From the NCBI GenBank assembly GCA_000724175.1, contig JPGV01000032.1:1-48671 (forward strand): DNA of 48,671 nt. Direction: 5' to 3'. Under the pieces are notes generated by a model, which worked only from the letters and a program-made list of their open reading frames with translations, was not told the DNA's origin and made no database searches. The translations under genes and the position numbers were made by a program. This stretch comes from [Candidatus Thermochlorobacteriaceae] bacterium GBChlB. Its GTDB lineage: Bacteria; Bacteroidota; Chlorobiia; Chlorobiales; Thermochlorobacteraceae. Of this stretch, positions 1 to 48,671 are shown one piece after another (positions within the stretch are counted from its first letter, which is position 1; each line of letters opens with the position of its first letter).

Positions 1-110
1 ACCTTTTTGCCTTCACGGTTCGCAAGGATATGATTGAGGAGCGTCGTTTTTCCTACGCCCAAAAATCCTGACAGCACTGTTACAGGCAGTTTCTTTACTG
101 GTCTTGACAT
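1..110 (-). CDS. COG0523/CobW-family GTPase, N-terminal fragment (runs off left edge)
   Basis: Only the first 36 codons are inside the window, read leftward from the ATG at 110-108. The translation begins [20 protein letters not shown] and continues [16 protein letters not shown]. The GxxGxGKTT P-loop followed by LLNHIL is the hallmark of COG0523 (CobW/YjiA/ZigA) G3E GTPases. These load metals, often zinc or cobalt, onto client proteins in the cytoplasm. The CxCC metal motif and the C-terminal domain lie outside the window, so the subgroup and metal cannot be decided. A palindrome 54 bp upstream (164-180) could be its operator. Confidence 0.85.
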
Positions 111-163
111 AGTTGATGCTCGTTGAGATGTGTCCGAAATAATTTACACTTGATTTTCAAAAA

Positions 164-180
164 ATGCAAATCGTTTGCAT
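164..180. promoter_or_regulatory. Perfect inverted repeat, possible metalloregulator operator
   Basis: ATGCAAATCGTTTGCAT is a perfect 7-3-7 palindrome (arms ATGCAAA/TTTGCAT). It lies 54 bp upstream of the COG0523 GTPase start, where an operator for that leftward gene would sit. COG0523 genes in many bacteria are controlled by Zur-type Fur-family repressors, whose boxes are often 7-1-7 palindromes of this size. The Zur assignment is inference; only the palindrome and its position are seen. Confidence 0.4.
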
Positions 181-208
181 TTGACTCTTACGCTTTTGGA
201 AAAGTGTG

Positions 209-229
209 GCAAAACGAACTCGGTTTTGC
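209..229. other. Hairpin in the 111-373 intergenic region
   Basis: GCAAAAC and GTTTTGC form a perfect 7-bp stem around a 7-nt loop. No T-run follows on the right. It lies between the COG0523 gene and the lipocalin-like gene, both leftward, so it could end transcription of the latter or be part of the COG0523 promoter region. I see no convincing gene in 111-373. Confidence 0.3.
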
Positions 230-373
230 GCCCAGCAAGCCTGCTTGGTTTATCGCCGTGCGTTCATTGTGGTTGGGGTTGGGTTATGGGCTTATGTTCA
301 TTGAGTTAGTTCAGCAGCCCTAACGACAGCACTTGGCATTGCAACGATACACCTTATTCGCTTCCGATGTCAG

Positions 374-823
374 TTACTCCACGCGCTTCCATGTAATTTC
401 GTGCAGTCGCGTCTTGAGTCCGCTTTTCACTTCGGCGGTCAAAATGAGCGTAGTGCCATTGAGGTTGATAAACCGTTTCTGCTCGGTTTGAAGAATCCAT
501 GTGTGCAGGCTGCCCTCCACATGGTGCGTTACGCTTTTGCTATCCTCACTGACGGTGTATGTGCCGAAATAGGCAATGTAGCCATTGTAAGATGATTTCA
601 ACTCTTCAATTGTCTCTGTGCCGGGGCGGTGTTGGCGGGCGCGCTCTGGCTTCATAATTTGGGCGGACATATAGCCAGTATCGGTATAGAGCAAGAGTCC
701 GACAGGTTCTTCACCGTATGGAAAGTGTGTGTCGCCACCAGCCGTGCGCACACAATACGATACAAGTTTCCATGCGCCGACCAAACGGCTTTTCATGGAG
801 GCAGGCGTATCTAAGACAATCAT
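374..823 (-). CDS. Lipocalin-like domain protein
   Basis: A 149-aa protein without signal peptide or membrane segment. The N-terminal LVGAWKLVS, then FPYGEEPVGLLLYTDTGYMSAQIMKP, matches the small cytosolic lipocalin-like family (Pfam Lipocalin_5 type), in which a G-x-W motif opens a beta-barrel. The central IAYFGTYTV and VEGSL stretches also fit. Ligand and role are unknown. The family usually starts just before LVGxW, so the ATG at 796 (MKSRLVGAW) is a plausible alternative start; neither start has a Shine-Dalgarno site. It is transcribed divergently from the DUF2911 gene, with hairpins and a palindrome in the shared 190-bp gap. Confidence 0.75.
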   Translation of the reverse strand: MIVLDTPASMKSRLVGAWKLVSYCVRTAGGDTHFPYGEEPVGLLLYTDTGYMSAQIMKPERARQHRPGTETIEELKSSYNGYIAYFGTYTVSEDSKSVTHHVEGSLHTWILQTEQKRFINLNGTTLILTAEVKSGLKTRLHEITWKRVE

Positions 824-832
824 AGCAGTAGA

Positions 833-853
833 GCAAGGCGTCTCGTGCCTTGC
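833..853. other. Hairpin near lipocalin-like gene start
   Basis: GCAAGGC and GCCTTGC pair perfectly (7 bp) around GTCTCGT, just upstream of the lipocalin-like gene and adjoining the palindrome at 854-867. It may lie in that gene's 5' leader. Function is unknown. Confidence 0.3.
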
Positions 854-867
854 GCGTAAATTTACGC
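854..867. promoter_or_regulatory. 14-bp perfect palindrome in divergent promoter region
   Basis: GCGTAAATTTACGC is a perfect palindrome with no spacer, 31 bp upstream of the lipocalin-like start (823) and about 145 bp upstream of the DUF2911 start. The symmetry suits a dimeric regulator. No regulator can be named from the sequence. Confidence 0.35.
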
Positions 868-1012
868 CTGAAAGCGGCGCATTCTCAAACCGTCGGAACG
901 CTTTTTTGAAGTTCAGTGATGTTCAATGATGGCGCCGTTTTTTGTATCTTAGCAGGTTGTAATGTGCTGTGCAATCACGGTGCCTTCTATCCACTTAAAA
1001 CGCATTCAACCT

Positions 1013-1582
1013 ATGAGACTTGTATTTTTCTTTTTGTTAGTTCTCTCCGCACTGGCGACTCAAACGGCGCTGGCACAAAAGCCTGACAGCAATTACATCA
1101 AAGCACTTGCGCCGCGCCCCAGCCCGATGTCCGTTGCTAAAACGACGATTGGCGACGCCTACATTAAAATCGTTTATTCGCGCCCGTTCAAAAAAGGCCG
1201 GTTGATTTTCGGCACAAAGGAAGAAAAAGCACTCGTGCCTTACGGCGAAGTTTGGCGATTGGGAGCAAACGAAGCCACTGAAATCACGCTCACCAAAGAC
1301 ATCACCATCGCTGGAAAACCGCTCAAAGCTGGCACCTACTCAATGTTCGCTATCCCGCAAAAGGATAAATTTACCGTCATCATCAACAGCGAACTCGGAC
1401 TCTGGGGGCAGTTCAGAATGGACGAGAAAAAAGAAGTCCTGCGCTTCGATGTTCCCGTCGGACAAACCGAAGGCGAGTTCGAAGCCTTCACGATGATGTT
1501 CAAAAAGCCCGAAGGCACCACGACGGAGTTGATGCTTGTTTGGGATATGATGAAAGTCGTCATCCCGATTAAAGTCGGGTAG
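1013..1582 (+). CDS. DUF2911 secreted protein
   Basis: From the ATG at 1013 the protein is 189 aa. It opens with a clear Sec signal peptide (MRLVFFFLLVLSALATQTALA, cleavage before QKPDSN). The in-frame ATG at 962 would put 17 residues ahead of the signal and is less likely. The mature part carries the DUF2911 signature: KTTIGDAYIKIVYSRPFKKGR, VWRLGANEATEI, LKAGTYSMFAIP and LGLWGQF. DUF2911 proteins are widespread periplasmic or secreted proteins of Bacteroidota/Chlorobi with no proven function. The sensor kinase gene follows 64 bp downstream on the same strand, but nothing shows they are linked functionally. Confidence 0.85.
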   Translation: MRLVFFFLLVLSALATQTALAQKPDSNYIKALAPRPSPMSVAKTTIGDAYIKIVYSRPFKKGRLIFGTKEEKALVPYGEVWRLGANEATEITLTKDITIAGKPLKAGTYSMFAIPQKDKFTVIINSELGLWGQFRMDEKKEVLRFDVPVGQTEGEFEAFTMMFKKPEGTTTELMLVWDMMKVVIPIKVG

Positions 1583-1646
1583 GCATATTTGTTATCGGCG
1601 CAATACGGTCGTTGGTTCGTTCGCTTAAATTAGACCATGAGCTACA

Positions 1647-4600
1647 ATGTGGTGCTATCTTGCTGCGATATTTGTTGTAATGTTGGCGTCTAAGGTTTGG
1701 GCGCAAGACTCTCCTATTGCTTTTGAGCGCTTGTCTACTGCTGATGGGCTTGGAAACAATGATATAAGAGACATTGCACAAGACAAACAAGGATATTTGT
1801 GGATATCCACAGCGGACGGCTTGAACCGCTACGACGGCTACACGATGACATTGTTCAGAAGCAACCGGAAAGACAGCACATCGCTGAGAAGCAACTTAAT
1901 CCACAAAACTTTTGTCGATCGTGATGGTGTAGTCTGGGCATTATCCTATGAGTATTTGCATCAGTTTCACCCGAAACAACATACATTTTCTTGGTATCGT
2001 TTACCGCACGATTATACGCTAACGCACGCTTATGCAGAATCTATCGCGCAAAGTAACGATGGCTCATTATGGCTCACGCTTGGCATATACCTCTGTCGCT
2101 TCTATAACGGACGCTTCGAACGATTCACCCTGCCCTATCCTCCTGAACACTTCATTTCAACTGCCATACATCGCTCCCGAATTACATCGTTGATTGCAGA
2201 TACCGCTAACAACTGTCTCTGGTGTGGCACTGTGGGCGCTGTGTATTGCTTTGATATTGCCCGTCGAACATTCACACGGTTCCCTGTGGAGGAAAATGGG
2301 GTATCAGCCGCCTATGTTGCCTCAATTGTTCTTGGCAATCAGGACACTCTTTGGTTAGGGGTATCACGGCTGCTGGACCCATCTCTCAGTGCTTGCCCTA
2401 CGGGTATTTTTGCGTTGAATCATCGAACAGGCGTGCACCAACGCCTCAGACCTGACCGTGATAGTTCTCACAGGCAACGACCTGAGGTGGAGGTAAACAA
2501 CATGACCATAGATAAAGAGCAGTGGATTTGGATGGCCACCTATACGGGGCTTTACAAGTTCCATCCCCGCACGTTTCAATTTCAGCACTTTCAACACGAC
2601 TCAAAGAACCCACAGAGTTTGGCAAGCAACATGCTTAGCTGTGTCTTCTGTGACGGCTCTGGAGTAATTTGGGTGGGCAGTTCAACCAACGGGATTTCAA
2701 AGTATGCGCCCTATCGACAAAAATTCCAACTCTATCGCCACAACCCTTACGACGAAAATAGCCTAAGCAATAACTATGTTCGTGGGATTTTGGAAGATGA
2801 CAACGGGAATTTGTTTGTGGCTACACAGTTCGGGGGATTAAACCGACTTAATCGGCGCAGCGGTGTTTGGACGCATTTTCGGGGCGGCCCGATTGGCCGT
2901 GATTTCAAACTTAGCACGGATAACATCCGTGCTGTGCTTCAAGATAAAGATGGCAGCATCTGGATTGGCAGCCATACGCCGCCAGCCCTCGCGCGGTTGT
3001 ATCCGCACACTAATCGGATTGAACAAATAAAAGGGTATCCGAGTATTGCTCCCATCAATATGTTTTATCACGCTCGTTCTGGGGAAATCTGGATTTGTAA
3101 CGAATCCACTGCCATTCTGCGCCTTTCACCCGACCGCAAATCACTCTTGCCATCTATCCCGAAGTCGCTGGGCTCGTATAACTTCGGCAACGCTCATACT
3201 CTTTTGGAAGACCGATTTGGAGACATCTGGGTGGGCACCGAGTTTGGGTTGTTTCAACTCGATAGCCTGTTCAATGTGAAGAAAGCGTTTTTTCACTCTG
3301 CTACAGACAGCACGACAGTTAGCAGCAATCTGATTACCCATGCGGTGGAATCGTCCGCAGGGGAGTTGTGGTTTGCCACCAAAGGGGGCGGAATTTGCCG
3401 CTACAATCGTCAGAACGGCTCGTTCGTGCATTTTACCGAAACGGAAGGGCTGCCACACAACAATACCTACGCGATTCTTGAAGATGCGAGAGGCAACTTT
3501 TGGATCTCAACCGATAACGGCATCTGTGAATTTAACCCAGTGACGAAGGCGGTTCGAAAGTTCGGGGTAACCGATGGCTTACAGAATACTGAGTTCAATC
3601 GGTTCGCTTACTTCAAGAATAAACGGGGCGAGATGTTTTTTGGCGGCGTCAACGGGCTGAATAGTTTTTTTCCCGACCGTATCAAACTTAACCCGAACCC
3701 GCCGACGGTTGCATTGACCAGCATTAAACTTACCAATAACACCCTCTTTCCGGTAGACATTGGCGACACCGTTCAACTTCAGCGCGACCAAAATGAACTC
3801 ACATTCGAGTTGACCGCGTTTGAATACACATCGCCAGAACGCAATCGCTATGCGTGCTTTTTGGAAGGCTACGACAAGACATGGCGCAATCTCGGCAATA
3901 AGCGCGAAGCTGTTTATACTAACCTTGACGCGGGAGCTTACACGCTCTACATTAGAGCGGCAAACAGCGACGGAACATGGAGTGCAGAGAAACGCGCCGC
4001 GCACCTCACGATTGAGCCGATGCTGTGGGAACGCTGGTGGTTTCGAGTGTTCGCCGTCACCGTCTTGGTTTTTGGGTTCGCAGCGTTCTACCAAATTCGC
4101 ATCAAGCGAATTGAGACGCAAAATCATGCACTTGAAATGATCGTGCGTCGCAGCACCGAAGAAGTTTTACAGCGGAACAGAGAACTTGCTGACGCCAATC
4201 GTCATCTGGCTGACACGCTGAACCGAGCAGAAGCAGAACGACAGCGCGCTGAAGTTGCAAATCGTTTCAAAACGGAGCTGCTCGGCATCGTCGCACATGA
4301 CCTTAAAAATCCGCTTCAAACCATTCTCGGCTTCTCTTTGCTCATCCAAGAAGTATCACAAGATAAATCTTCCACAGCGGAGCCCACCTTACACATTCAA
4401 CGCGCGGCTAATCGGATGCTCAAACTTATCAACGATTTATTGCAGAGTGCCGCTGTTGAAACAGGACAGATTGCCCTAAACAACGAAGCGGTCGATGTTA
4501 CGCTGTTGTTGGAGGCGACGGTCAATGACAACCGTCTTCGCGCCGAGTCAAAGTTGCAGAAAATCATATTTGCGGGCGACGCTGAAACCACTGTGTATGG

Positions 4601-5048
4601 CGACCCAGCGCGCTTGCGCGACGTGTTTGAGAATCTTCTCAGCAACGCGCTGAAGTTTTCGCCCGTAAATTCAACCGTTTGGGTCACTGTTAAAAAAATT
4701 CTTGTGACGGAAAGCCGAATGCGCCGCGCCACCGACAGCCGGCAGCCCAACGTGGTGCGAATCACTTTTAAAGACGAAGGTCAGGGAATCACGGAAAAAG
4801 ATATGGACAAGCTTTTTGGAAAATTTCAAAAGCTCTCCGCCAAGCCAACCGGTGGCGAAACTTCCACAGGGCTGGGGCTCTCGATCACCAAACAACTTGT
4901 AGAGCTGCACGGCGGCAGTGTCTGGGCAGAGAGCGGCGGTAAGAACAAAGGCACGACGTTCTTCATCGAGCTGCCCGCGCTGTTACCGAACGCCCCCTTC
5001 CGTCAAGAGCACCTGAAGACAAGCGCCGATGACGGTTCAAAAGTTTAA
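1647..5048 (+). CDS. Reg_prop/Y_Y_Y sensor histidine kinase (no receiver)
   Basis: A 1133-aa membrane sensor. A signal peptide (MWCYLAAIFVVMLASKVWA) is followed by about 700 residues of two-component propeller repeats, recognisable by recurring LWISTADGLNRYD, IWVGSS and FWISTDNGICEF motifs. Next come a Y_Y_Y domain (around 725-790, YACFLEGYDKTWRNL), one membrane helix (around 796-818), a short coiled coil and a HisKA domain with phospho-acceptor His884 (VAHDLKNPL). The HATPase_c domain follows, with N box ENLLSNALKFSP, G1 DEGQGI and G2 GLGLSI. The periplasmic propellers resemble the glycan-sensing hybrid systems of Bacteroidota, but this protein ends about 20 residues after the ATPase domain. 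The receiver and AraC-type output domains of those hybrids are absent, so it needs a separate response regulator. The nearest receiver gene is about 32 kb away. The signal is unknown. Confidence 0.9.
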   Translation: MWCYLAAIFVVMLASKVWAQDSPIAFERLSTADGLGNNDIRDIAQDKQGYLWISTADGLNRYDGYTMTLFRSNRKDSTSLRSNLIHKTFVDRDGVVWALSYEYLHQFHPKQHTFSWYRLPHDYTLTHAYAESIAQSNDGSLWLTLGIYLCRFYNGRFERFTLPYPPEHFISTAIHRSRITSLIADTANNCLWCGTVGAVYCFDIARRTFTRFPVEENGVSAAYVASIVLGNQDTLWLGVSRLLDPSLSACPTGIFALNHRTGVHQRLRPDRDSSHRQRPEVEVNNMTIDKEQWIWMATYTGLYKFHPRTFQFQHFQHDSKNPQSLASNMLSCVFCDGSGVIWVGSSTNGISKYAPYRQKFQLYRHNPYDENSLSNNYVRGILEDDNGNLFVATQFGGLNRLNRRSGVWTHFRGGPIGRDFKLSTDNIRAVLQDKDGSIWIGSHTPPALARLYPHTNRIEQIKGYPSIAPINMFYHARSGEIWICNESTAILRLSPDRKSLLPSIPKSLGSYNFGNAHTLLEDRFGDIWVGTEFGLFQLDSLFNVKKAFFHSATDSTTVSSNLITHAVESSAGELWFATKGGGICRYNRQNGSFVHFTETEGLPHNNTYAILEDARGNFWISTDNGICEFNPVTKAVRKFGVTDGLQNTEFNRFAYFKNKRGEMFFGGVNGLNSFFPDRIKLNPNPPTVALTSIKLTNNTLFPVDIGDTVQLQRDQNELTFELTAFEYTSPERNRYACFLEGYDKTWRNLGNKREAVYTNLDAGAYTLYIRAANSDGTWSAEKRAAHLTIEPMLWERWWFRVFAVTVLVFGFAAFYQIRIKRIETQNHALEMIVRRSTEEVLQRNRELADANRHLADTLNRAEAERQRAEVANRFKTELLGIVAHDLKNPLQTILGFSLLIQEVSQDKSSTAEPTLHIQRAANRMLKLINDLLQSAAVETGQIALNNEAVDVTLLLEATVNDNRLRAESKLQKIIFAGDAETTVYGDPARLRDVFENLLSNALKFSPVNSTVWVTVKKILVTESRMRRATDSRQPNVVRITFKDEGQGITEKDMDKLFGKFQKLSAKPTGGETSTGLGLSITKQLVELHGGSVWAESGGKNKGTTFFIELPALLPNAPFRQEHLKTSADDGSKV

Positions 5049-5117
5049 CGCACAGGCAACACAACTCTCGACGCTGTGCCGTATATTTTTAATTCTGCAA
5101 CATCTATTCAAACATCA

Positions 5118-6797
5118 ATGAACCGCGTTGTCTTTTTTCTGCTGCTTACATGGGCGTCCATCGCCGCAGCGCAAAAAAAATCGCCGCCGAAACCCGTCGC
5201 CGTGCAATCTGCCGCGCCGAAACTTGTTATTGCTATCATTATCGACCAATTTCGGTTTGATTACCTCGATAAGTTCGCGGAACACTATGTGCCTGCAACG
5301 AAAACATCGGGCGGCTTTCAACGCTTGCTCCAAAACGGCGCCCTGATGACCAACGCGCACTATCCTTACATCAACACATATACCGCGCCTGGACACGCAA
5401 CGTTTCTCACTGGCGTTGCACCTGAGCGAAGCGGCATTGTCGGCAATGAATGGATTGACCGCTCGACCAACCGAGCTACCTACTGCGTCGAAGACACAAC
5501 GGTGCAAGCGGTTGGCATTGAGGCGCGCGGTGTGGCAGGACAAATGTCGCCGAAAAATTGTTTTGTCGAGACCGTCTGCGACCGATTAAAATCTTTCTCT
5601 CCCAAAAGCAAAGTCATCGGCATTGCGATTAAAGATAGAGGCGCGGTGCTGCCTGCTGGGAAACGCGCCGATGGAGCGTTCTGGTTCGATGTGGCAAGCG
5701 GCAATTGGATTTCCAGCACCTACTATTTCAAAGATGGCAAGTTGCCAATGTGGGTGCAAGACTTCAACGCAAGAAAGTTGCCCGAAAGCTACATCGGCAA
5801 ATCATGGACGCGCCTCTTGCCCGATACGGCTTATCCCATGCTCGACGATGTGCAGGGCGAAAGCACACTGCTCGGCGAACAACGACCCGTTTTTCCACAC
5901 ACGCTCGTCGACATTTCAAAACTTGCTGACCCTCGCTTGAAACGCTCACGCAAATACGATGTGATTGCGCCGACGCCCTTCGGCAACGACCTCACCATCG
6001 CTTTCGCCGAAGTTGCCATTGACGCCGAATCATTGGGCAAGCGCGGCGTTACAGACATTCTGACCGTCTCGTTCTCTTCGCCTGACTACTGCGGACACGC
6101 CTTCGGTCCAGAAAGCCAAGAGCAAATGGACATTCTCATTAGGCTCGACCGACAGCTTGATGCGTTTTTCCAAACGATTGACAAAACGGTCGGCTTCGAT
6201 AACTGCATTTTCATTCTCTCTGCCGATCACGGCGTCTCGCCCTTGCCCGAATTACATGGCGGCGTAAGGCTCTTCAAAAAGGAATTTTTGGATACGCTTA
6301 AATCACTCGTTCATGAAAAATATCCCGATGTGGTCTCGAACATTGAGAACGATGAGATTCTCTTAGACGCGGCGGCGGTGCAAAAGGCGGGCGCCGCTCA
6401 ACGCGATGTGGAACGCTTCGTTGGCGAATCAGCGACACTGCTGCGCGGCGTCGTCGGCTACATCACACGCTCGGAACTTCTGCACGAGCCGCTCCATCCA
6501 TTGAGCCAAATGGTAAAACGATGTTTTCACCCGTCGCGCAGCGGCGATGTTAAACTCATCTTATCGCCCTATTCCTTCTTTGCCTACGCGCAAACTGGCA
6601 CGACACACGGCACGGCTTACGACTACGACACGCACGTCCCGATTCTCTTCTGCGGTAAGGGTGTCCGACAAGGTCGATATGCGTCTGCCGCCTTTACGAT
6701 TGACACTGCGCCAACGCTGCATCGCTTGCTCGGTTTGCCCGAGACCGACCAATACGAGGGACGAGCATTGTTGGAGATTTTCACCCGTGCGCTTTAA
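5118..6797 (+). CDS. pafA: PafA-type alkaline phosphatase (phosphomonoesterase)
   Basis: From the ATG at 5118 the protein is 559 aa with a Sec signal (MNRVVFFLLLTWASIAAA), so the ATG at 5076 is probably not used. It matches the alkaline phosphatase superfamily, PafA subgroup. Key residues are Asp43 (IIIDQ), nucleophile Thr89 (TYTAPGHA), Asn110 (VGNEW), Lys172 and Arg174 (IKDRG), an SPDYCGH metal motif, ADHG and GTTHGTAYDYD. The Thr-Asn, Asn-Lys and Lys-Arg spacings (21, 62 and 2 residues) equal those I recall for characterised Bacteroidota PafA (T79, N100, K162, R164). Lys and Arg at these sites favour phosphate monoesters over diesters. The likely role is periplasmic or extracellular release of phosphate. 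It is convergent with the TPR gene, with the stop codons one base apart. Confidence 0.88.
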   Translation: MNRVVFFLLLTWASIAAAQKKSPPKPVAVQSAAPKLVIAIIIDQFRFDYLDKFAEHYVPATKTSGGFQRLLQNGALMTNAHYPYINTYTAPGHATFLTGVAPERSGIVGNEWIDRSTNRATYCVEDTTVQAVGIEARGVAGQMSPKNCFVETVCDRLKSFSPKSKVIGIAIKDRGAVLPAGKRADGAFWFDVASGNWISSTYYFKDGKLPMWVQDFNARKLPESYIGKSWTRLLPDTAYPMLDDVQGESTLLGEQRPVFPHTLVDISKLADPRLKRSRKYDVIAPTPFGNDLTIAFAEVAIDAESLGKRGVTDILTVSFSSPDYCGHAFGPESQEQMDILIRLDRQLDAFFQTIDKTVGFDNCIFILSADHGVSPLPELHGGVRLFKKEFLDTLKSLVHEKYPDVVSNIENDEILLDAAAVQKAGAAQRDVERFVGESATLLRGVVGYITRSELLHEPLHPLSQMVKRCFHPSRSGDVKLILSPYSFFAYAQTGTTHGTAYDYDTHVPILFCGKGVRQGRYASAAFTIDTAPTLHRLLGLPETDQYEGRALLEIFTRAL

Positions 6798-6798
6798 T

Positions 6799-7662
6799 CT
6801 AATTCGTCTGCGTCTTTGAATTGCTACGGAGCGATTGCAGTTCCGACTTAGCGAGCGTGTTTTTCGGATTGAGTTCTAACGCTTTCAAGAAGTCAGCTTC
6901 GGCGGCGGCGCGTCGTTGAAGTTGTTTGTTCGAGACGCCCCGATGCACATAAGCAATGTCGTTTGGTTTTAATTGAATTGCCGCATTGAAATCTGCGACT
7001 GCAAGGTCGTGCCGTTCCGAGAGCATATAGAGTTCGCCGCGCAAGAGATATGCTTCAGCAAATGTGGGTTTGAGTTCAATGGCTTTGTCTAAATCGTGCA
7101 TTGCGCCCTTGATGCGAATTTCTGAAATGTAGAACCGCGCCCAAGCATAGTGGTCTTCGGCAGTTTTCGGTAACGTGCGCGGCGGCGGAAACTTTGGCGC
7201 ACGAGATTGTTCGGTCGGTTGGTCTTCATTTGCTCTGAACACGTTTGCAATTGATGTCGCTGCATCGGCGATTGCACCAAACGGAATTTGTAAGGTTGGC
7301 ACAAGCGTCGGCACTTGCGAAGCGGGACTCGAACCGACGTATCCATAAGGCGCAGCCTCCATCACCTTCGCTTTGATGTATTTGACGACCGCAACAATCG
7401 ATTCCTCCGAGACTTTTTGAGGCGGCAGCGACTTCGGCGCTTCGGCGAGCCAATAATCGCGCGGCGGCGGATAAAACGGCTTGCGACGAATGAGAACTGG
7501 CGGCTCGGACAACACATCAGACGCGGTTATTTTTTTCGATGGAGCAATTTCCACATCGGCGGACGGCAACTCTAGAACACGCTTGGGCGCTTCCTGCGCA
7601 AGCAGTCGCACTGACAGCAACATCGCTGCGCAAACAAGTATCACTCGGCAGGTTCGCCGCAT
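6799..7662 (-). CDS. Secreted TPR-repeat protein
   Basis: Read from the ATG at 7662, the protein is 287 aa and starts with a signal peptide (MRRTCRVILVCAAMLLSVRLLA, cleavage before QEAP). The longer frame from 7731 would bury the signal and overlap the next gene's start. A low-complexity middle is followed by about three tetratricopeptide repeats in the last 110 residues (DHYAWARFYISEI, DLDKAIELKPTFAEAYLLRGELY, DLAVADFNAAIQLKPNDIAYVHRGV, AEADFLKALELNPKN). TPRs mediate protein-protein contacts, here presumably in the periplasm. No partner is evident. It is divergent from the GH13 gene with an 85-bp gap. Confidence 0.8.
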   Translation of the reverse strand: MRRTCRVILVCAAMLLSVRLLAQEAPKRVLELPSADVEIAPSKKITASDVLSEPPVLIRRKPFYPPPRDYWLAEAPKSLPPQKVSEESIVAVVKYIKAKVMEAAPYGYVGSSPASQVPTLVPTLQIPFGAIADAATSIANVFRANEDQPTEQSRAPKFPPPRTLPKTAEDHYAWARFYISEIRIKGAMHDLDKAIELKPTFAEAYLLRGELYMLSERHDLAVADFNAAIQLKPNDIAYVHRGVSNKQLQRRAAAEADFLKALELNPKNTLAKSELQSLRSNSKTQTN

Positions 7663-7747
7663 AGGCTTCGTCTTGGTTTTGTGTTCTCGATATATGAACT
7701 TACGATAATCTTTTGAACCTTTGTTCGCCAAAGTTATCTCTGCTCAA

Positions 7748-10198
7748 ATGTCGTTTCGTTTTATCCTATTCGCTCTCCCGTTGCTCTTTGTTGCTGCCTG
7801 CGTGGCGCCGCCCGCGCAAGTTCCGTATCTGCGCGACATAATTCCGCTTCAAACGCTCGTTGCAGGAAAGCCCGATTCGCTCTTGCTCTCTGATTTATTT
7901 TATGCCGAAACTTACGCTGCCGAGTTCGAGCCGAATTCATACATCAACATTCAATACGATTCCACTAGCCGAGTTGTCGTGCTTCTTGCTCGATCAGATT
8001 ACGAGGGGCTGACACTGCTGTCGTTCCGACACGGCTCGGCGGTCTACAAAATTCCCGTCCAAACACGGCGCGTTGCACTTCAGACATTTTCGGTCAAGCT
8101 TAATGGCGCAGCGAAAACGGTATCCGTGATGGGAAGTTTTAACAATTGGAACCGCTCGTCGTCCCCAATGACACCAACGAACGACGGACGATATGAAATT
8201 TCCGTGCCGCTTGATGTAGGACGCTACGAATACAAATTCGTTGTTGATGGCAAAGAAATGATTGACCCAAGTAACCCTGACAAAGTGCCTAATGGCTTCG
8301 GCGATTTCAATTCCGTCTTGGTTGTTCAGCCGCGTCTCCGCGAGACGGCTTTTCTGCATATCGATGGATGCAAATTCCGTTCGGGCGAAACCGAAATAGA
8401 GTTCGTTTATGAACGCGATAAGCAAACGAAACGTCTTACGTCGTCTAATATTGTAGCGCTTTTAGACAACCAATCCATTCCCGACCAGCAGCTCAAACTG
8501 ATTGATAATCGAGTTGTCGTGCGCTTGAAAGCCGATAACCTTGTCGGCGAAAAAACAATGCGCATCGCGGTTACGCAGGACGGTTTAACAACGCCGATGC
8601 AAACGGTGCATCTTTCAGGCGGCAGACCGCTTGGCAGCGTGCAAAGTCAGAACGCACAGCGACCCGTCGGCGCCACACCGACGGGCGTCATCACGCCACC
8701 TGTGTTTAATTGGCACGACGCGGTGATGTATTCGCTGATGATTGACCGATTCCACAACGGCGATACGACCAATGATAAGCCCGTCGTTCAAGACTCACTC
8801 ATGCAACCAGCGAACTATTACGGCGGCGACTTGGCAGGCGTTATCAAAAAAATTGAAGAGGGGTATTTCGATTCGCTCGGCGTGAATGTGTTATGGCTCT
8901 CGCCTGTCAATCAAAATCCCGACAAAGCGTATCGAGAGTATCCGCCGCCGCACCGCTACTATACAGGCTATCACGGCTATTGGTCGGTTGACCCAGAGAA
9001 GGTCGATGCACGGTTCGGCGATATGCCCTTGCTCAAACAGCTTGTGGCAAAGGCACATTTGCGCAATATCAAAGTCATTCTTGACTTCGTCGCCCATCAT
9101 GTGCATGAAGAACACCCATTTTTCAAAGCGCATCCCAATTGGTTTGGCACATACAACTTGCCCGACGGTCGCAAGAACCTTCGGCTTTGGGACGATTACC
9201 GCCTAACGACGTGGTTCGAGCCGTATTTGCCGACGTTTGATTACACGAATGCCGATGCGCTCGATACCATGACACAAAACGCGCTATGGTGGCTGAAACA
9301 AACCGACGCGGACGGCTTTCGACACGATGCCGTAAAACATGTGCCGAACCTTTTTTGGCAAACGCTCACGCGCAAGTTGAAACGCACTATCGCTTATCCT
9401 CAAAAAAAACCAATCTATCAAATTGGTGAGACCTTCGGCAGCTACGACCTTGTGAAGTCATACGTGAACAATGGGCAGCTTAATGCCCAATTCAACTTCA
9501 ATTTATTCTACACGGCTCGGCGCGTCTTTCTTTCTGATGCTCATTTTTCGGAGTTAAGCGCGGAACTACAAAAAACATTCGATACTTACGGCATGAGCAA
9601 CTTGATGGGCAACATCATGGACAGCCACGACCAAGTTCGTTACATCGCCTTTGCTGACGGCGATATAGGTCTCGATGAAAAAAACGCGTCGGAACTTGCT
9701 TGGACGAACCCGCCGACAGTTAATAACGAGAACAGCTACGCGAAGGCAAGGCTCTACTTGGCGTATTTGCTCACCATTCCGGGCGTGCCAACACTTTACT
9801 ACGGCGACGAATTTGGAATGACAGGCTCTGTTGACCCCGACAATCGACGACCGATGCGCTTCGGAAAAGGCCTTTCGCCCCAAGAGCAAACAATGCTAAT
9901 GGGCGTCGTGCAACTCATCAAGTTACGGCGCACGTCGAGCGCCTTGCGCTACGGAGATTTTCGGACGCTCTTTGCCAACGAGACATGCTTTGCCTATCTG
10001 CGCTCCGACCCCAACGAGCGCGTGCTGATTGCGCTCAATAAATCCAATGCGCCGCAGACGATTTCGGTCGACTTTCCAAAGTTCTATCAAGCAAAGACAG
10101 CGAAAAACCTATTAACGAGCCAAACGGTTATGCTTAGCGACGATAACCTCTCGCTTGTCATCCCTGCAACAGGGTTCGTCGTCTTGAAAATAGAGTAA
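7748..10198 (+). CDS. GH13 alpha-amylase-family lipoprotein with glycogen-binding-like domain
   Basis: From the ATG at 7748 (816 aa) the protein begins with a lipoprotein signal ending FVAAC, so it is probably anchored to a membrane by Cys19. Around residues 105-195 is a CBM48/AMPK-type domain (VSVMGSFNNWNRSSSPM, GRYEYKFVVDGKEMIDP). The GH13 barrel occupies about 320-730: YSLMIDRFHNGD, VILDFVAHHV, nucleophile Asp527 (DGFRHD), acid/base Glu561 (IGETF) and Asp628 (MDSHDQ). A beta-sandwich C-terminus follows. The full triad implies activity on alpha-glucans (neopullulanase/cyclomaltodextrinase/alpha-amylase type). Exact specificity cannot be read. The start at 7721 would place nine residues before the lipoprotein signal and is rejected. 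Confidence 0.88.
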   Translation: MSFRFILFALPLLFVAACVAPPAQVPYLRDIIPLQTLVAGKPDSLLLSDLFYAETYAAEFEPNSYINIQYDSTSRVVVLLARSDYEGLTLLSFRHGSAVYKIPVQTRRVALQTFSVKLNGAAKTVSVMGSFNNWNRSSSPMTPTNDGRYEISVPLDVGRYEYKFVVDGKEMIDPSNPDKVPNGFGDFNSVLVVQPRLRETAFLHIDGCKFRSGETEIEFVYERDKQTKRLTSSNIVALLDNQSIPDQQLKLIDNRVVVRLKADNLVGEKTMRIAVTQDGLTTPMQTVHLSGGRPLGSVQSQNAQRPVGATPTGVITPPVFNWHDAVMYSLMIDRFHNGDTTNDKPVVQDSLMQPANYYGGDLAGVIKKIEEGYFDSLGVNVLWLSPVNQNPDKAYREYPPPHRYYTGYHGYWSVDPEKVDARFGDMPLLKQLVAKAHLRNIKVILDFVAHHVHEEHPFFKAHPNWFGTYNLPDGRKNLRLWDDYRLTTWFEPYLPTFDYTNADALDTMTQNALWWLKQTDADGFRHDAVKHVPNLFWQTLTRKLKRTIAYPQKKPIYQIGETFGSYDLVKSYVNNGQLNAQFNFNLFYTARRVFLSDAHFSELSAELQKTFDTYGMSNLMGNIMDSHDQVRYIAFADGDIGLDEKNASELAWTNPPTVNNENSYAKARLYLAYLLTIPGVPTLYYGDEFGMTGSVDPDNRRPMRFGKGLSPQEQTMLMGVVQLIKLRRTSSALRYGDFRTLFANETCFAYLRSDPNERVLIALNKSNAPQTISVDFPKFYQAKTAKNLLTSQTVMLSDDNLSLVIPATGFVVLKIE

Positions 10199-10228
10199 CT
10201 GATTGAGCGACGAGTAACGCCGAACACG

Positions 10229-13200
10229 TTATACGGTAATGGCGTTGCCACGATAAATTCTTGACCGATAGCGCGAGGCTTCAGGCGCAGGCAACGGCGC
10301 TGACGTCAGCAAACAGGCAATAACAAAGCGGTCGAGTTCTTCGTCAATCTCTTCGGGCGTTTGTGGTTTCTCCGATTTGGCGCGGCGTGTTAGGTCGACT
10401 TGATTGACCGCCGAGTGATGAATGCAACGCTCGTTCTCGACGCCAAGCGTTGCCGTTAGGCTATGCAGCGTGGTTTTGACGAAGTTTGCTAGCGCAAATT
10501 CTTCCGCCGTCGATTGCTGCGATGTTTTTGGCGTAACCAACACAATCTGCATCTCGCCAAGCAGGGAACACTTGCGCGCGATTCGAAAATGAAATGTGAG
10601 GTAGTTCTCGATTAATTCCTCGAAATCTTTTTCATTGAACACATTGTCCCAATTGCCCGACTTATCCGCGACGATAGGCTTAATTGGTATTGGTTCAAAC
10701 GGCGTTGAAATCACGGCTTCGGGTCTGCCAAACTCTGCCACGGCTCTATCAATCGCTTCTTCCAATTGCAAGCCAACAGCGCGGACTTGTAGCCGTCCGT
10801 CCTTTGCCCAATCCTTAAAGCGCATTCGAAGTTGCTCGGCGGTATAGGTGCTTTTCGTCATCACCACGACGTGCTTCACTTTGTATTCGCCGATGTAGCT
10901 TTGAACAAGGCGTGACATTTCTTCGACAAGGTAGTCGCCGAAGATGTAAATGATTTTCCCCTCGAACCTTGCCAAACGCTCTTGTTTAGGCTTGCCGAAA
11001 AGTTCTCCTTCGGTAACCGTGCGGTCGAAGCGCAGTCCGCCCGACGGGTGAAATGTCTCGCCCGATACGCCACCTGCGGCAAGGTAATGCACGGTCGCCA
11101 GCGCCACATCTTCTTCGGTCGGCATTCGCTTCAGATAAAGCATCGATAAAATGCCGTCGTTGATTTTTTTTGCCTCGCGCTTCAAAAATTCAGGGCTGAA
11201 AAACTCCTCAGTAGGATTTGGCACACTCGATAGAAAGTCTTGTCCGCGCTTGGCATCGGTAAGGTAACAGCCGTTGAGTAGCCGCTCGATAAGTTTTTCG
11301 GCAATGTTCTTATCCATCAAATGTGTGTATGAGGCGCTGTGGCTGTCCGCCGTGTTGCGAATATGATGCGCGAGATTCTGTAAGCGCTGATGCACGGTCG
11401 AGCCTTCAAGCAAAAACTCTACGCTGTTATGCTGTATGTCCGCAAGCAGGTCGTCGATGTTCGCGCCTTCATCGAGCGCTTTGATGATAGAAGCATACAG
11501 GTCGTTGACGCGCTTAGTGGCGAGAATCAATTTTCCGCGCCGCTCGAACAGTCCGGGACGATTGCCCTCGCCCGCAAGCCGAATCCCTTCAACGGGACCT
11601 GGCGCAATCGCGTTGATGACGAGCTCAGGTCCTAAGAATTTTGCAAAACATTCCGCCATAGCGCGTTGCCCTGCTTTGCTGACGGCGTAGTCGGCGCGGT
11701 TCGGATACGGCACAGCGACGTATTTTTCGCCACCGAAATACGAACTGACGTTCAAAACATAACCGAAGCCTTGTCGCTTCATAATCGGCAACGCTTTGCG
11801 CATCAACGAAAAATTGCTGATGAGATTCGCCTTCAAGGTGTGTCGCCAATCTTTCACGCTCATATCGACGACCATCTGTTCTGCGCCCGAGATGCCCGCG
11901 TTGTTAATGAGGTAGTCGATGCGCCCGAATTTCTGCATCGTAAATTCAATGAGTTTGCCCAGCGCGGGTTCATCGCTGACATCAATATCGGGTAGCACGG
12001 CGACGCGCTCCTCGGGCGTTGAGTATCCGATGCGTTGCAGTTCTTCCAGAATTTGACGGCGCTTCGTTTCAAGTTCAGATGGTCGGCGCGCTGCCAGCAC
12101 GACGCGCGCGCCCGCCGAGGCAAGCATCCGACCAATTTCGCCGCCGATGCCCTGCGAGCCACCTGTAATCACCGCCACTTTTCCCAAGTGCATTCCGTAG
12201 AGCGAATCCACCAAACCGGATTTTGCAGGCTGCTCTAAGTGTTCAGGCAAATACAAATTAATCTCATCGAGTTTTTTCGACGTATTGAGTATTTCTAAGA
12301 TAAATCCTGATGTGAGGTCGAAATTGTTCTCCGCCTTTTGCGAATATCGAATAAGTTGATGGGCAACGATACCGAACTTCAACTTGCCTTGCTCTTTCAT
12401 CACATCTGCTTCGTCGCGCCAAATTCTGATAAGCTCTTCGTTAGCCGCGCGCAAGACATCATGATAGGTCGAGCGTCCGTAAGCAGGCGAGGAGACGAAC
12501 ACCATGCGCGGCGCTTCGCGCAGTTTCTCCTGTTGCAGCTTGAAAAATTCCGCGAGCGACGAGGCGACAGCAAGCGTGCCGACGATTTCTTCGTTCAAAA
12601 ACTTTTGCGCCAGTTCGTCCGATGTGTCGTGCATCGTCGCATTTTGAAAATTCTTTTCGCAGCGCGGGAACACGACAACATTATCAATCGGTGCGTCGGC
12701 AAGTAACTCTTTGAAAAATGTTTTTCGGTGGTCGGCAACCAGCGCATCAAAGCGTCGAATGTCCCACTTCGGATACTCGGTTTTTGCGCGTTCAAAATGT
12801 CTGGGATGTTGAAAGACGATGATGACGCTCGATTTCGTGTCCATCAATCGCTTCGCTAAGGCAAGCGCGTCGTCGAATTGGTCGCCAGCAATGATGAGCG
12901 TGCGCTTGCCAGTGCCGTCGGAGATGCGCAGGCGCGGGCGGCTGGTGAGCGTCGTGCGACTTTCTTCGGCAACTTGCATGCCGTTGGTTACCTCGAGGCT
13001 GTGTCCAGCCAACGCCTTTGATTCATCGCTCGCCAAAAATAAAATCGCGTTGGTTACATCGTCAGCTTTCGGGAACGCTTTGGCAAGCCCTTGTTCAGTT
13101 TCACGATGCAAAATCATTTTGCCGAAGAAGTATTCCTGTGTCGAGCCGTCGCGTTTTCCTTTGAGCTTGTCCATTGCGGCAAAGACAGTTCGTATTCGCT

Positions 13201-13891
13201 CGGTGTCAATCGGACCCGGATAGACCAGATTGACACGAATCGCTTTCTGCGACAAGCCTAAGTCTTTGGCGAGTTTCTGCGTGAGCGCGTTGAGTGCCGA
13301 TTTCGGAACGCTGTATGCTGCTCTGCCGAAATACTCAGTGCGCGAGAAAATGGTTGAAACATTGACGATACTGCCGCCGACCGACATCACATCATAAGCG
13401 GCTCGCGTCATCAGCCATGTAATTCCCAAGATATTCCCAACTGCGTCAAATACGGTTTCGGTGTCCGCAAAGCCTTCGCTGCGCAGCGCATCGAGGTCTT
13501 CTTTGGTGAACGGCAGTTCTCCAAGCGGGCGCTTCGGCCCAGCAGTGCCAGCATTGTTGATAAGCACATCGAGCCTGCCAAATTCTTGTTTGACAGTCTG
13601 CATCGCCTCGTGAACCGCATCAGGATTGGACGCATCAAAGGCAAGCGCATAAAAATTTTTGGAGCGCCCATTTTTTTCCGCACCGAAAAGTTTAGTTTTA
13701 AGCGCGTCTAATTTTTCTTTATTGCGTCCCGTAACGATGCACGTTGCACCTTCGGCGAGAAATCGGTTCGTAATTGTTTCGCCAATGTTACCCGCACCGC
13801 CCGTAATGAGACAAATTTTTCCTGCAAGCCGGCCTTGGCGCGACGACTCAGCGGCGGATTTCGTTGCCGTTGCTGTATTTTTAGATGACAT
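10229..13891 (-). CDS. mcr: Malonyl-CoA reductase, bifunctional (3-hydroxypropionate pathway)
   Basis: A 1220-aa protein, nearly the same length as the 1219-aa Chloroflexus aurantiacus enzyme and colinear with it as far as I can recall that sequence. It has two tandem short-chain dehydrogenase halves. The N half has TGGAGNIG (30-37), Ser179 and Tyr193-x3-Lys197, and in Chloroflexus reduces malonate semialdehyde to 3-hydroxypropionate. The C half has TGGSQGIGG (about 573), VSSYFGGEK, YPNRADYAVSKAGQRAMAE and SGETFHPSGGL, and reduces malonyl-CoA to malonate semialdehyde. The C-terminus ...RIYRGNAITV also matches. Both use NADPH in the cytosol. Catalytic residues are present in both halves and there is no frameshift. 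A weak GGGAG lies about 9 nt before the start. It stands alone, convergent with the GH13 gene and divergent from a membrane protein. Its partner, propionyl-CoA synthase, starts about 31 kb away. Confidence 0.95.
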   Translation of the reverse strand: MSSKNTATATKSAAESSRQGRLAGKICLITGGAGNIGETITNRFLAEGATCIVTGRNKEKLDALKTKLFGAEKNGRSKNFYALAFDASNPDAVHEAMQTVKQEFGRLDVLINNAGTAGPKRPLGELPFTKEDLDALRSEGFADTETVFDAVGNILGITWLMTRAAYDVMSVGGSIVNVSTIFSRTEYFGRAAYSVPKSALNALTQKLAKDLGLSQKAIRVNLVYPGPIDTERIRTVFAAMDKLKGKRDGSTQEYFFGKMILHRETEQGLAKAFPKADDVTNAILFLASDESKALAGHSLEVTNGMQVAEESRTTLTSRPRLRISDGTGKRTLIIAGDQFDDALALAKRLMDTKSSVIIVFQHPRHFERAKTEYPKWDIRRFDALVADHRKTFFKELLADAPIDNVVVFPRCEKNFQNATMHDTSDELAQKFLNEEIVGTLAVASSLAEFFKLQQEKLREAPRMVFVSSPAYGRSTYHDVLRAANEELIRIWRDEADVMKEQGKLKFGIVAHQLIRYSQKAENNFDLTSGFILEILNTSKKLDEINLYLPEHLEQPAKSGLVDSLYGMHLGKVAVITGGSQGIGGEIGRMLASAGARVVLAARRPSELETKRRQILEELQRIGYSTPEERVAVLPDIDVSDEPALGKLIEFTMQKFGRIDYLINNAGISGAEQMVVDMSVKDWRHTLKANLISNFSLMRKALPIMKRQGFGYVLNVSSYFGGEKYVAVPYPNRADYAVSKAGQRAMAECFAKFLGPELVINAIAPGPVEGIRLAGEGNRPGLFERRGKLILATKRVNDLYASIIKALDEGANIDDLLADIQHNSVEFLLEGSTVHQRLQNLAHHIRNTADSHSASYTHLMDKNIAEKLIERLLNGCYLTDAKRGQDFLSSVPNPTEEFFSPEFLKREAKKINDGILSMLYLKRMPTEEDVALATVHYLAAGGVSGETFHPSGGLRFDRTVTEGELFGKPKQERLARFEGKIIYIFGDYLVEEMSRLVQSYIGEYKVKHVVVMTKSTYTAEQLRMRFKDWAKDGRLQVRAVGLQLEEAIDRAVAEFGRPEAVISTPFEPIPIKPIVADKSGNWDNVFNEKDFEELIENYLTFHFRIARKCSLLGEMQIVLVTPKTSQQSTAEEFALANFVKTTLHSLTATLGVENERCIHHSAVNQVDLTRRAKSEKPQTPEEIDEELDRFVIACLLTSAPLPAPEASRYRSRIYRGNAITV

Positions 13892-13905
13892 ACCCGCTCC
13901 CGTTG

Positions 13906-13917
13906 TTGACTTGTCAA
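13906..13917. promoter_or_regulatory. Short inverted repeat in the divergent mcr promoter region
   Basis: TTGACTTGTCAA is a 5-2-5 inverted repeat in the 72-bp gap between mcr (leftward) and the membrane-protein gene (rightward), 15 bp upstream of mcr. Each strand reads TTGAC, a -35-like sequence, but no convincing -10 hexamer sits 17 bp away. It may be an operator or chance. Confidence 0.25.
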
Positions 13918-13963
13918 TGTTGATGGCTGAAATTGGAAATTAACGAATCAATGTCAAATCGAG

Positions 13964-14641
13964 ATGAAAAACGTTTTGTTCATCACTGGTCTCTTGTTGA
14001 TATGCGTCCTGCACATCAATGGCGCATCAGCGCAATCTACCTTCAACGCAGCCAGCGTTGGACATGCTGCAAAAGCGTTTTCTCAGCAGCGGTTGGAGGC
14101 GCAGCGCAGCGCCATGTGGATTTTAGGCGCGTGGGCTGGCGTTTCCATCGCGTCGGGAATTGGATTGGCATTGCAAAATAACACTGTGCCGTTGCGCTAC
14201 GCGGGCTATCAAAACATCGGTTGGGGCGCGGTGAATGCGGCACTTGCAGGCGTCGCGCTTGTCGGCATTGCAAATCAGCTTGCTGCGTTGGACGCGATGA
14301 GCGCTGGCAAAGAATCAATGTTTCTTTTGAAAGAACTTGGCGAGGAACAAGCCTTTTCAAAAGTCTTACTGATCAATGTTGGCTTAGATGTGGGCTATAT
14401 GCTTGTCGGCAGCGCCTTGATGTATGGCGGACGTAACGGACTCAATCGCGGCGATGAATTTTTCGGAAGCGGACTTGGCGTTCTCGTTCAAGGTGCGTTT
14501 TTGCTTGCGTTTGATATTTGGCAAGTTGTGCTGTCGAGCCGGCGCGTTGAGGCGGTCGAGCAGACCTTGTATCCGCTTGTTTCGCTTCTGCCTGCTGCAC
14601 CGATGAGCCAACTCGGGCTGACCATGCGCGTCTCATTCTAA
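13964..14641 (+). CDS. Membrane protein of unknown function with signal peptide
   Basis: A 225-aa protein starting with a Sec signal (MKNVLFITGLLLICVLHINGASA, then QSTF). About four hydrophobic stretches follow: MWILGAWAGVSIASGIGLAL, WGAVNAALAGVALVGIANQL, VLLINVGLDVGYMLVGSALM and VLVQGAFLLAFDIWQVVL. It resembles uncharacterised integral membrane proteins of Bacteroidota (DUF6992-like, from memory). No catalytic motif is visible. It is divergent from mcr across 72 bp, so shared regulation is possible but not shown. Confidence 0.65.
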   Translation: MKNVLFITGLLLICVLHINGASAQSTFNAASVGHAAKAFSQQRLEAQRSAMWILGAWAGVSIASGIGLALQNNTVPLRYAGYQNIGWGAVNAALAGVALVGIANQLAALDAMSAGKESMFLLKELGEEQAFSKVLLINVGLDVGYMLVGSALMYGGRNGLNRGDEFFGSGLGVLVQGAFLLAFDIWQVVLSSRRVEAVEQTLYPLVSLLPAAPMSQLGLTMRVSF

Positions 14642-14669
14642 ACAGCAACCGCAAGCCAAGTTTTGCTTG

Positions 14670-15509
14670 TCATTTCAGCGGTATGGCTTTCACTGCCGCA
14701 AGCGGCAAATTCAGGCGCTCGGCAATTTTCTCATCTGTAACGCCCAACTCGCGCAAAAACGGCACCGCCTCTAATTTGCCTTTCAGTTCGCCCTCTTTGA
14801 TGCCCTCTTTGATGCCCTCTTTGATGCCCTCTTTGATACCTTCTTTGATGCCCTGCTTAACGCCCTCAAGTTTGCCTTCCTGCAAAATTTCTTGATAGGC
14901 TCTGGTTTTTTTCAACTCTTCCTCGAACTCTTCTTCAATACTCAACATCTTTAAAATCTCCTTTCGCGTTAAGTTTGAAAATTTTTGAAACAACACTTGC
15001 TGAATAAAATCAACTTGTTCCGGAAATCGCTCCAAGAGAAACTTTGCCGCTTGAACCGACGTCTTTTGCGGCTCAATCAATAACTTAAATAGCGCCGCCA
15101 AGTTGACCACGTCTTCAACAACGGGCAGTTCGTCTAAGTAGATGCGTTGTACCAATCCCGACGCCAAGAGTTCCTCATATCCTGCGATGTTGCGCGACTC
15201 AACGCTGCGGCTCGGATAAATGACGACAGCGCGCCAAGGCAGATTGCCGTATTGCTTCAGATAGATAAAAATCTGGGCGAAGAGCCGTTGGTAAAATTGA
15301 TTATCCAAGTAGAACTGCGCCTCGACAAAATACAGCGCGTCGTTGATAAACCGCGGCATAAAAATGCCATCGAGCCGAAACGATAATTCCTTAATCTCGA
15401 CCGATTTGAACTGATAGCGTTCCGCGTCCGTTGCGGCTCTGCCGATGAGTGCAAAGAACGCTTGCGGCACAGCCTTGAGCAGAAAATATACAAGTTTATC
15501 CGTTCTCAT
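14670..15509 (-). CDS. Rpn/DUF2887-type PD-(D/E)XK nuclease-like protein
   Basis: A 279-aa cytosolic protein. The N-terminal half (MRTDKLVYFLLKAVPQAFFALIG...RLDGIFMP...YFVEAQFYLDNQFYQRLF) has the Asp47...Glu63-x-Gln65 core of a PD-(D/E)XK nuclease fold, as in the DUF2887/Rpn family of recombination-promoting nuclease or transposase-like proteins. The middle has LFKLLIEPQK and a long helical stretch. Near the C-terminus the tetrapeptide IKEG repeats in register, followed by a short tail ending ERLNLPLAAVKAIPLK, typical of this family. These proteins are often multicopy and variable between strains. No terminal inverted repeats or transposon boundaries are visible, so it is not called an insertion sequence. 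Confidence 0.78.
   Translation of the reverse strand: MRTDKLVYFLLKAVPQAFFALIGRAATDAERYQFKSVEIKELSFRLDGIFMPRFINDALYFVEAQFYLDNQFYQRLFAQIFIYLKQYGNLPWRAVVIYPSRSVESRNIAGYEELLASGLVQRIYLDELPVVEDVVNLAALFKLLIEPQKTSVQAAKFLLERFPEQVDFIQQVLFQKFSNLTRKEILKMLSIEEEFEEELKKTRAYQEILQEGKLEGVKQGIKEGIKEGIKEGIKEGIKEGELKGKLEAVPFLRELGVTDEKIAERLNLPLAAVKAIPLK
14791..14862 (-). repeat. 12-bp tandem repeat inside the Rpn/DUF2887 gene
   Basis: Six consecutive 12-bp units (consensus CCCTCTTTGATG on the plus strand). The first three are identical, the fourth and fifth differ by one base, and the sixth is degenerate. In the gene they encode IKEG repeats. Because the unit is a multiple of three, slippage would change protein length without breaking the frame. 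Confidence 0.9.
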
Positions 15510-15558
15510 CTGGAAAAACGCTGTCAGGGTTAAGCCTGTCCTGCAAATTTAGATATGG

Positions 15559-17361
15559 CTATTCGCGCACGACGATAGCCGAATACGGTTTCTTTTCAAT
15601 CAATCGATAAACGGGAATACGATTCATAAATTCGTTTTCATAGCCAACTGCCGTCAGAAAGAACTTCATTTTTTCTGCCTGTTTTTGCTCGTCGGTTAGC
15701 GCGGGATTTTTGTCAATAAGGCTCTCGTAAATTTCGCGCGTCTTTGGCAGGTCGACCAAGTTATACTCGTATTCAGTGATGAAATCTTTATCGAAACGAA
15801 GTTTTCCCGTTAAGTAGTTATCAAAATAGTTCCAGTGTGCGAGGCTGTCATCGGAGTCAGGCTCAAGTAAGCCAGCAATGACATTTCCAAGCGGTTGGTT
15901 CATCGGCACGATATAATCGCCCTCTCGAAAGCGCCATTGACGCGGCACGCGCTCAACGCTTACCGTTACCTCGCGGTGCGCCTGAAAACACTGTTCCGAC
16001 ACGGTGATATTTTTCACGTCGAAATACTCTATCTCGGCTTCAAACGCGCTCAGTAGCCGCTCGACCGCAATGCCATGCTGTTGCAATTTCCTGATGATTC
16101 GCCATTCGGCTTTGGGCAATAGATACGCGAGCGGTCGTGGCACGGCGCGTGAAAACACAAACTTGCCGAAATACGGCGCGCGGTAAATTTTCTTTGTCTT
16201 CGTTGGCAGATACTCTACTTCGCCATGCTTTCCGAGTTTTTCTTTTACAACGTAGCCGATGACTGAGACTGGTTTTTCAAATGCTTTTTTCTCGATGTCA
16301 ATGCCGACGAGATTTTTTTTCGGGTTGTAGGTTTCGCCTTTGGCGATGGTATCGGCGACAGCGCTGCGCACCAGCGTTTTGATTTTCGCTGCGTGTCGCG
16401 CTGTGTATTCCATTGTTTCGCGCATAAAGTGGTAGGCAGCTTTGACGCGCCGTTCAAACGAGACATAGGAATACGTTTCCATTAGAATCGAGATGCGGTT
16501 TTGCAAGCCGCCGTAGCTTGCGCCGAATCGAGCATGGTGAGAATATGTCGCCCAACCCTCTTCGGGCTTTCGAAAATTTTTGAAGTCCGCGTAGAAGAAC
16601 ATCTCAATGCGCCGTTCACGCCTGATTTTATCGGCGACGGCGGGCAGCATCACGTCGCGCGTGAAATCAATCAACGCTTTGTTCGCATTCGGATTCTGCG
16701 GAAATCCAAACGTTAAATCATAGCCATGCCGCGAGCCATCGGTCGTGTGTCCGTCAACAATGACGTCGGGCTGCCATGCCGCGTAGAGGTCTTTGATGAG
16801 GTGTTCAGTTTCTTTTGCCTCAATTTTCATATAGTCGCGGTTCAGGTCGAGACCGACTGCGTTCGTTCGAATCCCGACGCCTTCATCGGGTCCGATTTGA
16901 GACAGCCGATTTGCCTCGCTTATGTAGTCGTTGCCGTCCGCGTTGTAAATCGGCACAACAAGAATGATTAAGTCGTCCAAGAGCGCGTTCAATTTTCCGA
17001 AAGCGATGTCGCGCATCAGCATCATAGAGGCTTCTTTTGGGCAAACCTCGCCAGCGTGGATGTTGTTTTGCAGCAGCACAATTGGCTTGTCGGATTGCAA
17101 GGCTTGCGCAGGCAAGTATATCTGCGGACGCGAGAACGCGGCGAGCAACAGGTCGCGCCCTTCAACCGTCTGTCCAAACGTGTGTAGCGTCATTTCCGAC
17201 GTGCGGGCTTTTAACTCATACAAAAATGTCTTGACGTCGTCATACCGCGAGGTCGCACGATAGTTTGTCTTTTCGGCGACGGTAACGAGGCTCTGCGGCA
17301 GTTGTTTGAGCGTTCCGTTCTTTGGAATGTTCGTCAGCAATGCGGCGGTTTTCTTTGGCAT
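15559..17361 (-). CDS. M14-family zinc carboxypeptidase
   Basis: A 600-aa protein with an N-terminal M14 peptidase domain. Zinc ligands are His102 and Glu105 (NNIHAGEVCPKEA) and His205 (VDGHTTDGS). LDLNRDYMK (172-180) supplies the usual substrate-carboxylate Asn-Arg pair, and a candidate catalytic Glu lies in SILMETYSY. The C-terminal ~270 residues are an accessory region of the kind found in the long M14 subfamily. No signal peptide is recognised at the chosen start; family relatives are often exported, so the location is uncertain. It removes C-terminal residues from peptides; specificity is unknown. It lies 34 bp downstream of hemH on the same strand and may be co-transcribed. Confidence 0.85.
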   Translation of the reverse strand: MPKKTAALLTNIPKNGTLKQLPQSLVTVAEKTNYRATSRYDDVKTFLYELKARTSEMTLHTFGQTVEGRDLLLAAFSRPQIYLPAQALQSDKPIVLLQNNIHAGEVCPKEASMMLMRDIAFGKLNALLDDLIILVVPIYNADGNDYISEANRLSQIGPDEGVGIRTNAVGLDLNRDYMKIEAKETEHLIKDLYAAWQPDVIVDGHTTDGSRHGYDLTFGFPQNPNANKALIDFTRDVMLPAVADKIRRERRIEMFFYADFKNFRKPEEGWATYSHHARFGASYGGLQNRISILMETYSYVSFERRVKAAYHFMRETMEYTARHAAKIKTLVRSAVADTIAKGETYNPKKNLVGIDIEKKAFEKPVSVIGYVVKEKLGKHGEVEYLPTKTKKIYRAPYFGKFVFSRAVPRPLAYLLPKAEWRIIRKLQQHGIAVERLLSAFEAEIEYFDVKNITVSEQCFQAHREVTVSVERVPRQWRFREGDYIVPMNQPLGNVIAGLLEPDSDDSLAHWNYFDNYLTGKLRFDKDFITEYEYNLVDLPKTREIYESLIDKNPALTDEQKQAEKMKFFLTAVGYENEFMNRIPVYRLIEKKPYSAIVVRE

Positions 17362-17395
17362 AGACTTTAAGGTTGTTTTGTTGACAGTTTGATTC

Positions 17396-18457
17396 TCAAT
17401 TTACATTGGTGCTGTGCTTTGCGGCCTGTCCAAGCGCTTGCCGTGCTAAGAGTCCTTTGGCAGTTTGCATAATGCGCTCTGCCATTAACGCGGCAAACTC
17501 CAGAGAGTCGTTCATGCAGGGAATATATTTTTTTTGTTTGAATGCGCTCTGTTGAAGGTCATTTGCGGCGCTGAACTCTGTTTCGCTGTTGTCGGCGTAG
17601 TAGCCCGCAGCGAACATGGCCACGCTTTCAGTGCCAGCGTGTTCAAGCCTCTCGATGGTTTGGCGCAGCGTCGGCTCTGTCCATTTTCCGCCGACTTGGT
17701 GGTTCAAATATGCTGGCTCGATGAGGCTGAACGGATTTCGGGCATCGCTCTTCAACGCCGATTTAAACAACTGAAACAGCGTTTGATTTTCTGCCAAGCC
17801 GTTATGGAACTTGACGGGGACGCCATTTTTATCGGCAACCACTGTGCCATGCAAAGCGACAATCAAGGCGTTTTTGCCGCCCTGAACAAATCCGCTTGCA
17901 GCAGCTTGGGCTAACACATAGTCTCGATAGAGCGCAATGAGTTTTTCGTCTTTCCAAAGTCCCGTTACGACGCGCATTTTTTGAAAAGCGTTGTCGCCAA
18001 AGTAACGCAGCGCAAAACGGCAGAGCGCACCGCACGAAAACGCGGATTCAATCGGGTTCATCGGTAGAACAACAACGCCATCGTAGCCCGCGAGCGAGCG
18101 AATTAGGTCTTCCGTATAAGGCGGCGTTGTTTCGTAGGCGTTGAAGATGTCTACGTCAACTTGCGCCTGAATTTGACCGTTAGGATATTTTTTCAAAGCA
18201 TCGCTGATAAGGCTGGTTTGCTTTGCGCTGATGCGGTTCATTGGCGAGCGGTAGCCCAAGCGTTTGGTTTTGACCGTTTGAATTATGCTTCCCAACACGG
18301 GGATGAGTAGGCGCGCCGGTTTTGGAATGGGCATCACTTCAGAGACATGCGCGAAAATGTGCTTTATGTTGTGGTAATAGGCAGAAATGCTTGGCGCATC
18401 GACTTCGCCGTGTGAGGAGACGACGACGGCAAATTTTTTCTTCATACGACCGTTCAT
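17396..18457 (-). CDS. hemH: Ferrochelatase
   Basis: A 353-aa protein of the HemH fold. AVVVSSHGEVDAPSISAYY opens the first half. Conserved features include SPMNRISAKQ, VVLPMNPIESAFSCGA, His203 in LIVALHGTVVADKNG (equivalent to the catalytic His of SxHS motifs) and Glu292 in FAAGYYADNSETEF (equivalent to the proton-abstracting Glu). Ferrochelatase inserts Fe(II) into protoporphyrin IX, or coproporphyrin III in the coproporphyrin-dependent route, to make heme. Sequence identity to typical HemH looks modest. The start at 18457 or Met5 (18445) are both possible. It is divergent from a GT2-hemY pair, so two heme-pathway genes share one intergenic region. Confidence 0.8.
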   Translation of the reverse strand: MNGRMKKKFAVVVSSHGEVDAPSISAYYHNIKHIFAHVSEVMPIPKPARLLIPVLGSIIQTVKTKRLGYRSPMNRISAKQTSLISDALKKYPNGQIQAQVDVDIFNAYETTPPYTEDLIRSLAGYDGVVVLPMNPIESAFSCGALCRFALRYFGDNAFQKMRVVTGLWKDEKLIALYRDYVLAQAAASGFVQGGKNALIVALHGTVVADKNGVPVKFHNGLAENQTLFQLFKSALKSDARNPFSLIEPAYLNHQVGGKWTEPTLRQTIERLEHAGTESVAMFAAGYYADNSETEFSAANDLQQSAFKQKKYIPCMNDSLEFAALMAERIMQTAKGLLARQALGQAAKHSTNVN

Positions 18458-18583
18458 TTTGTTGAAAACACCTCTGCGTGAAAGTTACGCACATGTCCAC
18501 GAAAAAACAGCAATCGCAAATCTCCTGTTCATGCTGTAAATTGCCGCCTGTCTCTTTCCCGAAGACTTCAATCGTGTTCAAGT

Positions 18584-19702
18584 ATGTTCGAGTCCGTCGA
18601 TTCCTTCGAGAGTTTGTTTCAGATGATTGCGATTGGCACCATCGGCATTTACGCCCTCGAGACGCTTGTGATGATGCTTGCACTGCAACGCAAGTTTCCC
18701 CAGAAAATATGGCTGGAACTGCCGCATATTACCGTTGCGGTCGCTGCCCGCAACGAGGAAAAAAATATCGGTCGCTGCCTCGAGTCGTTAGTTCAGCTTG
18801 ACTATCCGACCGACCGTTTGGAAATTATCATCGCCGATGACCGCTCGCACGACCGCACGGCAGAGCTTGTTCGTGATTATGCCGCGCGCTTTACGTTTAT
18901 CAAATACCTTCCCGTTCAGGAAAGCCACATCAAGGGCAAAGGCAACGCCATTCACCAAGCGGTTTTGGTGTCTAATGGGAAATTTGTGTTAATGACCGAT
19001 GCGGACTGCACTGTTAAACCCACGTGGGCAAAAGACACGCTCAAATACTTCACGGATAAAACCGGACTGGTGTGCGGCGTTACGCTTCCGCACACCTCGC
19101 GCGCCTTCGAGCGCATTCAAGCACTCAATTGGTGCTACTTGCTCTCGACGGGTTCGGCAGTTGCCGCTATTGGATTTCCCTTCGGCGGCATCGGCAATAA
19201 TTTCAGCTTTCGAAAATCTGCGTATCTCGATGTTGGAGGCTATGAAAAAGTCCCGTTCAGCGTCACGGAAGATTTCGCGCTCTTTCAAGCCATTAAGAAA
19301 ACCAACTGGAACATTGCTTGCCCGGTCGAGTATCAAACGCTGAACGACACAGAACCAGAACAAACCGTGCGCGACCTTTACAAACAACAAAAGCGATGGA
19401 TTCTGGGCGGGCTTGACGCTGATAAAACCGGCTTTGCCACCCTAACGCTTGGGTTTATTGCGCATGTTTTAACCATCGCAGCGTTTTTCATTATGCCGTT
19501 CCGAGATGCGGCGACGATTTTTATCGTCAAAGTTTTGCTGGACGCGCTGTTTTTGCTTGTGCCGCTCCGTCGATTGCAGTCGGCGTCGTTGCTTGTCGCT
19601 ATGCCGCTCTTCGCGCTGTATCATTATTTCACGATGGTCTTTGTGCCGATTCTGTTGCTCTTCGATAGAAAAATTGTCTGGAAAGGTCGTGTATATGGCT
19701 AA
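18584..19702 (+). CDS. GT2 family membrane glycosyltransferase
   Basis: A 372-aa enzyme with one N-terminal membrane helix, a GT-A domain (VAVAARNEEKNIGRCLESL, IIADDRSHDRT, TDADC as the DxD-type metal site, SVTEDFALF, and QQKRW as the QxxRW motif) and two or three C-terminal membrane helices. Family 2 enzymes transfer a sugar from a nucleotide donor to lipid or polysaccharide acceptors at the inner membrane. Its 3' end overlaps hemY by 8 bp, implying co-transcription. A close paralogue lies at 32945-34093. A role as a carotenoid glucosyltransferase (CruC is a GT2 enzyme of green sulfur bacteria) is possible given the tetrapyrrole neighbours, but it is speculation. Confidence 0.82.
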   Translation: MFESVDSFESLFQMIAIGTIGIYALETLVMMLALQRKFPQKIWLELPHITVAVAARNEEKNIGRCLESLVQLDYPTDRLEIIIADDRSHDRTAELVRDYAARFTFIKYLPVQESHIKGKGNAIHQAVLVSNGKFVLMTDADCTVKPTWAKDTLKYFTDKTGLVCGVTLPHTSRAFERIQALNWCYLLSTGSAVAAIGFPFGGIGNNFSFRKSAYLDVGGYEKVPFSVTEDFALFQAIKKTNWNIACPVEYQTLNDTEPEQTVRDLYKQQKRWILGGLDADKTGFATLTLGFIAHVLTIAAFFIMPFRDAATIFIVKVLLDALFLLVPLRRLQSASLLVAMPLFALYHYFTMVFVPILLLFDRKIVWKGRVYG

Positions 19703-21059
19703 AAAAATTGCGGTCATCGGCGGCGGCATTGCAGGACTTGTTGCAGCATTTCGCCTGAAACAACACGGCTTTGCGGTTACGCTGCTCGAGGCGGCAGAGG
19801 CGCTCGGCGGAAAAATCCAAACGCGACATCTTGCGCAAGGCTGCCTCGATGTCGGACCCAACACCGTCTTGGAATCCAACGAGGCTATCATGCGCCTTAT
19901 CTCCGACTTGGGCTTGCGAAAGAAGATTCTGTGGGCGGACGACTCGAGCGCAAGTCGATTCATTTTGAAAGACGGTAACCTTGTCGAGCTGCCCGCGAAA
20001 CCGCAACAAATGCTCCTCTCGCCGATTCTCTCGCTCTCTGCAAAGTTGCGCGTCTTTCTCGACTTTTTCATTCCGCCTGCTGCGCCCGATGAAACCGTCG
20101 CCGCGTTTATTGAGCGGCGGTTCGGCAGAGAGCCGCTCGAGTATCTTGTCAATCCGTTCTTGGCAGGCACATACGCAGCGCGTCCAGATGACCTCTCCGT
20201 CAGTGCGACCTTGAAACAACTAAAAACATTTGAACGCGAACATGGCAGCGTGCTGAAAGGCGCGTTCAAACAAATGAAGGCAGCGAAAACCGAACCGAAG
20301 AAAAAATTTTCGCGGAAGATGTTTTCGTTTAGTGGCGGCTTTTACGATGTGGTTCAAGCCTTAGGTCAAGCCTTGCACGACGATGTTCTTTTGAGCGCAG
20401 AGGTCGTCAGGGTTATTCGGCATCCGCGCAGTTGGGAAGTGTGCTATGTGCAAGCGGGAAAGGAAAAATCGCTTCGTGCGTCCGTCGTGATTTTCGCCGC
20501 GCCTGCGCCTGAAATATCTCGTTTGGTAAAACCCCTTGCGCCCGATGTCTCAAAAGCGTTGGCGGAAATTCCGTATTCGCCCGTCGCCCAATTGTTTTTT
20601 GTGTATGATAAATTGCGCGTGCCGTCGCCGAAAGGCTTTGGCTTTCTTGTGCCAGAAGCAGAGAACCGCGACATTCTCGGTGCAGTGTTCAATAGCTCGA
20701 TTTTCCCGACGCGCTACGAGGATACGGTCTTCACGGTCTTTGTCGGCGGCTCTCGCCAGCCCGAGTTGCTCAAACTCTCTGACGACGACCTTCGCTCTCT
20801 GGCGCTGATCGAGCTGAACGCCACGCTTAATTTGCACGACGCGCCGACCGCCTTCGCCATTGAACGCTGGACACAGGCGATTCCGCAATACGGCTTGGCG
20901 CACCAAAAAATTTTAGACGCCGTCGCCGCGCTCGAAATGGAAACAGAAGACCTGTTCTTTTGCGGCAATTGGCGCGGCGGCATTTCCGTTCCCGATACCA
21001 TCGCGCAAGCCGACGACACCGCACAAAAAATCATCGCCGCACTCGACCATCGCGATTGA
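19695..21059 (+). CDS. hemY: Protoporphyrinogen oxidase, FAD-dependent
   Basis: From the ATG at 19695 the protein is 454 aa and starts MAKKIAVIGGGIAGLVAAF, a classic dinucleotide-binding GxGxxG motif; the longer open frame from 19506 only covers the end of the glycosyltransferase gene. Family signatures are LLEAAEALGGKIQT, GLDVGPNTVL-like CLDVGPNTVLESN, RRFGREPLEYLVNPFLAGTYAA, FSGGFYDVVQAL, and the C-terminal LFFCGNWRGGISVPDTIAQA. The enzyme oxidises protoporphyrinogen IX (or coproporphyrinogen III) using FAD and normally O2, at the membrane face. Its product feeds heme, and chlorophylls if they are made. The start overlaps the GT2 gene by 8 bp; it is convergent with argG. Confidence 0.92.
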   Translation: MAKKIAVIGGGIAGLVAAFRLKQHGFAVTLLEAAEALGGKIQTRHLAQGCLDVGPNTVLESNEAIMRLISDLGLRKKILWADDSSASRFILKDGNLVELPAKPQQMLLSPILSLSAKLRVFLDFFIPPAAPDETVAAFIERRFGREPLEYLVNPFLAGTYAARPDDLSVSATLKQLKTFEREHGSVLKGAFKQMKAAKTEPKKKFSRKMFSFSGGFYDVVQALGQALHDDVLLSAEVVRVIRHPRSWEVCYVQAGKEKSLRASVVIFAAPAPEISRLVKPLAPDVSKALAEIPYSPVAQLFFVYDKLRVPSPKGFGFLVPEAENRDILGAVFNSSIFPTRYEDTVFTVFVGGSRQPELLKLSDDDLRSLALIELNATLNLHDAPTAFAIERWTQAIPQYGLAHQKILDAVAALEMETEDLFFCGNWRGGISVPDTIAQADDTAQKIIAALDHRD

Positions 21060-21107
21060 TTCAATGCCCGTTGTTGCCTCCACCTTTCCTTGCTCGCTTC
21101 ACCCGAC

Positions 21108-22337
21108 TTACTTTGCCGTAAGTTCCTCTGTGGTTGCGGTCGGGTTGCCGTTGATGCGATAGTAGGTTTTGAGCGGCAAACTGTAGATTTTAATAAAGCC
21201 GATGCTGGCTTTGTGGTCGAAGGTGTCCTCTTCGGTGTAGGTCGCAAGGCTCGTGTCGTAAAGTGAATTGGGCGACCAGCGTCCGAGCAGTTCCACATTA
21301 CCTTTGTAGAGTTTCAAGACTGCCACGCCGTTCACCACTTTTTGCGTTTCGTTCACAAACGCATCGAGCGCGAATCGGAGCGGCGAATACCACAAGCCGT
21401 TGTAAATCAAATCGGCGTAGTCGTTGGAGAGTTTCGCCTTGTAGTGCATCGTGTCTTTATCGAGCGTGAGCCGTTCAATTTCGCGGTGTGCGAAGTGCAA
21501 AATCGTTGCCGCCGGCGCTTCGTAGAGTTCGCGCGATTTGATGCCGACGAGTCGATTCTCGACCAAGTCCAAACGACCGATTGCATTTGCGCCGCCAATC
21601 GCATTCAACTTCATAATCAAGTCCACCGGATTCATCTTCACGCCACCCAGCGCGACGGGAACGCCGTGTTCGAATTCGATTTCAACTTGCGTTGGTGTAT
21701 CGGGCGCTTGTTCGGGCGAGACCGTGCGCTGATAGGCGTCGGCGGGCGGCGCGATGCGCGGATTTTCCAAGATGCCGCACTCGATGGATGTTCCCCACAT
21801 ATTTTCGTCGATGGAATACGGGCTGTCTTTCGTCGCCTTAACGGGAATGCCGTGCTTTTGGCAATACTCGATTTCCTCTTCGCGCGATTTAAACTCCCAC
21901 TCGCGGAGCGGCGCATAGACTTTCAGTTCTGGCGCAAGCGCGGCGATGGCGGCTTCGAATCGAACTTGGTCGTTGCCCTTGCCCGTGCAGCCGTGCGCGA
22001 CGGCGGTGCAGCCTTCAGCTTTGGCGACATCGACGAGTGCCTTTGCAATGAGCGGTCGACCAAGTGAGGTCGCCATCGGGTAGGTGTATTCATAGAGCGC
22101 ACTAGCTTTGAGCGCTGGAAAAATAAAGTCTGTTGCGAACTCTTGTTGCAAATCCAACACGACGGCTTTCTTCGCGCCCGTTTTGTATGCCTTCTCCTCG
22201 ACGCCGATCAGTTCCTTTTGCTGACCCAAATTCGCCGAAACGGTAATCACATCAGCATTGTATTTTTCTTGAAGCCACTTGGCAATGACCGACGTGTCGA
22301 GTCCGCCTGAATACGCCACCGCAATTTTCTCTTTCAT
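21108..22337 (-). CDS. argG: Argininosuccinate synthase
   Basis: A 409-aa enzyme starting [17 protein letters not shown], the ATP-pyrophosphatase loop found at the very N-terminus of ArgG. Further signatures are [48 protein letters not shown] and ESPAATILH-like [15 protein letters not shown]. It condenses citrulline and aspartate with ATP to argininosuccinate. Upstream in-frame starts (22382 and 22451) would add 15-38 residues before the conserved start and overlap argR, so they are rejected. It is the last gene of the leftward arg cluster; argH, which usually follows or is nearby, is not in the window. Confidence 0.96.
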
Positions 22338-22374
22338 GTTTTTCGTTTGACTGGTTAAATGATAAAAAAATTGT

Positions 22375-22824
22375 TCATTCATCTTGATTGATGACTGCAC
22401 GAATTTGTTTTTCAAGCTGCGCGAGTTTTTTCGTTGAGGTCGGTGCAACAAAAATGGTGTTGTCGCCCGCCAGCGTGCCGAGAACGTCGGGCAGTTGCAG
22501 TTTGTCGAGAATCTGTGCGACGCCGTGCGCCCGTCCCGCCAAAGTTTTTATCACAATCATCGTTTCATTCGATGTAATCGACTCGATTTCGTAGGCAAGC
22601 AAGGCACGCAATTGATACGGCTCGTTATCTGCTAAGACGATATAGCGTGCGCCGTCTGGCGTGCTGGCGCGAGCAATGCCGAGTTCTTTGAGGTCGCGAG
22701 AGAGTGTTGCTTGATTTACTTCTAAACCCAGCCGCGCCAATTCCTTAGCCAGTTCTTCTTGGCTTGAAATCACTCGGCGGGAGATAATTTCTCGAATGGC
22801 TACCTGACGCTGTTGTTTGTCCAT
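22375..22824 (-). CDS. argR: Arginine repressor
   Basis: A 149-aa regulator. The N-terminal winged helix ([44 protein letters not shown]) is joined to a C-terminal arginine-binding, hexamerising domain with the hallmark [13 protein letters not shown]. In other bacteria ArgR with arginine binds 18-bp ARG boxes and represses biosynthesis. Here it is embedded in the operon it probably controls, between argF (2-bp gap) and argG, which gives autoregulation if the operon has a single promoter. Candidate operators are at 28892-28925. Confidence 0.95.
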
Positions 22825-22826
22825 GG

Positions 22827-23789
22827 CTACTCCGGCAGCGACGCCAGCTTGCGGCGTAGTGCTTTACGCTCGCGTTTCGGCTCTCGCTTCTGTTCAAGCA
22901 GTTTAACTAAAATTGCTTTTTGTGCATGCAATCGATTTTCGGCTTGGTCGAAGACAATCGAGCGTTTTCCGTCCATCACGCCGTCAGTTACCTCTTCGCC
23001 GCGAATCGCCGGAAGGCAGTGCATAAAGACTGCATCGGGACGCGCCATTGACATTAACTTTTCATTCACTTGATATGGACGAAAGGCTTTGCGGCGCTCT
23101 TCGGCTTCGGCTTCCTGACCCATGCTCGTCCAGACATCGGTATAAACCACGTCGGCGTCCCTAACAGCGTCTTTTGGATTTTCAGTAATCTCAATGCGGC
23201 TTACGCCCGATTTCAACGCGGCTTTCAGAACCGACAAGTTCGGATTGTATTGCTCTGGCGCGGCGAGAACGAAGTGCATCGGGTAGAGCATGGCCGCCTC
23301 GAGCCAAGAATTGACAACGTTATTGCCGTCACCGACGAAGACGATTTTCACGCCCTCATACAACTTATTGTGCTGCCGAATGGTGTAAAGGTCTGCCAGC
23401 ACCTGACACGGGTGCGAATGATTCGTCAGCGCATTGATGACGGGAACTTCCGACCAATCGGCCAGCTGCATCAGCACAGAATGGTCGAAGAGCCGCGCGA
23501 TAATGACATCAGTGTATCGCTCGAGGACGCGCGCCACATCGGCAACACTCTCGCGCTCGCCAATGCCGATTGCCTCCTGACCAAGATAGACCGCCTTGGC
23601 GCCCAGTTGATGCAGTCCGACCTCAAACGACACTCTTGTTCGAAGTGATGGCTTTTGAAATACCATTGCCGCGCTTTTGCCCGAAAGTGGCTGAAAGGTG
23701 CGCTGCACTTTGAGCTTATCGGCGAGCGTAAAGAGATCGAGCAACTCTTCGCTTGAAATATCGCGGAGCGATAAAAAATCTTTGTTCAT
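22827..23789 (-). CDS. argF: Ornithine carbamoyltransferase
   Basis: A 320-aa enzyme with the carbamoyl-phosphate site SLRTRVSFEVG (a SxRTR variant with Leu), HPCQVLADL, DVWTSMGQE in the ornithine-binding loop, and FMHCLPA. It makes citrulline from ornithine and carbamoyl phosphate in the cytosol. The Leu in SLRTR is also seen in some Bacteroidota carbamoyltransferases acting on acylated ornithine, but the DVWxSMGQE loop and the presence of ArgJ favour the ordinary ornithine substrate. It overlaps argB by 4 bp. Confidence 0.93.
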   Translation of the reverse strand: MNKDFLSLRDISSEELLDLFTLADKLKVQRTFQPLSGKSAAMVFQKPSLRTRVSFEVGLHQLGAKAVYLGQEAIGIGERESVADVARVLERYTDVIIARLFDHSVLMQLADWSEVPVINALTNHSHPCQVLADLYTIRQHNKLYEGVKIVFVGDGNNVVNSWLEAAMLYPMHFVLAAPEQYNPNLSVLKAALKSGVSRIEITENPKDAVRDADVVYTDVWTSMGQEAEAEERRKAFRPYQVNEKLMSMARPDAVFMHCLPAIRGEEVTDGVMDGKRSIVFDQAENRLHAQKAILVKLLEQKREPKRERKALRRKLASLPE

Positions 23790-24700
23790 CGAGTTGCTCC
23801 TTCTAAAATGCGTTGCGCAGCGCGGCGGCGCGAACTTGCACTGAACGGCACATCTTCGTTGATGATTTCCGTGCCGATGCCTTCGTTTGTGAAAATCTCG
23901 AGCAGGAGCGAGTGCTTGATGCCGCCATTAATCAAGTGAACTTTTTGAACGCCCGCCTCAATCGCCTCGAAAGCAGAATTGACTTTCGGAATCATGCCAC
24001 CGTAAATTTTTCCCTGCTCGATAAGTTCGTTTGCTTCCGACTTTGAGAGCGTCGAGACAAGTTGCCCATCGACAATGACGCCGTCGGTGTCGCTAAGGTA
24101 GACCAGTTTTTCAGCTTTGAGCGCGGTGGCAATTTCGTTGGCGGCGTCGTCGGCATTGATGTTGTAGAGTTCGCCCTGTTCGCCTAAGCCTATCGGCGCA
24201 ATCACTGGAATCATATCGTTTTTCATCAAGAGCGAAAGAAATGCCGTGTTGATGAAAGTAATATCGCCGACGAGCCCTAAATCGACGTCGCCTTCCAATT
24301 TTTTCGCCCTGATGAGACCGTTGTCGACGCCGCAAAGACCAATCGCATTGCCGCTGTTTTTCGTGATGAAGCCCGCGATTTCCTTGTTGATTTTTCCGGC
24401 AAGCGTCATTAAGACCACATCAATCATTTGTTCATCGGTGTAGCGGCGACCGTCGACGAAGCGCGACTCAATGCCGAGTTTGCTGGCGGTTTCGGTGATG
24501 TCTTTGCCGCCGCCGTGAACAACGACGATGTTGATGCCGAGTTTGCGCAGCATCGTTACGTCTTTGGCAAACGTTTGTTTGAGTGCATCGTCCGTCATGA
24601 CCGCGCCGCCGTATTTGATAACAAATGTTTTGTTCTCGTAAGTTTGAATGTAGGGCAGCGCTTCAATAAGCACTTCCTCTTTGCTGGCATATCCCGACAT
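23786..24700 (-). CDS. argB: N-acetylglutamate kinase
   Basis: A 304-aa amino-acid kinase. Visible motifs are KYGGAVMTDDALKQTFAKDV, the glycine loop VVHGGGKDIT, RFVDGRRYTDEQMIDVV, NAIGLCGVDNGLI, NINADDAANEIA and YLSDTDGVI. It phosphorylates N-acetylglutamate, the second step of arginine synthesis and the usual arginine feedback point. An N-terminal stretch of about 20 residues ahead of TFVIKYGG resembles that of arginine-sensitive NAGKs, suggesting but not proving feedback control. It overlaps argF by 4 bp, and a GNAT gene lies 14 bp upstream. Confidence 0.95.
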   Translation of the reverse strand: MSGYASKEEVLIEALPYIQTYENKTFVIKYGGAVMTDDALKQTFAKDVTMLRKLGINIVVVHGGGKDITETASKLGIESRFVDGRRYTDEQMIDVVLMTLAGKINKEIAGFITKNSGNAIGLCGVDNGLIRAKKLEGDVDLGLVGDITFINTAFLSLLMKNDMIPVIAPIGLGEQGELYNINADDAANEIATALKAEKLVYLSDTDGVIVDGQLVSTLSKSEANELIEQGKIYGGMIPKVNSAFEAIEAGVQKVHLINGGIKHSLLLEIFTNEGIGTEIINEDVPFSASSRRRAAQRILEGATR

Positions 24701-24714
24701 AATTTCGTTGATGG

Positions 24715-25221
24715 TTATTTGATTTCCGATTTAACGCCGCTTATCAACGCTTCCAACTCGGCTTGTTTTTGATACAAGTTTGGAATGAAAATCTCCATAA
24801 ACTTTTCGGGCGTCGCAGGCGCGGAGAATCCAAACTTCTCGTAAAGCCCGTGCGCGCTTGTCGTAACGAGCAGCCATCGACGCAACCCTTGCAAATCTTT
24901 GTGGCTCATAATGTTTTCCATCAAGCGCTTTGATAAATCGTTGCCGCGCATCTCCTCTAAGATGAACACGTCGGACAGATAGGCAAATGTGGCGCAATCT
25001 GAAATCACCCGCGCAAAGCCGACCTGACGGAAGTTCTCGCCGTTCAATTCGTTAAGCCGCTCATAGACACCGAAGCACATTGAGTGCTCAATGGACTTCG
25101 CGACAAGCTCTCGTGTGATGCCTTTTGCCCAGTGGCAAGTTGTCAGAAAGCCATGAATGACATCGAGGTCGAGCAGGGCTTTGTCGTCGCTGACGAAAAA
25201 TCGGTCGGTCGTGTTTTTCAT
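24715..25221 (-). CDS. GNAT-family acetyltransferase inside the arg cluster
   Basis: From the ATG at 25221 the protein is 168 aa. The GNAT core is visible: HWAKGITRELVAKSIEHSMCFGVYE, VGFARVISDCATFAYLSDVFILEEMRGNDLSKRLMENIM (acetyl-CoA binding loop) and ARGLYEKFGF-like AHGLYEKFGFSAP. It belongs to a common type of small uncharacterised GNAT proteins. It sits in a tight array, 4 bp after argJ and 14 bp before argB. ArgJ already supplies acetylglutamate, so an ArgA-like role is not required, and the sequence does not look like ArgA. The substrate is unknown. The longer frame from 25302 overlaps argJ and is not used. Confidence 0.85.
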   Translation of the reverse strand: MKNTTDRFFVSDDKALLDLDVIHGFLTTCHWAKGITRELVAKSIEHSMCFGVYERLNELNGENFRQVGFARVISDCATFAYLSDVFILEEMRGNDLSKRLMENIMSHKDLQGLRRWLLVTTSAHGLYEKFGFSAPATPEKFMEIFIPNLYQKQAELEALISGVKSEIK

Positions 25222-25225
25222 CGGT

Positions 25226-26467
25226 TTAGGTTCGATAGCTGCCGTTGATTTCCACATACTTCGCCGAGAGGTCGCACGTCCAAAATGTCGCGCTTGCCTC
25301 ACCTTGATTCAAATTTACATTCACTTCAAATTCTGATTTCAGCAAGACCTCTTTGGCTTTGCGTTCATCGAGCATGATGTCGAAATTCTTTTTCAGAATC
25401 GGCACATCGCCAAATGAGATTTCCACATTCTCCGGCACGACCTCAATGCCTGAATATCCAATTGCCGCCATAATGCGCCCCCAATTAGCATCGGACGCAT
25501 GGAACGCCGTTTTGACGAGCGGCGAATTGGCGATGGCGCGCGCGGCTTGCACCGCATCGTTTTCCGTGCGAGCGCCGTTTATATGAATTTCAATCAATTT
25601 TGTTGCGCCTTCACCGTCTTTGACAATCGTTTTTGCCAATTTAATCAGCACGTATTCCAACGCTGCATAAAAATGCAAGTAACTTTCGGAGCCGTCTGCC
25701 ATCGGGTCATTTTCTGCAAGACCATTTGCCATCATCATCACCATATCATTGGTGCTGCAATCACCATCGACACTAATTCGGTTGAAAGACACAGCGTTGG
25801 CGCGGCTCAATGTTTTTTGCAACAGCGGCGGCGGAATATTGGCGTCGGTTGTAACAAAACCGAGCATCGTTGCCATATTAGGCGCAATCATGCCAGAGCC
25901 TTTGGCAATCGCGCCGATTCGCACGTCTTTTCCGCCAAGCGAGAGCTTCACCGCGAGTTCTTTCGGAAATGTGTCGGTGGTCATAATGGCAGCGGCGGCG
26001 TCTGAACTGCCTGTGTTTGTCAGGGTTTTGGAGAGGTCAGGAATAGCCGACAGAATTTTTTCCATGGGCAAATGCTGCCCAATCACGCCAGTTGATGATA
26101 CCCAAACCTGTTCTTCTGGCACGCCTAAGCATTTGGCGGTCTCGCGTGCCATTGCAGTTGCGTCGCGCCGCCCTTGTTCGCCCGTGCAGGCGTTCGCGTT
26201 TCCGCTATTGACGACAACCGCTCTTGCAACCGAACTTTTTTGCAAATGCTGCTGGCAGACTTGAATTGGCGCAGCAGCAGCTTTATTGCGCGTAAAGACG
26301 CCCGCGACCGCTGCCGCCACATCAGACGCAATAATCGCCATATCTTTTTTGGGCTTGCGAATATTTACCTGCATTGCCGCCGCCTTAAAGCCCAACGGCG
26401 CACAGACGCCACCTGAAATTTCCTCGAGCATTGTGTTCGTTTTTTCAAGCGTGATGACTGCGCTCAT
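25226..26467 (-). CDS. argJ: Bifunctional ornithine acetyltransferase / N-acetylglutamate synthase
   Basis: A 413-aa enzyme. The autoproteolytic site lies in KGSGMIAPNMATMLGF, with cleavage expected between Ala199 and Thr200 to give alpha and beta chains, Thr200 being the nucleophile. VVNSGNANACTGEQG and NRISVDGDCSTND are other hallmarks; the C-terminus ends ...KYVEINGSYRT. It transfers acetyl from N-acetylornithine to glutamate, making the acetyl cycle. Whether it also uses acetyl-CoA is not readable from sequence. It overlaps argC by 4 bp. Confidence 0.95.
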   Translation of the reverse strand: MSAVITLEKTNTMLEEISGGVCAPLGFKAAAMQVNIRKPKKDMAIIASDVAAAVAGVFTRNKAAAAPIQVCQQHLQKSSVARAVVVNSGNANACTGEQGRRDATAMARETAKCLGVPEEQVWVSSTGVIGQHLPMEKILSAIPDLSKTLTNTGSSDAAAAIMTTDTFPKELAVKLSLGGKDVRIGAIAKGSGMIAPNMATMLGFVTTDANIPPPLLQKTLSRANAVSFNRISVDGDCSTNDMVMMMANGLAENDPMADGSESYLHFYAALEYVLIKLAKTIVKDGEGATKLIEIHINGARTENDAVQAARAIANSPLVKTAFHASDANWGRIMAAIGYSGIEVVPENVEISFGDVPILKKNFDIMLDERKAKEVLLKSEFEVNVNLNQGEASATFWTCDLSAKYVEINGSYRT

Positions 26468-27489
26468 CGCAACCCCTCCGTCTCGTCAATACCAAACATT
26501 AAATTAAAGTTTTGGACCGCTTGTCCTGCTGCGCCCTTCATCAAATTATCAATCGCGCTGATGACGATAAGCTGATGCGTCTCTTCGTAAATTCGAAACC
26601 CGATGTCGGTAAAGTTTGTATGCACCACGCCCTTGATTTCTGGCATAACCTCGTTGCTGTATCGAATAAATGGTTCGTTTTTGTAATGCTTATCAAACGC
26701 CGCAAGCACATCTGTTTCCCTAACGTCGTTATTTAGGCTGGCGTGAATCGTCGTTAAAATTCCTCGAGTGAGCGGAACAAGGTGCGGCACAAACGACAGC
26801 GACGCGGCTTTGCCTGAAAATGCTTCTAATGCCTGTTTGATTTCGGGCAAGTGTTGATGCACACCGACTTTGTATGCCTTCGCCGATTCGTTTACTTCGA
26901 CAAACGAAAGGTCTTGCGCTGCGCTGCGTCCTGCGCCTGAGACGCCCGACATCGCTGTAATGACAAGGTTGTTCGGCTGCACGATGCTTTCTTTCAGGAG
27001 CGGAATGAGTGCCAGTTCGGCGCTTGTCGGATAGCAGCCCGGATTCGAGAGCAATGTGGCGGTTTTAATTTGTTCACGGTTCCATTCGGTTAATCCGTAG
27101 ACTGCGCCTTCGAGAAACGCTGTCGCATGATGCTCGTGCTTGTAAAATTTTTCGTATTGCGCGACGTCTTTCAGTCGAAAATCACCGCCCAAGTCAATGA
27201 CTTTTTTGCCACGCTTCAAGAGGTCGGGCGCAAGCATCATGGCTTCGCCTGACGGCAGCGCGAGAAATACCGCATCGCTTGCACACGCAGCATCGATTGA
27301 GTAGCTCTCGTAACGCTGCTCATATTGTCCGCGAAAGTGTGGGTAAAGGTCAGCGACCGATTTTCCAGCCGAGCTGTTGGCGAAGAGCTTTTCAATGCGC
27401 ACAAACCGATGGCGCTGAAAAATCTTCAGCAGTTCCGCACCCGAATAGCCTGAGGCTCCAACGATGGAAACACTTACCGATTCTCGCAT
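26464..27489 (-). CDS. argC: N-acetyl-gamma-glutamyl-phosphate reductase
   Basis: A 341-aa enzyme. SIVGASGYSGAELLKI is the NADP-binding N-terminus; active-site Cys152 lies in LLSNPGCYPTSAEL; ALPSGEA and PHLVPLTRGIL are also conserved. It reduces N-acetylglutamyl phosphate to the semialdehyde. argC follows nhaP by only 3 bp and overlaps argJ by 4 bp, so these are translationally and transcriptionally linked. Confidence 0.95.
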   Translation of the reverse strand: MRESVSVSIVGASGYSGAELLKIFQRHRFVRIEKLFANSSAGKSVADLYPHFRGQYEQRYESYSIDAACASDAVFLALPSGEAMMLAPDLLKRGKKVIDLGGDFRLKDVAQYEKFYKHEHHATAFLEGAVYGLTEWNREQIKTATLLSNPGCYPTSAELALIPLLKESIVQPNNLVITAMSGVSGAGRSAAQDLSFVEVNESAKAYKVGVHQHLPEIKQALEAFSGKAASLSFVPHLVPLTRGILTTIHASLNNDVRETDVLAAFDKHYKNEPFIRYSNEVMPEIKGVVHTNFTDIGFRIYEETHQLIVISAIDNLMKGAAGQAVQNFNLMFGIDETEGLR

Positions 27490-27492
27490 GAA

Positions 27493-28761
27493 CTATCTCG
27501 GTTGAAGCGATGTTGCGGCTGCCTGAACTCGCCTGACAAGTCCGCCCAGCGTCAAGCCTTGCACCAGAATTGAAAACACGACGATGATGTAGGTTACCGA
27601 TAAAATGATTTCGCGGTTCATCTCTGCCGGAATAGAGAGCGCCAGCGCAATGGAGATACCGCCGCGCAAGCCGCCCCATGTCAGAATCCAATCGGCTCTT
27701 GCCGTAAATTGCGCGTGTGCTCTGAGCACGAACAGCGGCATAGAAACCGCCACCCACCGCGCCAAGAGCGATAGAAAGATGGTGATGATGCCCAGCCACA
27801 TGTATTTGCTGATGAAGGTGAGCAGCACAATTTCAAACCCAATTAGCACAAACAAGACGGCGTTCATAAACTCGTCAATGAGTTCCCAGAACTTATCAAG
27901 GTAGCTTATCGTCTGGTCGCTCATGGCATTATTGCGCCCTGTATTGCCAATAAACAAACCGCACGAGACCACCGCCAGCGGCGCGGAAAAGTGAAACGCC
28001 AGTGCAAGCGCATAGACACCCATGACCAGTCCAAGCGAGAGCAATACTTCAGTTTGGTAATGGTCAATTGATTTCATCAGCCTGTATGTTAGCCAGCCGA
28101 ACAGCAAGCCAAGCGTGATGCCGCCAAAGACTTCTGTTGCAAAGAGCGCCGCTGTGTCGCCGACGGTTGCCTCTGTTGCTCCGAATTTCACGACTTCCAG
28201 CACCGAAAGAAACACCACTACGCCGACGCCATCGTTGAAGAGCGACTCGCCTGTAATTGCAACCTCAATGTTCTTCGGGACTTTGGCTTCTTTCAAAATG
28301 CCAAGCACCGCAATAGGGTCGGTCGGAGAAATAAGCGCGCCCAACAGCAGGGCGTGAAGGTAAGGGATAGGATAGCCAAAGAGTTGAGCGGCATACATAA
28401 ACAGCGTGCCAAGCACGACGGTTGAAATAATCACGCCAGCCGTAGCCAACGAAAAAATAACCCACCGTTGCTCGGTCAGTTTGTTCATATCCACATGCAA
28501 CGCCCCAGCAAACAAGAGAAAACTTAGCATCACTTCAAGCACGATTTCTGAAAAATCGACGCGATTCATCACCCCGGTTACAAAGTCCAGAACCACTGGG
28601 TTGATTTTTCCCAAGACAATTACAACCAACGAGAGCGCCAGTGCCATCGCCATTAACCCAATGGTGTTCGGCAGTTTCAGAAATCGAATGTTGATATACG
28701 AGAAAATCGCGCTGACCACCGTAATAATGGCAAGCAAACTAAATAGGTCAAGTTTTAGCAT
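27493..28761 (-). CDS. nhaP: CPA1-family Na+/H+ antiporter
   Basis: A 422-aa protein with about twelve hydrophobic helices. Diagnostic CPA1 motifs are ALISPTDPIAVLGILK and ITGESLFNDGVGVVVFL (the Asn-Asp ion site). It exchanges H+ for Na+ or K+ across the inner membrane. It is the first gene of the leftward cluster, ending 3 bp before argC, an unusual partner for arginine biosynthesis. The gene symbol is by family only; the cation preference is not known. Confidence 0.88.
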   Translation of the reverse strand: MLKLDLFSLLAIITVVSAIFSYINIRFLKLPNTIGLMAMALALSLVVIVLGKINPVVLDFVTGVMNRVDFSEIVLEVMLSFLLFAGALHVDMNKLTEQRWVIFSLATAGVIISTVVLGTLFMYAAQLFGYPIPYLHALLLGALISPTDPIAVLGILKEAKVPKNIEVAITGESLFNDGVGVVVFLSVLEVVKFGATEATVGDTAALFATEVFGGITLGLLFGWLTYRLMKSIDHYQTEVLLSLGLVMGVYALALAFHFSAPLAVVSCGLFIGNTGRNNAMSDQTISYLDKFWELIDEFMNAVLFVLIGFEIVLLTFISKYMWLGIITIFLSLLARWVAVSMPLFVLRAHAQFTARADWILTWGGLRGGISIALALSIPAEMNREIILSVTYIIVVFSILVQGLTLGGLVRRVQAAATSLQPR

Positions 28762-28819
28762 TCGTGATGACCGTGTAATTCAGAGAGGCGTTTTCACTTA
28801 GCCTCCATCCTTTTCTTTC

Positions 28820-28859
28820 TTTTATTCTTTTATTCTTTTATTCTTTTATTCTTTTATTC
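28820..28859. repeat. Five perfect 8-bp tandem repeats in the nhaP-arg leader
   Basis: TTTTATTC is repeated five times without error; partial units flank it on both sides. On the leftward mRNA this reads as a purine-rich (GAATAAAA)5 tract, 59-98 nt upstream of the nhaP start. It lies between the candidate promoter/ARG boxes and the coding region. Eight-bp units change length in ways not divisible by three, but the tract is non-coding, so any effect would be on spacing or mRNA stability. Confidence 0.9.
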
Positions 28860-28891
28860 CGTTTATTGATGGAACAGCAATACCATCTTGA

Positions 28892-28925
28892 AGCATAAAA
28901 ATACGCGATATTGCATAATTATGCA
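28892..28925 (-). promoter_or_regulatory. Candidate arg promoter with two ARG-box-like operators
   Basis: Box 1, TGCATAATTATGCA (28912-28925), is a perfect palindrome; with one more base each side it is TTGCATAATTATGCAA. It differs from the E. coli ARG-box core TGAATAATTATTCA by one base per half. Box 2, AGCATAAAAATACG (28892-28905), is an imperfect copy matching box 1 at 9 of 14 bases. The centres are 20 bp apart, close to the two-turn spacing of paired ARG boxes. On the minus strand TTGCAT (28926-28921) and TATTTT (28903-28898) are 17 bp apart and could be -35 and -10, each overlapped by one box. argR is in the downstream operon. Confidence 0.6.
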
Positions 28926-29032
28926 AACAGAAAATCACACAGAACTGGAAGAGGAGCGCTGTGCGTTGAGTTTTTTTGCAAGGAGATTGCGCGTATTTTG
29001 CTTGACAAATCACTATCACTTCATCTCAACTT

Positions 29033-30241
29033 ATGCACACTGAACGCGACCTTGCTCGCCTGCACGCTGAAACGCTCCTTATTCACGGCGGCGATGCGCA
29101 CAACGCCACACCTGCGGTTGTTCCACCGATTTGGCAAAGTTCCACTTATCGTGCGCCCGATTCGCCTGAAGCCTTTGCTGACCTTGCCGCGTCGATCAAT
29201 CCAACGCAGTTTTATTCACGGCATGGCAATCCGACCAACGCACAAATTCAAGAGATTCTTGCGCACCTTGAAGGCACGGAAAGCGCCATGCTTACCTCGT
29301 CGGGAATGGGCGCCATTTCTGCTGCCGTTTTGGCAAGCGTCAAAAGTGGCGACCATGTTGTAACGCAAACCTCGCTCTACGCCGCCGCTATGACGCTTAT
29401 GAGAACCGTTCTGCCCCAGTTCGGCGTGGACGTTACATTCGTCGACCAAACTGACACGGCAGCCATTGAACAAGCCATTCGCCCGAACACCACGCTCATC
29501 TATGTCGAGTCGCCCGTCAATCCGTTGATGACACTAACCGACCTGCGCGCCGTCGGAAAGTTTGGACGCGAGCGCCGCATTACGACGATGTGCGACAACA
29601 CTTTCGCTTCGCCGCTCAATCAAACGCCGCATGAGTTCGGCATTGATGTCGTTTTGCATAGTGCGACGAAATATCTCGGCGGACACTCTGACCTGACGGC
29701 GGGTGTTGTGTGCGGCTCAAAAGCGTTTGTCGACAATGCGTGGAAAATGATGATTGTGTTGGGCAGTTCACTTGCACCGCTTGAGTCGTGGCTGCTTTTG
29801 CGCGGGCTGCGAACGCTCTCGCTGCGCGTTGAACGCACGAATCAAAATGCGATGAAACTTGCGGAGTTTTTAGAACCGCATCCGAAAATATCGCGCGTCA
29901 ATTATCCTGCCTTGCGCTCGCACCCGCAGCACGATTTGGCGATGTCGCAAATGAAAGGCTTCTCGGGAATGATGAGCTTCGAGGTCAACGGCGTTGATGA
30001 GTCTGCTAAATTCGACAATGCACAAACCTTGATTCGGAATATGAAACTTGCTGCTAACGCCGTCAGTTTGGGCAGCGTCGAGACGCTCATTGTGCATCCC
30101 GCCAGTATGTGGAGCTATCACTACACGCCCGAACAACGCGCTGCCATGGGTATCGGCGCGGGACTCATTCGCCTTTCCGTCGGCATTGAGTATATTGATG
30201 ATTTGATTTGTGATTTTGAACAAGCCTTAAACTGCGTCTAA
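29033..30241 (+). CDS. Cys/Met metabolism PLP-dependent enzyme (trans-sulfuration family)
   Basis: A 402-aa PLP enzyme. The Schiff-base Lys213 lies in [12 protein letters not shown]. Asp188 (CDNTFASP), [10 protein letters not shown] and [12 protein letters not shown] are also diagnostic. The family includes cystathionine gamma-synthase, cystathionine beta/gamma-lyase, O-acyl-homoserine sulfhydrylase and methionine gamma-lyase. FYSRHGNPT and the [11 protein letters not shown]-like C-terminus are compatible with several of these, so the exact reaction is not assigned. It is divergent from the nhaP-arg cluster across 271 bp that hold the ARG boxes, and is followed by gmhA 22 bp later on the same strand. 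Confidence 0.88.
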
Positions 30242-30263
30242 CTTTTTATCAAACACTTTCACT

Positions 30264-30881
30264 ATGACCGATACACTTGCAGAAACTCGCGCGGCTCAAT
30301 TGAAATACATCACAGAAACGCTCCATTACAGTGCCGATTTAAAGCGCCGCGTTGCACAGGAATCTGCCAATGAGATTTGGCAAATGGCAACGGTTGTTAC
30401 CGAGGCATTCAAGAGCGGCGGGAAACTTTTGATTTGCGGCAACGGCGGCAGCGCGTCCGACTCGCAGCACATTGCAACGGAATTTACAATTCGATATCGC
30501 AGTTCGGTCAATCGCCCTGCTATGCCCGCGATTGCGCTGACGACCGACAGCTCCGCACTCACTGGCGGCGCCAACGACATCGGCTACGACAATGTCTTTG
30601 CGCGTCTCGTCGAAGCATGGGGAAAAAAAGGTGATGTGTTTCTTGGCATCTCAACAAGCGGCAATTCGGAAAGTGTCATTCGCGCCCTGAAATACGCCAA
30701 AGAGAACGGGCTGAAAACGCTTGCGTTCTTAGGCAACACGGGCGGCAGAATGAAGGGCATGGCAGACGTCGAACTGATTGTGCCGCATCACGGCGCGGCA
30801 GATAGAATCCAAGAGTGCCACATTGCCGTTGCACATATAATCATTCAATTGGTCGAGGAAAACTTTGGGTATCACGAATGA
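30264..30881 (+). CDS. gmhA: SIS-domain phosphoheptose isomerase
   Basis: A 205-aa protein with one SIS domain: [68 protein letters not shown] and [15 protein letters not shown]. The pattern, including the C-terminal Gln/His zinc-type motif, is that of GmhA. GmhA isomerises sedoheptulose 7-phosphate to D-glycero-D-manno-heptose 7-phosphate for lipopolysaccharide core or S-layer sugars. Its stop overlaps the ribH start by 4 bp (ATGA). Confidence 0.92.
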
Positions 30882-31339
30882 ACATCATTGAAGGGAATCT
30901 TTCTGCAAGGGGACTGAAATTTGCCATCGTCGCGTCACGGTGGAACGACTTTATCGGCTCGCGCTTGGTCGATGGTGCGATTGATTGCATCGTGCGGCAT
31001 GAGGGCAGCGCTGATAACATCACACTCTTTCGTTGTCCCGGTTCGTTTGAACTGCCGATGGTTGTCAAGAAAGCGTCGCTGTCAAAACAGTTTGATGCCG
31101 TGATTGCGATTGGCGTTGTGATTCGCGGCGCAACAATGCACTTCGACCTCATTGCGTCCGAAGCAACGAAAGGCGTTGCACAAGCGGCAATGGAATCGGG
31201 AGTGCCAGTGTCGTTTGGGGTCTTGACGACCGACACCATTGAACAAGCGATTGAGCGCGCTGGCACGAAAGCCGGCAACAAAGGCTGGGAAGCCGCCGCC
31301 GCCGCTATTGAGATGGCGAATTTGTATAAACATATGTAA
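30878..31339 (+). CDS. ribH: 6,7-dimethyl-8-ribityllumazine synthase
   Basis: From the ATG overlapping the gmhA stop the protein is 153 aa, the normal size. [50 protein letters not shown] (with the catalytic His) and [31 protein letters not shown] are classic RibH signatures. It condenses 5-amino-6-ribitylaminouracil with 3,4-dihydroxybutanone 4-phosphate, the penultimate step of riboflavin synthesis, usually as a 60-mer capsid or pentamer. Coupling with gmhA by a 4-bp overlap suggests co-transcription rather than shared function. Confidence 0.95.
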
Positions 31340-31363
31340 CGACCAACACTGACGAGGAATTTT

Positions 31364-32089
31364 ATGGCAGAGGTGAATCGACGACTGACTGATTTGGAAA
31401 CTGTGCTGGGCGAATATATGGCGCAAAACGCCCTTGCCGCCCGCCGCGCTCAATTAGAACAAGCACAGCGCGATGAAGAAATGCGCCAGTTCAAAGGCGA
31501 AATGAAAGACTTCAAAGACGAAATGAAAGACTTCAAAGACGAAATGAAAGACTTCAAAGACGAAATGAAAGACTTCAAAGACGAAATGAACGCTTTCAAG
31601 AACAGGATAGATAAGTTCGTTGAAAACTCGGAAAAGTCGCGCGAGGAGATGAACAAGAAGTGGGGCGACCTTGTCAATAAACTTGGCACGATTGTCGAGG
31701 ATATTGTTGCGCCAAGCATTCCCGCTGTCGCCGCTAAGTATTTCGGCATTGCTGATTACGACAAACTTTTGGTCAACGCCTACGTCCGCAGCAGCGTCAA
31801 TCGCTCCGTGCGGCGCGAGTTCGACGTGGTGTTAATCGCAGAGACCGCCGTGCTGTGGAATGAAACCAAGTCGACGGTTCGACAAGACTATATGGAGCAA
31901 TTTATCTCAGCGTTGCCGTCGTTCACAGATTTTTTTCCTGAGTGCACCGACAAGAGACTCGTGCCGATTTTTTCAAGCCTGAAACTGACTGTGGAGCAAA
32001 TTAAATTTTTGAGCCGAAACAACATCTACGCCATGGCAATGACCGGCAGCGTTATGGACATTATGAACTTTAACGACGTTGCCGCCTGA
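31364..32089 (+). CDS. Coiled-coil PD-(D/E)XK nuclease-like protein with heptad repeats
   Basis: A 241-aa cytosolic protein. Residues 1-110 form a coiled coil whose centre is a perfect heptad repeat (DFKDEMK, about residues 49-76), followed by KNRIDKFVENSEKSREEMNKKWG. The C-terminal domain (EDIVAPSIPAVAAKYFGI...RREFDVVLIAETAVLWNETKST) has Asp154 and Glu167-x-Lys169, the PD-(D/E)XK arrangement seen in DUF3782-like putative nucleases. Its target is unknown. A GAGG lies about 8 nt before the start, one of the clearer Shine-Dalgarno sites here. It follows ribH by 24 bp and may be part of that transcript. Confidence 0.75.
   Translation: MAEVNRRLTDLETVLGEYMAQNALAARRAQLEQAQRDEEMRQFKGEMKDFKDEMKDFKDEMKDFKDEMKDFKDEMNAFKNRIDKFVENSEKSREEMNKKWGDLVNKLGTIVEDIVAPSIPAVAAKYFGIADYDKLLVNAYVRSSVNRSVRREFDVVLIAETAVLWNETKSTVRQDYMEQFISALPSFTDFFPECTDKRLVPIFSSLKLTVEQIKFLSRNNIYAMAMTGSVMDIMNFNDVAA
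31487..31591 (+). repeat. 21-bp tandem repeats encoding coiled-coil heptads
   Basis: Four 21-bp units (starts at 31508, 31529, 31550 and 31571) are identical except for the last base of the final unit. A partly diverged copy precedes them at 31487. Each unit encodes the seven residues DFKDEMK, one coiled-coil heptad. The near-perfect identity at synonymous positions points to recent duplication by slippage. Confidence 0.9.
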
Positions 32090-32101
32090 CTTACCGTAGC
32101 G

Positions 32102-32872
32102 CTACATTTGCATGAGAAGTTCTTTGGATTCGCGTTTGTTTTGTTTGTCGCCCGCCACCATCAATGGAAGTTCCAGAGCGCGTTTCAGTTGCGCACGTGC
32201 GTCCTCCTCTTTGCCTAATTTCACCAGCGTTTTCGCGTAAGCATTTCGGTAATAAATCACGTTGGGTTGAAGAGAGACAGCTTTGGCGAGATACTTTTCT
32301 GCACATTCAAAACTGCCGTCTGGCACGCCGCCGAAAAAGACCTTCACGAATGCTTTGGCGACAAAATCCAAATTGGCAAGTTCGTAGTGCCAAATGCCCA
32401 AGATGGCATTTGCCATCGCGTTGTTCGGATTGCGCTCCAAGGCTTTATCGGCGAACTGTTTGATTTCCAAACCCAGCTTAATTTTTTCATTGCCGCCACG
32501 AAAGAGCGCGAGTTGTCCTGTTACTTGTCCGAGCCTTGCGTAGACTTCCGCGCTTGCCGCGCTTGTTGAATCTAACATCAATGCGCAAAGCAGGACATCT
32601 TTCGCGTTCAAATACATTGGCTCTTGCTGCGCTTTCGGCTTTTGGTAACCGCCGTAGAAATACGCGTCAGCAAGTTTCAACAGCACATCGCGGTTCGACG
32701 ATTTGGCTCTTGCGCTTTCATAACATTTGATTGCCTTGTCATAATCGAAGACGCGATACGCCGAGTCGCCAGAAGCGATTGCCTCGGCAATTGGGTCGAT
32801 TGACCTCGTATCAGCGTTGGTTGCGGGTGCAAAGAGGGCAGCAAGAACGATCACAAGCGTTGTTTTTCTCAT
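32102..32872 (-). CDS. Secreted TPR protein (RMD-like)
   Basis: A 256-aa protein with a signal peptide (MRKTTLVIVLAALFAPATNA, then DTRS). The rest is a series of TPR-like helices (AYRVFDYDKAIKCYESARA, DVLLKLADAYFYGG). LGIWHYELANLDFVAKAFVKVFFGGVPDGSFECAEKYLAKAVSLQPN resembles the conserved core of regulator-of-microtubule-dynamics-like TPR proteins of bacteria and mitochondria. A periplasmic scaffold role is likely; no partner is evident. It is convergent with the coiled-coil nuclease-like gene, with an 12-bp gap. Confidence 0.8.
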   Translation of the reverse strand: MRKTTLVIVLAALFAPATNADTRSIDPIAEAIASGDSAYRVFDYDKAIKCYESARAKSSNRDVLLKLADAYFYGGYQKPKAQQEPMYLNAKDVLLCALMLDSTSAASAEVYARLGQVTGQLALFRGGNEKIKLGLEIKQFADKALERNPNNAMANAILGIWHYELANLDFVAKAFVKVFFGGVPDGSFECAEKYLAKAVSLQPNVIYYRNAYAKTLVKLGKEEDARAQLKRALELPLMVAGDKQNKRESKELLMQM

Positions 32873-32944
32873 TAGCGTGTCGGAGTTTTTTGAATGTATT
32901 TTTTGATTAACGGAATGCCCGATAAAAACAAAAATCGGCGTAAA

Positions 32945-34093
32945 TCATTTCACGGCGTTGGGCATCGTGCTTGTCTTCGAGCGCATATCGGAACGGGAAT
33001 ACGAAATATCTTTCCAGATAATTTCGCGGCTGAACGATAAGATGATTGGCACAGCGAAAACGAACAAATAATAATACACTTCAAAAAGCGGAAAGGCGTA
33101 GAGCGTTTTCAGTTGTCGCAATCGGCTCAATGCAGGCACTATCAACAAGACATCCGCCGTCAATTTTACGGCGAGCGCAGCAAGCGCAGTTGTGAACGGC
33201 AGCACAGCGAAGGCTACAAGCGGCAAAAGATGCGCCAAGAACATTTCGGCAGCGAGTATGCCCTGCGTGAAACTTGCGTCCAATGCGCCCAGCGTCCAGC
33301 GCTTTTTTTGCGCATACAGTTCAGAGACCGTTGGCATCGGTTCGGTTTGATTGTGCGTCTCATACAAAATTGGAAACGCGATTTTCCACCGCGATTTTAG
33401 AATCGCCTGAAAGAGCGCGAAGTCCTCGGTTACGCTGAATTTGATAGCGGCATAGCCGCCGACGTCGTCGTAGGTCTGTCGTCGAAAATTGAAATTGTTG
33501 CCAATGCCGCCAATCGGTTGTCCAATCGAGGCTCTGCCGGAACTTGTCGCTAAAATATACACCCAGTCCAAAAGTTGCATGGCGGCGAAAGCGGTCTTCG
33601 GAACGGGAATCGTGATGCCACACACCAGCCCGACCTCGTCGGTAAAGTGCGCCAGCGTTTGTCGAATCCATGACGGCTGAACGGCGCAATCGGCGTCGGT
33701 CATCATAATAAATTCGCCGTTGGATATTTCAATTGCTTGGTGAATGGCGTTGGCTTTGCCGCGAATCGGGCGCGATTGGTCGGCGCGATGCAATTTGATG
33801 ACATCATGGTTCGCAGCAAACGACTCGACGACCGCACATGTGTTGTCGGTCGATGCGCCGTCGCTGATGATGATTTCCAATTTCTCGCGTGGGTAATCGA
33901 GTTCGACCAGCGAGGCGAGCGTGCGACCGATGTTTTTTTCTTCGTTGCGTGCAGCGACGACGACGGTAACGCGAGGCAATTCCGACCATGCACGCCGTCT
34001 CGGCAGGCGAAACAAGCCATAGACCAGCGTCAGGGTTTGCAAGAAATAATAGGCTAAGACGCCCGACAGCGTCCAGAGAAACAGGCTCTCCAT
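32945..34093 (-). CDS. GT2 family membrane glycosyltransferase, paralogue of 18584-19702
   Basis: A 382-aa enzyme that aligns along its length with the GT2 protein at 18584-19702. Shared motifs are VVAARNEEKNIGRTLASLVELDYPREKLEIII, KANAIHQAI, MMTDADC, GLVCGIT, IGGIGNNFNFR, KFSVTEDFALFQAI and QKKRWTLG (QxxRW). It has one N-terminal and about three C-terminal membrane helices. ISDGASTDNT replaces the paralogue's IADDRSHDRT, so the nucleotide-binding loop differs. A C-terminal ~16-residue tail (RSDMRSKTSTMPNAVK) is unique to this copy. The acceptor is unknown. It is divergent from the PpiD-type gene across 155 bp in which I see no clear regulatory element. Confidence 0.82.
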   Translation of the reverse strand: MESLFLWTLSGVLAYYFLQTLTLVYGLFRLPRRRAWSELPRVTVVVAARNEEKNIGRTLASLVELDYPREKLEIIISDGASTDNTCAVVESFAANHDVIKLHRADQSRPIRGKANAIHQAIEISNGEFIMMTDADCAVQPSWIRQTLAHFTDEVGLVCGITIPVPKTAFAAMQLLDWVYILATSSGRASIGQPIGGIGNNFNFRRQTYDDVGGYAAIKFSVTEDFALFQAILKSRWKIAFPILYETHNQTEPMPTVSELYAQKKRWTLGALDASFTQGILAAEMFLAHLLPLVAFAVLPFTTALAALAVKLTADVLLIVPALSRLRQLKTLYAFPLFEVYYYLFVFAVPIILSFSREIIWKDISYSRSDMRSKTSTMPNAVK

Positions 34094-34248
34094 TGCCGAG
34101 ATTGGTTTTTGCGTTTTGGACTGGGTAACGCTATATTTGCGCCTTTCCGTTTTAGAACAGTCGCTTCTGATTCAGCGATTTTTTTATTCGTTTTATTCGT
34201 CAAATTAAACTTTTCTAACCAAACCATCTCGCGGGACAGGACAGAATT

Positions 34249-36357
34249 ATGGCAATCATGAACAAAATGCGCGACAGCATGCACCTTGTTCTCTATGCGC
34301 TCGTCGGCGCGTTTCTCATCACGATTGTGTTTGAATGGGGAATGAACTTTACTGGACTCGGCGGCAGAAAAAACGAAGTCGGCAAAGTCAATGGCAAGAG
34401 CATCACGATTAAAGAATTTGAGGCGCTCTACAAGCAGCAACTCGACAACTATCGACGCCAATCGCCGACGGGCGACATTGACGACCGCGCCGAAACCCAA
34501 CTGCGCGACCAAGTCTGGGAGTTTTTGGTTATGAAGGTATTGCTCGATGAGGAATATCAAAAACTTGGCATCAAAGTTACCGACAAGGAAATCGTCGATG
34601 AAATTATGTCGGACAATCCGCCTGCTATCGTTGCCAATCAATTCAAAGACCCGCAAACGGGGCAGTTCAATAGAGAGCAATTCACCCAAGCCCTGAACGA
34701 CCCACGCAACAAGCAAGCATGGATTCAAGTGGAGGAGTATGTTAAGCGCGAGCGTCTTGGTGATAAATTGCAAACGATTTTGACCAGCTCCGTGTTCGCC
34801 ACCGACGCAGAGGCGCGTCAGAAATTCGACGCGCAACAAATGAAACTCGCCGCTAAATACGTCCTGCTCGATATGTCGCGCACCAAACCTGATTCGCTTT
34901 ATTTTGTCAGCGATTCCGACATCAAGACCTACTTTATGGAACACCGCGACGAATACAAACAAGACCCGACGCGCGAAGCCAAGTATGTCTTTATTCCCAC
35001 CGACCCTTCGGCCGAAGATACCGCCGCGCTCAAAAAGGAATTAGAGACACTCAAGAAAGAATTTGCCGCAGCGACCAACGACTCCGACTTCGTGCGAGGC
35101 AATAGCGACCTTCCGCCTGTCTTCGATAAGGTGCTTTCGCGCAGCACGCTCGACGCCGACCAACAGAAGCTCTTTTTCGCCGACGGCGTTACACAAGGCA
35201 GCGTCATTGGTCCAATTTTAGAAGGCAATACATTCAAGCTGATTAAAGTTACAAGTGTCAAGGACGGCGACACAACAGTGCGCGCCTCGCACATTTTATT
35301 GCAACCGACGGGCAACACGAAAGCCGACACCGCCAAGACCATTGCAGAAGCCAAGGCACTGATTGCCAAGCTCAAAAAAGGCGCGGACTTCGAGCAGCTC
35401 GCCAAAGAGAAATCCAAAGACCCGGGCTCGGGCGCGCAGGGCGGCGACCTGAATTGGTTCGGCAAGAATCGTATGGTCAAGCCGTTTGAAGAGGCGTGTT
35501 TCAAAGCGAAGGTCGGCGAGATTGTTGGACCGGTTCAAACGCAGTTCGGCGTTCATATCATTAAAGTAACCGCCCGCGACACACGCGAAATGAAAGGCAT
35601 TGAGCTGACGAAAAAAATCACGCCCGGTTCGCAAACCTTGGAACGCCAGCGTCGCGCCGCCGCCGAAATTCAATTCGACGCCGAAACAATGGGCTTCGAG
35701 AAAGCGGTCGAGAAAAGTGGCTTTCAACTCCGCGAAACCGGCATCTTCTCGCGCAACGGCTTTGTGCCGATTATCGGTTACAGCGCCTCAATGGCAAGTT
35801 GGGGATTCAAAGCGAAACTCAAAGAAATCAGTCCTGTGCTGGAAGTCAAGGACGGCTTCGCTGTCATGCAATTGACCGGCATCAACGACGACGGCTACCG
35901 CAAATACGATGACGCGCTTAAACAAGAATTGAAAGCGAAAATTATCAAAGACCGCAAAATGGCGGACTTGCGCAAACTGGCAGACGGACTGTTGGCGAAA
36001 GCCGAAGGCAGTTTGGAGCGCGTCGCCGCCGCCGATTCAGGCTTGACCATCAAGGAAACCGGCACTTTCCAACTCTCCAGCCCGACCATTCAAGGCATCG
36101 GCTACGACCCAATTTTCGCTGCGGCGCTCTCCGGTTTAGAAAAAGACAAACTCTCTAAACCGCTCGACACGAACCGCGGCGTCGCCATTGCCGTCTTGAC
36201 CGAAAAAACGCTCGGCAGCGATTCTGACTTCGACGCGCAAAAAGACGGTCTGCGCAAACAAATTTTGCAGGAGAAAAAAGGTCAAATCGTGCAGCAGTGG
36301 ACGAAAGCCTTAAAGAAACAAGCACAAATTGAAGACAACCGAAATCTTTTTTATTAA
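34249..36357 (+). CDS. PpiD/SurA-type peptidyl-prolyl isomerase, membrane anchored
   Basis: A 702-aa protein. A short cytosolic N-terminus and a single helix (LVLYALVGAFLITIVFEWGM, about 11-30) are followed by a SurA_N-like chaperone domain (GKVNGKSITIKEFEALYKQQLDNYRR...). A parvulin domain occupies roughly residues 342-441 (RASHILLQPTGNT...EQLAKEKSKDPGSGAQGGDLNWFGKNRMVKPFEEACF...QFGVHIIKV), and a second, degenerate parvulin-like C-terminal region follows. This is the PpiD architecture of a periplasmic foldase for outer-membrane and secreted proteins, tethered to the inner membrane. Clients are unknown. A possible terminator follows (36476-36500). Confidence 0.9.
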   Translation: MAIMNKMRDSMHLVLYALVGAFLITIVFEWGMNFTGLGGRKNEVGKVNGKSITIKEFEALYKQQLDNYRRQSPTGDIDDRAETQLRDQVWEFLVMKVLLDEEYQKLGIKVTDKEIVDEIMSDNPPAIVANQFKDPQTGQFNREQFTQALNDPRNKQAWIQVEEYVKRERLGDKLQTILTSSVFATDAEARQKFDAQQMKLAAKYVLLDMSRTKPDSLYFVSDSDIKTYFMEHRDEYKQDPTREAKYVFIPTDPSAEDTAALKKELETLKKEFAAATNDSDFVRGNSDLPPVFDKVLSRSTLDADQQKLFFADGVTQGSVIGPILEGNTFKLIKVTSVKDGDTTVRASHILLQPTGNTKADTAKTIAEAKALIAKLKKGADFEQLAKEKSKDPGSGAQGGDLNWFGKNRMVKPFEEACFKAKVGEIVGPVQTQFGVHIIKVTARDTREMKGIELTKKITPGSQTLERQRRAAAEIQFDAETMGFEKAVEKSGFQLRETGIFSRNGFVPIIGYSASMASWGFKAKLKEISPVLEVKDGFAVMQLTGINDDGYRKYDDALKQELKAKIIKDRKMADLRKLADGLLAKAEGSLERVAAADSGLTIKETGTFQLSSPTIQGIGYDPIFAAALSGLEKDKLSKPLDTNRGVAIAVLTEKTLGSDSDFDAQKDGLRKQILQEKKGQIVQQWTKALKKQAQIEDNRNLFY

Positions 36358-36475
36358 CGCACTGCCCGAAACGGCTTGTGTTTTCAAGGCGCTTCAAGCC
36401 ATTCGTTCCAGACGAGCAACCTCGAACACCTGCTGCTATTCTGAGCGCGGTGATGTCGTTTATGTTTCAATGTGA

Positions 36476-36500
36476 AGGGACGAGCGTCCTTGCTTTTTTT
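36476..36500 (+). terminator. Possible intrinsic terminator after the PpiD-type gene
   Basis: AGGGAC and GTCCTT pair (6 bp, one G-T) around GAGC, followed by GC and seven T. It lies 119 bp after the PpiD-type stop and 12 bp before the methyltransferase start, so it could equally be a leader hairpin of the latter. The rest of 36358-36511 shows no gene. Confidence 0.45.
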
Positions 36501-36511
36501 GCAATCAACCA

Positions 36512-37144
36512 ATGCAAATACAATTTCCGCCCGAAGCCTTTCTGCGACAAGACGAAACGCCCGACGAGCAGTTCTACGAGTATCCACGCTTCGTCGCGCA
36601 TATCGACGACGGCGCCATCGCGGCTGTAACGCAGCTCTACCGCGAGTATTTCGCGCCCAATTCGGCGATTCTGGATTTGATGAGCAGCTGGATAAGCCAT
36701 TTGCCAAACGATGTCGTTTATCGCCGCGTCGTCGGCTTAGGTATGAACCGAGAGGAGCTTTCGCGCAATAAACAGCTCACGTCGTTTATCGTTCAAAACC
36801 TGAACACCACGCCGACATTGCCGTTTTCAGATGAAGAGTTTGACGGCGCGGGCTGCTGTGTCTCGATTGATTATCTCACCAATCCCGTCGCCATATTGCG
36901 CGAGGTCGGTCGTGTCTTGAAGCCCAATGCGCCGTTTGTAGTGACCTTTTCCAATCGGTGTTTCCCGACGAAGGCGATTGCCGCGTGGCTCTATACCAGC
37001 GACGAAGACCATTTGCATTTGGTCGCTGCATTCTTTCGCGCTGCCGGAAATTGGACGGACATTGAACTGCTCAACCGCTCGCCGAAGCGTGGCGACCCGC
37101 TTTACGCCGTTGTGGCGAAACGCGCGCCGTCTGCTCATGCCTGA
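36512..37144 (+). CDS. SAM-dependent methyltransferase-like protein
   Basis: A 210-aa cytosolic protein. ILDLMSSWISHLP (about 50-62) is a motif-I variant; SIDYLTNPVAILREVGRVLKPNAPFVVTFSNRCFPTKAIAAWL resembles motifs IV-V of class I methyltransferases and LNTTPTLPFSDEEFDGAGC the motif-III region. The usual GxGxG of motif I is replaced by DLMSSW, a pattern seen in one subgroup of uncharacterised methyltransferase-like proteins, so SAM binding should not be assumed. Substrate is unknown. A perfect 8-bp hairpin (37138-37160) spans its stop codon. Confidence 0.7.
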   Translation: MQIQFPPEAFLRQDETPDEQFYEYPRFVAHIDDGAIAAVTQLYREYFAPNSAILDLMSSWISHLPNDVVYRRVVGLGMNREELSRNKQLTSFIVQNLNTTPTLPFSDEEFDGAGCCVSIDYLTNPVAILREVGRVLKPNAPFVVTFSNRCFPTKAIAAWLYTSDEDHLHLVAAFFRAAGNWTDIELLNRSPKRGDPLYAVVAKRAPSAHA

Positions 37145-37160
37145 CTTCGCGCGTCAGGCA
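37138..37160 (+). other. Hairpin over the methyltransferase stop codon
   Basis: TGCCTGAC and GTCAGGCA form a perfect 8-bp stem with a 7-nt loop (TTCGCGC). It includes the TGA stop (37142-37144). No T-run follows (AATCATT), so it is at most a weak terminator or an mRNA 3'-end stabiliser. Confidence 0.5.
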
Positions 37161-37201
37161 AATCATTGCAACATTGAACAGCGACGGCTATCACGCGCCC
37201 T

Positions 37202-37234
37202 GCGCACGTCATCTTGAACATAGATGACATGCGC
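37202..37234. other. Strong hairpin in the 37145-37512 intergenic stretch
   Basis: GCGCACGTCATCT and AGATGACATGCGC pair over 13 positions with one C-A mismatch, around a 7-nt loop (TGAACAT). This is the longest stem in the region. No T-run follows on the plus strand. A 97-codon open frame (37214-37507) starts in it, but its Cys-rich, unrecognisable translation makes it a poor gene candidate. Confidence 0.55.
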
Positions 37235-37390
37235 CTCGTAAAAAATTGCAACGATTTTTCAGCGCCGTGCAAGGTTTTTTGCATCAGAAATTCGATTCCT
37301 AACCCTCGATTTTTCCACGACTTACTACTTCACTACGCAGAAAATACGCAGCAGTGGTTTCAAAATTCCTTGTTATCTCGCACCCGTAAC

Positions 37391-37439
37391 ATTCACTGCG
37401 AGTCCTGCTGCCCTCGCAATGAATACCTCGGCAACGAGG
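37391..37439. other. Two adjacent hairpins, the first REP-like
   Basis: ATTCACTGCGAG (37391-37402) pairs with CTCGCAATGAAT (37413-37424) over 12 positions with one mismatch, loop of 10 nt. The stem sequence CATTGCGAG is also the core of the REP-like element at 44652. Next to it CCTCG-GCAA-CGAGG (37426-37439) is a perfect 5-bp stem with a GNRA-type tetraloop. Confidence 0.5.
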
Positions 37440-37450
37440 CAACGCTGTAT

Positions 37451-37469
37451 AAACGCATCTCTTGCGTTT
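37451..37469. other. Perfect 7-bp hairpin upstream of the receiver gene
   Basis: AAACGCA-TCTCT-TGCGTTT is a perfect 7-bp stem with a 5-nt loop, 44 bp before the receiver start. A further 6-bp stem, ACTATC-AAGAAA-GATAGT (37491-37508), ends 4 nt before that start. These would lie in the 5' leader of the receiver mRNA. Confidence 0.45.
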
Positions 37470-37512
37470 GGTTGAAAATTATTTCCAATAACTATCAAGA
37501 AAGATAGTCTCG

Positions 37513-37908
37513 ATGAAAGACATGATTCTAATCATCGATGGTGATGCGTGGGTGCGTCAACTGCTCACCGATTTCCTAACGCCGATGTATGGTGTCTCGA
37601 CTGCCTCGAGCGGAACAGAGGGCATAGAGCGCTACAACGAGCGCCGCGATGATTGGAGTTTGGTCATCACCGATTACAACGCGCTGCTCGCCAAAGGCGG
37701 AGACATCATCGGGCATAGTCGTGCTCATGACGCTGCGCTTCCTGTGATTGTAGCCACAGGCGGTCCGACCGACGTCGTCGGCGATGCGCTCGGAGCAGTG
37801 GGAAATGTCGCTGTCTGCGCCAAGCCGTTTGACTTCGCGCACCTTAGGAACATGATTGAACAATTTTTAGGCATAGAGGCGCGCCAGAAACCCAAACGAT
37901 TTTTTTAA
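37513..37908 (+). CDS. Stand-alone response-regulator receiver domain
   Basis: A 131-aa CheY-like single-domain protein. The phospho-acceptor is Asp54 (VITDYN), with Thr82 (IVATGG) and Lys104 (CAKPFD) in the expected places. The N-terminal acidic pocket reads IIDGDAW: Asp9 and Asp11 are present but the residue normally acidic between them is Gly10, so metal binding may differ. No output domain is attached, so it would act by protein contact or phosphotransfer. No kinase gene is adjacent; the sensor kinase at 1647-5048 lacks a receiver but is 32 kb away. Its leader is rich in hairpins. Confidence 0.85.
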   Translation: MKDMILIIDGDAWVRQLLTDFLTPMYGVSTASSGTEGIERYNERRDDWSLVITDYNALLAKGGDIIGHSRAHDAALPVIVATGGPTDVVGDALGAVGNVAVCAKPFDFAHLRNMIEQFLGIEARQKPKRFF

Positions 37909-37945
37909 GCACATTTTTTTCAAACAATTAAACACACTACCAGCT

Positions 37946-38461
37946 ATGCGTATCATTTTGGTTCTCTTGGCATTTTCAGCAAGCGTTTCCTTGACAAACG
38001 CACAAGCAGTGCTCACCGCTGTCCAACCGAGCAGCGTGCCTGCTGCGATTCTCAATACGCACAACGCGGCGTATCCGAACAACAAAGCTGCCGCGTGGAT
38101 GAAGCAGGGCAATGTCAATGCGCAATACGTCGCCAACTTTGGCACGAAAGGCGCAATGATGCGGGCGCGCTACACCAACGACGGCAAACAGCTGACCGAA
38201 ACCATGACCTACGTCGGCAAGCAAATCCCCGAATCTATTGCGGCGACCGCAAAGACAAAATATCCCGATTTCAAACTGATGTCGGCGACGAAAATCAAAG
38301 CGGTGACAAGCGGCAAAGAATGCTACAAAGTTCGCTTGCGCAAAGGTGTCTCGAAACTGACGTTCTACACCGACGCCAGCGGCGCCTACATCGAGGAAAA
38401 AGAAGCTCCGGCTGAAGCCGTTGAAGAGCCAGCCGACGAAAGCGCCGAAGGAGGCATCTAA
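37946..38461 (+). CDS. PepSY-like secreted protein
   Basis: A 171-aa protein with a signal peptide (MRIILVLLAFSASVSLTNA, then QAVL). The mature part, including VPAAILNTHNAAYPNNKAAAWMKQGNVNAQYVANF, QIPESIAATAKTKYPDFKLMSATKIKAVTSGKECYKVRLRKG and KLTFYTDASGAYIEE, shows two copies of the beta-lactamase-inhibitor/PepSY-like fold typical of Bacteroidota periplasmic proteins. A tail rich in Glu, Ala and Pro ends it. Function is unknown; such domains often inhibit or shield enzymes, which is not evidenced here. A good intrinsic terminator follows directly. Confidence 0.72.
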   Translation: MRIILVLLAFSASVSLTNAQAVLTAVQPSSVPAAILNTHNAAYPNNKAAAWMKQGNVNAQYVANFGTKGAMMRARYTNDGKQLTETMTYVGKQIPESIAATAKTKYPDFKLMSATKIKAVTSGKECYKVRLRKGVSKLTFYTDASGAYIEEKEAPAEAVEEPADESAEGGI

Positions 38462-38483
38462 ACTGTTCTTTCTGTGATGGTGG

Positions 38484-38519
38484 CATGGAGCGCCGTCCCT
38501 CATTGCGCTCCATGTTTTT
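38484..38519 (+). terminator. Intrinsic terminator after the PepSY-like gene
   Basis: CATGGAGCGC (38484-38493) and GCGCTCCATG (38505-38514) form a perfect 10-bp stem with an 11-nt loop, followed by TTTTTA. It starts 22 bp after the stop of the PepSY-like gene and ends 15 bp before the small membrane ORF, separating the two transcription units. Confidence 0.85.
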
Positions 38520-38534
38520 AACAATGGAGGACTT

Positions 38535-38666
38535 ATGAACAAGCACTATGACCCTACTGTTCCAAAGACAGACGCGCCAAAGATGGTCGCCATCATCCAT
38601 CTCTTCTTGTGGTTCTCGGTGTTGTGCTTTATCACTTCGGTCATTATCGCTGTCATGAACGGATAA
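38535..38666 (+). CDS. Small single-pass membrane protein (43 aa)
   Basis: A 43-codon open frame: MNKHYDPTVPKTDAPKMVAI then IHLFLWFSVLCFITSVIIAV and MNG. A soluble N-terminus of about 16 residues is followed by one hydrophobic helix. A perfect GGAGG lies 6 nt upstream of the ATG, the strongest Shine-Dalgarno in the window. It lies just after an intrinsic terminator and 25 bp before the DUF3592-like gene on the same strand. I do not recognise the family. Confidence 0.65.
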   Translation: MNKHYDPTVPKTDAPKMVAIIHLFLWFSVLCFITSVIIAVMNG

Positions 38667-38691
38667 TGCTGAACCAACTGACAAATGAACC

Positions 38692-39243
38692 ATGACTTAC
38701 TCAACACCGACCGCATACCTGCTTAACGGCGTCAAAACTGTCGATGCTTACCAACGCCCAAACCTTGTGGTGTATATAATTTTGGTTGCCTTTCTTGCGC
38801 TGGTTGAGGGCAGCCTTGTGGCAACGGGCATAACGCTCGTCATAAGTGAGATTGATGTCTTAACCACAATAGTCGCCTTTACAAGTGTCGCGCTTCTCTT
38901 TGCGATTCCTCTCATCTGGCTCTTGCGCTATTACCTGAAAAGGCTGGAACAGTATCGCACCATTGAAAAAGGCTTTGCTGAACAAGGCATTGTCGCAGAA
39001 GCGACGGTCGTCAGCAGAGAGGAAGAAGAACTCAGCGAAGGTGGAGCATTGCGCTTCATCGTCTATCAATTTCGTTCCGACTTTCAAGTTCGCGCAGAAG
39101 ACGACACTTGGGAAATGGACTTCTGGAAACTGCCGCTCGGCTCGAAAGTCTCGATTACTTATTTGCCCGATGCGCCAATGATTTCAAAACTCAACCCACT
39201 GCCGCGCCACGCTCAACCCACCGCGCAGGCAACCTCAACTTGA
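38692..39243 (+). CDS. DUF3592-like membrane protein (copy 1)
   Basis: A 183-aa protein with two membrane helices (VVYIILVAFLALVEGSLVATGITLVI and TTIVAFTSVALLFAIPLIWLLRYYL). A C-terminal soluble domain (EATVVSREEEELSEGGALRFIVYQFRSDFQV...LGSKVSITYLPDAP) follows. The pattern of a variable loop followed by a VGxxVxVxYxPxxP-like end is typical of DUF3592. It is a paralogue of the 154-aa protein at 40153-40617, which has the same architecture (EATVVGKDEREVGESTDHFVIYQYAPDF...VVKILPDKP). No function is known. Confidence 0.7.
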   Translation: MTYSTPTAYLLNGVKTVDAYQRPNLVVYIILVAFLALVEGSLVATGITLVISEIDVLTTIVAFTSVALLFAIPLIWLLRYYLKRLEQYRTIEKGFAEQGIVAEATVVSREEEELSEGGALRFIVYQFRSDFQVRAEDDTWEMDFWKLPLGSKVSITYLPDAPMISKLNPLPRHAQPTAQATST

Positions 39244-39274
39244 CTTTTTTCAAACCACTAAACCTCTAACGACC

Positions 39275-40144
39275 ATGACACTGCAACACTGGATTCTCTT
39301 GATGCTCTTCATTCTGCCGCCTTTGGCTCCTGCCATCGAGGCGCAGGTGTTGAAGTTCTCCAAGTCGCCGATTTCCGAAGCGAATTTTGATAAGCTCGTC
39401 TCGGAAACAAATTTCACCGGCAACGACTTCATTTATGCCAAACTCAAATTCCCGAAACCCAAGCGCGAGATGGGACTTGAAAATGGTCTCATCGCCTACT
39501 TGCGTCTTGACGACAACACGCTCGCCTCGCCCTCGTTTTTGGAATTCAAAGCCCAAACGCAAGACGAACTCGATGACCCATTCTACGATATCGACCTTGC
39601 TTGTGCGTTCAAAGACAGTCGCAATCCTTCCTTCACGCAAAAGTTTTTAGCGGGTTTAGCCAAACTCGAGCCGGGAAAAAGTTATCGACTCACGCTGACA
39701 GTGTTAGGCTTCACCAGCAATCGCAAAGATGTTGAGTTTGCGGATACCGAAATCACGCTCGACCTCACCAAAGGCGGCGGCATCATCAAATCGCTCGCTG
39801 AAAATTTCGCCAATTCTGCGTTGGCGGCAGTGCAACTGCCGAAACCCGCACGAGATGATAAACCGCTTGCCGCCGAAATTCTCAAACTGATGAAATCGCA
39901 AGGCTTCGATGCCACAAAGGTGATTTTCTCGACCGACGGCTGGCTGACACAGCGAAAGCCCAACGGCGAGATTGACCACCGCAGCATCTTCGCGTATGTC
40001 GTCTTCAAAAATAAATCGGGCGGCTGCGAGTATCAGGAGTTTCGATTCGCGCAAGATTATGTCGGCGGCAAGTTTGAAAACCGCACCTACCGAAGCGGCT
40101 CGACAGGCAAAGGCGGACAAATTGGCTGTGATAAACTCAAATAA
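39275..40144 (+). CDS. Secreted protein of unknown function between two DUF3592-like genes
   Basis: A 289-aa protein with a signal peptide (MTLQHWILLMLFILPPLAPAIEA, then QVLK). I do not recognise any domain. The mature part looks like a soluble, beta-rich secreted protein (FTGNDFIYAKLKFPKP, GLIAYLRLDDNTLA, RLTLTVLGF) with two late cysteines (GGCEYQEF and QIGCDKLK). It lies 31 bp after DUF3592 copy 1 and 8 bp before copy 2, all in the same direction, so the three are probably one transcription unit. Confidence 0.65.
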   Translation: MTLQHWILLMLFILPPLAPAIEAQVLKFSKSPISEANFDKLVSETNFTGNDFIYAKLKFPKPKREMGLENGLIAYLRLDDNTLASPSFLEFKAQTQDELDDPFYDIDLACAFKDSRNPSFTQKFLAGLAKLEPGKSYRLTLTVLGFTSNRKDVEFADTEITLDLTKGGGIIKSLAENFANSALAAVQLPKPARDDKPLAAEILKLMKSQGFDATKVIFSTDGWLTQRKPNGEIDHRSIFAYVVFKNKSGGCEYQEFRFAQDYVGGKFENRTYRSGSTGKGGQIGCDKLK

Positions 40145-40152
40145 CTCGACCG

Positions 40153-40617
40153 ATGACGACCGTTGAAGCCTATCGCCGGGAGGGCGTTGCCGGGTATGTG
40201 TTTTACCTCGTTCTCCTGATAATGATTGCCGTCGGGATCATTGCCTCTGTTGCGACCCAAGCTGACAAGGGCATAGACGGTATGTTGATTGGCTATGGCA
40301 TCTCTGTGTTCATCGTCATCGCGCCCACGATTTGGCTTGGTAGAGTTGCGTTCAGAACATGGAAAAGCAATCGTGAGATGGAACAAGCCTTTCGGGAGCG
40401 TGGCAAACTTGTTGAAGCCACCGTCGTCGGCAAAGATGAGCGCGAAGTCGGCGAGAGCACCGACCATTTCGTCATTTATCAATACGCGCCTGATTTCACC
40501 GTTATCGCCCAAGATGATTCAAGGGGGCTTCAATTTTGGAAGAAAGACATCGGTGAGAAAATCGTTGTAAAAATCTTGCCAGATAAACCAACGGTCTCGA
40601 TGCTGCACTTGAAATAA
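40153..40617 (+). CDS. DUF3592-like membrane protein (copy 2)
   Basis: A 154-aa protein with two helices (YVFYLVLLIMIAVGIIASVA and MLIGYGISVFIVIAPTIWLGRVAF) and a C-terminal soluble domain matching copy 1 at 38692-39243. It differs from copy 1 in length by the shorter loop and lacks its last ~16 residues. The start lies 8 bp after the secreted-protein stop. Function is unknown. Confidence 0.7.
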   Translation: MTTVEAYRREGVAGYVFYLVLLIMIAVGIIASVATQADKGIDGMLIGYGISVFIVIAPTIWLGRVAFRTWKSNREMEQAFRERGKLVEATVVGKDEREVGESTDHFVIYQYAPDFTVIAQDDSRGLQFWKKDIGEKIVVKILPDKPTVSMLHLK

Positions 40618-40645
40618 TTTTTTTTAACCTAACCGCATTACAACA

Positions 40646-43600
40646 ATGACATACTTTAAACACCTGCTCGCCTGTTTTCTTTTCATCACCTCGCTTCCAG
40701 CCAGCGCGCAATTCAGAAATGGACAGCCCGCCGCGTCCGTGTTGGGGCAAACCGATTTTAACGGAAGCCTGACCAACCAAGTCGGCAACGGCAAGTTCGA
40801 TGGACCGACGAAAGTCGCCGTCGGACCTGACGGAAAGTTTTATGTTTCTGACCAATTCAACCACCGCGTTTTGCGCTATGCGAGCGTGGCGGCGGCAACG
40901 AGCGGCGCGCCGGCCGAAGCCGTGTTCGGTCAAACGAATTTCACCAGCGGCGCGCCGGGTGTCGGGCGCAATCGCCTGAACCGCCCAGTTGGATTGGCGT
41001 TTCAAGGCACAAATTTGTATGTCGCTGACGCGAGCAACAACCGTGTCTTGCGCTTCGATAACGCTGGAACAAAGACCAGCGGCGCAAACGCCGATGTTGT
41101 GTTCGGACAAGATAATTTCACCTCTAACGAGAGCGGCAATGGCGACGACCGAATGAACTTCCCAACGGGCGTGGCGGTGTCGGAGTACAACAATGTGCTG
41201 TATGTTGCCGATAACAACAACAACCGCGTGTTGATTTTTTACTCTCCCTCATCTTGGTTGAGCGGTGATGCTGGGATTCTCGCCAATGCCGTTTTGGGAC
41301 AATCGGACTTTGGCTCGAGTAGCCCAAGTGACGGCGAGTTTGGAATGCATCAGCCCGAAGACCTCCTCATTGTGCCGACGGCGACAGCGGGTGATGAAGT
41401 TCTCTATGTTGCCGATTCGCGCAACAACCGTGTGTTGCGGTTTAACGATGTCTATAATGTCAGCACAGGCGACGGTGCCAGCGGCGTGCTGGGTCAGCCT
41501 GATTTGAATTCAAACGGCGCGCAAACCACCCAAACCGGAATGAACGTCCCAATCGGGTTCGCCTTAGACGCAAGCGGTAACTTGTTTGTATCTGAAAGCG
41601 ATAACAACCGAATTTTGCGATTCAACAATGTGCTTTCAAAACCTGATGGTGCGAATGCCGATGGTGTTCTCGGTCAGCCCGATTTCACGACCAACACCAA
41701 ATTTTTTATTGCCAAACCTAATTCCTTCCAAGAGCCGCTCGGCGGCGTAGTTATCGCAGGCAATTTGTATGTCGCCGACCAAGACAACAACCGCGTTCTG
41801 GTCTTCAACAATGCGTCTGCCAAACCCAACGGCGCCAATGCCGATGCGGTGATTGGGCAATCCGATTTTATTTCGCGCGCGCCCAACATCATCAATAATG
41901 TTACGATGGATCTCCCAAATGAATTTGCCATTAACCCGACAACGGGCAAAGTCTTCGTCTGTGATGACGGCTCAAATCGGGTGCTGCGCTTTTCCAGCGT
42001 GCAGTCGTTGCTCATTGGCGGCGCGGCGGAAGCCGTTATCGGACAATTAAATTTCTCATCGAGCAGCGTTGCCGTTACAGCAGTGTTTATGAACGGACCA
42101 TCGAGCCTTGCGATTGACGCAAACGACCGCCTGTATGTCGCCGACCGAGACAACAACCGCGTTTTGCGCTTCGACAACGCATCGACCATTGCAAGCGGCA
42201 CGCCCGCCAACGCCGTCTTGGGACAAATCAATTTTACCGACAGCGCACGCGGCACGTCGCAATCCAAAATGGGTTTGCCGCGCGGCGTGGCAGTTGATGC
42301 GGCGGATAATTTGTATGTCGCCGATAGTTACAACAACCGCGTGCTCAAATATGCCAACGCTTCACTCAAAGCCAACGGCGCAAACGCCGACGCCGTTTTG
42401 GGACAAGCGGATTTTGTCTCGCGGGTGCAAGCGGCGACACAGTCAGGAATGTTCAGCCCGCAAGGTCTCTCGATTGACAACGCAGGCAATTTGTATGTCG
42501 CCGATACGCGCAACAACCGCGTGTTGATTTTCCTTAATGCGGCGGCGAAGCCCAACGGTGCCGATGCCGATAAGGTTTTAGGACAAGCCAATTTCACATC
42601 GGGGGCAACGTTGCCCGCTTCGCAATCCAGCACAGGGTTGCCAAACGATATGATTGTCGATGCGTCAGGCACGCTTTATGTGCCGTGTTCGCCTGAGCGG
42701 CGCGTAATGATTTTCAACAATGTGCTGTCTAAACCCAATGGCGCGCCCGCCGATGTGGTCTTGGGTAAGCCCGATTTTACGACCACGACGAACTCGCTCT
42801 CGCAAAGCGGAATGGGCGAATGTTTCGGCGTGGCGCTTGATGCGAGCGGCAATCTCTTCGTCGCCGACCGTGAAAACAAGCGCGTCTTGCGCTATGAGCC
42901 GAACTCGACCGCGCCAATCAATCCTTGGTTCACAGGGCAAAACGCAAATCTGGTTTTGGGACAACCCAACTTCACAACCAACACCGTTGCCAGCGGCGCA
43001 ACGGGAATGTATACAGCGTGGGATGTGGCATTGGATATTCCGCGCAATAAACTCTATGTCGCCGATGCGGATAACCATCGCGTCTTGCGCTTTTCGACCA
43101 TCGGCTTAGTCAATGGCGCGCCTGCCGAAGCCGTCTTCGGGCAACCCGATTTCATGACCACATCAAGCGGAACAAGCGCAACCAAGATGAATACGCCTTT
43201 TGGACTGGCGGTCGATGCGGCAGGCAATTTATTCGTGAGCGAGCGAAATAATAACCGAGTCTTGCGCTTTGATGCCGCCTTCTCCAAGCCGAGCGGCGCC
43301 AGCGCAGACGGTGTTTTGGGACAGACCAACTTTACATCAGGCGCGGCGGGCATCGGACCAGACCGCCTGAATGAGCCTGAGGGATTAACGATAGACAATG
43401 CCGGCAACTTGTATGTCAGCGACCAGTTCAACAATCGCGTCTTGCGCTTTAACAACGCCGCCGCCAAACCCAACGGCGCCAATGCCGATGCCGTGCTTGG
43501 TCAGCCCGATTTTACCTCGTCCTCGAGCGGCGTGAGCCAAAGCCAATTCCTCTCGCCGACCGATGTCGCGCTCGATGGCTCGGGCAATTTGTATGTGGCG

Positions 43601-44590
43601 GATTATGGTAATCACCGCGTGCTGCGCTTCAATAATGTGCTGTCCAAACCTAATGGCGCCAATGCCGACGCCGTGCTTGGTCAGCCCGATTTTACGACGA
43701 ACCTCTCAACGCCCGGTATTTCAACCGCCTCGTCGCTTTACTTTCCGCAAACCGTCGCCCTTGACGCGCTGGGCAACTTGTATGTCTCGAGCATTGGCGA
43801 AAACCGTGTGATGATTTTTAGCAACGCTGTCAGCAAACCCAACGGCGCCAATGCCGATGCGGTGCTTGGGCAATCGAGTTTCACAGGCTTCAACGGTGGC
43901 GTTTCGGCAAATCAATTAGACGACCCTCGTGGCATTGCCATCAACTCGGCGACGGGCGAATTGTATCTCGCCGATACATTCAATAGGCGCGTCTTGCGCT
44001 TTGGCGCATTTGCTCCGCTTCCGGTGGAACTCACAAGTTTCAGGGGCGTGCGTGAGGGCAACGCCGTGCGGCTCACTTGGACAACCGCATCGGAGAAGAA
44101 CAATGCGGGCTTTGAGGTGCAACGCAGAAGCGAGAATCGGGGAGCGAGCAATGAGGAATGGCAAGTGTTAGGTTTTGTGCGAGGTGCGGGCACGACGAGC
44201 GACGCCAAGAGCTACTCGTTTGTCGATAGAACGGCGACGGGTAAAGTCTCCTATCGCTTGAAGCAAGTGGATTTTGACGGCACATTTGAAATGCTGCCCA
44301 CGGTTGAGGTCGAGGCGGGGCTGCCGCGCACCTTTGAGCTTGGGCAGAACTATCCCAATCCGTTCAACCCCAGCACAGTCATCAATTATCAACTGCCGGT
44401 GGCAAGCGAGGTGTTGCTGAAAGTGTATGACCTGTTAGGCAGGGAAGTGGCAACGCTGGTGAATAGTCGTCAGGAGGCAGGGCGATACAGTGTCTCGTTC
44501 AACGCGGCAAGCCTGTCAAGCGGCGTGTATTTCTATCGGTTGCCATCAGGCGCATTCGTTGAGACCCAAAAAATGATGTTGGTCAAGTAG
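40646..44590 (+). CDS. Giant NHL-repeat protein with T9SS sorting domain
   Basis: A 1314-aa protein. A signal peptide (MTYFKHLLACFLFITSLPASA, then QFRN) is followed by about 18 NHL-type repeats (residues ~30-1110). Each is ~60 residues with a GxxLGQxxF segment and a LYVADxxNNRVLRF strand; such repeats usually form beta-propellers, enough here for about three. After a short Fn3-like spacer (VELTSFRGVREGNAVRLTWTTASEKNNAGFEVQRR), residues ~1225-1314 are a type A T9SS C-terminal sorting domain (LGQNYPNPFNPSTVINYQLP, VYDLLGREVATLVN, GVYFYRLPSG). The protein is therefore expected to cross the outer membrane by type IX secretion and be cell-surface or released. Ligand is unknown. A clear intrinsic terminator follows. 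Confidence 0.92.
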   Translation: MTYFKHLLACFLFITSLPASAQFRNGQPAASVLGQTDFNGSLTNQVGNGKFDGPTKVAVGPDGKFYVSDQFNHRVLRYASVAAATSGAPAEAVFGQTNFTSGAPGVGRNRLNRPVGLAFQGTNLYVADASNNRVLRFDNAGTKTSGANADVVFGQDNFTSNESGNGDDRMNFPTGVAVSEYNNVLYVADNNNNRVLIFYSPSSWLSGDAGILANAVLGQSDFGSSSPSDGEFGMHQPEDLLIVPTATAGDEVLYVADSRNNRVLRFNDVYNVSTGDGASGVLGQPDLNSNGAQTTQTGMNVPIGFALDASGNLFVSESDNNRILRFNNVLSKPDGANADGVLGQPDFTTNTKFFIAKPNSFQEPLGGVVIAGNLYVADQDNNRVLVFNNASAKPNGANADAVIGQSDFISRAPNIINNVTMDLPNEFAINPTTGKVFVCDDGSNRVLRFSSVQSLLIGGAAEAVIGQLNFSSSSVAVTAVFMNGPSSLAIDANDRLYVADRDNNRVLRFDNASTIASGTPANAVLGQINFTDSARGTSQSKMGLPRGVAVDAADNLYVADSYNNRVLKYANASLKANGANADAVLGQADFVSRVQAATQSGMFSPQGLSIDNAGNLYVADTRNNRVLIFLNAAAKPNGADADKVLGQANFTSGATLPASQSSTGLPNDMIVDASGTLYVPCSPERRVMIFNNVLSKPNGAPADVVLGKPDFTTTTNSLSQSGMGECFGVALDASGNLFVADRENKRVLRYEPNSTAPINPWFTGQNANLVLGQPNFTTNTVASGATGMYTAWDVALDIPRNKLYVADADNHRVLRFSTIGLVNGAPAEAVFGQPDFMTTSSGTSATKMNTPFGLAVDAAGNLFVSERNNNRVLRFDAAFSKPSGASADGVLGQTNFTSGAAGIGPDRLNEPEGLTIDNAGNLYVSDQFNNRVLRFNNAAAKPNGANADAVLGQPDFTSSSSGVSQSQFLSPTDVALDGSGNLYVADYGNHRVLRFNNVLSKPNGANADAVLGQPDFTTNLSTPGISTASSLYFPQTVALDALGNLYVSSIGENRVMIFSNAVSKPNGANADAVLGQSSFTGFNGGVSANQLDDPRGIAINSATGELYLADTFNRRVLRFGAFAPLPVELTSFRGVREGNAVRLTWTTASEKNNAGFEVQRRSENRGASNEEWQVLGFVRGAGTTSDAKSYSFVDRTATGKVSYRLKQVDFDGTFEMLPTVEVEAGLPRTFELGQNYPNPFNPSTVINYQLPVASEVLLKVYDLLGREVATLVNSRQEAGRYSVSFNAASLSSGVYFYRLPSGAFVETQKMMLVK
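43465..43694 (+). repeat. Near-identical 180-bp unit of the NHL repeat region
   Basis: The stretch starting at 43465 recurs at 43645, exactly 180 bp (60 codons) later, with 3 differences in the first 50 bases, all synonymous (C/T). The other repeats of the gene are more diverged. The pattern points to recent duplication or homogenisation within the array. Confidence 0.75.
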
Positions 44591-44600
44591 TGGAATAGTG

Positions 44601-44640
44601 AAGGCGTCTCGGTTGGTCGGGACGCCTTTGTTGTTTATTG
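44601..44640 (+). terminator. Intrinsic terminator after the NHL-repeat gene
   Basis: AAGGCGTCTCG (44601-44611) and CGGGACGCCTT (44618-44628) form an 11-bp stem with one G-T pair and a 6-nt loop, followed by TTTG TTGTTTATT. It begins 11 bp after the NHL-protein stop. It may also act on transcripts of the leftward propionyl-CoA synthase, but the T-tract is on the plus strand. Confidence 0.85.
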
Positions 44641-44651
44641 AAACCGCCTGT

Positions 44652-44686
44652 GTCATTGCGAGAGCGCAAAGCGACCGAAGCAATCC
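44652..44686. repeat. REP-like element (GTCATTGCGAG...GAAGCAATCC type)
   Basis: GTCATTGCGAG at the left and CGAAGCAATCC at the right form imperfect palindromic arms (ATTGC/GCAAT). This is a sequence seen between genes in many unrelated bacteria, where it is typically multicopy and intergenic. It lies in the 147-bp gap between the convergent NHL-protein and propionyl-CoA synthase genes. A related stem occurs at 37391-37424. Nothing else is seen in the rest of that gap. Confidence 0.6.
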
Positions 44687-44737
44687 ATATTTGTAACGCT
44701 TTGCGTGTAACGACAGTCATCGAGCCGTCTTATCGGT

Positions 44738-47700
44738 TTAGCGTTTTAAGCTCCACGCAGTAAAGAGTTCTTCTTTCGTTTTGAGTCCCAGTTGCGGCAG
44801 CGCGTGGTTGCAGACGTAGCTGCTGCCACGATGTTTGTTCTCCCACATTTCTTGATGCGCTTTCGGCAACTCGTCAAACGAGACGACAACGGGTTCATCA
44901 ATCTTGAAAAATCCTGCGTCGACCATGTCGTTCATCTGAGCGGCTTCGTAGGCGTTTGCCATGTGCGTGCCAAAAATGTTCGCGGTTGGCATATAGATGC
45001 GTCGTTGGCGCATCCAGACTTGGGGAGCATAGAAACTGTATCGTTTTCCGCCCATCTCCTCGCAATAGACAATTCGACCGGTGAAAGGCTTGACGAGCGC
45101 AGCACTGACGGCGAGCGCGTCGTGTCCGGCGCGTTCCATAATTACATCGGGGTAGCCTCGCGGGTTATCGGGCGAGCGCAATGTTTTTCCCACCTCGCTG
45201 CCGAAGGGCTTAAAGACCTTGTCGTTGAACTCTCGCACAGCGTCTTTGAATTTTTCTGTTTCGTATCGAGCATCAGGCATGGGCTTCATCGTTTTGAGCC
45301 ACTCGAATTCCTCTTGATACCGCCGTGCGATGTCCTCAATGCTGACAGCGCCTTTGACGGCGTCGCCGAATCCTAACGATTCAACAAACTCGCGCTGTGC
45401 GTCGGTGTAGCAGGCAACGACGATTCTGGCGCCGCGCTCACGCAGCGTCTCGATGAGTTCCAAGCCAAAGTGGTCGACGATGTTGCCTGTGAGCGTGCCT
45501 TTTTTGTCGGTTGTTGTGCCGTAATAAATCAAGACGGCTTCGTTGGGACGCAGTCCAACGCGCGTAAGCATATCGTCAATTTCCGCCTTGCCTTTTTTGC
45601 CGATGAAGGTAAAGTGATAACCACTCGAGGCGCCATAGAACGTGAGTGTGCCGTTGGGCGCGAGCGTTTGGAACGTGCGCGGGAACGAGATTTCGCCAGC
45701 GTGCGAGACGGCATAGTCCATCAGTTTGCCGCCGTTTTGTTTTTTGAGTTCAGCGAGCATTGCAGCGCCCTGCTTTTCCCACTTCGCCCACTCACTTTGT
45801 TTTTCGGGTATTTTGGTGAAGATTTTTTCAAAGCGTTTGTCTTTTCGGTTAATGACGCCTTTGGCGCCGTGCGATTTGACCACTGCCGCGCGGTCGGGAC
45901 TTGACACCAAGCCAAATGTGTTCAGATTTTCTTTGACGCCAATTTTGAGCGCTTCTAAGCCCGTGCCGGTCGCTGCGCCCTCGACGAACATAGATTTGCC
46001 TGATTGAATGCCCAGCGTGTTGTAGAGCGCACGGTAAATGGTGCTGAGGTTCAAGACATAACTGCCCGCCGATTCGAGCGTCAAGTCTTGCGGCTTTTTC
46101 TGACACTGTGGGGCTTGCGCCAGCATAAATTGTTGATGCGAGCCGTCGCCTGTTTCATACCCTTGAATGCGAAAATCGACGAACATCGGGTCAAGCCCTA
46201 CGAGCGGCGAGAGCAAGTCGTTTTGCCCTGAATACACGGTTACAAGGTCTCCGACCTTCAAGCGTCCTTCGCGCAACACTTCGGAACCGACCGCCGCGAT
46301 GAGCCCAACGCAGCCGCTTCCCATCACAAAGACATCTTTATCGCTCGACTCAAACTGCGAGACCGGAATGCCCGTAATGCCCCAGATGTCGTTGAAGTTC
46401 ACTTCGCTTGCCAAGACATACAGCAGAACCTCATTCGGCGAGGGATGCTCGACGGGAATGATGAGTTTCTTTTCGGCGTCAATCGGGTCGCCGTGATTTG
46501 CCGCGCCGGTCTCGCGGCTTTTCGAGATGGCCATCGCGTATTGATACTTCGGCAGTTTGGTTACGCCCGGAAAGAATGGCGCGTCGACAGGAAGCAGGTC
46601 GCCTTCGGCACGGAGACGCGCTTCGTCCTCCGCCGTAAAAACGAGCAAGTCGCGCGTTGGCAGCGGCTTGGATTTTTTATTGAGAAATGCCTCGATGCCG
46701 GCTTTGCCTTCGTCCTTCGAGACAACGGCTTGTGCGAAAAATTTTGCTTCTGCGTCAATGCCCGCGCTCATGCCTTTCTCGAGCCCAAGCCGCGTGGCAG
46801 CGATGATTTTCTCCGTTGCCTTTTCGCGTCCCGACACTTTAAGCGCGTAGTAGATGCGCTTGATGTCTTCATCTTGCAACACGTCGTCGGGAAAGCGCTG
46901 AGGCTGTTCCCAAATCGGGAGCAAGCGTTGTCGTTCCTCGAAAGCGATTTTGAGCGCGTCGCCGTCTATGGTAGTTTTATCGCCGAGAATGAACGCGCGG
47001 GCGAGTTCAGCGGCGCGCGTGAGCGCATCAGCATCGGCGAGTTCATCAATGAGTCCAATATCGAGCGCCGTGCCTACGTTTATTGAGCGACCAGAGAGCA
47101 TTATCTCCAAACTTTTCTTGACGGCTTCAAACACGGTCAATGCGCCTTTGGCTGCAAGCACGCGGGCAAGTCGCTGTGTGCCGCCGTAGCCGGGCAATAC
47201 ATTCAAATTGACTTCGGGCTGCCCGAAAACTGCGGTTGCGTCTGCAATTCGGTAATGACACGCCAACGCAAACTCATTGCCGCCGCCCAGAGCCACGCCG
47301 TTAATGGCGGCAATGACGGGCTTTTTCATTCGCTCGATTTTCTTAAACGCCAGATGTGCATTGTTCGGCAATGTAATGGCTTCCTCTTCGGAGTGCATTT
47401 CGTCGTAGAGCTGCTTGATGTCGGCGCCTGCAACAAACGACTTCGTGCCGTCGCCTGTAAAAATGACCACCTTGACATCATCGCGCCGCCCCAGTCGGTC
47501 GACCACGGTGTTGAGTTCGTCCAAACTTCGCTCGTTGAGCGCATTGACCGGCGGATTTGAAATTGTTACAATCGCGATAACCGACCCGTCTTTGACCGGC
47601 GCATATTGAAGTTTGAAGTAGCGGAAGTTCTCGAACATCGATTGCGAGGCTTCCGCTTGTTGTTTCAATTTCCACTCATTGATTTTCTTTTCAATCTCGA

Positions 47701-48671
47701 TGAGGACTTCAGGATTTTTGAGCGTCGTCTTATCGCCGAGTGGCTCGCTGTTAATGAGGTTTTTCAGAAAGCGGCGCATGTATTTTCCGCTGCGCGTTTC
47801 GGGAAACGCCGAGACTTGAATGTAATCGCTCGGCACACTAATCGCGCCTTTTTCTTTGCGCACCAATTCCGAGAGCCGCCGCATATCATCTTGCGTGATG
47901 TGCCGACCGGGCGCAGGCAAGAGAAACGCCACAGGCGTTAATCCTTTTTCGCGATGCGGCGCACCGACCACAATCACATTGCCGACCGGCGAGTCAGGAT
48001 TGAGCGATTTATCTTTGAGAATCGCGCCCTCGATTTCTTCCGTCCCCATGCGGTGTCCTGACACATTGATGACATCATCGCTCCGACCGTGCAAGGTAAA
48101 TGAGCCGTCGGGATACTTCATCGCAAAGTCGCCTTGTGTGTATGCCCAGACTTGTTTTTTTCCATCGCTCCATCTATCCCAGTAAGTTTTTTTGTATCGC
48201 TCGAAGTCGCCCATCCATTTGCCTTGTTCAAACTTTTTGAGGAAGTCGTCGGCATCGCCCCAAATCGTGCGTGCCAGATACGGATATGGTTTGGTGATGA
48301 CGATTTCGCCTTTTTCTTCAAAGTCTGCGCTACGGAAAATTTGTCGGCCGGCTTTATCTTGTCCTTGTGCGACCCACACATCGCCGAAAATCCAAGGGAG
48401 CGGATAGGTGTGCGTATCAGGATTGAGCGGAAAATCGGGATTGCCGTAGAAGTGCGTCCAGACGATACCGCCGTGTTCGGTTGCCCAGTAGGAGTTGATG
48501 TATTGGCGCGTCATGATTTTCATGCCGAATTCTTGCACAGCAGGACTGCACGGCTCGGCGCAGAAGGTTGCCACGCGCAGCGACGACATATCATACTGAC
48601 GCACATCCTCGATGTTTTGCGGGTTCGACATCACCGATTTCAAGAATGTCACGCCGGCTTTGAAGATGGGG
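44738..48671 (-). CDS. pcs: Propionyl-CoA synthase, trifunctional, C-terminal ~1310 residues (start beyond right edge)
   Basis: The open frame runs leftward from the window edge to the TAA at 44738-44740. The GTG at 48652 is not the start: the frame continues to the edge in ACS sequence, and the Chloroflexus enzyme is about 1820 aa, so some 500 N-terminal residues are missing. Visible domains: AMP-forming acyl-CoA synthetase C-terminal part (SYWATEHGGIVW, TLHGRSDDVINVSGHRMGTEEIE, catalytic Lys in ETRSGKYMRR); enoyl-CoA hydratase (VNALNERSL, GADIKQLYDE, GVALGGGNEFAL, FGQPEVNLNVLPGYGGTQRL); and a zinc-independent MDR-type enoyl-CoA reductase (SEVNFNDIWGITGIP, GSGCVGLIAAVG, FVEGAATGTGLEALKIG). 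It converts 3-hydroxypropionate to propionyl-CoA with ATP and NADPH, channelling acryloyl-CoA. No frameshift is seen. It is convergent with the NHL gene. Confidence 0.93.
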   Translation of the reverse strand, partial: PIFKAGVTFLKSVMSNPQNIEDVRQYDMSSLRVATFCAEPCSPAVQEFGMKIMTRQYINSYWATEHGGIVWTHFYGNPDFPLNPDTHTYPLPWIFGDVWVAQGQDKAGRQIFRSADFEEKGEIVITKPYPYLARTIWGDADDFLKKFEQGKWMGDFERYKKTYWDRWSDGKKQVWAYTQGDFAMKYPDGSFTLHGRSDDVINVSGHRMGTEEIEGAILKDKSLNPDSPVGNVIVVGAPHREKGLTPVAFLLPAPGRHITQDDMRRLSELVRKEKGAISVPSDYIQVSAFPETRSGKYMRRFLKNLINSEPLGDKTTLKNPEVLIEIEKKINEWKLKQQAEASQSMFENFRYFKLQYAPVKDGSVIAIVTISNPPVNALNERSLDELNTVVDRLGRRDDVKVVIFTGDGTKSFVAGADIKQLYDEMHSEEEAITLPNNAHLAFKKIERMKKPVIAAINGVALGGGNEFALACHYRIADATAVFGQPEVNLNVLPGYGGTQRLARVLAAKGALTVFEAVKKSLEIMLSGRSINVGTALDIGLIDELADADALTRAAELARAFILGDKTTIDGDALKIAFEERQRLLPIWEQPQRFPDDVLQDEDIKRIYYALKVSGREKATEKIIAATRLGLEKGMSAGIDAEAKFFAQAVVSKDEGKAGIEAFLNKKSKPLPTRDLLVFTAEDEARLRAEGDLLPVDAPFFPGVTKLPKYQYAMAISKSRETGAANHGDPIDAEKKLIIPVEHPSPNEVLLYVLASEVNFNDIWGITGIPVSQFESSDKDVFVMGSGCVGLIAAVGSEVLREGRLKVGDLVTVYSGQNDLLSPLVGLDPMFVDFRIQGYETGDGSHQQFMLAQAPQCQKKPQDLTLESAGSYVLNLSTIYRALYNTLGIQSGKSMFVEGAATGTGLEALKIGVKENLNTFGLVSSPDRAAVVKSHGAKGVINRKDKRFEKIFTKIPEKQSEWAKWEKQGAAMLAELKKQNGGKLMDYAVSHAGEISFPRTFQTLAPNGTLTFYGASSGYHFTFIGKKGKAEIDDMLTRVGLRPNEAVLIYYGTTTDKKGTLTGNIVDHFGLELIETLRERGARIVVACYTDAQREFVESLGFGDAVKGAVSIEDIARRYQEEFEWLKTMKPMPDARYETEKFKDAVREFNDKVFKPFGSEVGKTLRSPDNPRGYPDVIMERAGHDALAVSAALVKPFTGRIVYCEEMGGKRYSFYAPQVWMRQRRIYMPTANIFGTHMANAYEAAQMNDMVDAGFFKIDEPVVVSFDELPKAHQEMWENKHRGSSYVCNHALPQLGLKTKEELFTAWSLKR

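Follow-up and report, generated by a model that had tools for sequence, protein, structure and literature searches.

Small RNAs (sRNAs) of Bacteroides thetaiotaomicron are noncoding, intergenic, stably folded and in the range of 30-500 nt, and the gap described here resembles them in all of these respects (PMC7366714). High-confidence members of that set have a mapped transcription start site and an intrinsic terminator, whereas the candidate in the gap is known from sequence alone and no terminator was found for it. Among the 49 high-confidence sRNAs, 27 are strain-specific; hence, missing homologues are common (PMC7366714). RNase P RNA (RF00010) and tmRNA (RF00023) are of similar size (~400 nt), and the fold z-score of the gap comes close to the tmRNA range; they differ in that the gap has no Rfam match. 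Structured RNA candidates have been described from the same phylum (Chlorobi-1, Chlorobi-RRM, Lnt and SAM-Chlorobi; PMC2864571), none of which matches the gap in a cmscan search. The large ornate RNAs OLE, GOLLD and ROOL (PMC12286853) are long and highly structured, as is the candidate, but the Rfam scan gave no similarity to them and the candidate has one known instance. REP and BIME elements are likewise intergenic palindromes; these occur in many copies per genome, whereas the gap is single-copy.

The window is a stretch of 48,671 nucleotides from an uncultured relative of the green sulfur bacteria, with a genome assembly of 3.05 Mb in 51 contigs; its family, we infer, is that of Candidatus Thermochlorobacter in the order Chlorobiales. 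The gap proper (37145-37512, 368 bp) lies between two plus-strand genes, a methyltransferase-like gene and a stand-alone receiver-domain gene (Table 1). The most likely reading, with a probability of about 0.42, is that the gap encodes, on its minus strand, a noncoding RNA of ~375 nt that is highly structured and lineage-restricted; its transcription, strand, ends and any function are what we infer from the letters. As neither a consensus promoter, an intrinsic terminator nor a homologue was found, the minus-strand RNA stays a candidate. If real, it would be a sizeable structured RNA and, being confined to one lineage, of a kind that conservation-based screens would miss.

Table 1. Features of the gap and its flanking genes (pairing probabilities and helices on the minus strand are predicted)
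Feature	Position	Strand	Description
Methyltransferase-like gene (Methyltransf_11)	36512-37144	+	upstream neighbour of gap
Stand-alone receiver-domain gene	37513-37908	+	ATG at 37513
Stem	37138-37160		8 bp, perfect; spans methyltransferase TGA at 37142-37144
Stem	37202-37234		13 positions; one C.A mismatch on plus
Stem	37391-37424		12 positions; one C.A mismatch on plus
Stem	37426-37439	+	5 bp; GNRA (GCAA) loop
Stem	37451-37469		7 bp, perfect
Stem	37491-37508		6 bp; 4 nt upstream of receiver ATG
Candidate structured noncoding RNA	37138-37512	-	~375 nt; fills space between two plus-strand genes
Helix P1	37490-37509	-	7 bp; pairing probability 0.98
Helix P2	37472-37488	-	7 bp; one G.U on minus; probability 0.54
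Helix P3	37451-37469	-	7 bp, perfect; probability 0.94
Domain	37260-37447	-	long-range closing helix 37447-37440/37267-37260 of 8 bp with two U.G; probability 0.90
Hairpin within domain 37260-37447	37388-37427	-	15 bp; probability 0.91; plus-strand version 12 positions, one C.A
Second domain	37160-37257	-	outer 13-bp helix 37257-37245/37172-37160; probability 0.96
Hairpin inside outer helix	37202-37234	-	13 bp; probability 1.00; one U.G, which is C.A on plus
Terminal hairpin	37138-37160	-	37159-37139 on minus; 7-8 bp; probability 1.00; overlaps methyltransferase stop codon

Palindromes and coding potential

An earlier note on this DNA had listed six stems between the methyltransferase stop codon and the receiver gene, and all six were recovered at the positions given in Table 1. 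It had overlooked two weaker stems (37241-37259 and 37268-37283) and an outer stem of 12 positions (37160-37171/37246-37257), which encloses the 37202-37234 hairpin. Eight non-overlapping stems are present in the gap, compared with about one strong stem expected from shuffles. When non-overlapping Watson-Crick stems were counted across 37130-37512, the summed score was 55 against 16.7 ± 8.3 in 400 dinucleotide shuffles, and 0/400 scored as high. The shuffle control proposed in the earlier note places the stems far above chance and shows the gap folding better than shuffled sequence. Against a background of ~380 kb of own-genome sequence, the gap ranked first of 49 gaps of 200-700 bp in palindromic stems, fifth of 91 gaps by its best 130-nt segment and third of 81 by the z-score of the whole-gap fold (25 shuffles each), where it was first among gaps of at least 300 bp. 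Strong folding was also observed in another short co-directional gap (G000:C20:152874-153030; z ~ -5), which has no tRNA or Rfam match.

The gap carries no coding signal. A 97-aa open reading frame (37214-37507) has a codon score of 0.002 bits per codon, as against 0.19-0.54 in neighbouring genes, and was rejected as a gene on this non-coding score and the lack of a Pfam match. A pseudogene was also rejected, as stop-to-stop pieces from both strands had no Pfam match at E-values up to 10. No Rfam family, described riboswitches and leaders included, matched the gap in the cmscan search, and hits to SpF22 and mir-743 were discarded as far below gathering scores. Identity with RNase P RNA or tmRNA was rejected too, since no covariance model matched and the genome's own copies lie on two other contigs (C50 and C30).

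Strand and predicted architecture

Of the two strands, minus gives the better fold, which sits between the two gene ends. For 37138-37512, the minus strand gave -138.7 kcal/mol with z-scores of -5.68, -6.44 and -5.71 in three runs, compared with -106.5 kcal/mol on the plus strand, where z ranged from -2.8 to -4.8 across runs and spans (-2.82 for 37145-37512, -4.75 and -3.88 for 37138-37512, and -3.63 for 37380-37512). Coding-region controls mostly scattered near 0, with extremes of -3.07 and +1.05. For calibration, RNase P and tmRNA loci of the family (three of each) were folded in the same way and gave sense z-scores of -5.77 to -9.55 and antisense z-scores of -4.02 to -7.40, the sense strand being better in 6/6. 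In the model, the gap folds about as tightly as established functional RNAs of comparable size, and on this ground a noncoding RNA is plausible. G and U are more frequent on the minus strand, a bias that in itself aids folding and that shuffling corrects only in the z-score.

A second strand cue comes from imperfect repeats. Inverted repeats with one mismatch and 10 or more Watson-Crick pairs number just three, and all of them are interrupted by C.A on the plus strand, which on the minus strand becomes a U.G or G.U pair; the direction of the mismatches thus favours minus. In the outer helix of the second domain, for example, the pair in question is A.C on plus and G.U on minus. Three mismatches in the same direction would arise by chance about once in 200 cases if mismatch types are uniform, and once in 8 if only transitions are considered, so this cue is supporting but not decisive. 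The same G.U asymmetry is used as a strand cue by RNAstrand, whose authors found the assignment of strand surprisingly hard (PMC1892782). The share of G.U pairs on the minus strand (23/132) equals that of shuffled sequence, and the GNRA loop at 37426-37439 is the sole feature that points to plus. On the folding models, the strand implied by the earlier note is probably wrong, a single sequence being no proof of strand. When a hairpin cluster has been assigned to the wrong strand, folding of both strands combined with mismatch direction can in this way put it right.

The RNA would begin just outside the start codon of the receiver and extend as far as the stop codon of the methyltransferase, with three 5' hairpins followed by a domain closed by an 8-bp helix, another closed by a 13-bp helix and a terminal hairpin (Table 1). 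The terminal hairpin has no U tract on either strand. The simplest working mechanism would be a stable stand-alone regulatory RNA which, if it ran on, would lie antisense to the methyltransferase mRNA at its 3' end as well. The suggestion of a small RNA made in the earlier note survives as an option in this form, although moved to the minus strand and enlarged to the whole gap. That the gap represents a structured bacterial RNA of a new, multi-domain class (~375 nt, minus strand, so far in one species of the family that includes Candidatus Thermochlorobacter), with a fold about as tight as that of tmRNA and no known relative, is rather unlikely.

Palindromes may also act at the level of DNA, as sites for dimeric regulators, or be quasi-palindromes left by old inverted duplications or by slippage in replication. 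In either case they would have no function as RNA. Since most of the stems are Watson-Crick, both strands fold well, as expected for this explanation, and the 37202-37234 repeat is shaped like an operator dyad. RNA better explains the long-range helices around 37160-37257 and 37260-37447 and the direction common to all three mismatches, and both the whole region and the 37202-37234 repeat are single-copy in the genome, which leaves DNA-level palindromes improbable.

Expression signals and the plus-strand alternative

Upstream regions of the genome were found to be enriched for TTG-N19-20-TAnnTTTG, which is the promoter type of Bacteroidetes, with 10 full matches having a 19- or 20-nt spacer; one example lies at 34109, before a SurA/PpiD-like gene. 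The TAnnTTTG element alone occurred 27 times in own-genome upstream regions against 9 in shuffled sequence. No site of this type was found in or adjoining the gap on either strand. The sole candidate promoter on the minus strand is weak and sigma70-like (TTGACG-18-GATGAT, 37560-37531), and a transcript from it would start near 37524. A search of both strands from 36600 to 38400 gave no intrinsic terminator. Motifs resembling a Shine-Dalgarno (SD) sequence were present upstream of 12/188 long open reading frames (control 5), and a near-absence of SD motifs is likewise reported for Bacteroidetes (PMC6847099). In its promoter type and scarce SD motifs, this genome of the order Chlorobiales has Bacteroidetes-like expression signals. 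As SD motifs are hardly used in the genome, the hairpin at 37491-37508 is unlikely to act as an SD switch, and SD sequestration by it was rejected.

These signals bear on the main rival of the minus-strand RNA, a plus-strand element that would form a structured spacer, or a 5' leader, within a transcript covering the methyltransferase and the receiver, the hairpins acting in stability, processing or receiver translation. Both flanking genes lie on the plus strand, one stem is GNRA-looped on that strand, the plus fold is also better than shuffled (z of -2.82, -3.63 and -4.75), and read-through is possible because no U-tract terminator separates the genes. The plus strand has a worse minimum free energy and z-score than minus, however, all three interrupted repeats are broken by C.A on it, the gap has no promoter of the genome's type, and the low number of genes with SD-like motifs makes an SD-masking leader unlikely. 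The plus-strand element is considered doubtful. The receiver leader suggested in the earlier note is weakened by the better fold of the opposite strand, the missing genome-type promoter and the scarcity of SD motifs.

A terminator-like hairpin with a T7 tract was observed at 36476-36499, ~12 nt upstream of the methyltransferase ATG. It may be an attenuator, or else terminate transcription of the PPIase gene upstream.

Relatives and flanking genes

No second copy of the whole region or of the 37202-37234 hairpin was found in the 3.05-Mb genome. The earlier note had raised a cluster of REP-derived elements and a genome search for copies as its check, and this suggestion falls with the result; its broader interpretation of structured noncoding DNA is borne out by the fold statistics, the codon score and the lack of protein and Rfam matches. 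Dense hairpins, one of them spanning a stop codon, do recall a REP or BIME cluster, but with a single copy, and with covariance models of the two halves matching nothing else in the genome save a weak opposite-strand self-match in the same region, such a cluster is hardly credible for this genome at the sensitivity of these searches.

No homologue of the gap was detected in 98 order-level or 394 phylum-level genomes. A DNA search of 40 close relatives gave nothing similar except a short match to a coding gene, a 2.2-kb query gave nothing over the gap in eight family genomes, and the DNA of the gap was absent from plasmids and phages, as was its exact hairpin pattern from viral contigs. Among 20 relatives, covariance models built from each half of the gap gave no convincing match, and a minus-strand model found nothing in the other 97 order genomes; these models rest on a single sequence and hence have a short reach. 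The 394 phylum genomes gave just two kinds of chance-like match of 25-26 nt, both to coding genes. In the first, 37225-37250 agrees at 25/26 nt with a trehalose-synthase-like gene, on the antisense strand of its 5' coding end, in a number of genomes that belong to a single genus of the order (an alpha-amylase-like gene of trehalose synthase type in Chlorobiaceae-like genomes, named from sequence by eye). It was judged to be chance, as the reading frames differ and the match does not extend, and so was the second, of 25 nt to an amidohydrolase-like gene in one genome (G256), which is in another reading frame and also without extension.

The lack of conservation would be expected if the gap were functionless, fast-evolving intergenic sequence that by chance falls at one extreme of the fold distribution, or if it were decayed mobile DNA. 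In three members of the family and one of the order, the methyltransferase orthologue has a downstream neighbour that differs from the one in this genome, so conserved synteny was rejected; each relative having a different neighbour, the site is a rearrangement point, which also fits functionless sequence. Against this stand the stem score reached by 0/400 shuffles, the first rank by fold among gaps of at least 300 bp and a fold z-score close to the tmRNA range, and functionless sequence is regarded as quite unlikely.

A contig of Candidatus Thermochlorobacter aerophilum has a methyltransferase match of 74%, the same value as in family member G006. Relatives of the protein with ~55-74% identity are scattered in Hymenobacter, Rubrobacter, Acidobacteria, Chloroflexi and Armatimonadota, suggesting horizontal transfer. 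A palindromic, repeat-like element, TCATTCTGA...TCAGAATGA, comes after the methyltransferase in another genome (G010). The family has no orthologue of the receiver, whose best relative in the eight family genomes is 33% identical, and no relatives of it were found in viral contigs or plasmids. Its first acidic site reads IIDGDAW, so that one of the usual two acidic residues seems to be glycine, and the phosphoacceptor (VITDYN), the threonine (VATGG) and the lysine (CAKPF) are intact by appearance.
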